A model generated the notes under the pieces. The model made no database searches, had not been told where the DNA came from, and saw only the letters and a program-made list of their open reading frames with translations. 64,000 bases of DNA from Pseudomonas entomophila (GTDB lineage Bacteria > Pseudomonadota > Gammaproteobacteria > Pseudomonadales > Pseudomonadaceae), in NCBI RefSeq assembly GCF_023277925.1, contig NZ_CP063832.1:2868001-2932000 (forward strand), in the 5' to 3' direction. The number at the start of each line of letters is the position of its first letter. The first letter of the stretch is position 1. Positions 1 to 64,000 of the stretch are shown piece by piece. A program made the position numbers and the translations under genes.

Positions 1-29
1 CGCAGGCAGGGCGATCGACGTTGCATCGA

Positions 30-57
30 TCGCGTGGCAAGCCCGCTCCCACGACAG
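30..57. repeat. Partial REP-like sequence
   Basis: The core GGCAAGCCCGCTCCCAC matches one arm of the Pseudomonas REP element seen complete at 24158-24243. Only one arm is visible; its partner may lie left of the window. Confidence 0.4.
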
Positions 58-80
58 GCGAGCGGGCTGCGCCAGCGGGG

Positions 81-1595
81 TCAGCCTTGCGGCGACAGCG
101 CCGCCAGGTGGGCGCTGATCAGCATGGCGAACTCTTCGACGGTCATTTTCTTGCCGTTGAAATCGACCATGCCATCGGCGTACTGCAGGCTGGCCACCAC
201 GTCACTGCCTTGCACCGTGGCCATGCCGCTCTGCACAGCCATCATGCCGACCATTTCACCGGCCTGGCCGGACTGCTGGGCAATGGCCTGGGCGTCGGTC
301 TCGCCTTCGAGCAGTGCCTGCAAGGTAGCCAGGTCACTGATCATCGGTTTGGACACGCTCAGCTTGCCATGCAGTTTCGAAATCAGCTGCTTGCCCAACT
401 GGTCCGGCGGCAGGTCGAACGAGCTTGGGTTGGCGAAGTCCATCGACAGGCTGAAGCGGCTTTCGCCATTGGCGGTCTTGAATGCCAGGCTCTCCAGCGC
501 CAGCTGTGGCTTACCGGCGAGCATCGTCTGCAAGTCGCCCTGGACCTTGGCCTGTTCTTCAGGGGTCATGTCGAAGGACGGCATGGCCTCACCCTCGGCG
601 GCGGCCTGCTGGACCTCCGGCAGCTTGGTCTGGTACCACTCCATCAGCGCCTGCATGGCCGGGATGTCGATGGATTTCATGGTGAAGACCATCTCGCCGC
701 TACCCACCTTGCGCCCGGCGTAGCTGATATCGGCAACCTTGTACTCCAGGCGACCGGACAGCTTATCCTTCGCTTCGCCCTCGGCGTTGTACAGGTTGTT
801 CTGCTGCAGCCCCTTGAGCACCAGCACTTCCTGCTTCGGCCCACTGGTGATCTGGGCGTCGCCCAGGGCCATGTCGAGGTTGCCGACGTAGATCATGTCG
901 TGGTCGGTCTCGGTGAGCTTGCCACCGATCTTGAAACCATTGAGCAGGATCTTCACCGGTACCTGCTGCCCATCGGCGAAGTTCAGTTCCAAGCGCTCGG
1001 CGTTGCCGTGGACGGTAACGGCCTTGCCGTCACGGTCGCTGCCCATCAGCAACTGCAGGCCGGAGAAGTCCAGGACCTTGTCGCCGTCCTGCTCGAGCTT
1101 GACCGGGGCCAGGCGGATGTCGCTGTCGATGCCGCCGCCATAGCCAAGGCTGACTTGCGCAGTGACCGGCGCCTTGTCGCCAGCGGCGGTGAACCAGCCA
1201 GCGGTGAAGTCATCCTTCTCCAGCGCGCTGTTGCTGGTGGCCATCACCGGCATCAGCTTGAATGCCTTGACCCGCGACCAGGGGAACGGACCGTGCTCGA
1301 TCTGGTCGACCACGCCAACGTTGAAGTTCAGCGCCTCGGCTTCGCCGAGCTGCACGTTCTGGGCCTTGAGGCGGTAGTGCGCGGTGCTGGTGAAGAAGTG
1401 CTGTTCCAGCGAGGCCAGCTCGATGGTCATGCTGCCGCCGTTGCCGGCCAGGGCCTTCTTCAATTCTTCGTTACCACGCGCGACGGAGCGCTCCAGCTCC
1501 GCCGGCAGCTGCTTGCCGGTGTACCAGGCGCCTGCGGTGGTTGCGGCGGCGATGGCGACGGCCAGGCCGCAGAGGATGCCTACTGATTTCTTCAT
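81..1595 (-). CDS. YdgA family (DUF945) envelope protein
   Basis: A 504-residue protein that starts MKKSVGILCG, with one hydrophobic segment at about residues 5-23 serving as a signal anchor, followed by a long soluble periplasmic part. The spread-out beta-rich sequence, with an early ELERSVARGNEELKK helix and a C-terminal stretch ending in a KKMTVEEFAMLISAHLAAL-like helix, fits the YdgA/DUF945 family of gamma-proteobacteria. The molecular role of that family is not known. The gene stands alone and is read leftwards. No strong Shine-Dalgarno site is visible, so the start rests on the signal anchor. The family call comes from overall pattern and length. Confidence 0.8.
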   Translation of the reverse strand: MKKSVGILCGLAVAIAAATTAGAWYTGKQLPAELERSVARGNEELKKALAGNGGSMTIELASLEQHFFTSTAHYRLKAQNVQLGEAEALNFNVGVVDQIEHGPFPWSRVKAFKLMPVMATSNSALEKDDFTAGWFTAAGDKAPVTAQVSLGYGGGIDSDIRLAPVKLEQDGDKVLDFSGLQLLMGSDRDGKAVTVHGNAERLELNFADGQQVPVKILLNGFKIGGKLTETDHDMIYVGNLDMALGDAQITSGPKQEVLVLKGLQQNNLYNAEGEAKDKLSGRLEYKVADISYAGRKVGSGEMVFTMKSIDIPAMQALMEWYQTKLPEVQQAAAEGEAMPSFDMTPEEQAKVQGDLQTMLAGKPQLALESLAFKTANGESRFSLSMDFANPSSFDLPPDQLGKQLISKLHGKLSVSKPMISDLATLQALLEGETDAQAIAQQSGQAGEMVGMMAVQSGMATVQGSDVVASLQYADGMVDFNGKKMTVEEFAMLISAHLAALSPQG

Positions 1596-2240
1596 GAATA
1601 GAACCGATTGCTGTCCATAGGAGGGCGAATACGCAGCCCAGGGAGGTGGCCACGCAAGGGTGCAAGAATATCACCGACGGCCCGGGAACGCGGCGCTTTC
1701 ACCGGGTTTTGTGTCTGGAAAACCAATGTCTCGAGGATAGGAAGAAGGCTGCGCCCCCTGTGGGAGCGGGTTTACCCGCGAATGCGATGGCGGGCGCACC
1801 GGTGTATTCGCAGGTAAACCCGCGCTCACAGGGGAGGGTCCAAGCAAACCTTTGTAAATTTTTACGAACACCAAAATCGACTTACGCTCGCTGAAACGAC
1901 AAAAATAAATCAAAACGCGACCAAATAACCCGATACCAATTAAGGTCATCTATCCCTTTGTCATGTTTAACTTGACACCCGTTCCCCCATCGTTTTTATT
2001 TCCCCCACCTTGCACGCGCCCCACTCACGAAGAAGAAAAAAGCGCCGCCATGATGCCCAATCGCCCCAGCCCCCAAGCGCCGCCTTCCTCGCCCCGGCGC
2101 TGCCTGCCCTGATACCCGCGCCCACCCCGCGCACTCCCCCGCTCCGACATAAAAGGTGAACAACATGGAGCCTGTCCGCTCGACCTTGCCGTGCCCGCCG
2201 CACGCCGTGCCCGTTGCCCAGGATCAGGAGAGCCGCCCGC
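1596..2240. other. 645-bp divergent intergenic region
   Basis: Separates the leftward YdgA-like gene from the rightward permease. It holds a REP pair (1755-1834), then an AT-rich stretch (about 1850-2000) that includes a TTGACA hexamer at 1972-1977 followed 18 bp later by a TTATTT, a plausible but weak permease promoter. No convincing coding sequence was seen; the short open frames here have poor starts and no recognisable content. Confidence 0.5.
1755..1834. repeat. REP pair in inverted orientation (REPIN-like)
   Basis: CCCCTGTGGGAGCGGG... at 1755 is mirrored by ...CGCGCTCACAGGGG ending at 1834, giving two inverted REP units with CGGGTTTACCCGCG cores around a short spacer. This is the typical arrangement of Pseudomonas REPINs in intergenic DNA. 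Confidence 0.75.
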
Positions 2241-3593
2241 ATGCAGCCTGACCACAGCGCACCCGGCAACGCCCAGTTCCGCAAATCCCTGCGCCTCTGG
2301 CATGTGGTGATCATCGGCCTGGCCTACCTCACGCCGATGACCGTGTTCGATACCTTTGGCATCGTCTCGGGCATCACCGCAGGCCATGTACCCAGCGCCT
2401 ACATCCTGGCCCTGCTGGGCATCCTGTTCACCGCTGTGAGCTACGGCACCCTGGTGCGGCGCTTCCCACAATCCGGCTCGGCTTATACCTACACCCAGCG
2501 CGCCATCAACCCGCACGTGGGCTTCCTGGTCGGCTGGTCGTCGCTGCTGGACTACTTGCTGCTGCCCATGGTCAATGCGCTGCTGGCCAAGCTCTACCTG
2601 TCGGCGATGTTCCCCGAGGTGCCCGGTTGGGTATGGGTGACCGGGTTCGTCACCCTGATCAGCCTGATCAACATGCGCAGCGTCAACCTGGTGGCGCATT
2701 TCAACCTGCTGTTCGTCGTCGTGCAGGTGGCGATCATTGCCGTGTTCCTCTACCTCTGCTGGCGCGGCCTGGGCCACGGCGAGGGGCTGGGCACCGCCTG
2801 GAGCCTGGTGCCGTTCGCCGATGACCAGACCCAGTTCGCCGCGCTGGCCGCCGGCGCGACCATCCTGTGCTTCTCGTTCCTGGGCTTCGATGCGGTAACT
2901 TGCCTGTCGGAAGAGACCCGCAACCCAGGCAAGACCATCCCCCGGGCGATCTTCCTCACGGCCTTGATCGGCGGCGCGGTGTTCATCCTGGTGTCGTACT
3001 TCATCCAGGCCTACTTCCCGACCATGGCACGCTTCCACGACCAGGAAGCAGCCTTGCCGGAAATCGCCCTGTACGTCGGCGGCAAGCTGTTCCAGTCGGT
3101 GTTCATCGCCTGCACGGTGATCAACACCATCGCCTCGGGCCTGGCCTCGCAAACCAGCGTCTCGCGCCTGCTGTACGTGATGGGCCGCGACAACGTGATC
3201 CCGGCCAGCGTGTTCGCCCGCCTGCACGCGCGCTACAAGACCCCGGTGCTGAACATCGCGGTGGTCGGCCTGATCTCACTGTCGGCGATCTTCTTCGACC
3301 TGGTCACGGCCACCTCGATCATCAACTTCGGCGCCCTGGTGGCGTTCAGCTTCGTCAACCTGTCGGTGATCAACCACTGCTATATCCGCGAGGGTCAGAA
3401 CAAGGGCCTGACGAACAACCTCAAGTATCTGGTGGCGCCGACGATAGGCTTCTGCATCATCGTCTCGCTGTGGCTGGACCTGAACCAGAACTCGCTGCTG
3501 TTCGGTGGGGTCTGGGCCGCGCTCGGGGTGCTTTACCTGGCCTGGCTGACCAAGGCCTTCCGGGTCGCACCGCCCAACTACGTCGCTGAATGA
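2241..3593 (+). CDS. APC-family amino acid/polyamine permease
   Basis: A 450-residue inner-membrane transporter with about 12 hydrophobic helices. Near the N terminus, [15 protein letters not shown] and TAGHVPSAY mark the APC superfamily substrate region; [21 protein letters not shown] in the middle is the classic helix 6 region and its loop. It most resembles PuuP-like putrescine or broad amino acid importers. The start is set at the ATG at 2241, which has a GGAG site (2228-2231) about 9 bp upstream, rather than the TTG at 2214. The next gene is a chemoreceptor of McpU type, a family known to sense polyamines, which supports (by inference) a polyamine or related amine substrate. The exact substrate cannot be read from the sequence. 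Confidence 0.85.
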
Positions 3594-3606
3594 CACCCGC
3601 CCACGA

Positions 3607-3634
3607 CAACGCCCGCGCCTGACCGCGGGCGTTG
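3607..3634 (+). terminator. GC-rich hairpin between permease and chemoreceptor
   Basis: Perfect 11-bp stem CAACGCCCGCG / CGCGGGCGTTG with a 6-nt loop. No T-run follows, so it may be an RNA-stabilising or attenuating hairpin rather than a full terminator. The chemoreceptor start codon lies 25 bp further on. Confidence 0.5.
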
Positions 3635-3659
3635 TGCTTGAACCAAAAGGAACGTCACC

Positions 3660-5726
3660 ATGCCGCTGCGTCGCCTCTCCATCCAGTGGAAGATCACCTT
3701 GCTGGCCGGCCTGTGCCTGCTGGCCATCGTCGCCCTGCTGGTTGCCACCTCGCTCACCCAGGCCAGGCGCAGCGCAGCGCTGGTCAGCCAGGCCAACGCC
3801 GAGATGCTCGAACACAGCGCGCGCCTGCGCCTGCAGGCCCACGCCGAGACCCAGGCGTTACGCATCCAGCGCTACTTCATGGATGCCTACCAGTACGGCA
3901 ACGGCTTCGCCCGGCTGGTGCAGGTGCTCAAGGCGCGCGGCGACAGCGACCTGCGCACGGTACTGACTGCCCAGGCCCGCAGCGCCTTGGCGGGCAACCC
4001 GAACCTGACCGGGCTGTACCTGGTCTTCGAACCCAATGCCCTGGACCATCAGGACAGCCGCTTCGTCGCCCAGGCCGAGCTGGGCAGCAACGACAGCGGG
4101 CGCTTCTCGCTGTACTGGTCGCAATCGAGCCCTGGCGCGCTGCAAGCCGAAGCCATGCCCGAGTCGATGCTGGCCGACACCACGGTCGGCGCCAACGGTT
4201 CCCCCTACAATCGCTGGCTGACCTGCCCGCAACAGACCGCCAAGGCCTGTGTGCTCGACCCGTACTTCGACGAGGTCAACGGCCGCCAGGTACTGATGAC
4301 CAGCATCGCCCTGCCGCTGCTCGAAGGTGGCAAGGTAGTCGGCGTACTCGGCCTGGACATCGGCCTGGACAACCTGCAGCAACTGAGCCTGGATGGCCGC
4401 CAGGAGCTGTTCGACGGCCAGGGCCAAGTCAGCATCGTCAGCCCTGCCGGGTTGCTGGCCGGCAACAGCCGTGACGCCGGCAAGCTGGCCAAGCCCCTGG
4501 AGCAGACCGTGGCCGATGGCCTGTTGCGCGTCGCCCGACCGTTCACCCCGATCCCCGACGCCGCGCCCTGGCAGGTGCTTCTGGAACTGCCCGAGCAGGT
4601 ACTGCAGGCACCGGCGGTGGCCCTCAACCAGCGCCTGGACGCCCACAACCAGAGCGCCAACCTGACTAGCCTGCTGATCGGCCTGGGCGCGGCGGTCGCG
4701 GGCCTGCTGCTGGTGTGGCTGACCGCCCGCGGCGTGACCCGGCCGATCCTCGCCGTGGCTGCGCGGCTGAAGGATATCGCCAGCGGCGAAGGCGACCTGA
4801 CGCGCCGCCTGGACTACGCCCGCGACGACGAACTGGGCCAGTTGACCGGCTGGTTCAACCGTTTCCTCGACAAGCTCCAGCCGGTGATCGCCCAGGTCAA
4901 GGGCTCGCTGCAGGAAGCCCGTGGCACCGCCGATCAATCGGCGGTCATCGCCAGCCAGACCAGCGCCGGCATGCAGCAACAGCACCGCGAGATCGAACAG
5001 GTGGCCACCGCCGCCAACGAGATGAGCGCCACCGCCCAGGACGTCGCCCACAACGCCTCGCAGGCCGCCCAGGCCGCCCGTGGTGCCGACCAGGCCGCCC
5101 GCGAAGGGCTGGCGCTGGTCGACGCCAATCGTCAAGCCATCGACCAACTGGCCGGCGGCATGGACACCGCAATGCAAGAGGCGCGCGCACTGGAAAGCCG
5201 CAGCGAACAGATCGGTTCGGTGCTGGAGGTGATCCGCGCTATCGCCGAGCAGACCAACCTGCTGGCCCTCAACGCGGCCATCGAGGCGGCCCGGGCCGGC
5301 GAAGCCGGGCGTGGTTTTGCCGTGGTCGCCGATGAGGTGCGCAACCTGGCGCAGCGCACCCAGGTGTCGGTGGAGGAGATTCGCCAGGTGATCGAAGGCC
5401 TGCAGCAGGGCACTCGGGATGTGGTCGAGGCCATGCGCGGCGGCCAGCGCCAAGCCCAGGAAAGCGCCACGCAAATGGAGCGGACCCTGCCCGCCCTGCA
5501 GCGTATCGGTGAGGCGGTGGCGGTGATCACCGACATGAACCTGCAGATCGCCTCGGCGGCCGAGGAACAGAGCGCGGTGGCCGAAGAGGTAAACCGCAAC
5601 GTGGCCGGGATCCGCGATGTGACCGAGTCGCTGTCGGGACAGGCCGATGAGTCGGCGCGGATCAGCCAAGCCTTGAACCGCCTGGCCAATCAGCAACAGG
5701 CACTGATGGAGCAGTTCCGGGTGTAA
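3660..5726 (+). CDS. mcpU: Methyl-accepting chemotaxis protein, dCache type (McpU-like)
   Basis: A 688-residue transmembrane chemoreceptor. Helix TM1 is at about residues 12-32, followed by a large periplasmic ligand-binding region (about 33-330) whose size and [10 protein letters not shown] / [12 protein letters not shown] segments fit a double Cache domain. TM2 is at about 336-356, then a HAMP domain ([20 protein letters not shown]), then the cytoplasmic coiled-coil signalling domain with the highly conserved hairpin [19 protein letters not shown] near residue 530. It signals to the CheA/CheW array. Position beside a PuuP-like permease, together with general likeness, suggests McpU, the polyamine receptor of P. 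putida. That assignment comes from context and memory, not from a binding-site alignment. An AAAAGGAA ribosome site precedes the ATG. Confidence 0.85.
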
Positions 5727-5875
5727 GCCGACGCTCATGGAACACTTCTGTAGGAGCGACACAACTCCAAGACTTTCATGTCCCGTTGACGTTCTTTTCA
5801 CGCTGCCTGCATTAGCGTCGCCTGCCTTACCCGCCGCTCGCCAGATCCGGCCATTTCAGGTGCAACGAGGCATAC

Positions 5876-7642
5876 GTGTCGACTTCTTCTACCCCTACTC
5901 GCAAACGCGTGGACTGGGCTGGCCTAGGCTGGCTGCTGCTGTTCTTCTGGTACTTCTCCGGCGTGACCCAGGCATTACTGCTGTTCAGCGGCACCACTGG
6001 CTTCGCTGGCTTTCGCGATGCCTTCATTCTCAGCAGCCTGTGGCTCGCCCCGGTTCTGCTGCTACCGCGCCTGACCCGCCCGCTGTCCGCGTTGATCGGG
6101 TTGGTGCTGTGGGCGTCATCGCTGGTGGGCCTGAGCTACTTCGGTATCTATCGCCAGGAGTTTTCGCAGAGCGTCATCTTCGTGATGTTCGAATCAAACA
6201 CCGCCGAAGCCAGCGAATACTTCAGCCAGTACTTCAGTGTCACGCTGTGCCTGGCGCTGCTGCTCTACACGGTCGTTGCCGTATTGCTGTGGCGACGCAT
6301 CCGCCCCGTCACCCTGCCCCTGCGCACTCGCCTGCCACTGGTCGTCATGTTGCTGGCCGCAATCCTGGTCTACCCCTTCTACAAACAGATGGTCACCCAG
6401 GAACGCTCGTTCGCCGATGCCCGGGAAAAGGTCGAGCAACGCATGGAACCCGCCGTGCCGTGGCAACTGGTGGTCGGCTACCGGCAGTATCGCCAGCAAC
6501 TGGACAACATGCAGGAACTGCTTGATAAAAACGCCGCGCTGCCTCCACTGCAAGGGCTCAAGGACAGCAACGGCGACACACCACGCACACTGGTGCTGGT
6601 ACTGGGCGAGTCCACCACCCGCGAACACATGCACGTGTACGGCTACAACCGTGACACCACGCCCAACCTCGATGCCCTGGCCGCCAGCGACAAGGGCCTG
6701 ACAGTGTTCCGCAACGTCGTCTCGCCGCGCCCCTACACCATCGAGGTGATGCAGCAGATCCTGACTTTCGGCGACGAAGAGCACCCTGATCGCTTCCTCA
6801 GCGCCCCGTCGCTGATCAACCTGATGAAACAGGCGGGCTACAAGACCTTCTGGATCACCAACCAGCAGACCATGACCAAACGCAACACCATGCTCACCAC
6901 CTTCTCCCAGCAGACGGACGAGCCGGTGTACCTGAACAACCAGCGCAACCAGAATGCCAGCCAGTACGATGACGTGGTGCTGCCCCCCTTTGAGAAGGCC
7001 TTGCAGGACCCGGCGCCGAAGAAGCTCATCATTGTCCACTTGCTCGGTACGCACATGGACTACCGCTACCGTTACCCGGCGCAGTACGAGCACTTCAAGG
7101 ACAACCAGGGGGCACCCGCAGCGCTGTCACCTGACCAGGTCGAAACCTACAACTTCTATGACAACGCAGTGCGCTACAACGACTTCGTGGTATCCAGCCT
7201 GATCAAGCGCTATTCGGCGAGCACCCCGAACGGTTTCCTGCTGTACCTCTCCGACCATGGCGAGGATGTCTACAGTTCGGGCAACCACGACCGCCTGGGC
7301 CGCAACGAAGGCGATCCGACCCGGCCGATGTACACCATCCCATTCCTGCTCTGGACCTCACCGAGCTGGCAAGCCAGCCACCCACGCGACCTGCAGGCGG
7401 CGGCCGCGCGCCCGTACAGCAGTGCGCACCTGATCCATACGCTGTCCGACCTGGCCGGCCTCAGCTACGACCTTTACGAGCCGGCCAAGAGCGTGGTCAG
7501 CGATCAGTTCGTCGCCACACCGCGCTGGATCGGCAACCCCTACGCGAAGAATGGCCTGCATGACTTCGACCAACTGCCCACCGGCAAGGCCGATAAACAG
7601 CAGACAGTCAGCAGCGACATGCCGAAGCCGGGCAAGATATGA
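5876..7642 (+). CDS. cptA: CptA/EptA-type phosphoethanolamine transferase
   Basis: A 588-residue inner-membrane enzyme that starts with GTG. Five hydrophobic helices span about residues 15-170, followed by a periplasmic alkaline-phosphatase-like (sulfatase fold) domain. GESTTREHMHVYGYNRDTTP (near residue 245) carries the Thr nucleophile region in the CptA form; SDHGEDV and the HDRLGRNE segment supply metal ligands. The family moves phosphoethanolamine from phosphatidylethanolamine to lipopolysaccharide core sugars or other glycans; CptA in Salmonella acts on the heptose of the core. The acceptor here is not evident. It lies convergent to a glycosyltransferase/acetyltransferase pair, so a shared envelope-modification role is possible. 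Its start lies 149 bp after the chemoreceptor, so it may have its own promoter. Confidence 0.8.
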   Translation: MSTSSTPTRKRVDWAGLGWLLLFFWYFSGVTQALLLFSGTTGFAGFRDAFILSSLWLAPVLLLPRLTRPLSALIGLVLWASSLVGLSYFGIYRQEFSQSVIFVMFESNTAEASEYFSQYFSVTLCLALLLYTVVAVLLWRRIRPVTLPLRTRLPLVVMLLAAILVYPFYKQMVTQERSFADAREKVEQRMEPAVPWQLVVGYRQYRQQLDNMQELLDKNAALPPLQGLKDSNGDTPRTLVLVLGESTTREHMHVYGYNRDTTPNLDALAASDKGLTVFRNVVSPRPYTIEVMQQILTFGDEEHPDRFLSAPSLINLMKQAGYKTFWITNQQTMTKRNTMLTTFSQQTDEPVYLNNQRNQNASQYDDVVLPPFEKALQDPAPKKLIIVHLLGTHMDYRYRYPAQYEHFKDNQGAPAALSPDQVETYNFYDNAVRYNDFVVSSLIKRYSASTPNGFLLYLSDHGEDVYSSGNHDRLGRNEGDPTRPMYTIPFLLWTSPSWQASHPRDLQAAAARPYSSAHLIHTLSDLAGLSYDLYEPAKSVVSDQFVATPRWIGNPYAKNGLHDFDQLPTGKADKQQTVSSDMPKPGKI

Positions 7643-7660
7643 GCAGGAAGCAGGCGACGA

Positions 7661-7686
7661 GGAGCCTGGCCAGCAAGGCAGGCTCC
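7661..7686. terminator. Hairpin between convergent genes
   Basis: GGAGCCTG / CAGGCTCC arms with an inner GCC/GGC extension, sitting between the end of the cptA-like gene and the end of the leftward acetyltransferase. There is no clear T-run, so termination is inferred from position. Confidence 0.4.
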
Positions 7687-7710
7687 TACGGGTTGGCGCA
7701 ATGCCAGTAA

Positions 7711-8343
7711 TCAGGGCGCGGGGATTGCCTGGCGCTTGCGTGCATAGTCGAGAAATGCGTCCAGGTCACCACTGCAGAGCATGCGCGCCACCGCCTTCAC
7801 CTCATCGACCGGCCAGTCCCACCAGGCCGCTTCGAGCAGCGCCTCGCGTACTGGCTCGTCGAAGCGCCAGCGGATGAATTTGCATGGGTTTCCACCAACC
7901 ACAGCGTAGGGCGGCACGTCACGCGTAACCATGGCACCGGCGGCAACGATCGCGCCATGGCCGATGGTGACCCCAGAGAGAATCATCGCATTGGTGCAAA
8001 TCCAGCAGTCACTGCCGATCACCACATTACCCTTGCTTGGCGAGTAATCCTTGATGTCTTCAAGACCATCGATCTTGGCGGGAAATGGGTAGGTGGTCAG
8101 CCAATCGGTGCGGTGCTCACCGCCTAGCAGGATCTGCACGCCTTCAGCAATCGACGTGAAATTGCCGATGTGCAGCACCGCGTCGTCACCGAACTCGGTG
8201 ACCAGTGGCGTGCCATAACTACCAATTCCCACACTGCCACGGGGAAAGCTCAGACGAAGTTTCTCCGCTGCCCGGTCGAGTTTGTCCATGGCGCGCAGGC
8301 GTTTGCGCTCCCGCCGATTGATCAGTTTCTGCCAGAGATTCAA
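7711..8343 (-). CDS. CatB/VatD-like hexapeptide O-acetyltransferase
   Basis: About 210 residues. The middle and C-terminal part is a left-handed beta-helix of hexapeptide repeats (VVIGSDCWICTNAMI, then VTIGHGAIVAAGAMV, then VVGGNPCKFI). GGEHRTDWLTTYPF matches the active-site loop of xenobiotic/streptogramin acetyltransferases, where the His is catalytic; in sugar pathways the same fold acetylates glycan hydroxyls using acetyl-CoA. Start choice is uncertain: a TTG at 8343 keeps the QKLINRRERKRLRA helix, an ATG at 8289 gives 192 residues, and a GTG at 8448 would overlap the upstream glycosyltransferase by 71 bp. The upstream glycosyltransferase points to acetylation of a sugar, either on lipopolysaccharide/exopolysaccharide or on a glycosylated product of the nearby peptide locus. 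Both options are inference. Confidence 0.8.
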   Translation of the reverse strand: MNLWQKLINRRERKRLRAMDKLDRAAEKLRLSFPRGSVGIGSYGTPLVTEFGDDAVLHIGNFTSIAEGVQILLGGEHRTDWLTTYPFPAKIDGLEDIKDYSPSKGNVVIGSDCWICTNAMILSGVTIGHGAIVAAGAMVTRDVPPYAVVGGNPCKFIRWRFDEPVREALLEAAWWDWPVDEVKAVARMLCSGDLDAFLDYARKRQAIPAP

Positions 8344-8377
8344 GAAAGGTATCCAGGGGCGAAGTGGGTGAGAATCA

Positions 8378-9262
8378 TCAACGGTGGAACAACAGGCGCT
8401 TGATACGCCTGAAGGTAGTCTTGTTGTAATGGCGCAGCGGGATGCCACGCAGCAATTGCCAGGCGTAGCCCTTGTCCGACACCACCGCGTACTTCAAGGC
8501 CTTGTGCACCAGCACCGAACGCCCCCAGGCGTAGGCCGGGTGCTCGCGATACGGGGCGATGGTCTTGAGGTCGGCCTCGAGCAGCACCTTGAACTTTCGC
8601 GACAAGTTGTTGGGGTGGCGCCGATAACGCGTGACGCATACCGGAAGCTCGTGGATTTCGTAGCCCTGCGACGCAATGCGCAGGGTCATCTGGAAGTCCT
8701 GGACCTTGATCGCCGGGTCATAGAATTTCGCCGCCCGCATCGCCTCCATGCGGTACAACGAAGCCGGTGCACCGATCACCACGGCATCGCGCAGTATCTG
8801 CTCGAAGCTGAAGGTCTTGATCTCGCTGCGTTGCTGCACCTTGGTGTCGCGGCCTTCCGTGTCCATGTAGGTGATCAGCGCACCCACGCACCCTACTTTC
8901 GGGTGCTCGTCCAGATAGCGGGCACGCACGCTGAGCGAGTGTGGCAGCATGATGTCGTCCAGGTCCGGCGTCGACACATAGACGCCACGGGCATGGGCAA
9001 GCCCGGTGTTGAGTGCGCCGCTGACGCCCTGGTTGGCCTGGGTGAGGAGCGTGAAGTCGTAGGTTTTCTGCAACTCGCGCAGCATTTCCACGCTGCGGTC
9101 GCTCGAGCCATCATCGACGATGATGACTTCGAAGTTCGGGTAATCCTGAGCAAAGATACTCTGCAGGGCCTCCCGCAGGTACTTCTCGGCGTTATAGCAG
9201 GGTGCCACGACAGAGATCAGCGGGGGCTGGGTCTCACTGTGCTGCTCGCTTCCATGTGTCAT
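8378..9262 (-). CDS. GT2-family glycosyltransferase
   Basis: A 294-residue soluble GT-A fold enzyme. The N-terminal nucleotide-sugar domain shows ISVVAPCYNAEKYLREAL, IIVDDGSSDRSVEML and a metal-binding PDLDD motif (about residues 90-95). The C-terminal third is basic and helical (HYNKTTFRRIKRLLFHR) and may sit on the membrane. GT2 enzymes transfer a sugar from a nucleotide donor. Donor and acceptor are not readable here. The start is the ATG at 9262 (MTHGSEQHSE) rather than the longer 9313 frame, because homology-like sequence starts after it. It lies 158 bp downstream of the TolC-like gene on the same strand, so it may belong to the secretion operon. A TATACT hexamer in that gap, read leftwards, could also give it a promoter. 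Confidence 0.88.
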   Translation of the reverse strand: MTHGSEQHSETQPPLISVVAPCYNAEKYLREALQSIFAQDYPNFEVIIVDDGSSDRSVEMLRELQKTYDFTLLTQANQGVSGALNTGLAHARGVYVSTPDLDDIMLPHSLSVRARYLDEHPKVGCVGALITYMDTEGRDTKVQQRSEIKTFSFEQILRDAVVIGAPASLYRMEAMRAAKFYDPAIKVQDFQMTLRIASQGYEIHELPVCVTRYRRHPNNLSRKFKVLLEADLKTIAPYREHPAYAWGRSVLVHKALKYAVVSDKGYAWQLLRGIPLRHYNKTTFRRIKRLLFHR

Positions 9263-9420
9263 TGATCTGAGGCGCCTCTGGCCGCGGTGGAATGGCCTCC
9301 CGACAGGCAGCATGACAGTGTTGCGCCGGGCGAACGAGAGTATACGCGATCAGATAGTGAACACGACAAAGCCTGCATATGCAATGCCACACACGGACAT
9401 CCGGCCTGCGGGGAACACCG

Positions 9421-10767
9421 TCACTGCCCCAATTGCCCCAGGTCCGCCGCCAACTGCAGCCTCGCGGTATACCATTCGACCACCGAACTGACCCGGCGCT
9501 GTTGCGCACTCGCTAGGTCGTTCTGCGCATTCAGCAGCTCGATGATGCTCCCGACGCCGGCCTTGTAGCGCCCCAATGCCACCCGGTACGACTGGCTGGC
9601 ACTCCCGACCAGGCGCCGACTGATGGCCAAGGCCTGGGTGCGCGCCTCGAGGGCCTGGCGGCTGCGCCATACACTCAGGGCAATGCTGCGCTCGGCTTGC
9701 TGCAGGTCCTGCTCACGCGCACCGGCTTCGTACTCGGCGGCGCGGGTCCGACGCCGGGCGAGGAAACCGTCGAAAATCGGCACAGTGACTTGCAGCCCCA
9801 CCGTCCAGGTCTCTATCTGCTGGCGCGAAGCCACCTGCTCCACCGGCGTGTCGTCGTGCCGATAACTGCTGTACAAAGCGATCTTCGGTCGCCCCTGGGC
9901 GCGCTCCGCATCGGCCCTGGCCAGGCTCGACGACCATTCGGCGCGAGCCTTCGCCACGGACGGGTGGTTGCGCCTGGCTTGCTCCATCAGGGCATCGACG
10001 CCGGCCATGAAGGCCGTTTCCTGTCCCTCGGGCTCATTCAGGGCCTCGAGCCGTAGCGGCGTGGACGGCGAAAGGCTGAGCGCACTGGCAAGCGCCCCCC
10101 GGGCCGTGGCCAGGTCACCCTCGGCCAGCACCCGCTCGAGCCGGGCCTGTTCGTAGGTGGTTTGCGCCTGCAAGCGATCGGCCTGCTCACCCGCGCCAGC
10201 CTGATGCTTGGCGGTCGTCACCTTGAAGCTGTCAGCGGCCAGCGCCTCGATACTGCGACGCGCTTCGAGCAACGCATCATTGGCCTGCACCTGGTAGAAC
10301 GCCTTGCTGGTGTCGAGCACCACCTGCTGGATCTTCGCCACCCGGCTGCTGCTCGCCGCATTGAGCAGTTGCCGGGCACTTTCCACCTTGGCTTCGCGCA
10401 GGCCGAAGTCGTACAGCACCCAGTTGAGGTTCACGCCATAGCTGCTGGTACGCGCATCCAGCGTCGAGTTTGCGTCGGAGAAGCCCTCGTAACGGGTCTT
10501 GCGGTTGGCCCTGCCGGTGCTGGCGACGCCCTGCAGCGTCGGCCAGTAGGCAGACTGCTCGGCCTCCATGCTGGCCTGGCTGCTCAGCTGCGTGCGCCAG
10601 GCCGCCTCGAGTTCAGGGTCGGCGCACAGCGCCATGGCCACCGCCCGCGACAAACCCAGCGCCTCCCCCGGGCGCAAAGGCCCGGGGCACGCCTGCAATG
10701 CCCCGACAGCCAGACACGGCAGGCTCGACAGCGCAAGCAGCGCGGTCAAGCGTCGCCACCCGTTCAT
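9421..10767 (-). CDS. TolC-family outer membrane channel of the peptide exporter
   Basis: A 448-residue protein with an N-terminal signal peptide (hydrophobic LTALLALSSLPCLAVGAL, about residues 8-25). Long alpha-helical coiled segments follow, and two internally related halves, each with a beta-barrel hairpin (SYGVNLNWVLYDFGLRE and WTVGLQVTVPIFDGF), are the hallmark of TolC/OEP proteins. Trimers form the outer-membrane channel-tunnel for type I secretion. Its ATG overlaps the stop of the ABC exporter by 4 bp (ATGA), so the two are translationally coupled. A dedicated TolC homologue encoded with the exporter suggests a full export path to the outside. Confidence 0.92.
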   Translation of the reverse strand: MNGWRRLTALLALSSLPCLAVGALQACPGPLRPGEALGLSRAVAMALCADPELEAAWRTQLSSQASMEAEQSAYWPTLQGVASTGRANRKTRYEGFSDANSTLDARTSSYGVNLNWVLYDFGLREAKVESARQLLNAASSSRVAKIQQVVLDTSKAFYQVQANDALLEARRSIEALAADSFKVTTAKHQAGAGEQADRLQAQTTYEQARLERVLAEGDLATARGALASALSLSPSTPLRLEALNEPEGQETAFMAGVDALMEQARRNHPSVAKARAEWSSSLARADAERAQGRPKIALYSSYRHDDTPVEQVASRQQIETWTVGLQVTVPIFDGFLARRRTRAAEYEAGAREQDLQQAERSIALSVWRSRQALEARTQALAISRRLVGSASQSYRVALGRYKAGVGSIIELLNAQNDLASAQQRRVSSVVEWYTARLQLAADLGQLGQ

Positions 10768-12890
10768 GGCGCGGCGTCTTGCCGGGGGCCATTGCCGGCC
10801 AATCGACCGTTGACCAAGGCCACCACACGCTGTGCCGAGCGTATCGTGTCTGGTCGGTGGGCAACGATCACCCGCGTGATGTTCAACGTTTGCAGAGCCT
10901 GGTTCACCGCGTTCTCGCGCTGGATATCCAGGTGGCTGGTGGCTTCGTCGAGAAACAGCAACCTAGGTTTGCGATAGAGCGCACGCGCCAACAGGATACG
11001 TTGCTTCTGCCCACCCGAGAGCACCGTGCCCATGTCCCCGACCAGGGTGTTGTAGGCCATCGGCATGCGCACGATATCCTCATGCACCGCGGCCAGCCGG
11101 GCGCATTGCTCGACCCAGCTCTGGTCGACGTCACTGGCGAAGAAGCTGATATTGTCGCCGATCGAGCCGGCGAACAGCACGTCGTCCTGCAGCACTGTGG
11201 CGCTGATACTCCGCAGCCGGTCGAGGTTGTTCGCATCCACCGGTTCACCGTCCAGCAGCACCTGCCCCTCGACCGGTGGCAGGATGCCAAGCATGACATT
11301 GAGCAAGGTGGTCTTGCCGCACCCGGACGGCCCGACAATGGCCAGCGACTCGCCCGGCTCGACGGTCAACGAGAGACCATCGAGCACCCAGGGCTCATGG
11401 TCCGAATAACGAAACCGCAACTGACGCACCTCCAGCCGCGGCACCGGGCCGTCCGGCGGCACATCCACCAACCCTCCCCGCCCCTCGGCCTGCTGCAGCA
11501 CGATGTCTGCCAGGCGCTCGCCATGCAGGCGCAGCATCACCACATCCACCAGCTTGTCGATCAGCCCCGCCACCCGGCCATTGAATTGGTCCTTGTAGGC
11601 ATTGAAGGCGATCAGCATGCCGGCGCTGAACACCCCCTCGATCACCTGCCTGGCACCCAGCCAGATCACCAGCAGTGTCACCGTGCCGAACAGCAAACCG
11701 TTGAATGCGCGGTACAACAGTTGCAGTTTCTGCGGACGCAGCCCGGCATTGATCTCGTCCACCAACAGGCCACCCCAGACCGTGGCGCGCTGCTCCTGGC
11801 GAGCGAATAGCTTGAGCGTGCGCACCCCACGCATGGTTTCCAGGAAGTAACTCTGCTGCCGGGCGGCACGCACCAGCTCCTCCTCGCTGGCCCGCCGCAA
11901 TGGGCCGAACCAGGCCCAGCGCGCCAACGCATAGAGCAGCATGGCGGCGACCGCGATCAATGCCAGCGGCGGGCTGTAGAGGAACATCAAGGCCAGAGTG
12001 ACCACCGTCATCATCCCGTCGAGCAAGGCCTCGATGAACGACGTGGTCAGGGTGCGCTGGATCGCCTTGAGCGAGCCGAAGCGCGAGACGATATCGCCCA
12101 GGTGGCGGCGCTCGAAGTAAGCCACCGGCAAACGCACCAGGTGGTTGAACACATTGATCTGCCACTGGCTGCCGAGCAAGGTACCGAGGTACATCAACGC
12201 CCAGGATCGCGCCAGCGACAGGGCCTGCTGGGCCACCAGCAACAGGCCGAAACCGAGTGCCAGCACCGCCAGCAAGTCGCGGTCGGCGCTGACCAGCACC
12301 TTGTCGATCACCGTTTGCAGGAAGAACGGCGTCAGGATCATGCACACCTCCAGCGCCACGCCCAACGCCAGCACATGCCCAAGCACCCCGCCAAAGCCCT
12401 GCACTCGGCCGAGCAAACGCCGCAGCGGCAACGGGGTCTTCGTTTCGCCGGGCTGGAAATCATCGTGTGGCCACAGCTCGAGGGCGACGCCGGTAAAGGC
12501 CTCGGACACCGCCTGGCGGGTCAGCCGGCAAACGCCACGCGCCGGGTCGTGCAGCGTCACCCAACGGGGGCCGACCTCCTTGAGCACCACGAAATGGTTG
12601 AAGTTCCAATGCAAGATGCACGGCAGCTTGAGCTGCTCCAGCGCCTCCAGCTCCAGGCGCAATGGCCGGCTGGCCAAGCCCAGTTGCGCCGCCATGGCCA
12701 TCAGTTGCTTGAGCGTTGCCCCCTTCATCGAGGGCGACAGCTTCTGACGCAGCGACGGCAGGTCGTGCACCTGCCCGTGATAGGCGGCGATCATCGCCAG
12801 ACAAGCCTGGCCGCACTCCGCCGCCTCGACCTGGAGGATGACCGGCAGCTTGCGGCCGACGCCGAAATTCAGGGATTGGGCGATACTCAC
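10764..12890 (-). CDS. Peptidase-containing (C39) ABC exporter
   Basis: A 708-residue peptidase-containing ABC transporter. Residues 1-130 form a C39 cysteine protease with a complete triad: Cys26 in EAAECGQAC, His99 in HWNFNHFVVL and Asp115 in LHDPARG. A six-helix transmembrane domain follows (about 155-430), then an ATPase domain with Walker A GPSGCGKTT, signature LSGGQKQR and Walker B RLLFLDEATSHLD. Such exporters cut double-glycine leaders and push the mature peptide out. A cognate substrate with a GG leader is encoded divergently at 14394. The start is the GTG at 12890, which overlaps the HlyD stop (GTGA) and has AGGAAAA upstream; the longer frame to 12929 has no support. Confidence 0.95.
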   Translation of the reverse strand: MSIAQSLNFGVGRKLPVILQVEAAECGQACLAMIAAYHGQVHDLPSLRQKLSPSMKGATLKQLMAMAAQLGLASRPLRLELEALEQLKLPCILHWNFNHFVVLKEVGPRWVTLHDPARGVCRLTRQAVSEAFTGVALELWPHDDFQPGETKTPLPLRRLLGRVQGFGGVLGHVLALGVALEVCMILTPFFLQTVIDKVLVSADRDLLAVLALGFGLLLVAQQALSLARSWALMYLGTLLGSQWQINVFNHLVRLPVAYFERRHLGDIVSRFGSLKAIQRTLTTSFIEALLDGMMTVVTLALMFLYSPPLALIAVAAMLLYALARWAWFGPLRRASEEELVRAARQQSYFLETMRGVRTLKLFARQEQRATVWGGLLVDEINAGLRPQKLQLLYRAFNGLLFGTVTLLVIWLGARQVIEGVFSAGMLIAFNAYKDQFNGRVAGLIDKLVDVVMLRLHGERLADIVLQQAEGRGGLVDVPPDGPVPRLEVRQLRFRYSDHEPWVLDGLSLTVEPGESLAIVGPSGCGKTTLLNVMLGILPPVEGQVLLDGEPVDANNLDRLRSISATVLQDDVLFAGSIGDNISFFASDVDQSWVEQCARLAAVHEDIVRMPMAYNTLVGDMGTVLSGGQKQRILLARALYRKPRLLFLDEATSHLDIQRENAVNQALQTLNITRVIVAHRPDTIRSAQRVVALVNGRLAGNGPRQDAAP

Positions 12891-14143
12891 AGTCGTTTTC
12901 CTATGCCGCGCAGTGGCTCGAGCAGCCATTCATAAAGCGGCAGGTTTTCCAGCATGATGTCGGCGTCCAATTGCATGCCCGAGCGCAGGCGCTCTTCGCG
13001 CCCGCGGGCGAACAGGCTCTGCCGCTCCAGGGTGACCCGCACCCGGTACAACGGCCCCTGCTCGCGCAACGCTTCGGAGGCCGCGCCCACGGTCATGATT
13101 TCATCGGCGGGCAAGGCGCTGCGCGACACCGAGGCCACTGTTCCCCGGGCCAGGCCGAAGTGCTGGTAGGGGTAGGCCTGATAACGCAGCATCACCGCGT
13201 GGCCGGGCCGCACGAAGCCGGCCGAGCGACTGGGCACGTACAGTTCGGCGTAGAGCTGGCTGTCCTGGGGCACCAGGCTGAACAGTGGGCGGCTGACGTC
13301 GGCGCGGGCACCGTTGACCACGCCGATGGCGGTTACCTCTCCGGCGGCCGGCGCGGTGATGACGACCTGCCGCTTCACCTCGCTTTCCAGCAGACTACTC
13401 TGGCTCTCCAGCAAGCGTCGGTCGAGATCCGCCAGTTGCTTGGTCTGGTTGAAAGGCAGTTCGGCAAGCTCGGCGCGCAGGGCGGCGCTGTCATTACGCA
13501 GGGCCAACAGTGAGCGATTCAGCTCTTCGGCCCGCAAGCGCACTTCGAGCACCGCATCCTGCTTGGCTTGCAGCAGATCACGGGAAACGAAGTCCTGGCG
13601 CTGCAGTTCCAAGTAGCGCTCAGCGATGCCCTGGGCCAGGGCCAGCCGTTGAGCGGTCAGGGCAATCTGCGCAGCAACCTTGTCCTGCTCGCCCTGCAGC
13701 ATCGCCAGGCGCCGCTGCTTGCCCTCGCGCTCCTGCTGGTGCAGCACCCTGGTTTCGGTGATTTCATCGGCCAGGCTGCTGTTGCGGCGCTGGATGAGGC
13801 GGCTGATAGCGACCTGGTTGGCACTGGCATCGCCATTGTGGGTGTCGCTGACCAGGGTCAACAAGGCTGCCCCCGCCCGCACCTGCTGGCCCTCGCTGAC
13901 AGCCAGGTCCTGGACTACCCCCACCTGGGGCGCAAAGACCTTGACCAGCCCCCCTTCAGGCACCAGCACACCCGTGACGGCTTCGCGCCGGGTATAGCTG
14001 GCAAGGCCGAGGAACAGCGCCAGCAGGATGCAAAACAGCACTGCACCTGCCCCCGCCAGCCGCAACGACGGCGGCGAGACCAGCACCACGTTGCCCAGTT
14101 CCTTGTCCCTGCCTGCGTGCAGCGCTTCCTTTCGAAATAGCAT
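12887..14143 (-). CDS. HlyD-family periplasmic adaptor of the peptide exporter
   Basis: A 418-residue membrane fusion protein. It starts MLFRKEALHAGRDKELG, the usual beginning of colicin-V-type secretion adaptors, followed by one transmembrane helix (about residues 25-48), a lipoyl-like half (GGLVKVFAPQVGVVQDLAV), a long coiled-coil hairpin (about 110-235) and a second lipoyl/beta-barrel half (VVITAPAAGEVTAIGVVNG). It bridges the ABC exporter and the TolC-like channel across the periplasm. First gene of the leftward hlyD-abc-tolC operon, with 4-bp overlaps at both junctions. The start at 14143 was chosen on family pattern; the frame is open further upstream but that part is not family-like. 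Confidence 0.92.
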   Translation of the reverse strand: MLFRKEALHAGRDKELGNVVLVSPPSLRLAGAGAVLFCILLALFLGLASYTRREAVTGVLVPEGGLVKVFAPQVGVVQDLAVSEGQQVRAGAALLTLVSDTHNGDASANQVAISRLIQRRNSSLADEITETRVLHQQEREGKQRRLAMLQGEQDKVAAQIALTAQRLALAQGIAERYLELQRQDFVSRDLLQAKQDAVLEVRLRAEELNRSLLALRNDSAALRAELAELPFNQTKQLADLDRRLLESQSSLLESEVKRQVVITAPAAGEVTAIGVVNGARADVSRPLFSLVPQDSQLYAELYVPSRSAGFVRPGHAVMLRYQAYPYQHFGLARGTVASVSRSALPADEIMTVGAASEALREQGPLYRVRVTLERQSLFARGREERLRSGMQLDADIMLENLPLYEWLLEPLRGIGKRL

Positions 14144-14393
14144 TCCCTGACCACGATTCCGGCAAACCTGTACAGCCAGCCTAAACAGGCAGAAACCGGT
14201 CGGCACTAGTACAGGTGGACTATTGCGCGAAGCTCGAGGAGATCGGCTGGAGGGCGCCACGACAGTGGCATGACGACATTAGGTCACCCGTGCTATTGCC
14301 TGAAACAGGCGGGGCGGGAAGTATTTCGCCATGCCCTGGACAACAGGGCGTGCATCAGACGGAACAACACCAAAGAGAAAGAGGAAGCTCTCA

Positions 14394-14591
14394 ATGAACA
14401 CCGAACAAGAAAACCTTCGTGCCCTCAGCACCGACGAACTGGACCAGGTCAGCGGCGGCTTCTCGGTCTCGGCCTTTGGCTACCATGTCGGCGCTGACGT
14501 CGTGAACTATGGCCAGGGCGACATCCTGCACGTCAGCTGGGGCTCAGACAACTCCTACAACTTCAGGGAATTCCAGCTGTGCACGCAGTGA
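14394..14591 (+). CDS. Double-glycine-leader secreted peptide precursor (bacteriocin-like)
   Basis: A 65-residue precursor. Residues 1-22 are a textbook GG leader, ending LSTDELDQVSGG with conserved Leu, Ser, Glu, Leu, Val and Gly-Gly at the expected spacing for a C39 peptidase. Cleavage would release a 43-residue peptide beginning FSVSAFGYHVG and ending FREFQLCTQ, rich in Gly, Ser, Tyr and Asn, with a single Cys near the C terminus and so no intramolecular disulfide. An AGAGGAAG ribosome site lies 9 bp before the ATG at 14394; the frame is open further upstream but lacks such a site. It is divergent from the hlyD-abc-tolC operon (250-bp shared intergenic region), making that exporter its likely secretion route. 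I recognise no core-peptide family and see no immunity gene beside it. It could be a microcin, glycocin-like peptide or signal peptide; function is unproven. Confidence 0.85.
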   Translation: MNTEQENLRALSTDELDQVSGGFSVSAFGYHVGADVVNYGQGDILHVSWGSDNSYNFREFQLCTQ

Positions 14592-14668
14592 CTGGTCGCC
14601 GCCGGACATTCGCCTGAAACGCCAGCGCCAGAGGCTCGACAGCCTTGGGTGAGCTGGACGGCAAAAAC

Positions 14669-14705
14669 GAAAAACCCCGCTCCATTGCTGGAAGCGGGGT
14701 TTTTC
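14669..14705. terminator. Bidirectional intrinsic terminator (peptide gene / tRNA-Lys)
   Basis: Stem AAAACCCCGC...GCGGGGTTTT with an additional TCC/GGA pairing and T-runs on both strands. It ends the rightward peptide transcript and the leftward tRNA-Lys transcript. Confidence 0.85.
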
Positions 14706-14715
14706 ATACTGCATA

Positions 14716-14791
14716 TGGTGGGTCGTGTAGGATTCGAACCTACGACCAATTGGTTAAAAGCCAACTGCTCTACCAACTGAGCTAACGACCC
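14716..14791 (-). tRNA. tRNA-Lys (anticodon TTT)
   Basis: The reverse strand reads GGGTCGTTAGCTCAGTTGGT..., with a CTTTTAA anticodon loop, a GGTTCGAATCC T-arm and an encoded 3' ACCA; 76 nt. The acceptor stem GGGTCGT/ACGACCC pairs perfectly. tRNA genes are common integration sites, and the peptide-export locus lies directly downstream, but no attachment-site repeat was found. Confidence 0.97.
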
Positions 14792-14805
14792 GTTGGATGG
14801 CGCGT

Positions 14806-14833
14806 ATATTACTGATTTCTCAGAGGAAATCAA
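14806..14833 (-). promoter_or_regulatory. Promoter of tRNA-Lys
   Basis: On the reverse strand TTGATT, a 16-bp spacer and TAATAT lie just upstream of the tRNA 5' end at 14791, a good sigma-70 match at the right distance. Confidence 0.65.
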
Positions 14834-14851
14834 CACCCCATCGTAAAAAAA

Positions 14852-15526
14852 TCAAAAATACCGGGTCGGATCTTCCACACCGGCAGCCTTGAAGCCATCG
14901 GCACGCAGGCGGCAACTGTCGCACTTGCCACAGGCACGCCCCTCGTCATCGGCCTGGTAGCAGGACACGGTAAGGCTGTAGTCCACGCCCTGGGCGATGC
15001 CCGCCTGGACGATCTGGGCCTTGCTCAAGTTCTGCAAGGGCGCCTGGATACGGAAGCCCTGCCCCTCGACACCGGCCTTGGTCGCGAGGTTGGCCATGCG
15101 CTCGAAGGCCTCGACGAATTCGGGGCGGCAGTCCGGGTAGCCGGAGTAGTCAACCGCGTTCACTCCAATGAAGATATCGCGAGCTTCGAGCACTTCCGCC
15201 CACCCCAGGGCCAGCGAAAGAAACACGGTATTGCGCGCTGGCACGTAAGTCACCGGAATGCCCTCACCTGGCGCCTCAGGCACATCGATGCTGCTGTCGG
15301 TCAGGGCCGAGCCCCCAATGCCGTTGAGGTTCAGGCCGATCACCTTGTGCTCGACAACGCCCAGGTCGCGGGCGACCCGGGCCGCGGCATCGAGCTCGGC
15401 ACGATGCCGCTGGCCGTAGTCGAAGCTCATGGTGTAGCAGGCATAGCCTTCGGCCTTGGCCAAAGCCACCACGGTGGCCGAGTCCAGGCCACCGGAAAGC
15501 AGGATTACCGCGCGTTTTTCAGTCAT
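14852..15526 (-). CDS. queC: 7-cyano-7-deazaguanine synthase
   Basis: A 224-residue enzyme that converts 7-carboxy-7-deazaguanine to preQ0 with ATP and ammonia in queuosine synthesis. The ATP-binding PP-loop is [11 protein letters not shown] at about residues 9-19. A zinc site is formed by the four cysteines of [17 protein letters not shown] near residues 188-204. It follows queE by 10 bp on the same strand and forms a two-gene queuosine unit with it. Full length for the family. Confidence 0.97.
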
Positions 15527-15536
15527 GTCTTTTCTC

Positions 15537-16184
15537 TCAGCGTCCGGGTTCGTCGTTCCACAACAGCTTGTGCAGCTGCATCTGGAAGCGCACGGGCAGG
15601 TTGTCGGCGACGATCCAGTCGGCCAGGTCGGTGGCGCTCACCTGATGATGGCTGGGCGAAAACAGCACTTCGCCCGCCCGCTCGGCCAGGTTGAACTGAA
15701 TCAGCTTGGAGACCGCCCAGTCGTAGTCCTCGCGGGAACAGATGACGAACTTGACCTGGTCATTACGGGTCAGCAGCTCGATGTTCTCGTAGCGGTTGCG
15801 GTGAGACTCCTCGGAGCCCGGGGTCTTGAGGTCGACCACGCGACTTACCCGGGTATCGGTGCCAGCGATGTCGAGGGCGCCACTGGTTTCCAGCGACACC
15901 TCGTAGCCCGCGTCGCACAGGCGCTGCAACAGCGGCAAGGCGTTGGGCTGGGCCAGCGGCTCGCCCCCAGTGACACAGACGTAGCGTGGCTTGAAGCCGG
16001 CCACCTGCTCAAGAATCGAATCGAGAGTGCGCACAGTGCCGCCACTGAAGGCGTAGGCGCTGTCGCAGTACTGACAACGCAGGGGGCAACCGGTGAGGCG
16101 CACGAATACCGTGGGCAGCCCAGCCGTTCGCGTTTCACCCTGCAACGAGTAAAAGACTTCGGTGATGCGTAATGTGTCTTGCAT
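15537..16184 (-). CDS. queE: 7-carboxy-7-deazaguanine synthase
   Basis: A 215-residue radical-SAM enzyme that makes the deazaguanine ring of queuosine from 6-carboxytetrahydropterin. The Fe-S motif is CPLRCQYC (Cys33, Cys37, Cys40), which is CX3CX2C, with EVFYSLQGE and CVTGGEP forming the substrate and SAM sites. The ATG at 16184 ([10 protein letters not shown]) is the family start; a GTG at 16193 would add three residues. First gene of the queE-queC pair, separated from cpoB upstream by a terminator. Confidence 0.96.
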
Positions 16185-16302
16185 GATCGCCACGGGCGTG
16201 ACAGCTGAACAGGCTGTCCGCCTCCGTCAGGCACTGTCGCGGACTCGACATAGCGTTATCCACGGCAGCGTGTTTACAAAAAATGGGGTACGGATTCTAA
16301 CG

Positions 16303-16331
16303 AAAAAACCCGCGACAGGCGCGGGTTTCTT
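16303..16331 (-). terminator. Intrinsic terminator after cpoB
   Basis: AAACCCGCG / CGCGGGTTT stem; read leftwards it is followed by GGTTTTTTCG. It closes the tol-pal-cpoB operon. Confidence 0.85.
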
Positions 16332-16344
16332 TCAAACGTGTTGC

Positions 16345-17154
16345 TCAGAGCTTTTGCAGATCGCGTTGTGCCAGTTGCGCGGCGGAGGTGCCGGGGTACT
16401 GGGTGATGACCTGCTGCAGGATGCCCTTGACCTTGTCGGTATGGCCCATGCGACGCTCGACGTCGGCCAACTTGTAGAGCGAGTCCGGCACCTTGCTGTG
16501 TTGCGGATACAGTTGGCTGACCTTGGCGAAAGCCTGGCCAGCACCCTGCAGGTCGCCCTTGGCGAGGTTGACTTCGCCGAGCCAGTACTGGGCGTTGCCA
16601 GCGTACTGGCTGTTGGGGTATTTGCGCAGGAAGGCAGCGAAGGCCTGGCTGGCCTTGTCGAAGTCCTTCTGCTTGATCAGGTCGAAAGCGGCTTCATAGA
16701 ACAGCTTCTCTTTCGCCGGATCGCCCGGCTCGCCACCAGCGGCCGGTGGCTGCGCGGCGCTTGCGCCGGCGGCGGCACCCGTGGCGGCATTGACGGCCCC
16801 ACCGGTGGAAGAATTGTCAGGAGTCGCGGCAGGCGCGGCACCGCTGCCGATGCGGCGGTCGAGATCCTGGTAGCGCTCGAGGTTTTCCTGCTTCATGCGC
16901 GACACATCGTTTTGCAGCTCTTCGATGATGCCTTGCTGGCGGGAAATTTGGTCCTGCATCTGTTGCAGCTGCATGAACAGCTGGCCGTTTGCAGAAGCAG
17001 GGGCCGAAGCCCCTGCTCCGGCATAGGCGCCGCTCGTGCCATAACCCGCAGGTGGATAACCACCCGCGTTGTCATCTACTACGGGAACTGCAGCCCACGC
17101 CGAGAAGGGCAGGCTGAGTGCGAGGACGGTCAAAGCACGACGGCACATACGCAT
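16345..17154 (-). CDS. cpoB: Cell division coordinator CpoB (YbgF)
   Basis: A 269-residue periplasmic protein. A signal peptide (about residues 1-22, LTVLALSLPFSAWA) is followed by a trimerising coiled coil (LFMQLQQMQDQISRQQGII, about 60-100), an Ala/Gly-rich linker and TPR repeats (EKLFYEAAFDLIKQKDFDKA and following) that contact TolA and link outer-membrane constriction to peptidoglycan synthesis. Last gene of the tol-pal cluster, 6 bp after pal, with a terminator behind it. Confidence 0.95.
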   Translation of the reverse strand: MRMCRRALTVLALSLPFSAWAAVPVVDDNAGGYPPAGYGTSGAYAGAGASAPASANGQLFMQLQQMQDQISRQQGIIEELQNDVSRMKQENLERYQDLDRRIGSGAAPAATPDNSSTGGAVNAATGAAAGASAAQPPAAGGEPGDPAKEKLFYEAAFDLIKQKDFDKASQAFAAFLRKYPNSQYAGNAQYWLGEVNLAKGDLQGAGQAFAKVSQLYPQHSKVPDSLYKLADVERRMGHTDKVKGILQQVITQYPGTSAAQLAQRDLQKL

Positions 17155-17160
17155 AAGAAC

Positions 17161-17658
17161 TTACTTACGCAGTTCTACGCGACGGTTTTGAGCCCAGGAC
17201 TGCTCGTCGTTGCCGGTAGCAACTGGACGCTCTTCGCCGTAGGAAACCAGTTCCAGCTGAGCAGGGGAAACGCCCTGCAGAACCAGGTAGCGTTGAACGG
17301 CCTTGGCACGACGCTCACCCAGAGCCATGTTGTACTCGCGGGTGCCGCGCTCGTCGGTGTTGCCTTCCAGAACAACGCGGTTGCCGTTGGACTTCAGGTC
17401 CTTGGCGTGAACGTCCAGAGCGCGCATGGCTTCTGGCTTCAGGTCCGAGCTGTCGTATTCGAAGTAGAAGGTGGTGATTGCGCGCAGGGCGGCTTCTTCG
17501 CTCAGGGAACCGTCAACAGCGCCAGTGTTGGCACCGTAGCCAGCGTTCGGATCAACAGCGCCTTCACCAGCGTTGTCACCGCCTTTCGAGGAGCAACCTA
17601 CAGCTACAGCCATGGCCAGAGCCAGCGCAGCGAATTTACCAAACTTCAGCATTTCCAT
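17161..17658 (-). CDS. oprL: Peptidoglycan-associated lipoprotein (OprL/Pal)
   Basis: A 165-residue outer-membrane lipoprotein. Signal peptide with a lipobox ending VAVGC gives an acylated Cys near residue 22; an OmpA-like domain follows, with the peptidoglycan-binding [15 protein letters not shown] and [13 protein letters not shown] motifs. It ties the outer membrane to the wall and is the end point of the Tol energy relay. It lies 53 bp after tolB; codon choice is notably biased, as expected for an abundant protein. Confidence 0.97.
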
Positions 17659-17711
17659 CGTGAAACTCCTAATGAAACCCCAGTGTGTTAAGCAAAAGTA
17701 TTACGCCGCAA

Positions 17712-19013
17712 TCAGTTCAGGTAAGGGGACCAGGACGGTTCTCTGACTTCACCTTGAGCGGTAGGAAGTGGGAGCCTCACGCGGCCATTAAGCGACACGA
17801 GCATCAAGACTCCCCGGCCCTGCTGGCGGGTGGCGTAGATTAGCATGGTGCCGTTTGGCGCAACAGTGGGAGACTCATCAAGACTGGTCTCGGTGAGAAT
17901 CTTTACACTTCCGCGTTGCAAGTCCTGGGCCGCCACCTTGAAGTTGGTGAAGCCCTGCTGGCGATGAATCATTACCAGCGTTTTCTCATCCGCCGACAGT
18001 TTTGGGTTGGCGTTGTAGTTGCCCACGAACGTCACGCGCTCGGCACTACCGCCACCGACCGACTGCTTGTAGATCTGCGGCTTGCCGCCACGGTCGGAAG
18101 TGAAGTACAGCGTGTTGCCATCCTTGCCCCAGAACGGCTCGGTGTTGATGCCCGGCCCTGCGGTGACACGGGTGATCTGGCGCGAAGCCACGTTCATCAC
18201 ATAGATGTCCGGGTTACCGTCCTTCGACAGCACGAACGCCAGGCGAGTACCGTCGGGCGACCAAGCGGGCGCACCGTTCAGGCCTTCGAAGTTGGTGATC
18301 TGCTCACGACGACCGGTGTCGATGTGCTGGATGAAGATGCGTGGACGCTTCTGCTCGAACGAGACATAAGCGATACGCTTGCCATCCGGCGCGAAGCGTG
18401 GCGACAGGATCGGTTCACGCGACTGCAACAGAGTTACCGCACGGGCACCGTCGTAGTCCGAGCGCTGCAGGGTGTAGCGGGTATTGTTGGTGGAGAAACG
18501 CTCCGCGGTCACGTACAGCATGCGGGTGGAAAACGCACCCTTGATGCCGGTGAGTTTCTCGAACGACTGGTCGGCGATGTAGTGGGCCATGTCGCGCAAC
18601 TGGTCGACGCCACCGGCGACGCTGCCGGTCAGCACTTGCTGCTCGGTGGCGACGTTGAACAGGGCGTAGCTCACCTGCAGGCGGCCACCGGACGGCACGA
18701 TGCTGCCGACCATCACGTACTGCGCACCCAGCGCTTTCCAGTCACGGAAGATCACTTCGCTGGCCTGGGTCGGCAGGCTGATCATGTTCTGCCGCGGGAT
18801 CGGCCCGTAGTAACCGGAGTTACGCAGGTCGTTGCTGATGATGTCAGCCATGTCTTCCGGCAGCACGCTACCGCCCTGCACACCGAACGGCACTACCGCG
18901 ATGGGGGTGGCCCGGTCGCTACCGCTGGTGACCAGGATGTTCTTTTCCTCTGCCATGGCCATGCCTGCCACGCAGCAGAGCAAGACCAGGAGTCCTCTCA
19001 GACGTTTAATCAC
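17712..19013 (-). CDS. tolB: Tol-Pal system beta-propeller protein TolB
   Basis: A 433-residue periplasmic protein with a signal peptide (about residues 1-21), an N-terminal alpha/beta domain and a six-bladed propeller with repeated WSPDG-type blades ([35 protein letters not shown]). It binds Pal and is released by energised TolA. It overlaps the tolA stop by 4 bp. Confidence 0.97.
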
Positions 19014-20086
19014 AACGCTAGATCCTCAGGTGTAAATGTCATCTTGAATGAACGATATGGATTGAAATCGCTCGGCTTCAAGCCCTGCATCTCGGTCAAC
19101 CGACCAATGTTCTTCACTGCGGCCACGGCCGAGCTGTCGAACGGGCCGTCGCCACTGGACTTGGCCACGCTCACATTGGTGACGGTGCCGTCCGGCAACA
19201 TGTTGATCTGCAGAACTACCGTCATGCCCTTGCGCGCAGATGGCGGACGCGCCCAGCCCTCGGCCGCGCGCATGCGAATCAGGTCGTCGAAGTCGCCGGC
19301 CACCTGGTCACCCTGCTCGTCGGCCAGCGCCTGCTGCCGCTCGGTGGTGTCGGACAACAGCTCAGCCAATGCCTGGGCTTTCTTGTCCTCCGCCGCCTTG
19401 CGAGCCGCTTCCTGTGCCTTTTTCTTCTGAGCGTCTGCAGCGGCCTTTTTCTTGGCCTCTTCAGCTGCCTTCTTCTTCGCTTCCTCGGCTGCCGCTTTCT
19501 TCTTGGCGTCCTCGGCTGCTTTTTTCTTCGCGTCTTCGGCGGCTTTCTTCTTCGCCTCTTCCGCGGCCTCTTTCTTGGCTTCCTCTTCGGCCTGCTTCTT
19601 GGCCTCTTCCTCAGCCTTCTTCTTGGCGATATCGGCCTGCTGCTTCTCAGCTGCCTTTTTCGCTTCTTCGGCTTTCTTCGCCTCAGCGGCTTTCTTCTGC
19701 TCGGCGGCCTTGGCGGCTTCCTCAGCTTTCTTCGCTTCGGCGGCCTCGCGGGCTTCCTCAGCTTTTTGAGCGGCGTCGGCTTTCTTTTGTTCCGCGGCCT
19801 TCACGGCCTCCTGCTCGATCTTCTTCTGCTCCAGCTGCTCGACCTCGGTCTGGCGCGAAGCGGTTTTCTTCGCTTCCCCGGCAATCTTCTGATTGGTCTG
19901 GGTGGTCGCCTGGCTCTTCGACTTGAGCTGGTAGAGCGTGGCCTGGACGATAGGCTTGGACGGCGGCAGCTCGGGCGTCATGGCGAAGCTGACGAACAGC
20001 ATGCCGAACACCAGCACGTGCAGGCCAATGGCCCAGACACTGGGCCAGAAGTAGCTTTCCGAGGCGGATGGCTCTCGCTGCTGCAT
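19010..20086 (-). CDS. tolA: Cell envelope integrity protein TolA
   Basis: A 358-residue inner-membrane protein. One transmembrane helix (about residues 14-34) is followed by a very long Lys/Ala/Glu-rich helix (about 60-240), largely built of [17 protein letters not shown] repeats, and a C-terminal globular domain that contacts TolB and Pal (and, in other species, colicins and filamentous phage). The repetitive helix makes this DNA locally repetitive and prone to length change between strains. Its ATG overlaps the end of tolR by one base. Confidence 0.96.
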
Positions 20087-20538
20087 CAGGGCGCCTCGGT
20101 AATCAGGCCAACGTTACCGACACCGGCCTTCTGCAACCCACCCATGGCGCCCATGACCGCGCCATAATCGACGGCCTTGTCGCCACGAATGAAGACCTGG
20201 GTCTGTTTGCCTTGGTCACGACCTGCGGCGATGATCTTTGTCACCGCACCGGTCATTTCCGGCAGGGTCATGGCCTTGTCCATCTGCTTGTCGGTGTCGA
20301 CTTCGCTACCGAGGTTCCAGTAGTAAGTCTTGTCGGCCTTGATCGAGATAGTCAGAACCTGGACGTTGTTGTCCTGCGGCAGGGCTTCGCTGGAAACCTT
20401 GGGCAGATCCACCTTCACGCCCTGGTTGAGCATGGGGGCGGTCACCATGAAGATGACCAGCAGCACCAACATCACGTCGATGTAGGGCACCACGTTCATC
20501 TCGGCGACCGGCTTGCGTTTGTGGCGAACTCGGGCCAT
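20086..20538 (-). CDS. tolR: Tol-Pal proton-channel component TolR
   Basis: A 150-residue ExbD/TolR protein. A single helix (YIDVMLVLLVIFMVTAPML, about residues 19-37) carries the conserved proton-conducting Asp at its start, and a periplasmic domain follows. It works with TolQ to turn the proton gradient into TolA movement. Lies between tolQ (14-bp gap) and tolA. Confidence 0.97.
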   Translation of the reverse strand: MARVRHKRKPVAEMNVVPYIDVMLVLLVIFMVTAPMLNQGVKVDLPKVSSEALPQDNNVQVLTISIKADKTYYWNLGSEVDTDKQMDKAMTLPEMTGAVTKIIAAGRDQGKQTQVFIRGDKAVDYGAVMGAMGGLQKAGVGNVGLITEAP

Positions 20539-20552
20539 GGGTTTCTACCTGA

Positions 20553-21248
20553 TCACTCTTCGCTGGTGTGTACTTTACGGTGCAGGATCGCCTGGAACTC
20601 ATCGGCGAAGGTGTAGTAGCGGCCGATCAGTACTTCACTGCGCGCGGCAAAGCGGTTGTAGGCGATGACCGCCGGAATCGCAGCGAACAGGCCGATCGCG
20701 GTGGCGACCAGGGCCTCGGCAATGCCGGGTGCCACGGTGGCCAGTGTGGCCTGCTGGGCGCTGGCCAGGCCGCGGAAGGAGTTCATGATGCCCCAGACGG
20801 TACCGAACAAGCCGATGTACGGGCTGGTGGAACCGACGGTGGCAAGAAACGGCAGGCTCTGCTCGAGCTTTTCTTCCTCACGGGAGATGGCGACGCGCAT
20901 GGCACGGCCAACACCTTCCATCACCGCATCAGGGTCCACACCCGGTTGCTGGCGCAGACGCGAGAACTCCTTGAAGCCGGCACGGAACACCTGCTCGACA
21001 CCCGAGTCCGGATCCGGGTTGCTGCCCGCCTGGCGATACAGCTTCGACAGGTCGATGCCCGACCAGAAGCGCTCTTCGAAGGCGTCCAGCGCACGACGAC
21101 CGGCGCGCAGCATGGTGCTGCGCTGGAAGATCATGATCCAGGACGTTACCGAGGCGGCCACCAGGGTGAGCATTACCAGCTGAACCACGACACTGGCATT
21201 GGCGACCAGGCTCCACATGGAGGTATGGTCGACGACGTTTGCTTCCAC
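20553..21248 (-). CDS. tolQ: Tol-Pal proton-channel component TolQ
   Basis: A 231-residue MotA/TolQ/ExbB protein with three membrane helices: about residues 16-40, then SPYIGLFGTVWGIMNSF near 140 and IAEALVATAIGLFAAIPAVI near 170. The last two line the proton channel with TolR. It begins 2 bp after ybgC ends, so ybgC-tolQ-tolR-tolA-tolB-pal-cpoB read as one operon. Confidence 0.97.
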   Translation of the reverse strand: MEANVVDHTSMWSLVANASVVVQLVMLTLVAASVTSWIMIFQRSTMLRAGRRALDAFEERFWSGIDLSKLYRQAGSNPDPDSGVEQVFRAGFKEFSRLRQQPGVDPDAVMEGVGRAMRVAISREEEKLEQSLPFLATVGSTSPYIGLFGTVWGIMNSFRGLASAQQATLATVAPGIAEALVATAIGLFAAIPAVIAYNRFAARSEVLIGRYYTFADEFQAILHRKVHTSEE

Positions 21249-21250
21249 GC

Positions 21251-21703
21251 TTATTCTCCTGCGTTGGATTGAGTACCCGCACCATCCGCCAGGAACGCAT
21301 CGCGCAGCGCTGGGGGAATGGCCCGGGGTTTGAAGGTGTCGGCACGCACGGCGGCCACCAGGAACTGCCCCTCGCAGAGCAGCGTTGCATCTTTTTCCCG
21401 CCAGACTTGCTGCACGAAGCGCAGGCTGGCGCGATTCAATTCAAGTACTTGCGCGGTTACCCGCAGTTCATCGTCCAGCCGCGCCGGCGCGTGGTAGCGC
21501 GCTTCGCTGGAATGGACCACGAACAGGAGGTTCTCACCGGCCAACTGCGCCTGGGAGAAGCCCAGATGACGCAGACGCTCGGTGCGCGCACGCTCCATGA
21601 ACTTGAGATAGTTGACGTAATACACCACGCCACCCGCGTCGGTATCCTCGTAATAGACGCGACAGCGGTGTGCGAACGGTTCCAGCCCATTTTGCGCGCG
21701 CAT
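21251..21703 (-). CDS. ybgC: Tol-Pal associated acyl-CoA thioesterase
   Basis: A 150-residue hotdog-fold thioesterase. [19 protein letters not shown] (about residues 17-35) contains the 4HBT-type catalytic Asp, and ERARTE follows. YbgC hydrolyses short or acyl-ACP-derived thioesters and heads the tol operon in many proteobacteria. An AGGAGT site precedes the ATG, though at long spacing (about 12 bp). Confidence 0.94.
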
Positions 21704-21828
21704 ACTCTAGTGCTTACTCCTGTGCTTGCCAATCCGCCCCGGCAACTGTTTTTGCATCGATAATGTCGTATTGCCAGCAAGCTTGGGGCGTGCCAGCGGT
21801 AGGACCACGAAAATCCCGAATCGATCTG

Positions 21829-22875
21829 TCATTCGTCGTCCTGGGCGGCATACTCCCCACCCTCGCAGAAGCGCCCGGGGATATTCAGGCCAAAATGCAG
21901 GTAGGCATGCCGGGTGACCACACGGCCCCGAGGAGTGCGCATGATATAGCCCTGCTGGATCAGATAAGGCTCGAGTACATCCTCGATGGTGTGGCGTTCT
22001 TCGCCGATCGCCGCGGCAATGTTGTCGAGCCCCACCGGACCGCCGTCGAACTTCTCGATCATGGTCAGCAACAGACGCCGGTCGGAGTGATCGAAGCCAC
22101 GTTCGTCGACATCAAGCAGGTTAAGCGCCATGTCCGCGACCGCCTTGGTGATCTCGCCCTTGCCACGCACTTCGGCAAAGTCGCGCACCCGCCGCAGCAG
22201 GCGATTGGCAATCCGCGGCGTACCCCGCGCCCGGCGGGCGATCTCGAAGGCGCCCTGGTCGTCCATCGGCAGCCCGAGAATACCGGCCGACCGGCTGACA
22301 ATGGTGGCCAGGTCCTTGTTGCTGTAGAACTCCAGGCGCTGGACGATACCGAAGCGGTCACGCAATGGGTTGGTCAGCATGCCAGCGCGGGTGGTGGCGC
22401 CAACCAGGGTGAACGGCGGCAGGTCGAGCTTGATCGAGCGTGCGGCCGGGCCTTCGCCGATCATGATGTCGAGCTGGAAGTCCTCCATCGCCGGGTAGAG
22501 CACCTCCTCGACCACCGGCGACAACCGGTGGATCTCATCGATGAACAGCACATCATGAGGCTCGAGATTGGTCAGCATCGCCGCGAGGTCGCCCGGACGC
22601 TCGAGAATCGGACCCGAGGTGCTCTTGACCGATACACCCATCTCCTGGGCAATGATATTGGCCAGCGTGGTCTTGCCCAGGCCCGGCGGGCCGAAGATCA
22701 GGGTATGGTCAAGCGATTCGTTGCGCCCGCGCGCAGCCTGGATGAACAGCGCCATCTGCTCGCGCACCACCGGCTGGCCGATGTACTCGTCCAGGCGCAG
22801 CGGGCGAATCGCGCGGTCCTGGACTTCTTCACGGTCGCGGCCACTGGCGGCGATCAGGCGGTCGGTTTCGATCAC
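21829..22875 (-). CDS. ruvB: Holliday junction branch-migration ATPase RuvB
   Basis: A 348-residue AAA+ motor. Walker [12 protein letters not shown], Walker B FIDEIHRL and the sensor segment [10 protein letters not shown] are followed by a C-terminal winged helix ([17 protein letters not shown]). Hexameric rings pull DNA through the RuvA-junction complex. It overlaps ruvA by 4 bp. Confidence 0.98.
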
Positions 22876-23489
22876 TTGGCAATCATCCCTTTAAGGCTGC
22901 GACGAATCAGTTCCTCGCTGCTCAGGCCGGTCTTATCCTTGATTGCGCCAATTGCCTTGCTCGCCTCTTGTGGCTTGTAGCCCAAGGAGACCAGGGCACT
23001 GACCGCGTCGGCCTCGGCCGAGGACTCACTGGCCGCCGGCAGCGGGCCGTCGGAGACCAGGGTGAACATCGCCGGGGAGGTTTCCCACGCCTTGAAGCGG
23101 TCCTTGAGCTCGACCAGCAGGCGTTCGGCGGTTTTTTTGCCGACACCCGGCACGCGCACCAGGACCGCTGCGTCCTGGGCCTGCACGCAGCGCACCAGTT
23201 CGTCCACTTCCAGGCCGGACATCAGCGCCAGCGCCAGCTTCGGCCCCACGCCGTTCAGGCGGATCAGTTCGCGAAAAAGCTCGCGCTCGCGTTTTTCGGC
23301 GAAGCCATAGAGCAGGTGGGCGTCTTCGCGCACTACCAGGTGGGTGTGCAATGTCACCGGCTCGCCCAGCTTGGGGAGACGGTACAGCGTCGTCATGGGT
23401 ACCTCGAGCTCGTAGCCCAGGCCATTGACGTCGACAATCAGGTGCGGCGGCTGCTTCTCCGCCAGGGTGCCGCGCAAACGTCCAATCAC
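22872..23489 (-). CDS. ruvA: Holliday junction binding protein RuvA
   Basis: A 205-residue protein starting [12 protein letters not shown]. An OB-fold (about residues 1-62), two helix-hairpin-helix motifs ([19 protein letters not shown] and [19 protein letters not shown]) and a C-terminal RuvB-binding domain ([18 protein letters not shown]) are all present. It grips the four-way junction as tetramers. Lies 109 bp after ruvC and is coupled to ruvB. Confidence 0.98.
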
Positions 23490-23598
23490 GTTCCGATCCT
23501 TTCTCTTCGGGTGCCGCTCGAAAACCGGTCCACCCTATCAGCAAATGCGACGGGTGAATGTGCCACCCGGACAAAATGTGTATCAGCGCATGAAGCGG

Positions 23599-24123
23599 TT
23601 ACAGACGCAAGCGCCCACCACGCCGCCGCGCCATGGCCAGCCCATGGGGAATGAGGCTGGAGCGGGTATGGGCATGGCAAAGGGCGATGGCCAGGGCGTC
23701 GGAGGCGTCGACCTGTGGCTTTTGCGTCAGCTTGAGCAGATGCATGACCATCATCATCACCTGCTCCTTGTTGGCGCCACCGGTGCCCGCCACCGCCTGC
23801 TTGACCTGGCTGGCCGAGTACTCTGCGATTTCCAGGCCGGCTTCGGCGGCGGCGACGATCGCCGCGCCCCGCGCCTGGCCGAGCTTGAGCGCCGAATCGG
23901 CGTTACGTGCCATGAACACTCGTTCGATACCCATGGTCACGGGGCCGTGCTGGCGGATGATTTCGCTCACGCCACGAAAGACGATCTGCAGACGCTCATG
24001 CAGTTCGCCACCACCGGTGCGAATGCAGCCCGAGGCCACATATTCACAGCCCCGCGCGGTCTGGCGGACCACGCCGAAACCGGTGATGCGCGAACCGGGG
24101 TCGATACCAAGAATCAGAGTCAT
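23599..24123 (-). CDS. ruvC: Crossover junction endonuclease RuvC
   Basis: A 174-residue RNase-H-fold resolvase. The acidic active site is visible: Asp7 in LILGIDPGS, Glu in the ERVFMARN segment and the C-terminal Asp pair in [14 protein letters not shown]. It cuts Holliday junctions processed by RuvAB. First gene of ruvCAB, separated from yebC by a REP pair. Confidence 0.98.
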
Positions 24124-24157
24124 AACGCCTGCAATACGAGTGCAATTTGTACCGGCC

Positions 24158-24243
24158 TATTCGCGGGCAAGCCCGCTCCTGCAGGGACTCACCGCTCACC
24201 TGAGCGGCGATACACCTGTGGGAGCGGGCTTGCCCGCGAATAG
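24158..24243. repeat. REPIN (two inverted REP units)
   Basis: CTATTCGCGGGCAAGCCCGC at 24158 is mirrored by GCGGGCTTGCCCGCGAATAG ending at 24243, with a GC-rich spacer containing CGCTCACCTGAGCG. It is a standard intergenic REP doublet of this genus, and the folded RNA may act as a 3'-end stabiliser between yebC and ruvC. Confidence 0.85.
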
Positions 24244-24265
24244 ATTGTCCAGGTTAACGACAACC

Positions 24266-25018
24266 TTAGCCCAGCGCTTCCATGATCTCGTCGGAGATCT
24301 GCGCATTGGAATAGACGTTCTGCACGTCATCCAGGTCCTCGAGCATGTCGATCAGCTTGAGCACCTTCTCGGCACCGTCCTGATCCAGTTCGGCGCTGGT
24401 GGTCGGCTGCATCACGATCTCGGCGTCCGAAGCCTTGAAACCGCCCTCTTCCAGCGCATTACGCACCGCGTAGAAGCTGCTGAAGGAGGTGAAGACGTCG
24501 AAAGAACCATCATCGTTGGCGACCACGTCGTCGGCGCCAGCCTCCAGGGCCGCCTCCATCAGGGCGTCTTCCCCCACCTTCAGTTCCGCGGCGAAGCTGA
24601 TCTGCCCCTTGCGCTCGAACAGGTAGGCCACCGAACCGTCGGTACCCAGGTTGCCGCCACACTTGGTGAAGGCATGACGAACGGCAGCCGCGGTGCGGTT
24701 GCGGTTGTCGGTCATGGCTTCGACCATGATCGCCACGCCGCCCGGGCCGTAACCTTCGTAGCTCAGCTCTTCGACGTTGTCGCTTTCGTTGGTCCCGGCA
24801 CCGCGGGCAACCGCGCGATCAATGATGTCGCGACTCATGTTGGCACCCAGCGCCTTGTCCAGGGCCAGGCGCAGGCGTGGGTTGGAGGCCGGGTCACCAC
24901 CACCCTGCTTGGCGGCGACGGTCAGCTCGCGGATCCACTTGGTGAAGATCTTGCCTCTCTTGGCATCCTGGCGCTCTTTGCGGTGCTTGATGTTCGCCCA
25001 CTTGGAATGACCGGCCAT
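24266..25018 (-). CDS. yebC: YebC/PmpR family regulator or translation factor
   Basis: A 250-residue protein starting [23 protein letters not shown], the family signature, followed by three-domain YebC sequence ([15 protein letters not shown] and acidic C-terminal half). The family was long described as transcriptional regulators; recent work on relatives supports a role in translating proline-rich stretches. Placed between aspS and ruvC, the common pseudomonad order. Confidence 0.95.
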
Positions 25019-25048
25019 AACGACTCCAAATCCTTGAAACAGAAACAG

Positions 25049-25070
25049 GTTCCGCCCCGAAGGGCGGAAC
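25049..25070 (-). terminator. Hairpin between aspS and yebC
   Basis: Perfect 9-bp stem GTTCCGCCC / GGGCGGAAC with a 4-nt CGAA loop. Read leftwards it is followed by a T-rich but interrupted tract, so termination is likely to be partial. Confidence 0.55.
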
Positions 25071-25127
25071 GCGAAAAATCCTGCGCATCAGCGCGGGGGC
25101 ACCCCGCTACCAGGGTGCCCCGGCCGA

Positions 25128-26903
25128 TTACTCGACCTTGGTCTGCTCGCGCAGACGGATGTGCAACTCGCGCAGGGCCTTGGCGTCGACCAGGCCAGGG
25201 GCCTGGGTCATGACGCACGCGGCGCTCTGGGTTTTCGGGAAAGCGATCACTTCACGAATCGACTGGGCGCCGGTCATCAGCATGACCAGGCGGTCCAGGC
25301 CGAAGGCCAGGCCACCGTGAGGTGGTGCGCCGAACTTCAGGGCGTCGAGCAGGAAGCCGAACTTCTCTTCCTGTTCCGCAGCCTCGATACCCAGCAGGCG
25401 GAACACCGCTTGCTGCATTTCTTTGCGGTGGATACGGATCGAACCACCACCCAGCTCGGTGCCGTTCAGCACCATGTCGTAGGCACGGGACAGCGCGGTG
25501 GCCGGATTGGCCTCAAGCTCTTCCGGGGTGCACTTCGGAGCAGTGAACGGGTGGTGCAGCGCGGTGAAGCTGCCGTCTTCGTTCTCTTCGAACATCGGGA
25601 AGTCGACGACCCACATCGGTGCCCACTCGCAGGTCAGCAGCTCGAAGTCGTGGCCCAGGCGGATACGCAGCGCGCCCAAGGCTTCGCTGACAACCTTGAA
25701 CTTGTCGGCACCGAAGAACACGATGTCGCCATCGACCGCGCCAACGCGGTCGAGGATGTTGTTGAGGTTGGCTTCGGGGATGTTCTTGACGATCGGCGAC
25801 TGCAGGCCTTCGACGCCCTTGGCGCGCTCATTGACCTTGATGTACGCCAGGCCCTTGGCACCGTAGATGCCGACGAACTTGGTGTACTCGTCGATCTTGC
25901 TGCGTGGCATGCTGGCACCGCCTGGCAGGCGCAGGGCGGTGACGCGGCACTTCGGATCGTTGGCGGGGCCGGCGAAGACCTTGAAGTCGACATCCTTCAA
26001 CTGGTCGGCGACATCCACCAGTTCCAGCGGGTTACGCAGGTCTGGCTTGTCGGAACCGTAGCGGCGCATGGCTTCTTCGAAGGTCATGTGCGGGAATTCG
26101 CCGAACTCCAGGTCCAGCACTTCCTTGAACAGCTTGCGGATCATGCTTTCGGTCAGGCCCATGATCTCGGACTCATCGAGGAAGCTGGTCTCGATGTCGA
26201 TCTGGGTGAATTCCGGCTGGCGGTCGGCGCGCAGGTCTTCGTCACGGAAGCATTTGGCGATCTGGTAGTAGCGATCGAAGCCGGCCACCATCAACAGCTG
26301 CTTGAACAGCTGTGGCGACTGCGGCAGGGCGAAGAAGCTGCCGGCGTGGGTACGGCTCGGCACCAGGTAGTCGCGCGCGCCTTCTGGCGTGGCACGGGTG
26401 AGGATCGGCGTCTCGACATCGAGGAAGCCGTTCTCGTCGAGGAAGCGACGGATACTGCTGGTGATGCGCGAGCGCAGGCGCAGCTTGTCGGCCATTTCCG
26501 GGCGGCGCAGGTCGATGAAACGATAGCGCAGGCGGGTTTCCTCGCCGACGTCGGAGTATTCGTTCAGTGGGAACGGAGGGGTTTCTGCTTCGTTGAGTAC
26601 GTTCAGCTGGTAGCCGAGGATCTCGATGGCACCGGAGGCCATATTGGTGTTCACCGCGCCTTCGGGGCGCTTGCGTACCTTGCCGGTGATCTGCACGACG
26701 TATTCGCTGCGCACGCGGTCGGCGGCGGCGAAGGTCTCGGCGCGATCCGGGTCGAACACGACCTGGGCCATGCCTTCGCGGTCACGGATGTCGAGGAAGA
26801 TCACCCCGCCGTGGTCGCGGCGACGATGGACCCAGCCGCAAAGGGTGACTTCCTGGCCGTCCAGGCTCTCGTTCAGTTGGCCGCAATAATGGCTGCGCAT
26901 CAT
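25128..26903 (-). CDS. aspS: Aspartyl-tRNA synthetase (probably Asp/Asn non-discriminating)
   Basis: A 591-residue bacterial-type class II synthetase. It has an N-terminal OB anticodon domain ([22 protein letters not shown]), motif 2 ([18 protein letters not shown]), an inserted GAD domain and motif 3 ([13 protein letters not shown]). It charges tRNA-Asp. In Pseudomonas the enzyme is known to charge tRNA-Asn with Asp as well, with GatCAB correcting it; that is family knowledge, not visible here. fmdB lies upstream on the same strand, and yebC downstream. Confidence 0.98.
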
Positions 26904-26997
26904 GATGGTGGTTTCGCTTCTCGTGATTCGTGTGTTCGGTGGAGGTCTTGGCCGCCCAAGGGGCTAATACTGCAAGACCTGGCGGGTGCAATTCAAC

Positions 26998-27219
26998 TCA
27001 GTCGGCCTTGTCGCCGCCTGCCAGATTCTTCTTGGCCCCGGTCTTGAAGTCGGTCTCGTACCAGCCGCTGCCGCTCAGGCGGAAACCGGGGACCGACAGC
27101 AGCTTCTTCAATGCCGGTGCCTGGCACGCCGGGCAATCGGTCAACGGCGCGGCGCTGATCTTCTGCAGCACCTCCATCCGGTGCTCGCAGGATGCACATT
27201 GATAGTCGTAAAGGGGCAT
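26998..27219 (-). CDS. FmdB-family zinc-ribbon protein
   Basis: A 73-residue protein starting MPLYDYQCASC. Two CXXC pairs (Cys8/Cys11 and Cys29/Cys32) form a zinc ribbon, followed by SGSGWYETDF and a Lys-rich tail. The family is widespread, usually beside aspS in Pseudomonas, and has no settled role. The start at 27219 matches the family; the frame is open to 27240 without support. Confidence 0.92.
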   Translation of the reverse strand: MPLYDYQCASCEHRMEVLQKISAAPLTDCPACQAPALKKLLSVPGFRLSGSGWYETDFKTGAKKNLAGGDKAD

Positions 27220-27311
27220 GGTGTCTCTCGTCAACCACATCGCAGGCTGCCCAGGGCAGCAAAGAGCGGGATTATATATGGTTAAGCAGAGCCGTGCAGC
27301 CCGCCTGGCGA

Positions 27312-27650
27312 TCAGTGCGCATCCGGAGCATCCTGCAGCCAGGCCACGCAGATGACGCGAACCAGGCCACTGAAATTCCTCACCCCGCCGTGACGCAAGT
27401 GCACCTCACGGTCCACATAGGACAGCACCGTACTGACCGAACAGCGGTTGGCTGCCGCGATCCGTTCCAGAATCCGCCAATACACGGCTTCAAGCCTCAG
27501 GCAGGTGGCAAAGCCATTGAGCCGCACCGAGCGCGAGACCGGCCCGGCCTGGGCCATGTCGAAATCAGCCTTGAACGGATCGATACAGGGTCGACCCGAA
27601 TCCCTCCCCTGCCTCAAGCCTTCGCCCATACCGCACATCAGATTGCCCAT
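27312..27650 (-). CDS. Ribbon-helix-helix protein (RHH_4 type)
   Basis: A 112-residue protein whose C-terminal 65 residues (SVRLNGFATCLRLEAVYWR, then RCSVSTVLSYVDRE and FSGLVRVICVAWL) fit the RHH_4 DNA-binding or oligomerisation fold. The first about 35 residues are Gly-rich and poorly conserved in pattern. The ATG at 27650 was chosen for its GGAG site 7 bp upstream; a GTG at 27677 is possible. No toxin partner lies next to it. Target unknown. Confidence 0.72.
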   Translation of the reverse strand: MGNLMCGMGEGLRQGRDSGRPCIDPFKADFDMAQAGPVSRSVRLNGFATCLRLEAVYWRILERIAAANRCSVSTVLSYVDREVHLRHGGVRNFSGLVRVICVAWLQDAPDAH

Positions 27651-27833
27651 CGCTTCGCTCCATCGCCACGAAATCACGCCCTGCCACTCATGCGACAGGG
27701 CTCCTTGCGTGCCAATGAAACGCGTTCAGGCGTCTGCGTAGCAGCGGCAAAGCCTTCCCCACAAACGAACAGGCCCAGCAACACGAAGGTTACCGGGCCC
27801 GCTTTCAACGGCCTTGTCAGGCCAGGGCAGCCA

Positions 27834-28307
27834 TCATTTGCCGTCGAGCAACACACGTAACATCCAGGCGGTCTTTTCGTGTACCTGCATGCGCTGGGTA
27901 AGCAGGTCTGCGGTCGGCTCGTCGCTGACCTTGCCCACTACCGGGAAAATGCTCCGCGCGGTGCGCACCACCGCCTCCTGGCCCTGAACCAGTTGGCGGA
28001 TCATCTCATCGGCCGGCGGCACCCCCTCCTCCTCCTTGATCGACGAATGACGGGCATAGAAGGCATAGGAGCCGGGTGCCGGGAAGCCCAGGGCGCGAAT
28101 GCGCTCGGCGATGGAATCGACGGCCAGGGCCAGCTCGTTGTACTGCTCCTCGAACATCAGGTGCAGGGTACGAAACGCGGGGCCGGTGACGTTCCAGTGG
28201 AAGTTGTGGGTTTTCAGATACAACACGTATGTGTCCGACAGTAGCCGCGACAGCCCTTCAACGATGGACTTGCGATCTTCTTCACTGATACCGATATCGA
28301 TTGCCAT
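27834..28307 (-). CDS. Dps-family ferritin-like DNA-protection protein
   Basis: A 157-residue four-helix protein. [20 protein letters not shown] (about residues 35-54) carries the inter-subunit ferroxidase His residues; the Asp/Glu ligands follow in [21 protein letters not shown]. Dps 12-mers store iron and protect DNA in stationary phase and under oxidative stress. The N terminus lacks a long Lys-rich tail, so DNA binding may be weak. It stands divergent from a cold-shock protein gene across 245 bp. Confidence 0.93.
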
Positions 28308-28552
28308 GAAGTTCCCCTTTCCATAAGGCTTGATTGATCAAGCGGGCCCCGGAACTGTACCAAGAGATGCGCACCAGCGCCTCACGGTTTGAGAAGCCTG
28401 CGCCTTTGCTGTTAAATAGGCAGGGTGCCACCCGTGCGGATTGTCAATGCCGGGTGCATAGGCTGGCCCGTCACGTTTTCGCGCCTACACCACACGCGCA
28501 CCGTGCAGCCAGCTCATCCTGTGATCGGCCTTATCAATGTGAGCCAAACCAA

Positions 28553-29143
28553 ATGTTCAAGATCGTCCATCTGGTGACGGGCGTGGCTGCCTTGCTGCTA
28601 TCGCTCATACCCAGCCTCAGAACCGATGCGACACCCTTCCTGCAACAACCTGAAGCCGTGTACCTGGCACTGCTCGGCCTGCTCAACCTGATCCTCGCCC
28701 CGGCACTGCCGCTGTACTACAAAGGCATGCGCCAGCAGCTGCAACTGGCTGCCAGTCTCATGCTGGTGCTGGCGGTTGTCCTGCAGACCATCACCCTGCT
28801 GGCCCGCCCGGAGCTTGGCAATTTGGCGGCACTGGCCTGCGCTATGCTCGCCACTGCCCTGCATCTGGCTGCCGGTTTCGCCCGCGGCACGCGCAAGGCT
28901 CGCAGCCAGGGCACTGCGCTGGAGGCCGGCAAGCGTGATACCGGCACCGTGAAATGGTTCAACACGTCGAAAGGCTTTGGATTCATCTCCCGCGACTCCG
29001 GCGATGACATCTTCGTGCACTTTCGCGCCATCCGCGGCGAGGGCCACCGCGTGCTGGTCGAAGGCCAGCGCGTGGAGTTCTCGGTGATGCACCGCGACAA
29101 GGGCCTGCAGGCCGAAGACGTGGTCGCGGTCTCGCGCCGCTGA
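28553..29143 (+). CDS. Membrane-anchored cold-shock-domain protein
   Basis: A 196-residue protein. The first about 115 residues contain four hydrophobic segments ([76 protein letters not shown]). The C-terminal 70 residues are a full cold-shock domain with [15 protein letters not shown] (RNP1) and [10 protein letters not shown] (RNP2). The domain binds single-stranded nucleic acid; here it would sit on the cytoplasmic face of the inner membrane. The ATG at 28553 starts the first helix; the frame is open to 28334 but that part has no family pattern. The arrangement is recurrent in Pseudomonas by memory, with no known role. Confidence 0.85.
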
Positions 29144-29162
29144 CCACGCAACTCCACCGCAC

Positions 29163-29369
29163 TCAGTAATGGGGCGGTGGAGGCTCCTCCCCGCCGTCGG
29201 CGTACTGGCCAACCATCTCTTCATGACGCCTGATCAGCTCGGCCACCTGCAACTGCAAGCGCTCGATCACCCGATTCTGCTCCACCACCTCGTCGTTCAA
29301 CGCCTGGATGGTGTCATCCTGGAACGCCTGACGGGTTTCCAGTTCGACGATGCGCATTTCCAGCGACAT
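29163..29369 (-). CDS. slyX: SlyX-like coiled-coil protein
   Basis: A 68-residue protein that is almost wholly a heptad coiled coil ([20 protein letters not shown] and following) with a Pro-rich end [10 protein letters not shown]. Both features are typical of SlyX, a small protein of unclear role. It begins 3 bp after the HIT gene ends and is convergent with the cold-shock gene. Confidence 0.93.
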
Positions 29370-29372
29370 GCC

Positions 29373-29792
29373 TCAGATCTCCTTGAAACTATCGCCAAGC
29401 AGCGCACTCATCCGCTGACGAATGCCCTCCACCTGTTCCGGCGCGTAGCCGACTGCCGGCACCTTGCCCCACACAGGCGCGGGCCAGGCGGCATCTCCAT
29501 GGCGCCGAACGATGACATGCATGTGCAGTTGGCTGACCACGTTACCCAGCGTCGCGATGTTCATTTTGTCGGCGCCAAACGCGTCTTTCAGGGCCTCGGC
29601 CAGAGCAGTGGTCTCTTCCCACAGCTGGCGCTGGTCAGCCTCGTCGAGCTCGAACAGCTCGCTGACATCGGCGCGGCGCGGCACGAGGATGAACCAGGGG
29701 TAATTGGCATCCTTGCTCAGCAGCAGGCGGCACAGCGGCAAATCGCCCAGCACCAGGGAATCCTGCTGCAGGCGCGAATCGAGGGTGAACAC
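29373..29792 (-). CDS. HIT-domain protein
   Basis: A 139-residue histidine-triad nucleotide-binding/hydrolase-like protein. The active-site stretch is SQLHMHVIVRRHGD, so the first two His of the HxHxHxx motif are present (the second being the nucleophile) while the third is Ile. NYPWFILVPRRADVSE is the usual strand before it. The start is a GTG at 29792 with a strong AAGGAGG six bases upstream. Pairs with slyX on the same strand. Substrate unknown. Confidence 0.9.
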   Translation of the reverse strand: MFTLDSRLQQDSLVLGDLPLCRLLLSKDANYPWFILVPRRADVSELFELDEADQRQLWEETTALAEALKDAFGADKMNIATLGNVVSQLHMHVIVRRHGDAAWPAPVWGKVPAVGYAPEQVEGIRQRMSALLGDSFKEI

Positions 29793-30567
29793 GGCAAACC
29801 TCCTTAACAAGGCGAATCGGCCCACAACAGCCGGTGGACACGGACGTGCAAGGATACCCTGCTTCCCCTCTCGCCACACAGAAGAACGCCAACGTGGCGC
29901 ATTCATGCACGATTCTGGAGCGCCCAGCACCAGGTCAACGCACGCCTGCGGTAACACTTCGCTACTTTTCGCACCAGAATGAAGCCGCCCTACCCACCAC
30001 CACCACACATTCGTCACATAAAACAGGCAGGATCAACAGTTGTCGGTAACACCTTGACTTTGAAGGCAGCTTCACCAGGCACCGGGGCACACTTCATCGC
30101 TACGCTGGCTGCCAGGGAAACCCCCGTGTTTGCGGAGGTTTCAACCCTGCCCGCAAGGCAAATGTGAAAATTTCATCAACCGTTCGTAATTTTGAGCACG
30201 CTTGTTGCATTCACTCGACGCCAAGTCGGCACGACACCTGCATTGCCGGTGTACGCGACAAATAACAACAGCGGGTTAGGAATTACCAGGGAGTTTCACA
30301 AGCCCTACTTTGTGCTTACACATTAATGACGGCTTGGAAACAGCGCTGGCGTTGTACGCCCCCTTAAACCGGGACGTGATTTGCGACAGGGACATAACCA
30401 TGAGCGACAAGGCCATAAAGTTACCGAAAGGTTGATTACAGCCATATCGCCAAGAATAGTCAGCGTGATATACATTTTCGCCGACATAACAAGAAAGAAC
30501 TGCCCCCCATAACTAGAACACCCGGGTGCAGCGGTACTCTTCCTAAAAACCAAAGGAGCAAATCACG
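29793..30567. promoter_or_regulatory. 775-bp divergent intergenic region upstream of the OprD porin
   Basis: No convincing gene was found. Visible elements: a hairpin GAAACC...GGTTTC around 30118-30143; a TTGACT hexamer near 30055; and two A-rich AANAANAA motifs, AATAACAA at about 30264-30271 and AACAAGAA at 30488-30495, which match the Hfq/Crc catabolite-repression target pattern. An AAAGGAG ribosome site sits about 10 bp before the porin ATG. A long leader RNA or an unlisted small RNA could be encoded here. Confidence 0.45.
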
Positions 30568-31872
30568 ATGCGCGTGATGAAGTGGAGCATGATCGCCCTG
30601 GCCGTAGCGGCAGGGACCTCGCAGTTGGCTGTCGCCTCTTCGCAGGATGAATCCAAGGGCTTCGTCGAAGACAGCAAGCTGAACGTCAAGATGCGTAACC
30701 TGTACTTCAGCCGTGACTACCGGAATACCGAGTCCGCCGCCAACAAGGCAAACGGCCTGCACCACGACCAGCGCGAATGGGGCCAAGGCTTCATCGGCAC
30801 CTTCGAGTCGGGCTTCACCCAAGGCACCGTCGGTGTGGGCGTGGACGCCATCGGCCTGCTCGGCCTCAAGCTCGACAGCGGCCGTGGCTACGCGCGTACC
30901 GGCCTGTTCCCTACCGGTAGCGACCAGCGCTCCCAGGACGACTACTCGAAGGGCGGTGCAGCAGTCAAATTCCGCATCTCCGACACCGTTCTGAAGGTCG
31001 GCGACCAGTTCACCGCACTGCCAGTATTCGCCACCGACGACAGCCGCCTGCTGCCTGAGACCACTCAGGGCGCCCTGATCACCAGCAATGAGATCAAAGG
31101 CCTGACCCTGCACGCCGGTCGCTTCACCAGCATGACCGCGCAAAACCAGACCTACAAGGACAGTATCAGTGACGGAGCAGGCCGCCGCGGCCTGAAAGAA
31201 GCTGATGTACTGGGTGGTTCCTACACCATCACCGATGGCCTGTCGACCAGCCTCTACTACTCCAAGGTCGAAGACTACTGGCGCAAATATTACGCCAACG
31301 TCAACTGGGCACTGCCAATCTCCGACAAGCAAGGCCTGGTGTTCGACTTCAACATCTATGACACCAAGAGCGAAGGCGCCGACCTTTATCGCGCTGCCGC
31401 CGATGGCGACAAGATCGACAACCGCGCCTACAGCTTCTCCGGCGCCTACAACATCGGCGCCCACACCTTCACCCTGGCCTACCAGAAGGTCACCGGTGAT
31501 GGTGAGTACGCCTACGGCGTCGACGGTGGTGGCACCATCTTCCTGGCCAACTCGGTCGCCCGTTCCGACTTCAACGCCGAAGGCGAGAAGTCCTGGCAGG
31601 CTCGCTACGACCTGAACTTCGCCGAGTTCGGCGTGCCAGGCCTGACCTTCATGACCCGCTATGTCCGCGGCACCGGCGCCCACACCGCCGACACCAACGA
31701 CGGCAAGGAATGGGAACGCGACGTAGACATCAAGTACGTCCTGCAGGAAGGCCCTGCGAAAGACCTGAGCTTCCGTGTCCGCCAGGCCACCTACCGCTCC
31801 TCCGACGCCGTGTACTCCAACTCCCTGGACGAACTGCGCCTGATCGTCGAGTACCCGCTGAGCATCCTGTAA
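30568..31872 (+). CDS. OprD-family outer membrane porin
   Basis: A 434-residue protein with a signal peptide (about residues 1-23) and then a beta-barrel of alternating aromatic/polar strands. FVEDSKLNVKMRNLYFSRDYR and DQREWGQGFIGTFESGFTQGTVGVG are the usual OprD start; the C terminus LRLIVEYPLSIL ends as expected for barrel insertion. OprD channels take up basic amino acids, small peptides or organic acids through a charged ladder. The specific substrate cannot be assigned. Preceded by a very long leader region and followed by a strong terminator. Confidence 0.93.
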   Translation: MRVMKWSMIALAVAAGTSQLAVASSQDESKGFVEDSKLNVKMRNLYFSRDYRNTESAANKANGLHHDQREWGQGFIGTFESGFTQGTVGVGVDAIGLLGLKLDSGRGYARTGLFPTGSDQRSQDDYSKGGAAVKFRISDTVLKVGDQFTALPVFATDDSRLLPETTQGALITSNEIKGLTLHAGRFTSMTAQNQTYKDSISDGAGRRGLKEADVLGGSYTITDGLSTSLYYSKVEDYWRKYYANVNWALPISDKQGLVFDFNIYDTKSEGADLYRAAADGDKIDNRAYSFSGAYNIGAHTFTLAYQKVTGDGEYAYGVDGGGTIFLANSVARSDFNAEGEKSWQARYDLNFAEFGVPGLTFMTRYVRGTGAHTADTNDGKEWERDVDIKYVLQEGPAKDLSFRVRQATYRSSDAVYSNSLDELRLIVEYPLSIL

Positions 31873-31903
31873 GCCCTTGCTTGCATCGCTTTGCGTATGA
31901 AGA

Positions 31904-31930
31904 AGCCCGGCGATTGCCGGGCTTTTTCTT
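31904..31930 (+). terminator. Intrinsic terminator after the OprD porin
   Basis: AGCCCGGC / GCCGGGCT stem with a GATT loop followed by TTTTTCTT. Confidence 0.9.
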
Positions 31931-32029
31931 GGCTGACAGAACCGCACGACTGCTGCATTCTGTACGCTTTCGTTTCGCCCCCGTACAATGCGGGGTCATT
32001 TCACATTCAGGCAATCGACACGGCTCACC

Positions 32030-33745
<1,716 letters not shown>

Positions 33746-33766
33746 TCAACCGTTGCGCGAGTGAAC

Positions 33767-34720
33767 ATGTCCAAGCGAAGTACCTATACCCTGGGGGGTG
33801 CCGCACTATGCGGCGCCCTGCTCCTCGGCGGCTGCGCCAACCAGATGTCCCAGCGCAGCGACCACGAGGAGCGTGTCGAGCGCAAACTGCTCGAACACAG
33901 CCTGCAAATCGATGTCGGTGAGCCCAAGGTGATGGAGCTTCCGCAGCGGCGTGTGCGCATTCACGAACAGAAGCGCTTCGAGGTCACCGAGTTCGAGGTG
34001 ACCCGCCGTTACGACCGCTACACGCCCTACCAGCCCTGGCGGGAGATCTACGAAATCCCGCTGGGTGCGGTGGCCGTGGTTGCCGGCATCGGTGCCAACG
34101 TGGTCAATGTGTTTGCCCTGGGTAACCTGCCGGACAGCGTCACCCATGACTGGCTGAGCTATGGCGTGGCCGGGATCAACCCGTTCATGAACGCGCCCTC
34201 CAACGGTCGTGCCCAACAGAACCTGGCTGGCATCAGCGAAGTCGAGAAGGGCAAGCACGAGGAACTGGTCAACCTGCCCTGGAGCGAGCGCCTGGTCGAA
34301 GTGAAGGCCGGCAAGCTGAGCCATGAGCTGACTACCGACAGGAACGGCGTACTGCGCCTGAACCTGCTGGACAGCCCATTCTCCGAGCAGAACCTCAACC
34401 ATATCGGCACCCTGCATCTACAGGTGGTCGACGAGGACAATGGCGTGCGTGGCGATGCCAGCCTGCTGGTCAGTGGCACCCTGCGCAACAAGCTGCTCGA
34501 AGCCCACGACCTGATCTTCGACGACCTGGAGGACGACGATGTCGGCCAATGGGTTCATCGGGTCAAACGCCTGTCGGAGCTGGGCCTGGAGGAAGAGGCC
34601 AGCGAACTGGAGCAGAGCCTGATCGAGCTGACCCGCAACGATCCGGAACTGCAACAAGAGTTCGTGCAATCCCTGACCAAGGCGACCGGGAGATTGGTTG
34701 CCGACCCAGGCGCGCAATAA
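33767..34720 (+). CDS. Lipoprotein of unknown function
   Basis: A 317-residue protein. The signal peptide ends in a lipobox LLGGC with the acylated Cys at residue 23. A PYQPWREIYEIPLGAVAVVAGIGANVVNVF segment near residue 90 is hydrophobic and may touch a membrane. The C-terminal part is acidic and helical (LEEEASELEQSLIELTRNDP). No known domain is recognised. It follows proS by 21 bp and could be co-transcribed; a two-way terminator lies behind it. A GTG at 33761 is an alternative start. Confidence 0.8.
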   Translation: MSKRSTYTLGGAALCGALLLGGCANQMSQRSDHEERVERKLLEHSLQIDVGEPKVMELPQRRVRIHEQKRFEVTEFEVTRRYDRYTPYQPWREIYEIPLGAVAVVAGIGANVVNVFALGNLPDSVTHDWLSYGVAGINPFMNAPSNGRAQQNLAGISEVEKGKHEELVNLPWSERLVEVKAGKLSHELTTDRNGVLRLNLLDSPFSEQNLNHIGTLHLQVVDEDNGVRGDASLLVSGTLRNKLLEAHDLIFDDLEDDDVGQWVHRVKRLSELGLEEEASELEQSLIELTRNDPELQQEFVQSLTKATGRLVADPGAQ

Positions 34721-34727
34721 CACGAGA

Positions 34728-34748
34728 AGGGGCTGCCTTGCAGCCCCT
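34728..34748. terminator. Bidirectional terminator between lipoprotein gene and dinB
   Basis: AGGGGCTGC / GCAGCCCCT stem with a CTT loop, between convergent stop codons. Confidence 0.75.
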
Positions 34749-34751
34749 CTT

Positions 34752-35816
34752 CTATATATCCCCGAACAACTCCAGTTGCTCATGCGCCCCACGCAGATCA
34801 CGCAACCTCACCCCTACTCCCAACAACCGCACCGGCTTGCCACCACGGGCGAATGCCTGGCTGAGCAACTGCCGATAACTCTCCAGATCCCTCCCCGCCC
34901 CCGCCTGCTCCATCGTGGTCTGGCTGAAATCATGAAATTTGACCTTGACGAAGGGCTTGTCGGGCCGATAACTGCTGTCCATCCGCGCAATGCGTTCATT
35001 CAGGCTGGAAAGCAGGTCTGGCAGCTTCTCAAGGCAACTGTTCAGGTCAGGCAGGTCATGGTCATAGGTGTTCTCGACACTGACCGACTGCCGCCGACTG
35101 TCGTTTTGCACCGCACGCTCGTCAATCCCTCGCGCCAGCCCCCACAGCCGCTCGCCGAAACTGCCGAACTCGCGAACCAGCGCCAGCCTCGGCCAGTCGC
35201 GCAGCGACAAGCAGGTGTCGATCCCCAGCCGTGCGAGCTTGTCTGCCGTCACCTTGCCGACCCCATGCAATCGTGCTACCGGTAATTGCGCAACGAACGC
35301 CTCGACCTGATCCGGGGTAATGACGAACAGGCCGTTGGGCTTGCGCCAGTCACTGGCGATCTTGGCCAGGAACTTGTTCGGCGCGACGCCAGCGGAAACG
35401 GTGATGTGCAGTTGCTGGGCCACCCGTCGGCGGATGTCTTCGGCAATGCGTGTGGCGCTGCCGGCGAACCACTCGCTGTCAGTGACATCCAGATAGGCTT
35501 CGTCCAACGACAAAGGCTCGATCAGATCGGTGTAGTCCCGGAAAATCGTGTGAATTTCCCGCGAGGCTTCGCGGTAGGCCTCGAATCGCGGCTTGACGAT
35601 CTCCAGGTCCGGGCACAGCTTCAAGGCATGTCCGGACGCCATCGCCGAGCGCACGCCATAGGCACGCGCCTCGTAATTGCAGGTGGCAATCACCCCGCGC
35701 TGCCCCGGCTGCCCGCCCACCGCCATCGGCCGACCGGCCAGACGCGGGTCGTCGCGCATTTCGATGGCGGCGTAAAAACAGTCACAGTCGATATGAATGA
35801 TCTTGCGCAGGGACAT
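34752..35816 (-). CDS. dinB: DNA polymerase IV
   Basis: A 354-residue Y-family translesion polymerase. Catalytic carboxylates lie in IIHIDCDCFYAAIE (about residues 5-18) and SLDEAYLDVT (about 102-111); helix-hairpin-helix thumb (LHGVGKVTADKLARLGI) and little-finger domain complete it. A C-terminal clamp-binding peptide QLELFGD ends the protein. The start at 35816 (MSLRKIIHID) is the family start. No clear LexA box was found just upstream. Confidence 0.96.
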   Translation of the reverse strand: MSLRKIIHIDCDCFYAAIEMRDDPRLAGRPMAVGGQPGQRGVIATCNYEARAYGVRSAMASGHALKLCPDLEIVKPRFEAYREASREIHTIFRDYTDLIEPLSLDEAYLDVTDSEWFAGSATRIAEDIRRRVAQQLHITVSAGVAPNKFLAKIASDWRKPNGLFVITPDQVEAFVAQLPVARLHGVGKVTADKLARLGIDTCLSLRDWPRLALVREFGSFGERLWGLARGIDERAVQNDSRRQSVSVENTYDHDLPDLNSCLEKLPDLLSSLNERIARMDSSYRPDKPFVKVKFHDFSQTTMEQAGAGRDLESYRQLLSQAFARGGKPVRLLGVGVRLRDLRGAHEQLELFGDI

Positions 35817-35980
35817 GGACGACGGCCAGTACTGTAAATTCATACAGATGTTACCCTAGCCGCCACCCCACGAGACACCCCGCAAACGACAATCGGCCTG
35901 AAAGGCCCGCCCAGGCTGGCCCGCAGGCCGATTCGAAGCGCTAAGGGTTTGAACGAAAAAGGGTTTTCTGAAATTAACGC

Positions 35981-36008
35981 TTGACACAGGGAAACAAATC
36001 CGTAGAAT
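35981..36008 (+). promoter_or_regulatory. Promoter of first initiator tRNA
   Basis: TTGACA, a 16-bp spacer and TAGAAT, 13 bp before the tRNA 5' end. Confidence 0.8.
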
Positions 36009-36021
36009 TCGATCTCACAGG

Positions 36022-36098
<77 letters not shown>

Positions 36099-36108
36099 GA
36101 TTCAAGAA

Positions 36109-36138
36109 AAGGCCACTGTTTCGACAGTGGCCTTTTTT
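36109..36138 (+). terminator. Terminator of first initiator tRNA
   Basis: AAGGCCACTGT / ACAGTGGCCTT with a TTCG tetraloop and a T-run. Confidence 0.92.
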
Positions 36139-36190
36139 ATTGCCTCTCGAAAGCTTTTCGAAAAAATCACGCCAAATCAAAGATTAACGT

Positions 36191-36218
36191 TTGACATCCC
36201 ATCGAAAGCCCGTAGAAT
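36191..36218 (+). promoter_or_regulatory. Promoter of second initiator tRNA
   Basis: TTGACA, 16 bp, TAGAAT, in a unit almost identical to the third. Confidence 0.8.
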
Positions 36219-36230
36219 GCGCACCTCTGA

Positions 36231-36307
<77 letters not shown>

Positions 36308-36316
36308 GATTCAAGA

Positions 36317-36347
36317 AAGGCCACTGTTTCGACAGTGGCCTTTTTTT
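36317..36347 (+). terminator. Terminator of second initiator tRNA
   Basis: Same AAGGCCACTGT / ACAGTGGCCTT hairpin with TTCG loop and T-run as after copy 1. Confidence 0.92.
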
Positions 36348-36398
36348 ATGCCTCTCGAAAGCTTTTCGAAAAAACCACGCTAAATCAAAGATTAACGT

Positions 36399-36426
36399 TT
36401 GACATCCCATCGAAAGCCCGTAGAAT
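36399..36426 (+). promoter_or_regulatory. Promoter of third initiator tRNA
   Basis: TTGACA, 16 bp, TAGAAT; tandem copy of the second promoter, 208 bp downstream. Confidence 0.8.
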
Positions 36427-36438
36427 GCACACCTCTGA

Positions 36439-36515
<77 letters not shown>

Positions 36516-36525
36516 TATTCGTCAG

Positions 36526-36563
36526 AACAAGCCCCGCCTATCGAAAGATAGCGCGGGGCTTGT
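36526..36563 (+). terminator. Terminator of third initiator tRNA
   Basis: ACAAGCCCCGC...GCGGGGCTTGT stem, unlike the hairpins of copies 1 and 2. Confidence 0.8.
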
Positions 36564-36788
36564 TGCATCTGCCCTACCCTCTTTTCCTCGCGCTGCGCAG
36601 GCGCTATCTTCGCCAGCCCCAGCTCGCATGGCATTACGCCACCTTCCGCGCAGCTGAATGAACTATCTTTAACTATCCTGAAACAGATTAACGACACGGC
36701 CCGGAGTAATATCTGGACACGTTTTCCAAAGGGACTTTCACTTGGCCGTACCTTGCCCGCACCTCGCGCTGACCGCACGGGGTAATCC

Positions 36789-39431
36789 ATGACCGCCCCC
36801 ACTCCCGACACCCAGGCACCGCTGACTGCGGCCTTGCCGACGGCCGCCCATCGCTTGCCCTGGCTGGAGCGCCTGAGCAAGTATCGCCAGCCACTCGGGC
36901 TGGCGGTGACCCTGCTGTTGTTCGCCATGGGCCTGATCGCCTGTCGTCACCTACTGAGCGAACTGGACATCTACGCGTTGCACGACGCCATGCTCAGCGT
37001 GCCGACTCACTCGCTGGCTGGGGCATTGTTAGCCACCCTGGTCGGCTTCGTGATTCTGCTGGGTTATGAATGGTCCGCCAGCCGCTACGCAGCCGTACAA
37101 CTACCGGCGCGCACGCTGGTCCTGGGTGGTTTCAGCGCGTTTGCCATCGGTAACGCCATCGGCCTGTCGATGCTCTCGGGCGGCTCGGTGCGCTACCGCT
37201 TGTACGCCCGCCAAGGGTTAGGCGCCGCAGAAGTCGCCCGCATGACTGTGTTCGCCAGCCTGTCGCTGGGTTGCGCCTTACCCCCCCTGGCCGCGCTGGC
37301 CACCCTGAGCGACCTGTCGGCGGCAGCTACTGCATTACGCTTGCCCGCACCGTTGCTCGGTGGGATCGCCGTGGCCGTCCTGGTCGTAACCACGGCCCTG
37401 GTCATTGGCCTGTATCGCCGTCGCCTGCCCGAACAACCCTTGGCGCACAGCCTGCTGGTGCAATTCGGTCGCCGTACGCTGCGTCTACCCAACGGTCGCC
37501 TCGCAGCATTGCAACTGCTGATCACGGCACTGGATGTTGCCGCCGCGGCCACCGTGCTTTACATGCTGCTACCGGAAGCACCGCCCTTTGGGGCCTTCGT
37601 GCTGGTCTACCTGCTCGCCCTCGCAGCCGGTGTACTCAGCCACGTACCGGGCGGCGTCGGGGTGTTCGAGGCGATCCTGCTGGCCGCCTTCGCCAACCAG
37701 TTGGGTGCCGCACCACTGGCTGCGGCGCTGTTGCTATACCGCCTGATCTACGTGGTCCTGCCGCTATTGGTAGCTTGCGTGCTGCTGCTGGCCAACGAAG
37801 CCCGCCGCCTGCTGTTCGCCCAGCAAGCGATCCGCGCCGCCTCCGGCCTGGCCGCCCCGGTACTGGCGATCCTGGTGTTTCTCTCCGGCGTGGTGCTGCT
37901 GTTCTCCGGTGCCACGCCAGAGATCGACAGCCGCCTGGAACACATGGGCTTCCTCATTCCACACCGCCTGATCGACGCCTCGCACTTCGGCGCCAGCCTG
38001 ATCGGCGTGCTTTGCCTGCTGCTCGCCCAAGGCCTGCGTCGGCGCCTGTCAGCCGCCTGGCTGCTGACCACTGTGTTGCTGCTGGTCGGCGCCGTGCTTT
38101 CGCTGCTGAAGGGCTTCGACTGGGAAGAAGCCTCACTGATGTGCTTCACCGCCGCCCTACTCGCGCTGTTCCGCCGCTCGTTCTACCGCCCAAGCCGCCT
38201 GCTGGAACTGCCCTTCTCGCCGGTGTACCTGGTGGCCAGCGCCTGCGTGGTCGGTGCTTCGGTATGGCTGCTGCTGTTCGCCTATCAGGACGTGCCTTAC
38301 ACCCACAAGCTGTGGTGGCAGTTCACGCTGGACGCCGATGCGCCTCGCGGCTTGCGCGCCGCCCTGGGCAGCGCCGTGCTGCTGGTGATCGTCTCGCTTA
38401 CCTGGCTGCTGCGCACCGCCCGACCGGTGATCCACCTGCCCAACGATGAAGAGCTGCAACGGGCCAACCGCGTTCTGCTGGCCTCCGATCAGCCCGACGG
38501 CGGCCTGGCCCTGACCGGCGACAAGGCGCTGCTGTTCCACCCCAGCGATAATGCCTTCCTCATGTACGCCCGCCGTGGCCGCAGCCTGGTTGCGCTGTAC
38601 GACCCTATCGGCCCGGCACAGGAGCGCGCCGAGATGATCTGGCAGTTCCGCGACCTGTGCGATCTGCATCACGCTCGCCCGGTGTTCTATCAAGTGCGTG
38701 CGGAGAACCTGCCGTTCTACATGGACATCGGCCTGACCGCGATCAAGCTGGGCGAAGAGGCCCGGGTCGACCTGCGCCGCTTCGATATCGACGCCAAGGG
38801 CAAGGAGATGAAAGACCTGCGCTACACCTGGAACCGGGGTGGGCGTGATGGCCTGAGCCTGGAGATCCACGAACCCGGCCATGCGCCGCTGGCGGAGCTC
38901 AAGGAAGTCTCCGATGCCTGGCTCAGCGGCAAGAACGTACGCGAGAAGGGCTTCTCCCTCGGCCGCTTCAGCCCCGAGTACCTGCAGCATTTCAGGATTG
39001 CGCTGATCCGTTTCCAGGGCCGCCCGGTGGCCTTCGCCAACTTGCTGGAAACCCACAGCAACGAGCTGGCCAGCCTGGACCTGATGCGCGCCCATCCGGA
39101 AGCGCCGAAGCTGACCATGGAATTCATGATGGTTGGCCTGATCCTTCACTACAAGAGCCATGACTATGGCCGTTTCAGCCTGGGGATGGTCCCTCTCTCC
39201 GGCTTGCAGCCGCGCCGCGGTGCACCCTTGACCCAGCGTCTGGGCTCGATGGTGTTCCAGCGCGGCGAGCAGCTCTACAACTTCCAGGGCCTGCGGCGCT
39301 TCAAGGACAAGTTCCAGCCGGACTGGGAACCCCGCTACATGGCAGTGCCGGCCGGGTTGGACCCGCTGGTGGCACTGGCCGATACCGCCGCCCTGATCGC
39401 AGGTGGCCTGACTGGATTGGTGAAACGTTGA
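36789..39431 (+). CDS. mprF: Bifunctional aminoacyl-phosphatidylglycerol synthase/flippase MprF
   Basis: An 880-residue inner-membrane protein. About 14 hydrophobic helices span residues 30-540 (flippase part, with LSMLSGGSVRYRLYARQGLGA and SHVPGGVGVFEAILLAAF). A soluble C-terminal GNAT-fold synthase domain (about 545-860) follows, with DKALLFHPSDNAFLMYARRGRS, YQVRAENLPFYMDIGL and GMVPLSGLQPRRGAPLTQRLG. It moves an amino acid from tRNA to phosphatidylglycerol (alanyl in P. aeruginosa, lysyl in others) and flips the lipid, lowering sensitivity to cationic peptides. It overlaps virJ by one base. Confidence 0.96.
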   Translation: MTAPTPDTQAPLTAALPTAAHRLPWLERLSKYRQPLGLAVTLLLFAMGLIACRHLLSELDIYALHDAMLSVPTHSLAGALLATLVGFVILLGYEWSASRYAAVQLPARTLVLGGFSAFAIGNAIGLSMLSGGSVRYRLYARQGLGAAEVARMTVFASLSLGCALPPLAALATLSDLSAAATALRLPAPLLGGIAVAVLVVTTALVIGLYRRRLPEQPLAHSLLVQFGRRTLRLPNGRLAALQLLITALDVAAAATVLYMLLPEAPPFGAFVLVYLLALAAGVLSHVPGGVGVFEAILLAAFANQLGAAPLAAALLLYRLIYVVLPLLVACVLLLANEARRLLFAQQAIRAASGLAAPVLAILVFLSGVVLLFSGATPEIDSRLEHMGFLIPHRLIDASHFGASLIGVLCLLLAQGLRRRLSAAWLLTTVLLLVGAVLSLLKGFDWEEASLMCFTAALLALFRRSFYRPSRLLELPFSPVYLVASACVVGASVWLLLFAYQDVPYTHKLWWQFTLDADAPRGLRAALGSAVLLVIVSLTWLLRTARPVIHLPNDEELQRANRVLLASDQPDGGLALTGDKALLFHPSDNAFLMYARRGRSLVALYDPIGPAQERAEMIWQFRDLCDLHHARPVFYQVRAENLPFYMDIGLTAIKLGEEARVDLRRFDIDAKGKEMKDLRYTWNRGGRDGLSLEIHEPGHAPLAELKEVSDAWLSGKNVREKGFSLGRFSPEYLQHFRIALIRFQGRPVAFANLLETHSNELASLDLMRAHPEAPKLTMEFMMVGLILHYKSHDYGRFSLGMVPLSGLQPRRGAPLTQRLGSMVFQRGEQLYNFQGLRRFKDKFQPDWEPRYMAVPAGLDPLVALADTAALIAGGLTGLVKR

Positions 39432-40723
39432 TGATCCGACGCTATTGGTTGTATGTACTGATTCCCCTCGTCCTGGCCGCCCTGGCCGGTGGCACGGCCT
39501 TCTGGCTGTGGACCCGCCCGGCGCCCGAGGTTCGCCTGGAACAGCTGACCCTGAAGGATGGCAGCAGCCTGACCCGCGCCACTCCCGGCGTACATGCCAA
39601 GGCCCGGGTCGCCATCGGCGTGCCCCAGGAGCAGGCCTTGAGCGACAAACAGCTGCTCGACCTGAGCCAGGCCGGTGAAGCCCAGCTGGTGCAGGTGATC
39701 CTGCCTCCGGCCGACTGTACAAAACAGCAGGCCGCCATGGACGAGGCCATCAGCCAGCTGGCCGACAAACCCACCCTGGTCGCCGGCATCGGCCCAGGCG
39801 CCGCCCAGGCCTGGCGCTGGCTGGCCGCACAGAGCGACGACAAGACCCGCGCCATCTCGGTGGACTTCAGCGTCGAGCAACCAGGCTGCCAGGCCGCCCT
39901 GCCCAAGGCCGCCGCCCATGGCCACTGGAACGTCGCCTGGAACGACAACCCGGACGACGCCAGCGCCGCCTTCGTGCGTGACCAGGCCAACGCCGAGACC
40001 AGCATCGCCGACTACGACATCCACCTGCCGCAGGTGCTCAAGGCCCAACTGACCCAGGCCCTGGTTGGCCAGGACGGCAATGCCCTGGCCATCCCGGTGG
40101 TGGAAGTCCCGGCCGGCCAGACTACCGACACCGTCACCCTGTTCCTCTCCGGTGACGGAGGCTGGCGCGACCTGGACCGTGATGTAGCCGGCGAAATGGC
40201 CAAGCTCGGCTTCCCGGTGGTGGGCATCGACACGCTGCGCTACTACTGGCAGCACAAAACCCCGGAACAGAGCGCCGCCGACCTGTCCGAACTGATGCAG
40301 CACTACCGCCAGAAGTGGGGCACCAAACGCTTCGTGCTGACCGGCTACTCGTTCGGTGCCGACGTGCTGCCGGCCATCTACAACCGTCTCTCCGCGGAAG
40401 ACCAGAAGCGCATCGACGCCGTGATCCTGCTGGCATTCGCCCGCAGCGGCAGCTTCGAAATCGAAGTCGAGGGCTGGCTGGGCAAGGAAGGCCAGGAAGC
40501 ACCCACCGGGCCGGAAATGGCCAAGTTGCCGGCTTCGAAGGTGGTGTGCATCTATGGCGTGGAGGAAACCGACGAAAGCGGCTGCACCGACAAGACTGCG
40601 GTGGGCGAGCGCATGAAGCTGCCAGGCGGCCATCACTTCGACGAAAACTATCCGGCACTGGCCAAGCGCCTGATCGACGAGATCGAGACGCGCCAGGGGA
40701 AGTCCAGCGTCGCTGAAAAGTGA
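39431..40723 (+). CDS. virJ: AcvB/VirJ-family protein, likely aminoacyl-PG hydrolase
   Basis: A 430-residue periplasmic alpha/beta-hydrolase with an N-terminal signal anchor (about residues 5-25). The C-terminal VirJ domain has LFLSGDGGWRDLDRDVAGEM and the serine nucleophile motif GYSFG; a GGHHFDENY segment near the end supplies the His. AcvB relatives in Agrobacterium and Rhizobium cleave lysyl-phosphatidylglycerol, and coupling to mprF through a TGATG overlap fits the same synthase/hydrolase pairing here. The ATG at 39431 is used rather than the TTG before it. Confidence 0.9.
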   Translation: MIRRYWLYVLIPLVLAALAGGTAFWLWTRPAPEVRLEQLTLKDGSSLTRATPGVHAKARVAIGVPQEQALSDKQLLDLSQAGEAQLVQVILPPADCTKQQAAMDEAISQLADKPTLVAGIGPGAAQAWRWLAAQSDDKTRAISVDFSVEQPGCQAALPKAAAHGHWNVAWNDNPDDASAAFVRDQANAETSIADYDIHLPQVLKAQLTQALVGQDGNALAIPVVEVPAGQTTDTVTLFLSGDGGWRDLDRDVAGEMAKLGFPVVGIDTLRYYWQHKTPEQSAADLSELMQHYRQKWGTKRFVLTGYSFGADVLPAIYNRLSAEDQKRIDAVILLAFARSGSFEIEVEGWLGKEGQEAPTGPEMAKLPASKVVCIYGVEETDESGCTDKTAVGERMKLPGGHHFDENYPALAKRLIDEIETRQGKSSVAEK

Positions 40724-40732
40724 CATGAAAAT

Positions 40733-40754
40733 GGGGCCGCTTGCGGCCCCTTTT
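40733..40754 (+). terminator. Terminator after mprF-virJ
   Basis: GGGGCCGC / GCGGCCCC stem with a TT loop then TTTT; placed between convergent virJ and kup. Confidence 0.8.
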
Positions 40755-40793
40755 GCTGTGGCTCTGTTCGCCGGCAGGGCCGGCTAACCGATC

Positions 40794-42704
40794 TCAGATC
40801 TCGACCTGAGTCCCCAGTTCGATCACCCGGTTCAACGGCAGGTTGAAGAACCTCAAGTTGCCGTTGGCGTTCTTCAGCAGGAACGCAAACAGGTTCCCCC
40901 GCCACCGCGACATCCCTTCCAGGCGTGATGCGATCACCGTCTCGCGGCTGAGGAAGTAGGTAGTGCGCATCGGACTGAAGTCCAGATCGTCCAGGTGGCA
41001 CAGTTTCAACGCCGCCGGCACGTCCGGCTCGTCCATGAAGCCGAAGTGCAACAGCACCCGGAAGAACCCGTCACCATAGGCCTCGACCTCGAAACGCTCA
41101 TGCTCCGGCACCCGTGGCCGATCCTCGCTGACCACCGTCAGCAGCACCACCTGGCTGTGCAGCACCTGGTTATGCAACATGTTGTGCAGCAGCGCATGGG
41201 GCACGGCATCGGCACGGGCGGTGAGGAACACGGCCGTGCCCTCGACCCGGTGCGGCGGCTGCACGCGGATGCTGCTGATAAAGACCGGCAGCGGCAACGC
41301 GCCTTCGTCGATACGGTCGACGAGGATCTGCTTGCCGCGCTTCCAGGTGCTCATCAGCACGAACAGCACAATCCCCGCCAGCACCGGGAAGGCCCCCCCC
41401 TGGACGATCTTTGGCACGTTGGCGGCGAAGAACAGCCCGTCGACCAGCAGGAAGCCCACCAGCAGCGGTACCGCCAGCACGGGTGGCCACTTCCACAGCA
41501 GCAGCATGACCGCCGACACCAGGATGGTGGTCATCAACATGGTGCCGGTCACTGCCACGCCATAGGCGGCGGCCAAGGCACCGGAAGACTCGAAGCCGAT
41601 CACCAACAGCACCACGCCGACCATCAGCGTCCAGTTCACCGCGCCGATGTAGATCTGCCCCTGCTCGTCGCTGGAGGTGTGCTGGATCTGCATACGTGGC
41701 ACATAGCCCAGCTGGATGGCCTGGCGGGTCAAGGAGAAGGCCCCGGAAATCACCGCCTGCGAGGCAATCACCGTGGCCATGGTGGCCAGGCCGACCAACG
41801 GCAGCAACGCCCAGCTCGGCGCCAGCAGGTAGAATGGGTTGCGCGCGGCCTCCGGGTTCTGCAGCAGGATCGCGCCCTGACCAAAGTAGTTGAGCACCAG
41901 AGCCGGCAGCACCAGGGCGAACCAGGCGCGGGCGATCGGCTTGCGGCCGAAGTGGCCCATGTCGGCGTACAGCGCCTCGGCACCGGTCAGCGCCAGCACC
42001 ACCGCGCCAAGAATGGCCACGCCCATGCCTGGGTGGACAATGAAGAAGTTCAGCGCCCAACCCGGATTGAAGGCCTTGAGCACTTCCGGGCTCTGCGAGA
42101 TGCCATGCACGCCCAGCGCCCCCAGCACCACGAACCAGGTGACCATGATCGGGCCGAACAGCTTGCCGATCTTCTCGGTACCATGCTTCTGCACCAGGAA
42201 CAGCGCCACCAGCACTACCAGCGAGATCGGCACCACCCAATGGTCGATGCCCTCGAATGCCAGGCCCATGCCCTCCACCGCCGACAGCACCGACACCGCC
42301 GGGGTGATCATGCTGTCGCCGTAGAACAGCGAGGCGCCGACCAGGCCGCAGCCGACCACCAGCGCCCGCAGCTTCGGATACTCCGCCGTGGCCCGCCGCG
42401 CCAGCGCGGTGAGCGCCATGGTGCCGCCCTCACCCTGGTTGTCGGCGCGCAGGATGAACATCACGTACTTGAACGACACCACCCACAGCAGCGACCACAG
42501 GATCAGCGACAGGATGCCCAGCACCCCGTCGTGGTTGACCTGCACCCCATAGCCACCGGTAAAGACCTCTTTGAGGGTGTACAACGGGCTGGTGCCGATA
42601 TCGCCATAAACCACCCCGACCGCTGCCACGAGCAGGCCCAGCGACCGCGCCGTCCCCTGCTTGCCTTCGTGCCCGCCCTCGGCGTGACTGCTTGCCTGAA
42701 CCAT
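40794..42704 (-). CDS. kup: Low-affinity K+ uptake transporter Kup
   Basis: A 636-residue KUP/HAK/KT potassium-proton symporter. The N-terminal half has about 12 helices beginning with [20 protein letters not shown], the selectivity region of the family; a soluble C-terminal domain (about 480-636) follows. The start is the ATG at 42704 with a CGGGAG site; the open frame to 42794 is not family-like. Divergent from rimO across 235 bp. Confidence 0.96.
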
Positions 42705-42939
42705 CGACCACTCCCGAGAAGGCCCTAACAGACCAATAGAATCCTCACCCGCGCCAGGGCATGCCAGCCGCCCGGACGCAACGGCGCGAAGCATAGCGCA
42801 GCGTTCGTCGCTTTTCTGCTGGTAAAGCGACCTTGTGCTCGCTAGAATTGCGCACTTTTTGATCAGAGGCGCCTAAAGCGCCCTCCAGGATCGCCTCCGT
42901 TACCGGCCGGGCGACCTGTATTCAATACCGAGGTTAGCC

Positions 42940-44271
42940 ATGTCCACCACTCCCGCCACCCCGAAGGTCGGCTTCGTTTCCCTGGGTTGCCCCAAGGCCC
43001 TGGTCGATTCCGAACGCATCCTGACCCAGCTGCGCATGGAGGGCTACGAAGTCGTGCCCACCTACGAAGACGCCGACGTGGTGGTGGTCAACACCTGCGG
43101 CTTCATCGACAGCGCCAAAGCCGAGTCGCTGGAAGTGATCGGCGAGGCGATCAAGGAGAACGGCAAGGTCATCGTCACCGGCTGCATGGGTGTCGAGGAA
43201 GGCAGTATCCGTGACGTGCACCCGAGCGTGCTGTCGGTCACCGGCCCGCAGCAGTACGAGCAGGTGGTCAACGCCGTGCACGAGGTGGTACCACCACGCC
43301 AGGACCACAATCCGCTGATCGACCTGGTGCCGCCACAGGGCGTCAAGCTGACCCCGCGCCACTACGCCTACCTGAAGATTTCCGAAGGCTGCAACCACAG
43401 CTGCAGCTTCTGCATCATCCCGTCGATGCGCGGCAAGCTGGTCAGCCGCCCGGTCGGTGAAGTGCTGAGCGAGGCCGAACGCCTGGTCAAGGCCGGCGTC
43501 AAGGAGATCCTGGTGATCTCCCAGGACACCAGCGCCTACGGTGTCGATGTCAAGTACAAGACCGACTTCTGGAACGGTCGCCCGGTCAAGACCCGCATGC
43601 TCGAGCTGTGCGAGGCCCTGAGCAGCCTGGGCGCCTGGGTGCGCCTGCACTATGTCTACCCGTACCCGAACGTCGACGACGTGATCCCGTTGATGGCTGC
43701 CGGCAAGATCCTGCCGTACCTGGACATCCCGTTCCAGCACGCCAGCCCCAAGGTGCTCAAGTCGATGAAGCGCCCGGCCTTCGAAGACCGCACCCTGGCG
43801 CGCATCAAGAACTGGCGCGAACAGTGCCCAGACCTGGTGATCCGTTCGACCTTCATCGTCGGTTTCCCCGGCGAGACCGAGGAAGACTTCCAGTACCTGC
43901 TCGACTGGCTGACCGAAGCCCAGCTCGACCGCGTCGGTTGTTTCCAGTATTCGCCGGTCGAAGGCGCCCCGGCCAACGACCTGGGCCTTGAAGAAGTGCC
44001 AGATGACGTCAAGCAGGCGCGTTGGGACCGCTTCATGGCCCACCAGCAGGCGATCAGCGCCGCGCGCCTGCAGCAGCGTATCGGCAAGGAGATCGAAGTA
44101 CTGATCGACGAAGTCGAAGAGCAGGGCTCGGTCGGCCGCAGTTTCTTCGACGCACCGGAGATCGACGGCAGCGTGTTCATCGATGGCGACCATGGCTTCA
44201 AGCCAGGCGACAAGGTCCGCTGCCGCATCGTCGATGCCGACGAATACGACATGTGGGCCGAGCCCATCTAA
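42940..44271 (+). CDS. rimO: Ribosomal protein S12 methylthiotransferase
   Basis: A 443-residue radical-SAM enzyme that adds a methylthio group to the conserved Asp of ribosomal protein S12. It has an N-terminal MTTase domain ([25 protein letters not shown] cysteines for one Fe-S cluster), a radical-SAM core with CNHSCSFC, and a C-terminal TRAM domain. Single gene followed by a strong terminator. Confidence 0.97.
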
Positions 44272-44288
44272 GCGATGCCCACCTGAAG

Positions 44289-44318
44289 ATACCCCGCCCA
44301 CTGGCGGGGTATTTTTTT
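44289..44318 (+). terminator. Terminator after rimO
   Basis: ATACCCCGCC / GGCGGGGTAT stem followed by seven T. Confidence 0.92.
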
Positions 44319-44356
44319 GCATCTATGTTTTCCTCAATGGCCCTGAGGATCATCGG

Positions 44357-44815
44357 ATGTCGCCCACCGTCACGCTGCAGACACCCCACCTGAGCGACTA
44401 CCCCGAACTGGTCCGGGTATGGGAGGCGTCGGTCCGCGCCACCCACACCTTCCTGCCGGATCGTTACATCGTGCTGCTGCGCGAACATGTGCTGCGCAAA
44501 TACCTCGACGCCGTGATGCTGGTCTGCTGCAAGGACAGCAGGCGGCGCATCCTCGGTTTTGCCGGTGTGGCAAACGGCCGCGTCGACATGCTGTTCGTCG
44601 CACCCGATTACCGCGGGCAGGGCGTCGGCCGGCGCTTGCTGCGGCATGCGGTAAGCGAACTCAACGCCGAGCGACTGGACGTCAACGAGCAAAACCCCCA
44701 GGCCTTGGGCTTCTACCTGCATGAAGGCTTCGAGGTGTATGGGCGCTCGGAAACAGACGGCCTTGGACAGCCCTATCCCCTACTACACATGAGGCTTGTT
44801 CGTACAACACCCTAG
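44357..44815 (+). CDS. GNAT-family N-acetyltransferase
   Basis: A 152-residue acetyl-CoA-dependent transferase. VDMLFVAPDYRGQGVGRRLL (about residues 77-96) is the acetyl-CoA binding strand and loop. VNEQNPQALGFYLHEGFEVYGR near the end is the usual GNAT motif B. The start at 44357 has GAGGA 7 bp upstream. Likeness to YjaB-type enzymes is loose; substrate unknown. Confidence 0.88.
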   Translation: MSPTVTLQTPHLSDYPELVRVWEASVRATHTFLPDRYIVLLREHVLRKYLDAVMLVCCKDSRRRILGFAGVANGRVDMLFVAPDYRGQGVGRRLLRHAVSELNAERLDVNEQNPQALGFYLHEGFEVYGRSETDGLGQPYPLLHMRLVRTTP

Positions 44816-44936
44816 GACCTCCACCAGCGAAGCCGTCTCCCCTCTCCTAAAAGGCGGAAATGACATCGATTTGCAGCCGCAGGCCTGCTAGGGCAGGTAC
44901 AATGGGGACTTTCCCTGCCTCGTGAAACCCGTGTCC

Positions 44937-45647
44937 ATGTCCGAACCCATTCGCCTTTCCAAACGCCTCATCGAACAGCTTGGCTGCTCCCGCCGAGAGG
45001 CCGAACTGTACATAGAAGGCGGTTGGGTCACGGTCGACGGCGTGGTGGTCGAGCAACCGCAGTTCAAGGTCGCCGACCAGCGCGTCGAATTGTTGCCCGG
45101 CGCCCGCGCCGAAACCCTGGAGCCTGTGACGCTACTGCTCAACCAGCAGGCGGGCCAGGACACGACAGCCGCCCAGGCCAGCATGACCTTGGCCAGCCTC
45201 AGTGAGGCGCACCGCGAAGGCGTGCGCCCGCTGCACGGACATTTTGCCCGCCAGGCTTGCGTCGCTCCGCTGCTACCCGGCGCCACCGGCCTGCAGCTTT
45301 TCACCCAGGACTGGCGGGTAACCCGCAAGCTCGACGCCGACCTGCGCCGCATGGAGCAGGAATACATCGTCCAGGTCAGCGGCCAAGCCAAGCCCGGGGC
45401 ACTGGAGCGTCTCGCCCGCGGCGTCGAGCGCAAGGGCGTGGAGCTGCCACGGGCCAAGGCCAGCTGGCAGAACGAACAGCACTTGCGCATGGTCCTGAAG
45501 AACCCGCAACCGGGGCTGATCGAACAACTGTGCGAGACCGCTGGGCTGAAGGTCCTGGCCATGCGCCGCATCCGCTTGGGCGGCGTGTCGATGGGCAAGC
45601 TTGTGCCTGGGCAGTGGCGCTACCTGGCCGCCACCGAACGTTTCTAG
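44937..45647 (+). CDS. Pseudouridine-synthase-like S4 protein lacking the catalytic Asp
   Basis: A 236-residue RsuA/RluF-type protein. An S4 RNA-binding domain (about residues 6-50, LSKRLIEQLGCSRREAELYI) is followed by a pseudouridine synthase fold (VTRKLDADLRRMEQEYIVQV, and VLAMRRIRLGGVSMGKLVPGQWRYL near the C terminus). The invariant GRLD-x-x-T-x-G-L active-site motif reads APLL-P-G-A-T-G-L at residues 110-119, so Arg and the catalytic Asp are Pro and Leu. It may be an RNA-binding pseudoenzyme. The start is the ATG at 44937; GTG codons at 44931 and 44922 are alternatives. Confidence 0.85.
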   Translation: MSEPIRLSKRLIEQLGCSRREAELYIEGGWVTVDGVVVEQPQFKVADQRVELLPGARAETLEPVTLLLNQQAGQDTTAAQASMTLASLSEAHREGVRPLHGHFARQACVAPLLPGATGLQLFTQDWRVTRKLDADLRRMEQEYIVQVSGQAKPGALERLARGVERKGVELPRAKASWQNEQHLRMVLKNPQPGLIEQLCETAGLKVLAMRRIRLGGVSMGKLVPGQWRYLAATERF

Positions 45648-45697
45648 CCTCACCGCCGCGCCCCGACTGGCGCGGCACCTGAACAGGATTTGCTGCA

Positions 45698-46159
45698 ATG
45701 AACCACAACGATGTACTGCGCAGCCTGCGCTACATGCTCAAGGCCAACGACCAGAAGATGGCCGAGATCATCAAGCTCTCCGGCCTGGAGGTCACCGCCG
45801 AGGCCATCGCCGGCTACGTGAAGAAGGAAGAAGAACCGGGCTTCGTGCGCTGCCCGGAAAAAGTCATGGCGCATTTTCTAGACGGCCTGGTGATCCACCG
45901 TCGCGGGCGTGACGACAGCCGTGCGCCGCAACCCATCGAAGTGCCAGTGACCAACAACACTGTGTTGAAGAAACTGCGGGTGGCTTTTGAATTGAAGGAA
46001 GATGACCTGCACGCGGTACTCAAGTCGGTGAACTTCCCAGTCTCGAAACCCGAGCTCAGCGCCCTGTTCCGCAAGGTCGGCCATGACAACTACCGTCCCT
46101 GCGGCGACCAGCTGCTGCGCAACTTCCTCAAGGGCCTGACACTTCGCGTGCGCGGCTGA
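45698..46159 (+). CDS. DUF1456 (YehS) family protein
   Basis: A 153-residue protein made of two copies of the DUF1456 helical unit: NHNDVLRSLRYMLKANDQKMAEII near the start, and TNNTVLKKLRVAFELKEDDLHAVL from about residue 85. Each ends in a CGDQLLRNFLKGL or CPEKVMAHFLDGL helix. Role unknown; related E. coli YehS is uncharacterised. Lies 6 bp before the trmO gene, so likely co-transcribed. Confidence 0.9.
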   Translation: MNHNDVLRSLRYMLKANDQKMAEIIKLSGLEVTAEAIAGYVKKEEEPGFVRCPEKVMAHFLDGLVIHRRGRDDSRAPQPIEVPVTNNTVLKKLRVAFELKEDDLHAVLKSVNFPVSKPELSALFRKVGHDNYRPCGDQLLRNFLKGLTLRVRG

Positions 46160-46165
46160 CTGGCG

Positions 46166-46861
46166 ATGCAGTATACGGTCTCGCCGGTCGGCATCGTCCG
46201 CTCCTGCTTCAAGGAGAAGTTCGCCATCCCGCGCCAACCGCAGCTGGCGCCTGCTGCCCGTGGCGTGCTGGAGCTGTTGCCGCCGTTCGATAATGGCGAT
46301 GCGGTGGCGGGCCTGGAGCAGGTCAGCCATGTCTGGCTGCTGTTCCTCTTCCATGAAGCGCTGGAGGACAAGCCACGGCTGAAAGTGCGGCCACCCCGCC
46401 TGGGCGGCAACAAGAGCATGGGGGTGTTTGCCACCCGGGCCACCCACCGCCCCAATGGCATCGGGCAGTCGGTAGTACGCCTGGAGGGTGTCGAGCCCGG
46501 GCGTTTGCTGCTATCGGGTATCGACCTGCTGGACGGTACTCCCGTACTGGATATCAAACCTTATGTGCCCTATGCCGACAGCATTGCCGGTGCGAGTAAC
46601 CTGATGGCCAACGATGCACCAGGGGCGATCGCCGTCGAATGGAGCGAGAGCGCCCTGCCCCAGGCCCATGATCAGGCACAGCGTCTGCAAGAACCACTGG
46701 TGGCACTGATCGAGCAATGCCTGGCACAGGATCCTCGACCGGCCTATCAAGTGCCACCGGCGGAACGGATTTATGGGGTGAAGTTCTGGGATGTGCAGGT
46801 CAGGTGGCATTACCCACAACCGGATCGGATCCGGGTGTTGGAAGTGGTCCGGGAAGGCTGA
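46166..46861 (+). CDS. trmO: tRNA t6A N6-methyltransferase TrmO
   Basis: A 231-residue TsaA/YaeB-family protein that methylates the t6A37 base of tRNA-Thr with SAM. The SPVGIVRSCFKEKFAIPRQP strand at the start and GVFATRATHRPNGIGQSVVRL near residue 90 are the family SAM-site motifs; LDIKPYVPYADS follows, with a C-terminal VPPAERIYGVKF segment. Full length. Confidence 0.93.
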   Translation: MQYTVSPVGIVRSCFKEKFAIPRQPQLAPAARGVLELLPPFDNGDAVAGLEQVSHVWLLFLFHEALEDKPRLKVRPPRLGGNKSMGVFATRATHRPNGIGQSVVRLEGVEPGRLLLSGIDLLDGTPVLDIKPYVPYADSIAGASNLMANDAPGAIAVEWSESALPQAHDQAQRLQEPLVALIEQCLAQDPRPAYQVPPAERIYGVKFWDVQVRWHYPQPDRIRVLEVVREG

Positions 46862-46950
46862 AGCCCATCTGTTTGCAGGCCCGGCCCTTTAGCCGGCAAG
46901 CCGGGCCGGCGAATGAACCTTCACTGGCAACCGCGATCTCGCAGGCATAA

Positions 46951-46976
46951 AAAACGCAGGCCCAGGCCTGCGTTTT
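46951..46976. terminator. Bidirectional terminator between trmO and fpr
   Basis: AAAACGCAGGCC / GGCCTGCGTTTT palindrome with T-runs in both directions, between convergent genes. Confidence 0.85.
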
Positions 46977-46996
46977 TGCGTTTACCGCGATTCGCC

Positions 46997-47776
46997 TTAC
47001 TTCTCGACGAACGCACGCTCGATCAGGTAGTCACCCGGCTCGCGCATGCGCGGGGAGATCTTCAGGCCGAAGCTGTCCAGCACTTCGCTGGTCTCGTCGA
47101 GCATGCTCGGGCTGCCGCAGATCATGGCGCGGTCGTCCTGCGGGTTGATCGGTGGCAGGCCGATATCGCTGAACAGCTTGCCGCTGCGCATCAGGTCGGT
47201 CAGGCGGCCCTGGTTCTCGAATGGTTCGCGGGTCACGGTCGGGTAGTAGATCAGCTTGTCGCGCACGGACTCGCCGAAGAACTCGTTCTGTGGCAGGTGC
47301 TCAGTGATGAACTCGCGGTAGGCAACCTCATTCACATAGCGCACGCCGTGGACCAGGATCACCTTCTCGAAGCGCTCGTAGGTTTCCGGGTCTTGGATGA
47401 CGCTCATGAACGGCGCCAGCCCAGTGCCGGTGCTCAGCAGGTACAGGTGCTTGCCAGGGTTCAGGTCGTCGAGCACCAGAGTGCCTGTGGGCTTCTTGCT
47501 GATGATGATCTCGTCGCCCTCTTTCAGGTGCTGCAGCTGAGAGGTCAGCGGGCCATCCGGCACCTTGATGCTGAAGAACTCCAGGTGCTCTTCCCAGTTC
47601 GGCGAGGCGATCGAATAGGCGCGCATGAGCGGACGGCCGCTATCCTGCTGCAGGCCGATCATCACGAACTGACCGTTCTCGAAGCGCAGGCCCGGGTCGC
47701 GGGTGCACTTGAAGCTGAACAGGGTGTCGTTCCAGTGGTGCACACTGAGGACACGTTCGTGGTTCATGTTGCTCAT
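46997..47776 (-). CDS. fpr: Ferredoxin-NADP+ reductase
   Basis: A 259-residue flavoprotein. FAD site RAYSIASPNWEEHLEFFSI, and NADP site YLLSTGTGLAPFMSVIQ. The C terminus ends VEK. Fpr moves electrons between NADPH and ferredoxin/flavodoxin and supports oxidative-stress defence. It is divergent from finR, which in P. putida is known to activate the fpr gene in response to superoxide; that link is literature knowledge applied by context. An ATG at 47767 is an alternative start. Confidence 0.96.
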   Translation of the reverse strand: MSNMNHERVLSVHHWNDTLFSFKCTRDPGLRFENGQFVMIGLQQDSGRPLMRAYSIASPNWEEHLEFFSIKVPDGPLTSQLQHLKEGDEIIISKKPTGTLVLDDLNPGKHLYLLSTGTGLAPFMSVIQDPETYERFEKVILVHGVRYVNEVAYREFITEHLPQNEFFGESVRDKLIYYPTVTREPFENQGRLTDLMRSGKLFSDIGLPPINPQDDRAMICGSPSMLDETSEVLDSFGLKISPRMREPGDYLIERAFVEK

Positions 47777-47848
47777 CTAAGGGGCTCCTGAAGAAAGACG
47801 CGGCGCGCGCAAGACGCGCAGTTGCGCGATAGTTTAGGGGCAGCGACA

Positions 47849-47876
47849 ATATCTGTTAACTGAATTATCAAGATAT
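47849..47876. promoter_or_regulatory. Candidate FinR operator
   Basis: ATATCT, 16 bp, AGATAT inverted repeat in the AT-rich fpr-finR intergenic region, with a further AGATAT at 47893-47898 overlapping the finR start. LysR proteins usually bind such T-N-A repeats; binding here is inferred. Confidence 0.5.
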
Positions 47877-47896
47877 GTGTTATCGGTTATATAGAT

Positions 47897-48823
47897 ATGC
47901 GATTCACACTCCGTCAACTTCAGGTCTTCGTCGCCGTCGCCCAACACCAGAGCGTATCTCGGGCCGCCGGCGTGCTGGCCTTGTCACAATCGGCTGCCAG
48001 CACCTCTATCACCGAACTGGAGCGGCAATCCAGCTGCCAGTTGTTCGACCGCGCCGGCAAGCGCCTGAGCCTCAACGCCCTTGGCCATCAGTTGCTGCCC
48101 CAGGCGGTCGCCCTGCTCGACCAGGCCAAGGAAATCGAGGACCTGCTCAACGGCAAGTCGGGGTTTGGCTCTCTGGCGGTCGGCGCCACCCTGACCATCG
48201 GCAATTACCTAGCCACCCTGCTGATCGGCAGTTTCATGCAGGTGCACCCGGAAAGCCAGGTCAAGCTGCACGTGCAGAACACCGCACATATCGTGCATCA
48301 AGTCGCCCACTACGAAATTGACCTGGGTCTAATCGAGGGCGACTGCCACCATCCCGACCTCGAAGTTCAGCCTTGGGTCGAGGATGAACTGGTAGTGTTC
48401 TGCGCCCCGCAGCACCCCCTGGCCAAGGTCGGCCACGCCGATATGGCGCAATTGGCCAACGAGGCGTGGATACTTCGTGAACAGGGTTCGGGCACCCGGT
48501 TGACCTTTGACCAAGCCATGCGCCATCACCGCGCCAACCTGAACATCCGCCTGGAGCTGGAACACACCGAAGCGATCAAGCGCGCGGTCGAGTCAGGCCT
48601 GGGGATTGGTTGCATCTCACGCCTGGCGCTGCGTGACGCCTTCCGGCGCGGCAGCCTGGTGCCGGTGGAAACCCCGGCACTGGACCTGTTGCGTCAGTTC
48701 TACTTCATCTGGCACAAGCAGAAATACCAGACCTCGGCCATGCGCGAGTTTCTTGAACTGTGCCGCAGCTTCACCGCAGGCGTACGGCGCAGTGATGAAA
48801 TCGTCCTGCCGCCGATCGCCTGA
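47897..48823 (+). CDS. finR: LysR-family regulator FinR
   Basis: A 308-residue LysR activator. The N-terminal winged helix-turn-helix is TLRQLQVFVAVAQHQSVSRAAGVL followed by LSQSAASTSITELE; a periplasmic-binding-protein-like effector domain runs from about residue 90 to 295. Divergent from fpr with a shared operator region. In P. putida FinR controls fpr and sulfur/oxidative-stress genes. Confidence 0.92.
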   Translation: MRFTLRQLQVFVAVAQHQSVSRAAGVLALSQSAASTSITELERQSSCQLFDRAGKRLSLNALGHQLLPQAVALLDQAKEIEDLLNGKSGFGSLAVGATLTIGNYLATLLIGSFMQVHPESQVKLHVQNTAHIVHQVAHYEIDLGLIEGDCHHPDLEVQPWVEDELVVFCAPQHPLAKVGHADMAQLANEAWILREQGSGTRLTFDQAMRHHRANLNIRLELEHTEAIKRAVESGLGIGCISRLALRDAFRRGSLVPVETPALDLLRQFYFIWHKQKYQTSAMREFLELCRSFTAGVRRSDEIVLPPIA

Positions 48824-48826
48824 GCG

Positions 48827-49192
48827 CTAGCCCAGCAGGATCACGCCCCACACCACGGCCACCATGCTCATGGCCACCAGTTGCGCGGCGCTGCCCATGT
48901 CCTTGGCGTTCTTCGACAAGGGGTGACGCTCCAGGGAGATACGGTCGATGGCCGCCTCGACTGCAGAGTTCAACAACTCCACGATCAGCCCCAGCAAGCA
49001 CACGGCAATGAGAACTGCCCGCTCCACGCGGCTGACCGGCAACCAGAAAGCCGTTGGGATCAGCAATACATTGAGCAGCACCAGCTGGCGGAAGGCGGCC
49101 TCGCCCTTGAAGGCAGTGCGCAGGCCATCCAGCGAGTAGCCGGCAGCGTTGAAGATGCGTTTGAGGCCGGTCTGGCCCTTGAATGGCGACAT
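48827..49192 (-). CDS. dgkA: Diacylglycerol kinase
   Basis: A 121-residue membrane enzyme with three helices. LIVELLNSAVEAAIDRIS, then HPLSKNAKDMGSAAQL are the active-site motifs of the prokaryotic DGK family. It phosphorylates diacylglycerol left over from membrane-derived glucan synthesis. Convergent with finR with a 3-bp gap; erdR is upstream on the same strand. Confidence 0.96.
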   Translation of the reverse strand: MSPFKGQTGLKRIFNAAGYSLDGLRTAFKGEAAFRQLVLLNVLLIPTAFWLPVSRVERAVLIAVCLLGLIVELLNSAVEAAIDRISLERHPLSKNAKDMGSAAQLVAMSMVAVVWGVILLG

Positions 49193-49267
49193 GGGTGCGT
49201 CACTTCACCGTAGAAAGGCCTGAAGGCTAGTTCAGTTCGAGTCAAAAAAGCGTGAACGTTCGGGTAC

Positions 49268-49918
49268 TTAGCTACCCGAAACCGATTCAAGTTGTTGCAA
49301 CAACAACGCCGCCTGGGTTCGCGTGCGCACACCGAGCTTGCGGAAGATCGCCGTCACGTGGGCCTTGATGGTCGCTTCCGAGACATTCAACTCGTAGGCG
49401 ATCTGCTTGTTCAACAGACCTTCACAGACCATGGTCAGCACACGGAACTGCTGGGGCGTTAGGCTTGCCAGGCCTTCGCTGGCGGCCTTGGCTTCGGCCG
49501 ATACATCGACCTTTTCGAACGCCTGCGGCGGCCACCAGACATCGCCATCGAGCACGTTGCGCACCGCCTCCTGGATCTTGCTCAACTCGCTGGACTTGGG
49601 GATGAAACCACTAGCGCCGAACTCGCGGGACTTCACCACGACCGCTGCATCCTCCTGGGCCGAGACCATCACCACCGGGATCTGCGGGTACTGCCCGCGC
49701 AACAGGACCAGGCCAGAGAAACCATAGGCACCGGGCATGTTAAGGTCCAGCAGGACCAGGTCCCAGTCGGATTTCTCGGTCAGGCTGGTTTCCAGTTCGG
49801 CGATGCTTGCAACCTCGACCAGGCGCACATCCGCGCCCAGGCCGAGGGTAACGGCCTGGCGCAGTGCGCTACGGAACAACGGGTGGTCATCGGCAATCAG
49901 GATTTCGTATGTGGCCAT
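49268..49918 (-). CDS. erdR: NarL/LuxR-type response regulator (ErdR/CrbR-like)
   Basis: A 216-residue response regulator. The receiver domain has DDHPLFRSAL, a phospho-acceptor Asp in DLVLLDLNMPG (about residue 58), and a conserved Ser and Lys further on. The C-terminal LuxR helix-turn-helix is LTPQQFRVLTMVCEGLLNKQI followed by SEATIKAHVTAIFRKLGV. Position next to dgkA matches ErdR of P. aeruginosa, known to control ethanol/acetate metabolism with a distant sensor kinase. The name rests on context. Confidence 0.88.
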   Translation of the reverse strand: MATYEILIADDHPLFRSALRQAVTLGLGADVRLVEVASIAELETSLTEKSDWDLVLLDLNMPGAYGFSGLVLLRGQYPQIPVVMVSAQEDAAVVVKSREFGASGFIPKSSELSKIQEAVRNVLDGDVWWPPQAFEKVDVSAEAKAASEGLASLTPQQFRVLTMVCEGLLNKQIAYELNVSEATIKAHVTAIFRKLGVRTRTQAALLLQQLESVSGS

Positions 49919-50175
49919 CGATCTAGGGATCCTGTTCTGTGCCAGGCACGGGGGTACGGAATACGCCTGGCGGGCAACTCAAGGCACGAGCGGCAAGGCC
50001 GCCGGCCGGGATGGCACGGCGAAGTCCGGGGATAACGGCAGCTTCGTAATGCCTGAAGCGGCGCCAAGGATGCCGAGCACGCCCCGGGTGGTCAAGCCAA
50101 TTGCCCGGTCGTCCCCGCCTACCCTGGCTGCCAGCCCCGACAGTATGAACCAATCGGCCGCGCCTGCCCCTTGGA

Positions 50176-50886
50176 CTATAGGAAGGTATGCAAACGCCGA
50201 TGCACCTCGTCATGCGCGTCCAGCGGCAAGCGGCGCTTGCCGCTGAGGTAGTGCAGGCTGAACACATCCAGGTAGGCGTCCAGGGCCTGGGAGGCTTGGT
50301 TGTCGCCGGCCAGGTCCAGGCACATGGCTGCCACTTCCGCGGTGCAGAAATGGTCGTCGCGCTTAGAGCGGCGCAAGCGATAGCGCGACATTTGCTCGGC
50401 CTCCAGGCTCAACACTGGGAAACGGTCCAGGTAGGGGCTCTTGCGGAACATCTTGCGCGCTTCGGTCCAGGTGGCGTCGAGCAGGATGAACAAAGGCCGC
50501 TTGCCCGGCTCACGCACGACCTCATTGACCACCCGCTCCTCGGCTACGAACTCGCCAGGGAAGACGATATACGGCTGCCACTGCGGATGCTCCAGCAATG
50601 CCAGCAGCCCTTCATCAACCGAGGTGCGGAGCCAGCCGAAGGCCGAGGTATCCTCGATCAGGTCGGCAATCAACCAGCCGGTGTTGGTCGGTTTCAGTGG
50701 CTCGGTGTCATGCATCAGCAGGCACACGCCGGACTCGGCCTGTACCCGCGGTTTCCAGGCGCACAGGCAATGGGTGGCGATCACCCGGCAATCCGGGCAG
50801 CGTTCAGCCCGGGAACCACGGGCGACAAAAGGTTTGATACTGCGCGCCAGGCGCTCGGCGCGCAGCCGCGCTACCGCGTGGCTCAT
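50176..50886 (-). CDS. DTW-domain protein, likely tRNA acp3U synthase
   Basis: A 236-residue protein. A zinc-binding N-terminal part (ERCPDCRVIATHCLCAW) and a DTW core with LLMHDTEPLKPTNTGWLI and LLDATWTEARKM, where DATW is the family signature (variant of DTW). Relatives (TapT) transfer aminocarboxypropyl from SAM to uridine in tRNA; activity here is inferred. Stands alone. Confidence 0.9.
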   Translation of the reverse strand: MSHAVARLRAERLARSIKPFVARGSRAERCPDCRVIATHCLCAWKPRVQAESGVCLLMHDTEPLKPTNTGWLIADLIEDTSAFGWLRTSVDEGLLALLEHPQWQPYIVFPGEFVAEERVVNEVVREPGKRPLFILLDATWTEARKMFRKSPYLDRFPVLSLEAEQMSRYRLRRSKRDDHFCTAEVAAMCLDLAGDNQASQALDAYLDVFSLHYLSGKRRLPLDAHDEVHRRLHTFL

Positions 50887-51100
50887 GGCTGCAGACCTTG
50901 GTATTGAGAGGGGACGAACACGGGTACGACTCGGCGGGTAACAAAGCGCCAGTCTACCAGACGGTGTGTCATTTGCCGTGCAGCCGTGCCAAGGGCTCCT
51001 TTATAATTGCAGCCTTTGGCGGCCGGGAAACCCTACGGTTCCATGGAACGCCGCCCGCCGGCGCAGGTCAAAGCGCCAGTCATCGAACCAGGAGAGATCC

Positions 51101-51523
51101 ATGCTGCGTGTTATTGCCCCGACCCTGAGCCTGCTGCTCGCCCTGCCCCTGGCTGCCCAGGCGGCCTCCAAGCAGGAATACGAGCTGACCCAGATGCTGG
51201 AGAAGGTCGCCAAGGAAAGCAGCGTCGGTACCCCACGGGCCATCAACGAAGACATCCTCGACCAGGGCTACACCGTCGAGAAGGGCAAGGCCCTGGTCAA
51301 TCACCTGAGCGTGCGCGAGAGTCACGCTGAGCGCATGAGCGCCAACCCACAGCAGGTTCGCAGCCAACTCGGCGACAGTGTCTGCCGCAACAATGGCTAC
51401 CGCCAGCTGATGTCCAAGGGCGCCGTACTGGTTTACCGCTTTACCGTCTATAAGACCAACAAGCCGGTCATGGACCAGGCCTTCGATGCCGCCAGCTGCG
51501 CAGCAGGTAACAAGAAGAAGTGA
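51101..51523 (+). CDS. QS-regulated virulence factor family protein (PA3611-like)
   Basis: A 140-residue secreted or periplasmic protein with a signal peptide (about residues 1-21, LSLLLALPLAAQAA). The mature part ENDS in two Cys (about 96 and 133) that could form a disulfide, and has the YELTQMLEKVAKESSVGTPR helix of the family. The family name comes from quorum-sensing control in P. aeruginosa; its function is not known. The ATG at 51101 has a CAGGAGAGATCC leader; the longer frame to 50966 has no such support. Confidence 0.85.
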   Translation: MLRVIAPTLSLLLALPLAAQAASKQEYELTQMLEKVAKESSVGTPRAINEDILDQGYTVEKGKALVNHLSVRESHAERMSANPQQVRSQLGDSVCRNNGYRQLMSKGAVLVYRFTVYKTNKPVMDQAFDAASCAAGNKKK

Positions 51524-51524
51524 T

Positions 51525-51731
51525 TCAGGCGGTCTGATCACTGTGGCTGGCGCGTAGCGGCTGCTCATCGGCGCGCAGCTCCGCCAGCAACGCCTGCACA
51601 TAGCGCGAATGGGGCTCGGTGCCCTGCAGACGGCGCAGGCACTCACCCTCCAGGCTCAGATGATGAGCCCGGGCTTCTCGCGCCAAGCACTGCAACAATT
51701 GCCCGTCCACCTCGATCACCAGCCGATGCAT
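51525..51731 (-). CDS. Small RHH/FitA-like protein
   Basis: A 68-residue protein (MHRLVIEVDGQLLQCLAREA...) whose strand-then-two-helices layout resembles ribbon-helix-helix antitoxins. A GGGGAGG site precedes the ATG at 51731. No toxin gene lies next to it: the neighbour is the secreted protein above, whose stop almost touches this one. Real expression is probable but function unknown. Confidence 0.65.
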   Translation of the reverse strand: MHRLVIEVDGQLLQCLAREARAHHLSLEGECLRRLQGTEPHSRYVQALLAELRADEQPLRASHSDQTA

Positions 51732-52036
51732 ACGGCACCTCCCCGCATCGCGTACAACAGCCCCTCCAGTAAACCAAAGCCCCTGCCAGGTGGACTGCGA
51801 GCCGACCGACGGCCTGTTCACGCCCGGGGCGGCACGAAGCCATGCCAGCGTCTAGATTGAAAGCGAGTACCCGACAACCACAACAAGATGGACTTGCCAC
51901 TGCAACATGGCCTTGAAGGCCTACTGCAATGCCCGAGGCGCACACTCGGGCCACAGCAGCCAGCGACACACGCAGTGTCGCGGCCGGGACACTGTCTTGA
52001 TCCGGTCAGAGGTTTTGCTGCAGAAGGAGACGTTGA

Positions 52037-53155
52037 ATGCCCTACCAAACGAACGAACGCCTGTTCAACCATTTCAGGGACAACGGTATTGACCTGAGCC
52101 ACATCGACACACAGTTGCAATTGGTCGCGCCGAACAGCCCCAATCTGCCGCTGTACCGCGACATGATGCTGACCATCCTGCGCATGGCCCACGACGACAG
52201 TAACCGCTGGAATGCCAAGATCACCCTGCAGGCCCTGCGCGAACTCGATCATTCGTTCCGCATGCTGGAGCGTTATAAAGGGCGGCGCAAAGTTACCGTG
52301 TTCGGCTCGGCACGTACCCCGCTCGAACACCCGATGTATGCCCTGGCTCGAGAGTTGGGGGCGACCCTGGCGCGCTCGGACCTGATGGTCATCACCGGCG
52401 CCGGGGGCGGCATCATGGCCGCCGCCCATGAAGGCGCGGGCACAGAGCATAGCCTGGGGTTCAACATCACTCTGCCCTTCGAACAACATGCCAACGCCAC
52501 GGTCGACGGCACCGACAAGCTGCTGTCATTCCATTTCTTCTTCATTCGCAAGCTGTTCTTCGTCAAGGAAGCCGATGCCCTGGTGCTATGCCCTGGCGGG
52601 TTCGGCACCCTCGACGAAGCCCTTGAAGTGCTCACGCTCATCCAGACCGGCAAGAGCCCGCTGGTGCCCGTAGTGCTGCTGGACTCGCCCGGCGGCAGCT
52701 TCTGGCGGGACTGTCTCGAATTCATCAGCAAACAGCTGGAAGAGAACCGCTACATCCTGCCCAGCGACCTGAAGCTGCTGCGCCTGGTGCACAGCGCCGA
52801 TGAGGCAGTGGAGGAAATCAACCAGTTCTACAGCAACTACCACTCCAGCCGCTGGCTGAAGAATCAATTCGTGATTCGCATGCTCCACCGCCTGAGCGAA
52901 GGGGCGCTGCATGACATCGAGGAAGGGTTCGCCGACCTGCGCCTGAGCGGCAGGTTCCATCAGCAAGCGGACAGTGGAGCCGAGCATGAGGAAGGCAGTT
53001 TCAGCCACCTGACGCGCCTGACCTTCGCCTTCAATGGTCGCGACCAGGGGCGCCTGCGTGAGCTGGTGGACTTCATCAACCTGCCGGAAAACTGGGCCAA
53101 GCCCCAGCCAATGCACACCACGCAGCGAGCACGGGAAGCCCTGAAAGTCAGTTGA
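52037..53155 (+). CDS. LOG-family (TIGR00730) Rossmann protein
   Basis: A 372-residue protein. The Rossmann core (about residues 85-265) has VTVFGSARTP, VITGAGGGIMAAAHEGA and the signature CPGGFGTLDEALEVLT. These are the LOG/lysine-decarboxylase-like motifs of cytokinin riboside phosphoribohydrolases and nucleotide 5'-monophosphate nucleosidases such as PpnN. N- and C-terminal helical extensions make it longer than plain LOG (about 190). Likely acts on nucleoside monophosphates; unproven. Confidence 0.9.
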   Translation: MPYQTNERLFNHFRDNGIDLSHIDTQLQLVAPNSPNLPLYRDMMLTILRMAHDDSNRWNAKITLQALRELDHSFRMLERYKGRRKVTVFGSARTPLEHPMYALARELGATLARSDLMVITGAGGGIMAAAHEGAGTEHSLGFNITLPFEQHANATVDGTDKLLSFHFFFIRKLFFVKEADALVLCPGGFGTLDEALEVLTLIQTGKSPLVPVVLLDSPGGSFWRDCLEFISKQLEENRYILPSDLKLLRLVHSADEAVEEINQFYSNYHSSRWLKNQFVIRMLHRLSEGALHDIEEGFADLRLSGRFHQQADSGAEHEEGSFSHLTRLTFAFNGRDQGRLRELVDFINLPENWAKPQPMHTTQRAREALKVS

Positions 53156-53206
53156 ACGCAAAATGGCCCGCAGGGCTGCCCGGCTCATGGGCAGCCCTGA
53201 GGGCCA

Positions 53207-53674
53207 TCAGTCGTAGAGGTCGCGGCCGCTGAGCAGGCGCCCGATCATCTCCATGGAAAAACCACGGTAGGCGAGAAAACGGGTCTGCTGAGCACGGCTG
53301 CGTGGATCTTGCGGGCGTTGTCCGGCGAACTTGCGCTGCCAGACATCTTCCAACCGGGCCGGCCAGTCCACGTTGCTGTCGCGCAGTGCCTGGTCGATAT
53401 CCCCACGGTCGAGGCCGCGCTGGCCAAGCTCCTCGCGAATACGCGCGGGGCCATAACCGGCACTGGAACGATAACGGATAAAACTTTCGAGATAGCGGGC
53501 TTCACTGAGCAGCCCTTCTTCGGCGAGCCGATCGAGCGCGGGCTCGATCAGCTCATCCGAAGCGCCGCGCTGACGCAACTTGCGGGTCAGCTCGACGCGA
53601 CCATGCTCGCGACGTGCGAGTAGGTCCATGGCAGTCCGCCGAACGGCGACGGGGGTGTCGAGTACGACGGACAT
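53207..53674 (-). CDS. recX: RecA regulator RecX
   Basis: A 155-residue protein made of three-helix repeats ([40 protein letters not shown], and [15 protein letters not shown]). RecX binds the RecA filament and limits its growth. Begins 8 bp after recA ends, so it is read with recA. The ATG at 53674 is the family start. Confidence 0.95.
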
Positions 53675-53682
53675 GGTGCAAA

Positions 53683-54750
53683 TCAATAGCCGGCGTCGGC
53701 GTCTGCCATGTCATCGGCATCGGCTTCAGCGGCGGCAGCCTTGGCAGCTGCGGCTACAGCGCCGGACGTCAACAGCTTCTCGCGGATCTGCTTCTCGATC
53801 TCGGCGCCAATAGCCGGGTTCTCTTGCAGATACTTGGCGGCGTTGGCCTTGCCCTGACCGATCTTGTTGCCCTGGTAGCTGTACCAGGCACCGGATTTTT
53901 CCACCAGGCCTTGAGCCACGCCCAGGTCGATGATCTCGCCGTTGCGGTAGATGCCCTTGCCGTAGAGGATCTGGAACTCGGCCTGACGGAACGGTGGCGA
54001 GACCTTGTTCTTGACGATCTTGACGCGGGTTTCGCTACCGACCACCTCGTCGCCTTCCTTGACCGCGCCGGTACGGCGAATGTCCAGGCGGACCGAAGCG
54101 TAGAACTTCAGGGCGTTACCACCGGTGGTGGTTTCCGGGCTACCGAACATCACGCCGATCTTCATGCGGATCTGGTTGATGAAGATAACCAGGCAGTTGG
54201 CGTTCTTGATGTTGCCGGTGATCTTGCGCAGCGCCTGGGACATCAGGCGGGCCTGCAGGCCGACGTGCATGTCGCCCATCTCGCCTTCGATCTCGGCCTT
54301 CGGTACCAGGGCGGCCACGGAGTCGACGATGATCACGTCGACCGCGTTGGAGCGCACCAGCATGTCGGTGATTTCCAGGGCTTGCTCGCCGGTGTCCGGT
54401 TGGGAGACCAGCAGGTCATCGACGTTGACGCCCAGTTTGCCGGCGTATTCAGGGTCGAGGGCGTGTTCGGCGTCGACGAAGGCGCAGGTGGCGCCGTTCT
54501 TCTGGGCTTCGGCAATGACCGACAGCGTCAGCGTGGTTTTACCGGAGGATTCCGGGCCGTAGATCTCGACGATACGGCCCTTGGGCAGGCCGCCGATGCC
54601 GAGGGCGATGTCCAGGCCCAGGGAACCGGTGGAGATGGCCGGGATGGCCTGGCGCTCGTGATCGCCCATGCGCATGACGGCGCCCTTGCCGAATTGGCGT
54701 TCGATTTGACCCAGGGCCGCAGCCAAGGCGCGCTTCTTGTTGTCGTCCAT
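53683..54750 (-). CDS. recA: Recombinase RecA
   Basis: A 355-residue recombinase. Walker [13 protein letters not shown] (about residues 65-76), the [12 protein letters not shown] segment, Walker [16 protein letters not shown], and L2 loop region [20 protein letters not shown] are all present, with an acidic C terminus ([12 protein letters not shown]). It carries out strand exchange and triggers LexA cleavage. The ATG at 54750 is the family start. A LexA box lies 44 bp upstream. Confidence 0.99.
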
Positions 54751-54793
54751 TGAAATCCTCACGTGATCGACTTGGCCCTGATGGCCGGAACAA

Positions 54794-54809
54794 CTGTATA
54801 AGTAGCCAG
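54794..54809 (-). promoter_or_regulatory. LexA (SOS) box upstream of recA
   Basis: CTG-N10-CAG palindrome (CTGGCTACTTATACAG on the reverse strand) between cinA and recA, with the spacing and sequence expected for a recA operator. Confidence 0.88.
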
Positions 54810-54854
54810 TATTATTCCACAGGGATTCGTTTCCGCAAACCCCCACCGGGCGAT

Positions 54855-55337
54855 TTACTCCGCGCCAAGCTGTAACAAGCCGTCTAGTGCGGCGCTCACC
54901 GTCTGTCGGCGCACCGCTTCGCGGTCGCCGTCGAAGTGGCGGCGCTCGCTGATCACGTGCCCGCCGTCGGCCCAGGCCAGCCATACCGTGCCCACCGGTT
55001 TCGCCGGCGAGCCACCGTCGGGCCCGGCCACGCCGCTGACCGCTACGGCGAAGCGCGCGCCACTGGTCGCCTGGGCACCGCGCACCATTGCCTCGACCAC
55101 CTCCTGGCTGACCGCCCCTACCTGAGTGAAGAGCGACTCGGGCACCCCTAGCTGACGAGTCTTCTGGGCGTTGGAGTAAGTGACATAGCCGGCCTCGAAC
55201 CAGGCCGAACTGCCGGGGACACGGGTAATAGCTTCGGCGATACCGCCACCCGTGCAAGATTCGGCGGTGGTCACCTGGGCATTCAAGCGCCGCAGGTGCT
55301 CGCCCAGGCGGGTGGAAAGTACGGTGATCGGGTCCAT
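54855..55337 (-). CDS. cinA: CinA C-terminal domain (nicotinamide mononucleotide deamidase, PncC)
   Basis: A 160-residue PncC-type protein: [16 protein letters not shown] (active-site Ser and loop), [16 protein letters not shown] and [11 protein letters not shown] are the family motifs. It deamidates NMN in the NAD cycle. It lies just upstream of recA on the same strand. Its other side faces the phage-tail cluster, the classic mutS-cinA insertion point of Pseudomonas tailocins. Confidence 0.94.
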
Positions 55338-55377
55338 GGCGAACTCCTGGCAAGAAGACGTCCTACCCTACCACCCT

Positions 55378-55878
55378 TCACCGCGCCAGCGCCCGCACAT
55401 AAGCCTGGCAGGCGCGCAGGGCGATCAGTCCGCGGTCGCCGTCGTCGGTGATGGCGACAATTCGTCGAGCATGCGCCGGGTCAAGTCGGGCGCGTACGGC
55501 GCCATGATCCACGCCGCCGGTGGCGGGGGTGGCAGGCACTGCGGCGCAGCCGGTGTCGCGCTCGACCAGGACCGACAGCCGAAGATCGGCAGTAGCAAGG
55601 CGATCACGCAGGCGAGCCTGAGTCTGTTGGGCATCGGAAAGCTCCTGGAAATGGCGGGTTTCACTGCTGTGCAGGCGTTGCTCGAGCGACTGGCGCCGGT
55701 CGCGCTCGGCGAGCAGTTGCTCATTGACGGCCTCGACCTGCTCGACCTTCTGCTGCGCCTGCAACGCTTCGGACTCGGCGAGCACCCGCTCGTAGCGCCA
55801 GCCCTGGACCTGCCAGGCCAGCACCGCGGATGACAGCATCAGCACGGCGCACAAGCCGATTTGCAGGCGGCTCAACAC
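55378..55878 (-). CDS. Lysis i-spanin (Rz-like)
   Basis: A 166-residue inner-membrane spanin. One N-terminal signal-anchor helix (about residues 7-24, LCAVLMLSSAVLAWQVQGW) is followed by a long periplasmic coiled coil (about 35-100). It would join the outer-membrane Rz1 encoded inside it to fuse the two membranes at lysis. It overlaps the endolysin gene by 7 bp. Distal gene of the cluster in view. Confidence 0.88.
   Translation of the reverse strand: MLSRLQIGLCAVLMLSSAVLAWQVQGWRYERVLAESEALQAQQKVEQVEAVNEQLLAERDRRQSLEQRLHSSETRHFQELSDAQQTQARLRDRLATADLRLSVLVERDTGCAAVPATPATGGVDHGAVRARLDPAHARRIVAITDDGDRGLIALRACQAYVRALAR
55425..55634 (-). CDS. Embedded lysis o-spanin (Rz1-like lipoprotein)
   Basis: A 69-residue lipoprotein nested in another frame of the Rz-like gene. 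It starts MPNRLRLACVIALLLPIFGC with a lipobox before Cys20, and the mature part has a CLPPPPPAA proline run, as in Rz1 proteins. An AGGAG site lies 8 bp before the ATG at 55634. The nested layout is the classic lambda-type spanin arrangement. Confidence 0.82.
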   Translation of the reverse strand: MPNRLRLACVIALLLPIFGCRSWSSATPAAPQCLPPPPPAAWIMAPYAPDLTRRMLDELSPSPTTATAD

Positions 55879-56423
55879 AGCACCTCACGGGCCCGCTCCC
55901 AGATCTCCTGGCGGTCGGCCAGGCCATTCAAGCCGCCGTTGATATGCCGGGTGATGCGGTTGAACTCGCCACGATCAGCCAAGGCATTGAGCCCGCGCGA
56001 GTGCCAGAACCAGGCCGCCGATGCACAGGCCCAGCGCGGCTGTTCGAGCATCTGTGGTTGCGCCAGCAAGCGTTCGTCGCCAAACAGCGCCCGGCTGCAG
56101 GCCTGATAGTTGTTGCGGCCGGTCACCTGGATCAAGCCGCGCCCGCAGTAGAGCTGGCCATCGCCATCGGCCTCGGGCGTGTTGCCCAGCCGCAGGGCCA
56201 GGCTGCCGGTGTCGTAGCGAGCCAGGTAGCGGTCGCCACCGAGCTCCTTGACATAGCGCAGTTGGCCGGACTCGTGCCCGACCTGGGCGAGGAATGCGGC
56301 CACGCGCTTGGGGTGGTCGATTTCCCAGTGCTCCATGGCCTCGTTGAGCGTCGGCAGGAAAATCGCGGCACGCTGGCCGGCCAGGGGATAGATCTGTTTG
56401 AGCTGCTGTTCAGTGAGCGGCAT
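55872..56423 (-). CDS. GH19 chitinase-like endolysin
   Basis: A 183-residue glycoside hydrolase family 19 enzyme that cuts peptidoglycan. QVGHESGQLRYVKELGGDRY carries the catalytic Glu, and YCGRGLIQVTGRNNYQACS the second conserved segment. No signal peptide, so it needs a holin (not in view). The start is the ATG at 56423 with GGAG nine bases upstream; an ATG at 56438 lacks a ribosome site. Overlaps the Com-like gene by 14 bp. Confidence 0.9.
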   Translation of the reverse strand: MPLTEQQLKQIYPLAGQRAAIFLPTLNEAMEHWEIDHPKRVAAFLAQVGHESGQLRYVKELGGDRYLARYDTGSLALRLGNTPEADGDGQLYCGRGLIQVTGRNNYQACSRALFGDERLLAQPQMLEQPRWACASAAWFWHSRGLNALADRGEFNRITRHINGGLNGLADRQEIWERAREVLC

Positions 56424-56619
56424 CGGTGTGTTCTCCATTGCAGTCTGATCGAACGGCGGCCAGTGCCGCCAACGGCTCGCTCAATGGCGATGGCTCGAAG
56501 CGCGCGGCTTTCACATGATTCAGGGTGCGGCACCGGCCGCACTTGATCTGGAGCTCGGAAGCGGAAGTGATGCGGGCCAGTAGCTTTCGGCACTGGCCGC
56601 AGCGCAAGTCGATGAACAT
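56410..56619 (-). CDS. Com-like zinc-finger regulator
   Basis: A 69-residue protein. Two Cys pairs (CGQC and CGRC) spaced as in the Com protein of phage Mu, with LLARITSASELQIKC and the TLNHV end. Mu Com is a zinc protein that binds RNA and allows translation of the mom DNA-modification gene. No mom-like gene is in view here. It sits between gene D and the endolysin and overlaps the latter, so it may control lysis timing or may be a relic of a DNA-modifying phage. Confidence 0.82.
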   Translation of the reverse strand: MFIDLRCGQCRKLLARITSASELQIKCGRCRTLNHVKAARFEPSPLSEPLAALAAVRSDCNGEHTDAAH

Positions 56620-56768
56620 AGAGAAGATCCTGACAAGCTGATTTCACGTTCAAAAGATGGGAAAGGGCGACTTTCCGAAGTAGCACCTCCATTGCGGCCG
56701 ACTATAGGAAAGCGCCCACGCCAACCGGCACCGGGAAACCTTCTCCATGCACCCAGTGGCACCCGCGC

Positions 56769-57803
56769 TCAGGCCTTCAATGCTCCAGCGCGCCTGGGCG
56801 CTGCCCCCTTGGCCTTGGCCTTGCCCTGGCGCCCGCCGTTGCACTGCACCGTGGTGCGCCAGCCATTGCTGGTGAACACCTGTTCCACCGACTCGACCAG
56901 GTATACCCCGTCGAGTCCAACGAGGAAGCCGCTGATCTCGACGCTGCGCTCGGCGAACAGGTCGGTGCGCCCCGGCATGTCCAGCCGTACATTGGCTGTG
57001 TCGCGGTTGAAACTGGCCAGACGCGCCTTGGCGGCCTGCTCGGCGGCCGCGCGGTTGGGGTATAGGTGGCGGTCGGTGTGCACCGGCTGCAGGCCTTCCG
57101 GCGCGTCGCCATTGCCCAGCTCGACCACGCTCAACTTGCCGCTGGCTGGGTCCTGGTGGCGGGTGCGCACCGCCTTGTGGGTGCTCTTGTCGGCCAGGCG
57201 GAACTGCCACTGGCTGACCTCTTTGCGGGCGATGGTCACCACGCCCAACGCCTTGCCGCTGGCGCTCTGACCTCCCTGGCGCGGCAACACCAGCAACTGG
57301 CCGTCGGCGAGCTTGGCGGTGCAGTCATGCTGGCGGGCCAGACGGGTGATGAAATTGAAGTCCGACTCACTGTACTGGTCGACCCGCGGCAGCTTGACCT
57401 TCACTGGGCAAACCGCCTGCCAGCCATTGCGCGCGCCGATCTCGGCGACGATGCGTTGCAACGTCGCCCCTTCCCAGCTACCGCTGCGGATGGTCTTGCC
57501 GGTGCCGCGCAGGTCACTGGCCTTGCCACGAATGACCAAGGTGTCGGGTGGCCCCGACAGCTCGACTTCATCCACGGTGTAGCGCCCCAGCCGCATCAGC
57601 GGTTGGCCGGCGTACCCCAGATGGACCAGCAGCACGGCACCGCGAGCGGGCAACGCCAGGGCACCGTCGCGGGCATCGATGCGCAGCTCGAAGTCGTCCG
57701 ACTCCATGCCGGGCTTGTCGGTGGTGCGCAGCAACAGCAGGCGATCGTTGATCAGCGCGGTGATGTCCTTGCCATCAGCTTCGATGCGGAAGATCGGTTG
57801 CAT
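56769..57803 (-). CDS. Baseplate hub/spike protein D (VgrG/Pvc8-like)
   Basis: A 344-residue late-control-D-type protein. FRIEADGKDITALINDRLL starts the first barrel. FNFITRLARQHDCTAKLADGQLLVLPRQGG is the family core. It forms the central hub under the tail tube. Begins 19 bp after gene X; matches pyocin R2 gene order X-D. C terminus is basic (KAKAKGAAPRRAGALKA). Confidence 0.92.
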   Translation of the reverse strand: MQPIFRIEADGKDITALINDRLLLLRTTDKPGMESDDFELRIDARDGALALPARGAVLLVHLGYAGQPLMRLGRYTVDEVELSGPPDTLVIRGKASDLRGTGKTIRSGSWEGATLQRIVAEIGARNGWQAVCPVKVKLPRVDQYSESDFNFITRLARQHDCTAKLADGQLLVLPRQGGQSASGKALGVVTIARKEVSQWQFRLADKSTHKAVRTRHQDPASGKLSVVELGNGDAPEGLQPVHTDRHLYPNRAAAEQAAKARLASFNRDTANVRLDMPGRTDLFAERSVEISGFLVGLDGVYLVESVEQVFTSNGWRTTVQCNGGRQGKAKAKGAAPRRAGALKA

Positions 57804-57822
57804 GGTTCAAGCTCCTTGCTGA

Positions 57823-58029
57823 TCAGTCCCACAGTTGCACGGTGTTCGTAGCCACTGCGGCCAGCTCCGGCAACCCGATGCGCACCCCGCTGCGAAAGGG
57901 CTGGGCCTCGTCCGCCAGGCCCTGGTTGGCCTCGAGCACCGCTTCGACCGAGCCATCGAGGTGGCCGTAGTAGTGCTGGCAGAGCGTGTCGAGCACGTCG
58001 CCTTCAGACGTTGTACAAATCCTGGCCAT
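57823..58029 (-). CDS. Tail protein X (LysM-like)
   Basis: A 68-residue protein of the P2 gpX family (CTTSEGDVLDTLCQHYYGHLDG), which is LysM-like and sits at the tail hub/tube junction. It overlaps the U gene by 26 bp and precedes D. Confidence 0.9.
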   Translation of the reverse strand: MARICTTSEGDVLDTLCQHYYGHLDGSVEAVLEANQGLADEAQPFRSGVRIGLPELAAVATNTVQLWD

Positions 58030-58849
58030 AGCTTACGAACTCCAGTGAAAACCCTTGTTTGCGCGGAATGCCGCCGGCCAGCAGGGCGCCCTGCTCTTCC
58101 TCGATGCTGGTCAGGCACCAGGTGCCGAGCACTTCGCCATAACCTGTGGTCAACGACAGCGGCAGCAGTTGGCGGCCGATGCTGCGCAGTGTCTGCAACT
58201 GGCCCAGCCCGCCCTTGAAGCCGGGGAAGATCGCCCCGCGAATGCTGATGTTCTCCTCGCCCAGGCTCACCGCCTGTTGCGCGGTGTCGCGGCTCAGCCG
58301 CTCCTGGCCGGCCCAGCGGAAGCGGGTCTGCCGACGCAGTTGGTCGAAGGCGGCGGTGTCGAGGTTGAAGTAGTACGGTGTAGCGCCCGCCTTGAGCGGT
58401 TGCAGTACCAGCAGGTGTGGGAACGGCTTGACCGCTTCGGCGGCAGGGGTCGCCTCGGGGGCGAAGCCCAGCGTCGACAGCACGCCGTTGACGGTGGCGC
58501 GCACCGCCCCCACCACGCGACCGATCGCTGCGCCAGCCTTGGCGGCGTGGGCGGCGAAGCCGTCGATGCGGTCACGCACCTGGCGCACCACGGCCACCGC
58601 CTGGTCATACTTGGCCACCACTTTGGCAACCCGGGCCTGGGCATTGGTGATCGCGCGCATCGTGCGCTGCAGCTTGGCACCGATGATCGGCCCGACCACC
58701 GGCAACCCTTCCAGCTCGCCCACCGCGCCTTGTATGTGGCCGATCGCGTCGTTCATGGGATCGAGCATGGCGTCGGCACGCCGACGCCCCGCCTCTCCCG
58801 CCTTGACCAGGGCGTGCAGCGTGGCTTGCAGCTGCTCCAGGTAGGTCAT
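58004..58849 (-). CDS. Tail protein U with long N-terminal extension
   Basis: A 281-residue protein. The last about 140 residues (RFRWAGQERLSRDTAQQAVSL, then TTGYGEVLGTWCLTSIEEE and GFSLEFVSYGQDL) match the P2 gpU tail-terminator/tail-tip fold. The first about 135 residues are helical and Ala/Gly-rich (AITNAQARVAKVVAKYDQAV, RVVGAVRATVNGVLS) and are not part of gpU, which is about 160 residues long in P2. The extension may interact with the tape measure encoded just upstream. Confidence 0.87.
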   Translation of the reverse strand: MTYLEQLQATLHALVKAGEAGRRRADAMLDPMNDAIGHIQGAVGELEGLPVVGPIIGAKLQRTMRAITNAQARVAKVVAKYDQAVAVVRQVRDRIDGFAAHAAKAGAAIGRVVGAVRATVNGVLSTLGFAPEATPAAEAVKPFPHLLVLQPLKAGATPYYFNLDTAAFDQLRRQTRFRWAGQERLSRDTAQQAVSLGEENISIRGAIFPGFKGGLGQLQTLRSIGRQLLPLSLTTGYGEVLGTWCLTSIEEEQGALLAGGIPRKQGFSLEFVSYGQDLYNV

Positions 58850-58858
58850 GGGTCCTCC

Positions 58859-61156
58859 TTAAAGTGCGATATGTGGGGTGTCGGCCAGTTGCACCGCGCG
58901 GGCCTGGCGCATCAGCTCTTCCAGCTGGCGGCGGGCGATGGCCTCCAGTTGCTGGAGCACGGAAGGGTCGTCCAGGCTGTTGCTGAAAGTGACCGGCATG
59001 TTGGCGGTGAAGGTGAATTGCTGGTTGATCGGGGCTGGTGGCGTTGACCCCGATGCAGGCGATGTGGGAATCGCTGGCTGCACCGGCGCACTGTCTGCTG
59101 CTCGCGCAGCCTCACCTAACCCTGGCTTGCCGGGTGGTTCATCCTGGCCCGAGCCCAGTGCCTTGCCCAACCAGCCACCGATGCTCTCGCCACCCATACT
59201 GCCCAGCACACCACCGATCAGGCCACCGATCGCCGTGCCGATCACCGGCACCACCGAACCGATGGCCGCGCCCGCCGCTGCGCCGGCCAGACCGCCACCC
59301 AGGCCGCCGACGGCGGTACCGTAACCTTCGAGCTTCTGGTCCGCAGTAGCGTCGCTGTTGTAGGTTTCGGCAAGCTGCAAGCCCGTGTCGAGCAAGGCTG
59401 CGCCCGGAATGCGCTTGAATACTCGCCTTGCCATGGAGGCTTCGGCACCGCTGCTCCCGGCCTTGCCCAGCAGGCCCGCAAAGGCTGTGCTGGCGAGGCC
59501 GACGGAAGCACCAGAGCTCTGCGATGAACTCTCAATGGAACTACCCGAGGCTTGCTCTTGCGCCTCGAACAATGCCGCTTCTTTCCCTGCCTCACCGATC
59601 TTCTCTTCCTCAATTTCCTCTGCATCGTCCTGACGTGCCAAGCGAGTGGCTGGTCGGCCAGAGGAAGACGCTGGGGCCTTGGCATTCTTGGCGGAAGCAT
59701 CATTGGCGGCTGGCGTGTCAGAGAACAGTCCATGGAATGTCTTGCCTAAGAAGCCGCCGACACCTTCGCCGATCAATTCGCCAATCTCACCACCGTACTT
59801 CTGGATCTGCTTGTTCTTGGTCCAGCCCCCCAGCAGCTCCGCGCCCATGTTGCCCAGCGCGCCCCCAAGGGCAGACCCCACGGCCTCGGCCTTGTCCTCG
59901 CCGCTTTCCTTGAGCGTGGCCAAGCCAAGATTGGCAACTGCCTTGGCGCCAGCTTTACCAGCGTTCTCCCTGACGCCGCTGGTGATTTCATTTCGCCGCT
60001 CGGGGGTGTGACGGTTGTACATCGCCTTCCCGCCCACAGTGAGGGCAGCCCCACCGACAAGCGCGGCACCCGCGTAGAGCGCCCCATTCACGACTTCGCG
60101 GCCACCCTTTGCCGGCCCCTGAGGCTCTGCGCTTGGTGTATCGGACGCTTTATCCGGTGTGTCCCCCGGCTGCGGACCGGCATCCTCGGACGCAACAACC
60201 TTGCCTTGCTCCGACGCATCACGCTGAGAAGGGTCAGTGCTCTTGCCTGATGCTTCGTTGGCGGCTGGCGTGTCAGAGAACCACCCGTACACCGTCTTGC
60301 CGAAGAACCCGCCGATGCCTTCGCCGATCATCTCGCCGATTTCACCGCCGTACGCCTGGATCTGCTTGTTCTTGGTCAGGCCGCCCAGCAGTTCCGCCCC
60401 CAGGTTCCCCAGCACGCCGCCAAGGGCCGCGCCAACCGCCTCGGCCTGGTCCTCGCCGGTGTCCTTGAGCGTGGCCAAACCCAGGTTGGTAATCGCCTTG
60501 GCGCCTGCCTTGCCAGCATTTTTCTTGATGCCGCTGGTGATCTCGCTGCGTCGCTCGGGGGTTTGCCGTTGATACCCCTGGTACACCGCACGTCCGCCTG
60601 CTGCGACCGCCACGGTACCGACGGCGGCGCCGACACCTATCACGCCCGCGTTCAGCACTGCCAGGCCAGCGTTCGCCGACTCCAAAGGCACGCGCCCCTG
60701 CTCCGCGCCTCGCGTTTCGGATGACCCCCCTCGGGTGGGGGGCGCCGCCGGGGTCACACCCTCCAGCAGGGCCACCTTGCGCTGTTCCAGCGTGGGGCCG
60801 GGCACGGTGGTGGTGGCAGCCGTGCTGGCAACTACCGTCACCGCACGCAGCACCAACGGTTTGCGCCCTAGCGAAAGATAAAGCCTGCGCAAGCGCTCGA
60901 CCTCATCCCCTTCAACACGCAACCGGTCAATCTGCTTCTCGTGCGCCAACGCCTGGTCGGTCCCCAGCCGTCTTTCTGCCTGGCCAGTCTTGTCCAGTTC
61001 CAGCCCCAGGCGGATGACCTCGCCGATCAACCGCCCGAGCCGGGTGCCATCGGCCTGCCTGCGCAGCCGTTCCAGCTGCGCACGCAAGGTATCGAATGAC
61101 CTACCCAAAGCCTGGCTGCTGGTGACGCCGAGGGTGAACACCTGTGTGTTCGCCAT
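58859..61156 (-). CDS. Tail tape measure protein
   Basis: A 765-residue protein. The N terminus (VFTLGVTSSQALGRSFDTLR) and the long helical and Gly-rich body fit phage/tailocin tape measures; the C-terminal part (GGLIGGVLGSMGGESIGGWLG) is amphipathic and membrane-like. It sets tail length and is probably released at contraction. It contains an internal near-duplication (see repeats at 59696 and 60249). A GGAGG site 6 bp before the ATG supports the start. Confidence 0.9.
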   Translation of the reverse strand: MANTQVFTLGVTSSQALGRSFDTLRAQLERLRRQADGTRLGRLIGEVIRLGLELDKTGQAERRLGTDQALAHEKQIDRLRVEGDEVERLRRLYLSLGRKPLVLRAVTVVASTAATTTVPGPTLEQRKVALLEGVTPAAPPTRGGSSETRGAEQGRVPLESANAGLAVLNAGVIGVGAAVGTVAVAAGGRAVYQGYQRQTPERRSEITSGIKKNAGKAGAKAITNLGLATLKDTGEDQAEAVGAALGGVLGNLGAELLGGLTKNKQIQAYGGEIGEMIGEGIGGFFGKTVYGWFSDTPAANEASGKSTDPSQRDASEQGKVVASEDAGPQPGDTPDKASDTPSAEPQGPAKGGREVVNGALYAGAALVGGAALTVGGKAMYNRHTPERRNEITSGVRENAGKAGAKAVANLGLATLKESGEDKAEAVGSALGGALGNMGAELLGGWTKNKQIQKYGGEIGELIGEGVGGFLGKTFHGLFSDTPAANDASAKNAKAPASSSGRPATRLARQDDAEEIEEEKIGEAGKEAALFEAQEQASGSSIESSSQSSGASVGLASTAFAGLLGKAGSSGAEASMARRVFKRIPGAALLDTGLQLAETYNSDATADQKLEGYGTAVGGLGGGLAGAAAGAAIGSVVPVIGTAIGGLIGGVLGSMGGESIGGWLGKALGSGQDEPPGKPGLGEAARAADSAPVQPAIPTSPASGSTPPAPINQQFTFTANMPVTFSNSLDDPSVLQQLEAIARRQLEELMRQARAVQLADTPHIAL
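59696..60007 (-). repeat. Tape-measure internal repeat, copy 2
   Basis: Encodes TPERRNEITSG ... SDTPAANDAS, about 105 residues, of which by eye 84 match copy 1 at 60249-60562. Boundaries are approximate. Confidence 0.75.
60249..60562 (-). repeat. Tape-measure internal repeat, copy 1
   Basis: Encodes TPERRSEITSG ... SDTPAANEAS, the upstream partner of the repeat at 59696-60007; the two are about 555 bp apart start to start. Boundaries are approximate. Confidence 0.75.
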
Positions 61157-61169
61157 AGGTTCCTCCTTG

Positions 61170-61283
61170 TCACTCCGCCAGCCACCAGACCATGTCGCTG
61201 AACGACATGGTCATGATTTCGCTCGCGGAAAAGTTCAGCTCCTTGGCCAGCCGCCTGGCGGCGGCCTTCTGCCGGGCCGGATC
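61170..61283 (-). CDS. GpE-like extension (E'), probably made by +1 frameshift from gene E
   Basis: A 37-codon open stretch, DPARQKAAARRLAKELNFSA and then SEIMTMSFSDMVWWLAE, in the +1 frame directly after the codon CTT that precedes the E stop codon. It has no ATG, GTG or TTG start in frame before an internal ATG near its end. Its content resembles the short GpE/E' segment that phages of the P2 group add to the tail chaperone by frameshifting. The E-E' product would be 137 residues. The CTT-TGA site is the same one used in prfB for +1 shifting. Function and shift are inferred. Confidence 0.65.
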   Translation of the reverse strand, partial: DPARQKAAARRLAKELNFSASEIMTMSFSDMVWWLAE

Positions 61284-61584
61284 AAAGCTCGTCGTCCTGC
61301 ACCAGGCGAAAATAGCCGGTTTGCAGACGGCTATAGTCCTTGAGGGCCAGGCCTTCGAGGTCCTTGACGCCGACTTCGGCGAGCGAGGCGAACAAGTTCA
61401 GTTCGCGCTGCTCGTCATCGCCCGTGCCACCGGCCTGGGCATTGCGGATGTCACGCACGGTGGGGGCGCGCAGCGACAAGCTATCGACCTGTACACCGTT
61501 GGCCTCGCTAGGGCGCGACAGGCGCACGGTCACGCGCTCGGCGTTCACGGTCAGCCATTGCGGAAGCTTTTTCGCTTGAGCCAT
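61282..61584 (-). CDS. Tail assembly chaperone E
   Basis: A 100-residue protein (MAQAKKLPQWLTVNAERVTV...) of the P2 gpE-type tail assembly family, acting on the tape measure during tail building. It stands in the usual place between tube and tape measure genes. Its end, GAG CTT TGA T, overlaps a +1-frame extension (see 61170-61283). Confidence 0.88.
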   Translation of the reverse strand: MAQAKKLPQWLTVNAERVTVRLSRPSEANGVQVDSLSLRAPTVRDIRNAQAGGTGDDEQRELNLFASLAEVGVKDLEGLALKDYSRLQTGYFRLVQDDEL

Positions 61585-61596
61585 AGAGTGTTCTCC

Positions 61597-62106
61597 TTAA
61601 AGACCCAGGGCAGCGCGCTGGGCGGCCAGTTGGTCGACGCCGTCGATCACCCGCTTCATGCCCAGGGCATCGATCTCGTAGACCAGGCGGCCGTCGACTT
61701 CGAGCTTGTAGTAGGTGACGGCGACGCTGTGCTTGATCTCGGCCTTGTCGCCGGACTTCCAGTCGCCCATGTCGATCTCTTTCAGCGCGCCACGCAGGGT
61801 GACGATCACCGGGTTGATCTTGCCCTTCAGGCCCTTGAAGGCGCCGCGGAAGGTGCCGTTGAATGCAGTGCCGTCGGCCAGGCCGAAGAACTTCAGCGAC
61901 TCGCGGCGCACGCCGGTGGTGGTGAAGGCGGCTTCCTGTTTTTCCATGCCCTGGTCCATCTCGACCGGCATGTCCATGCCACCAGGGCGGTGCTCCTCCA
62001 TCTTCAGGGTGAGCTTGGGCAGGGTCAGGCTGGGTACATCGCCCTGGAAGCTGACGCCATCGACGAACAGGTTCAGGTTGGCCAGGGTTTCGGGAATCAT
62101 TGCCAT
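61597..62106 (-). CDS. Major tail tube protein FII
   Basis: A 169-residue protein (MAMIPETLANLNLFVDGVSF...) of the P2 FII / pyocin tube family, which forms the inner tube by hexameric rings. Full length, 13 bp after the sheath gene. Confidence 0.94.
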   Translation of the reverse strand: MAMIPETLANLNLFVDGVSFQGDVPSLTLPKLTLKMEEHRPGGMDMPVEMDQGMEKQEAAFTTTGVRRESLKFFGLADGTAFNGTFRGAFKGLKGKINPVIVTLRGALKEIDMGDWKSGDKAEIKHSVAVTYYKLEVDGRLVYEIDALGMKRVIDGVDQLAAQRAALGL

Positions 62107-62119
62107 GTAGATGCGCTCC

Positions 62120-63286
62120 TTAAGCGGCGGAATCGAGGACTTCGGTCAGCCACTGGTTGGTGACTTCGACGCGGAAATTGGGGTTTTCGGCAGGCGGCAC
62201 GTCGGTGAAGCGGATGTTCCAGTACACCTTGCCCTGCTCCAGCTGGCTGGCGGTGTTCAGCTCCGGGTCGGCGAAGACTTCGAAGTTGATGATCGCGCCC
62301 TGGTTCTTCAGGTCGCGCATGAAGGCCTGCAGGCCCTCGGTGACGTCCTTGACGTAGGTGGCGGTGATGGAGCGGTCCACGGCCCACTTGTGGCCATAGA
62401 GGATCGCGTCCATGACGATGTCCATGGTGCGCACGCGGGTGACGAAGGCCCATTTCGGGTCGCTCGACAGGGTGCGGTTGCCCCACAGGCGGAAGCCGTC
62501 GTCGCGGATGATGGTGGCGATGTTGGCGTTGTTCAGCAGGTTGGCGCGGCAGGTGTCGTCGCCATCGAGGAACTCCACCGCGCGGGTGGTGCCGGTGATG
62601 CCGACGAACTCCTTGTTCGACGGCGACGCCCAGAAGCCGTACTCGCGGTCGGTGTAGGCGAACAGGCCGGCGACCCAGGCCGAGCCCGGCGCGTCGACGG
62701 TGGCCTCGGCGGCGTTGTCCCAGTAGCGCACGCCCGGGTCGACCAGGAAGGCGCGCTTGGCGCCGAAGTTCTTGGCGTAAGCAATAGCCGCTTCATCGGT
62801 GCTGTTCGGGCCGTCGATGATGGCGATGGCACGCAGCTTGTCGGCCAGAGCCACCAGTGCGGTACCCACGGCCTGGGTGGCGCTGTGCTTGGGCGCCACC
62901 AGCAGGCGTGGCTGGGCGTTGAATCGGCTCTTGCCGTCGAGCAGCGCCTGCAGGCCGGTGCGCTTGCCGTCGGCCAGCACGTTGCCGATGATCGCCGCGG
63001 TCTGCTCGGCGCCGTCTTCGAGCTTGGCCACGCCGCAGGCGACGATGACCGCCTTGGCGCGGCTGTAGATGGCGCGGCAGGCCTTGGTGATCGCTGCGTC
63101 CTGACCGAACGCCGCGACCGCTTCGCGCTCGCTGGTGATCAGGATCAGGTCGTTGGCCTTGGCGGTGACGCCCGGGCCTTCGGTGAAGGTGTCGACCAGG
63201 CCGATGATCGAGGACGACGGCAGTGCGATGCTGCGCGCGCCGGTGTCGACGTTGGTCACGGTGACGCCGTGGAAGAATCCACTCAT
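62120..63286 (-). CDS. Tail sheath protein FI
   Basis: A 388-residue sheath subunit. SSSIIGLVDTFTEG at the N terminus and ANLLNNANIATIIRDDGFRLWGNRTLS in the C-terminal half (the conserved sheath core) are diagnostic. It contracts to drive the tube through the target envelope. Confidence 0.96.
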   Translation of the reverse strand: MSGFFHGVTVTNVDTGARSIALPSSSIIGLVDTFTEGPGVTAKANDLILITSEREAVAAFGQDAAITKACRAIYSRAKAVIVACGVAKLEDGAEQTAAIIGNVLADGKRTGLQALLDGKSRFNAQPRLLVAPKHSATQAVGTALVALADKLRAIAIIDGPNSTDEAAIAYAKNFGAKRAFLVDPGVRYWDNAAEATVDAPGSAWVAGLFAYTDREYGFWASPSNKEFVGITGTTRAVEFLDGDDTCRANLLNNANIATIIRDDGFRLWGNRTLSSDPKWAFVTRVRTMDIVMDAILYGHKWAVDRSITATYVKDVTEGLQAFMRDLKNQGAIINFEVFADPELNTASQLEQGKVYWNIRFTDVPPAENPNFRVEVTNQWLTEVLDSAA

Positions 63287-63405
63287 GTAGGGTTACTCCA
63301 GGTACAGGTGTGAAAAGGCCCCGCGGGTGCAGGGCCTGGAAGGGATTAGTTCGGAAAAAAGCCGCCTTGGGCAGGCAGGTGGCTATTGATCGATTCCAAG
63401 CCTGC

Positions 63406-64000
63406 TCAGATCAACTTGATGCGGCTTGGATAGGCAATGTTGCGCGGCCTCACAGCGCCAAAATAGGCGCTGTTGGCCACGATCGATTGTGTGGTGACGG
63501 TAGCTGTCGTCGTCGACACCGCCACGGCTTCACTTGTATCCGACACATCGAAGAACTTGGGTTTCATGTTTTGCATGCGCCGGAAGGACGAAACGGCATC
63601 GACAATTTCCCCATGTACCAGCGAAGCGGACTGGAACGAACCAGGCGTCCGTGCGGGATCCGCACCGCGCCCCTCGTCAAGCGAGCGAATGAACTCAGCG
63701 CGTAGCTCGGGGATACGGAACGTGCTGGCACCATCGCCATGGGTCCATCCGCCCTCCATTCCGGCGCGTTGCGCATCGTTCACCAGCATTCCGGATTTTT
63801 GGGCGTGGTCCCAGAGCCAAGGCCAGTCGTTTCGATTCAACAATCTGGCGTTGGGAATATCCCAACCACCCGGGCTCAACGCTGTCGATGTTTCGAACAC
63901 CACACGCCCCAGGGAGGTGTTGTCCAGTCGGTCCAGCAACAGCCAACTGCCCGCACCATCGCTGCGCAGATGCCAGAAGTCGCCACCGCCCAGCACCATG
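63406..64000 (-). CDS. Tail fibre, C-terminal part (cut by window edge)
   Basis: At least 197 residues, open at the window edge so the start is beyond 64000. The part in view is a collar-like receptor-binding end: TALSPGGWDIPNARLLNRND, then GWTHGDGASTFRIPELRAEF and FIRSLDEGRGADPARTPG, a common ending of P2-type fibres. It determines which cells are bound. No tail-fibre assembly chaperone gene follows; the sheath gene is next after 119 bp of non-coding DNA. Confidence 0.85.
   Translation of the reverse strand, partial: MVLGGGDFWHLRSDGAGSWLLLDRLDNTSLGRVVFETSTALSPGGWDIPNARLLNRNDWPWLWDHAQKSGMLVNDAQRAGMEGGWTHGDGASTFRIPELRAEFIRSLDEGRGADPARTPGSFQSASLVHGEIVDAVSSFRRMQNMKPKFFDVSDTSEAVAVSTTTATVTTQSIVANSAYFGAVRPRNIAYPSRIKLI

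What the first reader, a model, noticed from the sequence alone, without database searches (positions are those of the whole stretch)
7711..14591. Candidate glycocin-like secreted peptide system in a pseudomonad
Seen: a 65-residue precursor with a canonical GG leader (LSTDELDQVSGG); a divergent operon for HlyD adaptor, an ABC exporter with a full C39 triad (Cys26, His99, Asp115) and a dedicated TolC-like channel; then on the same strand a GT2 glycosyltransferase and an O-acetyltransferase. The predicted 43-residue core has a single Cys near its end plus many Ser. Known: in sublancin-type glycocins a GT2 enzyme puts a sugar on a core Cys and a C39 exporter trims the leader. Inferred: the GT2 and acetyltransferase here may decorate the peptide instead of, or as well as, lipopolysaccharide. 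I recognise no characterised core family, and there is no adjacent immunity gene.
Basis: partly seen in the sequence, partly recalled or inferred. Interest (0 to 1): 0.82.

Follow-up and report, generated by a model that had tools for sequence, protein, structure and literature searches.

The report
Pseudomonas secreted small peptide system
This is a small secreted peptide with its own dedicated export machine and its own conserved DNA control site in Pseudomonas; the neighbouring sugar-adding enzyme that suggested a sugar-coated antibiotic turns out to be a separate passenger.

Summary
Observation confirmed: a 65-residue double-glycine (GG) precursor lies divergent from a HlyD / C39-ABC / TolC operon, with GT2 and acetyltransferase genes beyond. 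The glycocin reading fails. Of 398 Pseudomonas genomes, 13 carry this exporter type; 3 of them have the GT2 nearby. Of 50 genomes with a close GT2, 47 lack the exporter beside it, and 14 of 15 sampled such loci keep the acetyltransferase: a separate module. The core has one cysteine, so no nested disulfides as in sublancin or glycocin F; relatives keep that cysteine with no GT2 at the locus.

Conserved are peptide, HlyD, C39-ABC, TolC and a quasi-palindromic operator (about TAGtACAnnTGtaCTA) between peptide and hlyD. Searching four genomes with a pattern drawn from these loci found 0, 1, 0 and 1 copies elsewhere, so control looks local. In two relatives with P. syringae-type peptides, copies also precede lipoproteins, a porin, an autotransporter and a second GG peptide, beside kinases and a LuxR-type regulator. 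The core is under purifying selection and predicted four-stranded. No conserved immunity gene was found. Most likely: a dedicated, regulated type I-secreted peptide, unmodified by GT2, microcin-like in export; target unknown.

The parts
14394..14591 (+). GG-leader peptide precursor, 65 aa; leader 14394-14459, predicted cleavage after Gly22, core 14460-14588 (43 aa, monoisotopic mass about 4813.2 Da if unmodified and reduced)
   Evidence: homologues; dN/dS
12887..14143 (-). HlyD-type periplasmic adaptor, 418 aa from the Met at 14143
   Evidence: (homology begins at residue 37 of the longer ORF in L024-L028)
10764..12890 (-). C39 peptidase-containing ABC exporter, 708 aa, GTG start overlapping the HlyD stop; Cys26, His99, Asp115
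   Evidence: (match to the bacteriocin ABC transporter of PDB 4ry2 over residues 14-703)
9421..10767 (-). dedicated TolC-family outer membrane channel, 448 aa
14207..14222 (.). operator copy 1, TAGTACAGGTGGACTA
   Evidence: at the same place, with 1-2 mismatches to the palindrome, in 9 of 9 aligned group A loci
14280..14295 (.). operator copy 2 (weaker, 4 mismatches to the palindrome), TAGGTCACCCGTGCTA, inside a near-invariant block
8378..9262 (-). GT2 glycosyltransferase: neighbour, judged NOT part of the peptide system
7711..8382 (-). CatB/Vat-like hexapeptide acetyltransferase next to GT2: neighbour, judged NOT part of the peptide system (start uncertain)
5876..7642 (+). cptA-type phosphoethanolamine transferase, flanking gene
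   Evidence: NF012179, above cut-off
14716..14791 (-). tRNA-Lys(TTT) bounding the variable site before queC

Best explanation
A dedicated type I secretion locus for a small GG-leader peptide that the GT2 does not modify. Shown from sequence: the precursor has a canonical leader; the C39 domain has its catalytic triad; adaptor and channel are encoded with it; peptide and exporter are divergent from one intergenic region carrying two copies (one strong, one weak) of a conserved operator. Inferred: the C39 domain cuts after Gly22 during export and a 43-residue, mostly beta-sheet core is released; transcription is switched by a LuxR-type response regulator binding the operator (a homologue lies elsewhere in this genome). 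Role, committed but least certain: a microcin-like peptide acting on neighbouring bacteria (my split: antagonism about 0.45, signalling about 0.25, surface or matrix role about 0.2, other 0.1). GT2 and acetyltransferase are an independent two-gene module that landed in the same variable site between an MCP gene and tRNA-Lys/queC.
For: Exporter operon beside the peptide in 10 of 11 loci (L032 has only distant ABC and HlyD). HlyD of this type (63-100% identity) in 13 of 398 genomes (21 of 398 at E<=1e-70); peptide seen in 12 of the 13, the other ends at a contig edge. C39 triad; the best-scoring listed PDB match that spans the whole protein is a bacteriocin ABC exporter. Operator copy in the hlyD-peptide spacer of 9/9 group A and 3/3 group B loci and of the four group C loci with a complete spacer. 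Outside these loci, exact matches to TAGYNCANNTGNRCTA number 0 (G334), 1 (G213), 0 (G211) and 1 (G000) per genome, against 6, 6, 1 and 1 inside. Response-regulator homologue in 12 of 13 exporter genomes against 132 of 385 others, one-sided Fisher p 3e-5, no correction for relatedness; the exception, G347, also lacks tolC in the 19 kb fetched. Core dN/dS 0.03-0.48 in 8 pairs. Four of five group C loci encode two further GG peptides, one Gly/Ala-rich.
Against: No conserved immunity ORF next to the peptide; the core (43 aa) is shorter than the 60-90 aa of the ten class II microcins reviewed in PMC10233263 (passages); five group C cores (P0012-P0016) are almost identical, although P0017-P0019 and P0022 diverge: all this is weaker for a toxin. 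The operator pattern was drawn from these same loci, so its presence there is by construction; the backward control pattern had 1-5 matches per strand per genome, so the few outside copies are chance-level and only the lack of a wider regulon is informative. Against five resampled sequences each, sites with up to 4 mismatches exceed expectation clearly in L077 (9 against 1.8), L075 (6 against 1.6) and L076 (6 against 2.4) but only modestly in L079 (7 against 4.0), L078 (2 against 1.2) and the 64-kb window (6 against 3.4). No copy with three or fewer mismatches lies beside the regulator gene in this genome or in ten regulator loci, and only 2 of 5 group C loci carry the regulator within the locus, so regulator-operator pairing is inferred. 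The regulator is far more widespread than the exporter (144 of 398). GT2 is co-directional with the exporter and no terminator was called between them, so co-transcription in this strain is not excluded. AlphaFold confidence is moderate (mean pLDDT 67.7).
Confidence: 0.7

Rival explanations
1. Glycocin-like system: GT2 puts a sugar on the core Cys or Ser, the acetyltransferase acetylates the sugar or peptide, and the C39 exporter trims and exports it.
For: Co-direction and proximity in the window and in two relatives, L022 and L088; conserved C-terminal Cys in groups A and B.
Against: Linkage in 3 of 13 exporter genomes and 3 of 50 close-GT2 genomes; GT2-AT pair is autonomous (14 of 15); Cys conserved where GT2 is absent from the locus; single Cys. 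No entry named SunS among the 27 PDB sequences matched by GT2, though several rows say only 'Glycosyltransferase' (weak evidence).
Confidence: 0.04
2. Colicin V-type class II microcin with an immunity gene encoded elsewhere or not recognised.
For: GG leader, C39 exporter, adaptor; sources name some relatives 'bacteriocin' (P0003, P0010, P0015, P0020); several GG peptides in four of five group C loci.
Against: No adjacent immunity ORF conserved; core length 43; no siderophore-type Ser/Gly tail.
Confidence: 0.35
3. Peptide pheromone: the exported core is sensed by a membrane hybrid histidine kinase, which signals to the LuxR-type regulator; this binds the operator and drives peptide, exporter and surface genes.
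For: Group C: a hybrid kinase gene follows the peptide gene on the same strand in 3 of 4 loci with a complete peptide side (L075, L077, L079); a second kinase near tolC in 4 of 5 loci and the regulator there in 2 of 5 (L077, L079); operator before peptide/exporter and surface genes; no conserved immunity gene.
Against: No such kinase gene at group A or B loci; in L076 and L078 the regulator is not in the locus but on another contig of the genome; in the window genome the kinase-regulator pair is about 1 Mb away; the kinases' C-terminal parts match a common NahK/ErcS type below its cut-off; ligand unknown.
Confidence: 0.25
4. Surface or matrix peptide: the beta-rich core assembles or adheres outside the cell, co-regulated in relatives with an autotransporter, lipoproteins and a FadL-like porin.
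For: Predicted four-stranded core; operator copies before surface genes in group C.
Against: No convincing fold match; those surface genes were not seen in the stretches of group A loci that I listed.
Confidence: 0.2

Closest known systems
Class II microcins (MccV type; PMC10233263, passages read)
   Same: GG leader, C39-ABC exporter and HlyD adaptor encoded beside the precursor
   Different: own TolC gene in the operon; core of 43 instead of 60-90 aa; no conserved adjacent immunity ORF; divergent gene order with a conserved operator
Sublancin/glycocin F-type glycocins (PMC12457901, passages read)
   Same: C39 exporter; GG leader (described there as the common motif)
   Different: glycosyltransferase not linked across relatives; one Cys, so no nested disulfides; no thiol-disulfide isomerase gene among the six genes of the block
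Neisseria Nap peptides (PMC11798529, passages read)
   Same: small GG peptides with a C39 peptidase and an outer membrane channel; shows that such peptides need not kill competitors
   Different: Nap channel is FapF-related and peptides are cationic; here a full HlyD/ABC/TolC exporter and an acidic core (pI about 4.6)
Pseudomonas proteins named only 'bacteriocin' or 'hypothetical protein' (P0001, P0003, P0010, P0015)
   Same: homologues; the group A ones 50-91% identical, P0015 (group C) over 35% of the query only
   Different: names come from the sources' annotation; the paper searches listed no study of them (lists capped in 47 and 76)

Membership tests
Glycocin | glycosyltransferase gene belongs to the cluster and travels with the precursor | tested here: not met
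   3 of 13 exporter genomes have GT2 nearby; 47 of 50 close GT2 genes are not beside the exporter
Glycocin | core with two nested disulfides plus a glycosylated Cys/Ser (sublancin, glycocin F, thermoglycocin) | tested here: not met
   one Cys in the 43-residue core; none in most group C cores
Glycocin | thioredoxin-like thiol-disulfide isomerase in the cluster (as in the thg cluster) | tested here: not met
   the six genes of 7711-14591 have other Pfam assignments or, for the peptide, none
Glycocin | C39 peptidase exporter | tested here: met
Glycocin | sugar on the secreted peptide | not testable with these tools
   needs mass spectrometry
Class II microcin | double-glycine leader | tested here: met
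   R9, L11, E15, V19, G21, G22 invariant in all 16 rows of A2
Class II microcin | C39-ABC exporter and adaptor beside the precursor | tested here: met
Class II microcin | adjacent immunity gene (51-216 aa) | tested here: not met
   of the ORFs of 20 aa or more in 14101-14860, none other than the peptide's own frame is intact in all six relatives compared; a 46-aa antisense ORF is intact in three of six. A lineage-specific or distant immunity gene is not excluded
Class II microcin | core of 60-90 aa (the ten reviewed in PMC10233263) | tested here: not met
   43 aa
Class II microcin | antibacterial activity | not testable with these tools
   needs bioassay
Class IIb (siderophore) microcin | C-terminal Ser/Gly-rich siderophore motif | tested here: not met
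   C-terminus SYNFREFQLCTQ
C39 (PCAT) type I secretion system | C39-ABC with intact triad + HlyD adaptor + TolC channel | tested here: met
Known small beta folds | convincing structural match of the core | tested here: inconclusive

The most novel reading that the evidence does not exclude
A Gram-negative peptide-pheromone circuit: a GG peptide exported by its own C39 type I system is sensed by a hybrid histidine kinase and, through a LuxR-type regulator and a locus-specific operator, controls its own export and a set of surface proteins; the window carries a streamlined version whose regulator is encoded elsewhere in the genome.
Probability: 0.2. Interest if true: 0.75.

Novelty: new variant of a known kind. 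Interest (0 to 1): 0.45.

Why it matters
The characterised microcins reviewed in 2022 were all enterobacterial (PMC10233263, passages). This family spans P. putida-, P. donghuensis- and P. syringae-type pseudomonads, has no conserved immunity gene, and has a conserved operator that gives an easy reporter handle. It lets one ask directly whether such peptides are toxins, signals or structural parts. It also removes a tempting but wrong glycocin annotation, and shows GT2-AT as a separate recurrent module.

Tried and rejected
Glycocin: rejected (linkage, Cys count). SunS likeness of GT2: sequence search of the PDB gave 27 matches at E<=0.001, none named SunS; I did not fold GT2. Viral contigs: 11 stretches matched a pattern, none encoded a relative. 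A first leader-like DNA pattern did not fit even the window's own leader and found one unrelated place, so it says nothing. Operator copy 1 as a 20-mer with up to 3 mismatches: one place in the genome, the window's own, against one control match. A looser operator pattern with one mismatch was not enriched over its control in the window genome (10 against 8 strand matches). In one search the control counts (pattern read backwards, 1-5 per strand) are close to the real ones, the pattern was drawn from the loci it then found, and the places of control matches were not shown. Fold searches of the core gave only middling matches (chains of Vif/CBF-beta complexes and Pur-alpha), not interpreted. 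Peptide hits dropped: 6 of 18 genomes (G189, G405, G143, G144, G363, G406) and a second hit in G148 matched only in part and were treated as chance. In one search, 22 of 38 proteins have E<=1e-3; the other 16 were not used. The truncated P0005 was left out of alignment A2. Of 47 unlinked close GT2 genes I fetched 15 neighbourhoods. Group D exporters (8 genomes, 9 places, HlyD 38-42%) were set aside as different systems. MCP, queC, queE, permease, oxidoreductase and cation-efflux genes are named by reading their sequences, not by a family scan. That the kinases' membrane part recalls RpfC-type sensors is recollection, from no call. On checking I found that only 2 of 5 group C loci carry the regulator and 3 of 5 the first kinase; I lowered the signalling share from about 0.3 to 0.25 for that.
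Full report
What is there. The window (G000:C1:2868001-2932000 of a 5.76-Mb Pseudomonas genome) holds, between an MCP gene (3660-5726) with cptA (5876-7642) and tRNA-Lys/queC (14716-14791, 14852-15526), a block of six genes (MCP and queC recognised by reading). On the plus strand is a 65-residue precursor (14394-14591); on the minus strand HlyD (12887-14143), C39-ABC exporter (10764-12890), TolC (9421-10767), GT2 (8378-9262) and a CatB/Vat-like acetyltransferase (7711 to about 8382). The C39 triad is Cys26, His99, Asp115; the exporter matches the bacteriocin ABC transporter of PDB 4ry2 over residues 14-703 (higher-scoring rows are multidrug pumps that match from about residue 180-250 on).

Is GT2 part of it? 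Eleven named loci encoding a peptide relative were compared with the window. Ten of 11 have HlyD, ABC and TolC beside the peptide; L032 has only distant ABC and HlyD. GT2 and the acetyltransferase occur in 1 of 11 (L022, P. entomophila COR5), and in one more unnamed relative (L088). By reading, L023 holds a permease and an oxidoreductase between TolC and cptA, and five loci (L024-L028) hold a cation-efflux-type gene between TolC and the MCP gene. In 398 Pseudomonas genomes, HlyD matches at E<=1e-70 in 21; 13 of these are 63-100% identical (groups A-C), 8 are 38-42% (group D). GT2 matches at E<=1e-40 in 232 of 398; 50 are close (59% identity or more). Six genomes have both a close GT2 and an A-C exporter, but only three within 5 kb; the others are 461 kb apart or on different contigs. 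Of the 47 unlinked close GT2 genes, 15 neighbourhoods of 12-13 kb were fetched: 14 of 15 keep the acetyltransferase next to GT2 (in L101 in two pieces) and none has peptide or exporter. One of them (L090) has the GT2-AT pair beside queC, as in the window, without the peptide system. The neighbours of these pairs fall into several repeated chromosomal contexts, whose functions I did not scan. GT2-AT is therefore an autonomous module; what it modifies is not settled here.

The peptide family. Two protein searches and genome searches give three groups with one leader type. Group A (window; P. entomophila, P. vlassakiae, P. putida, P. ceruminis and others) has cores such as SAFGYHVGADVVNYGQGDILHVSWG...YNF..F.LC; group B (P. 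donghuensis, P. wadenswilerensis, P. rubra) ends in LCK or MCK; group C (names given by sources: P. syringae, P. cannabina, P. cichorii, P. congelans) has cores IEFSAFGYTFAGGESFAPG..., mostly without Cys. The C-terminal Cys is thus common in A and B, present where no GT2 is at the locus, and dispensable in C. P0012 and P0015 differ at 3 of 40 core positions although their leaders differ widely; P0017-P0019 and P0022 diverge more. Core dN/dS was 0.03-0.48 in the 8 group A pairs computed (of 36 possible); leader values ranged 0.08-1.91, one undefined, on only 22 codons. AlphaFold2 on a 16-row alignment gives a leader helix and a core of four strands (23-27, 30-38, 43-51, 54-61) with block pLDDT of 66-82 over the core and mean 67.7 overall; no fold match is convincing.

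The control region. Aligning the hlyD-peptide spacer of nine group A loci showed two near-invariant blocks that are copies, one of them weaker, of one quasi-palindrome, TAGTACAnnTGTACTA; group B (3 of 3) and group C (4 of 4 with a complete spacer) have it in the same spacer. Exact matches to TAGYNCANNTGNRCTA in whole genomes: 6 in G334, all within 14 kb at the peptide locus; 7 in G213, 6 in the locus; 1 in G211, in the spacer; 2 in G000, one in the spacer. The pattern was drawn from these loci, so finding it there is by construction; what the search adds is that hardly any copies lie elsewhere, and the backward control shows 1-5 chance matches per strand. Counts of sites with up to 4 mismatches against resampled sequence are clearly raised in L075, L076 and L077, less so in L078, L079 and the whole window. 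In group C, copies with up to 2 mismatches stand before hlyD/peptide (L075, L076, L077, L079), lipoprotein genes and an autotransporter (L075, L076, L077, L079), a FadL-like porin (L077, L079), and the Gly/Ala-rich GG peptide (L076, L077, L078, L079).

Regulator. Of five group C loci, three carry a hybrid histidine kinase gene downstream of the peptide gene (L075, L077, L079), four a second one near tolC (L076-L079), and two a LuxR-type response regulator (L077, L079). The window genome has a regulator 59% identical to that of L077, with such a kinase, about 1 Mb away. Among 398 genomes a homologue (E<=1e-45) is in 144: 12 of the 13 exporter genomes and 132 of 385 others (one-sided Fisher p 3e-5, not corrected for relatedness). 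The exception, G347, lacks tolC, the second kinase and the extra peptides in the 19 kb fetched, with other genes there. No copy with three or fewer mismatches lies in the 13-kb stretch around the regulator gene of this genome or in ten regulator loci. That this regulator binds this operator is inference.

Function. Export and leader removal follow from established C39 exporter biology (recalled; PMC10233263 passages). Role is open. For antagonism: microcin-like export, several GG peptides in group C, patchy occurrence (13 of 398). Against: no conserved immunity ORF, short core. For signalling: a kinase next to the peptide gene in 3 of 4 group C loci with a complete peptide side, a conserved operator. 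Against: no such kinase at A or B loci, regulator in the locus in only 2 of 5. PMC11798529 (passages) shows that bacteriocin-like GG peptides can lack antibacterial activity. I put antagonism at about 0.45, signalling 0.25, surface role 0.2, other 0.1.

Literature. Searches of the held open-access library listed no paper on this Pseudomonas family; the lists of 27, 47 and 76 were capped (20 of 70, 20 of 59, 12 of 27), I judged by titles and abstract starts, and subscription papers are mostly not held. Papers used were seen as passages only (PMC13174018, PMC3262810, PMC11798529, PMC10233263, PMC12457901).

Noticed in passing
L077 and L079 (group C loci): A wider island: three kinds of GG peptide, two hybrid kinases, a LuxR-type regulator, two lipoproteins, a FadL-like porin and an autotransporter, with 7 operator copies (up to 2 mismatches) each.
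   Followed up: partly
L090:5454-6990: GT2-acetyltransferase pair sits next to queC without the peptide system: the queC side of this site receives different cargo in different genomes.
   Followed up: partly
L080-L087: More distant C39 exporters (HlyD 38-42% identical), one beside queC (L080), one beside a GG peptide and a protein with RTX-like repeats (L085, by reading).
   Followed up: no
L120:4596-11974: In the window genome the kinase-regulator pair is followed by a 1575-residue RHS-repeat protein with an LHH nuclease-like C-terminal domain.
   Followed up: no
window 36022-36515: Three tRNA-Met genes in tandem.
   Followed up: no
L075:12433-17826: The tolC, second-kinase and extra-peptide side of this group C locus is replaced by other genes while peptide, HlyD, ABC and first kinase remain.
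   Followed up: no
L023: The record title says Pantoea sp. Cy-639, but a contig of the same length (467872) belongs to G367, which the genome search places in the window's genus.
   Followed up: no
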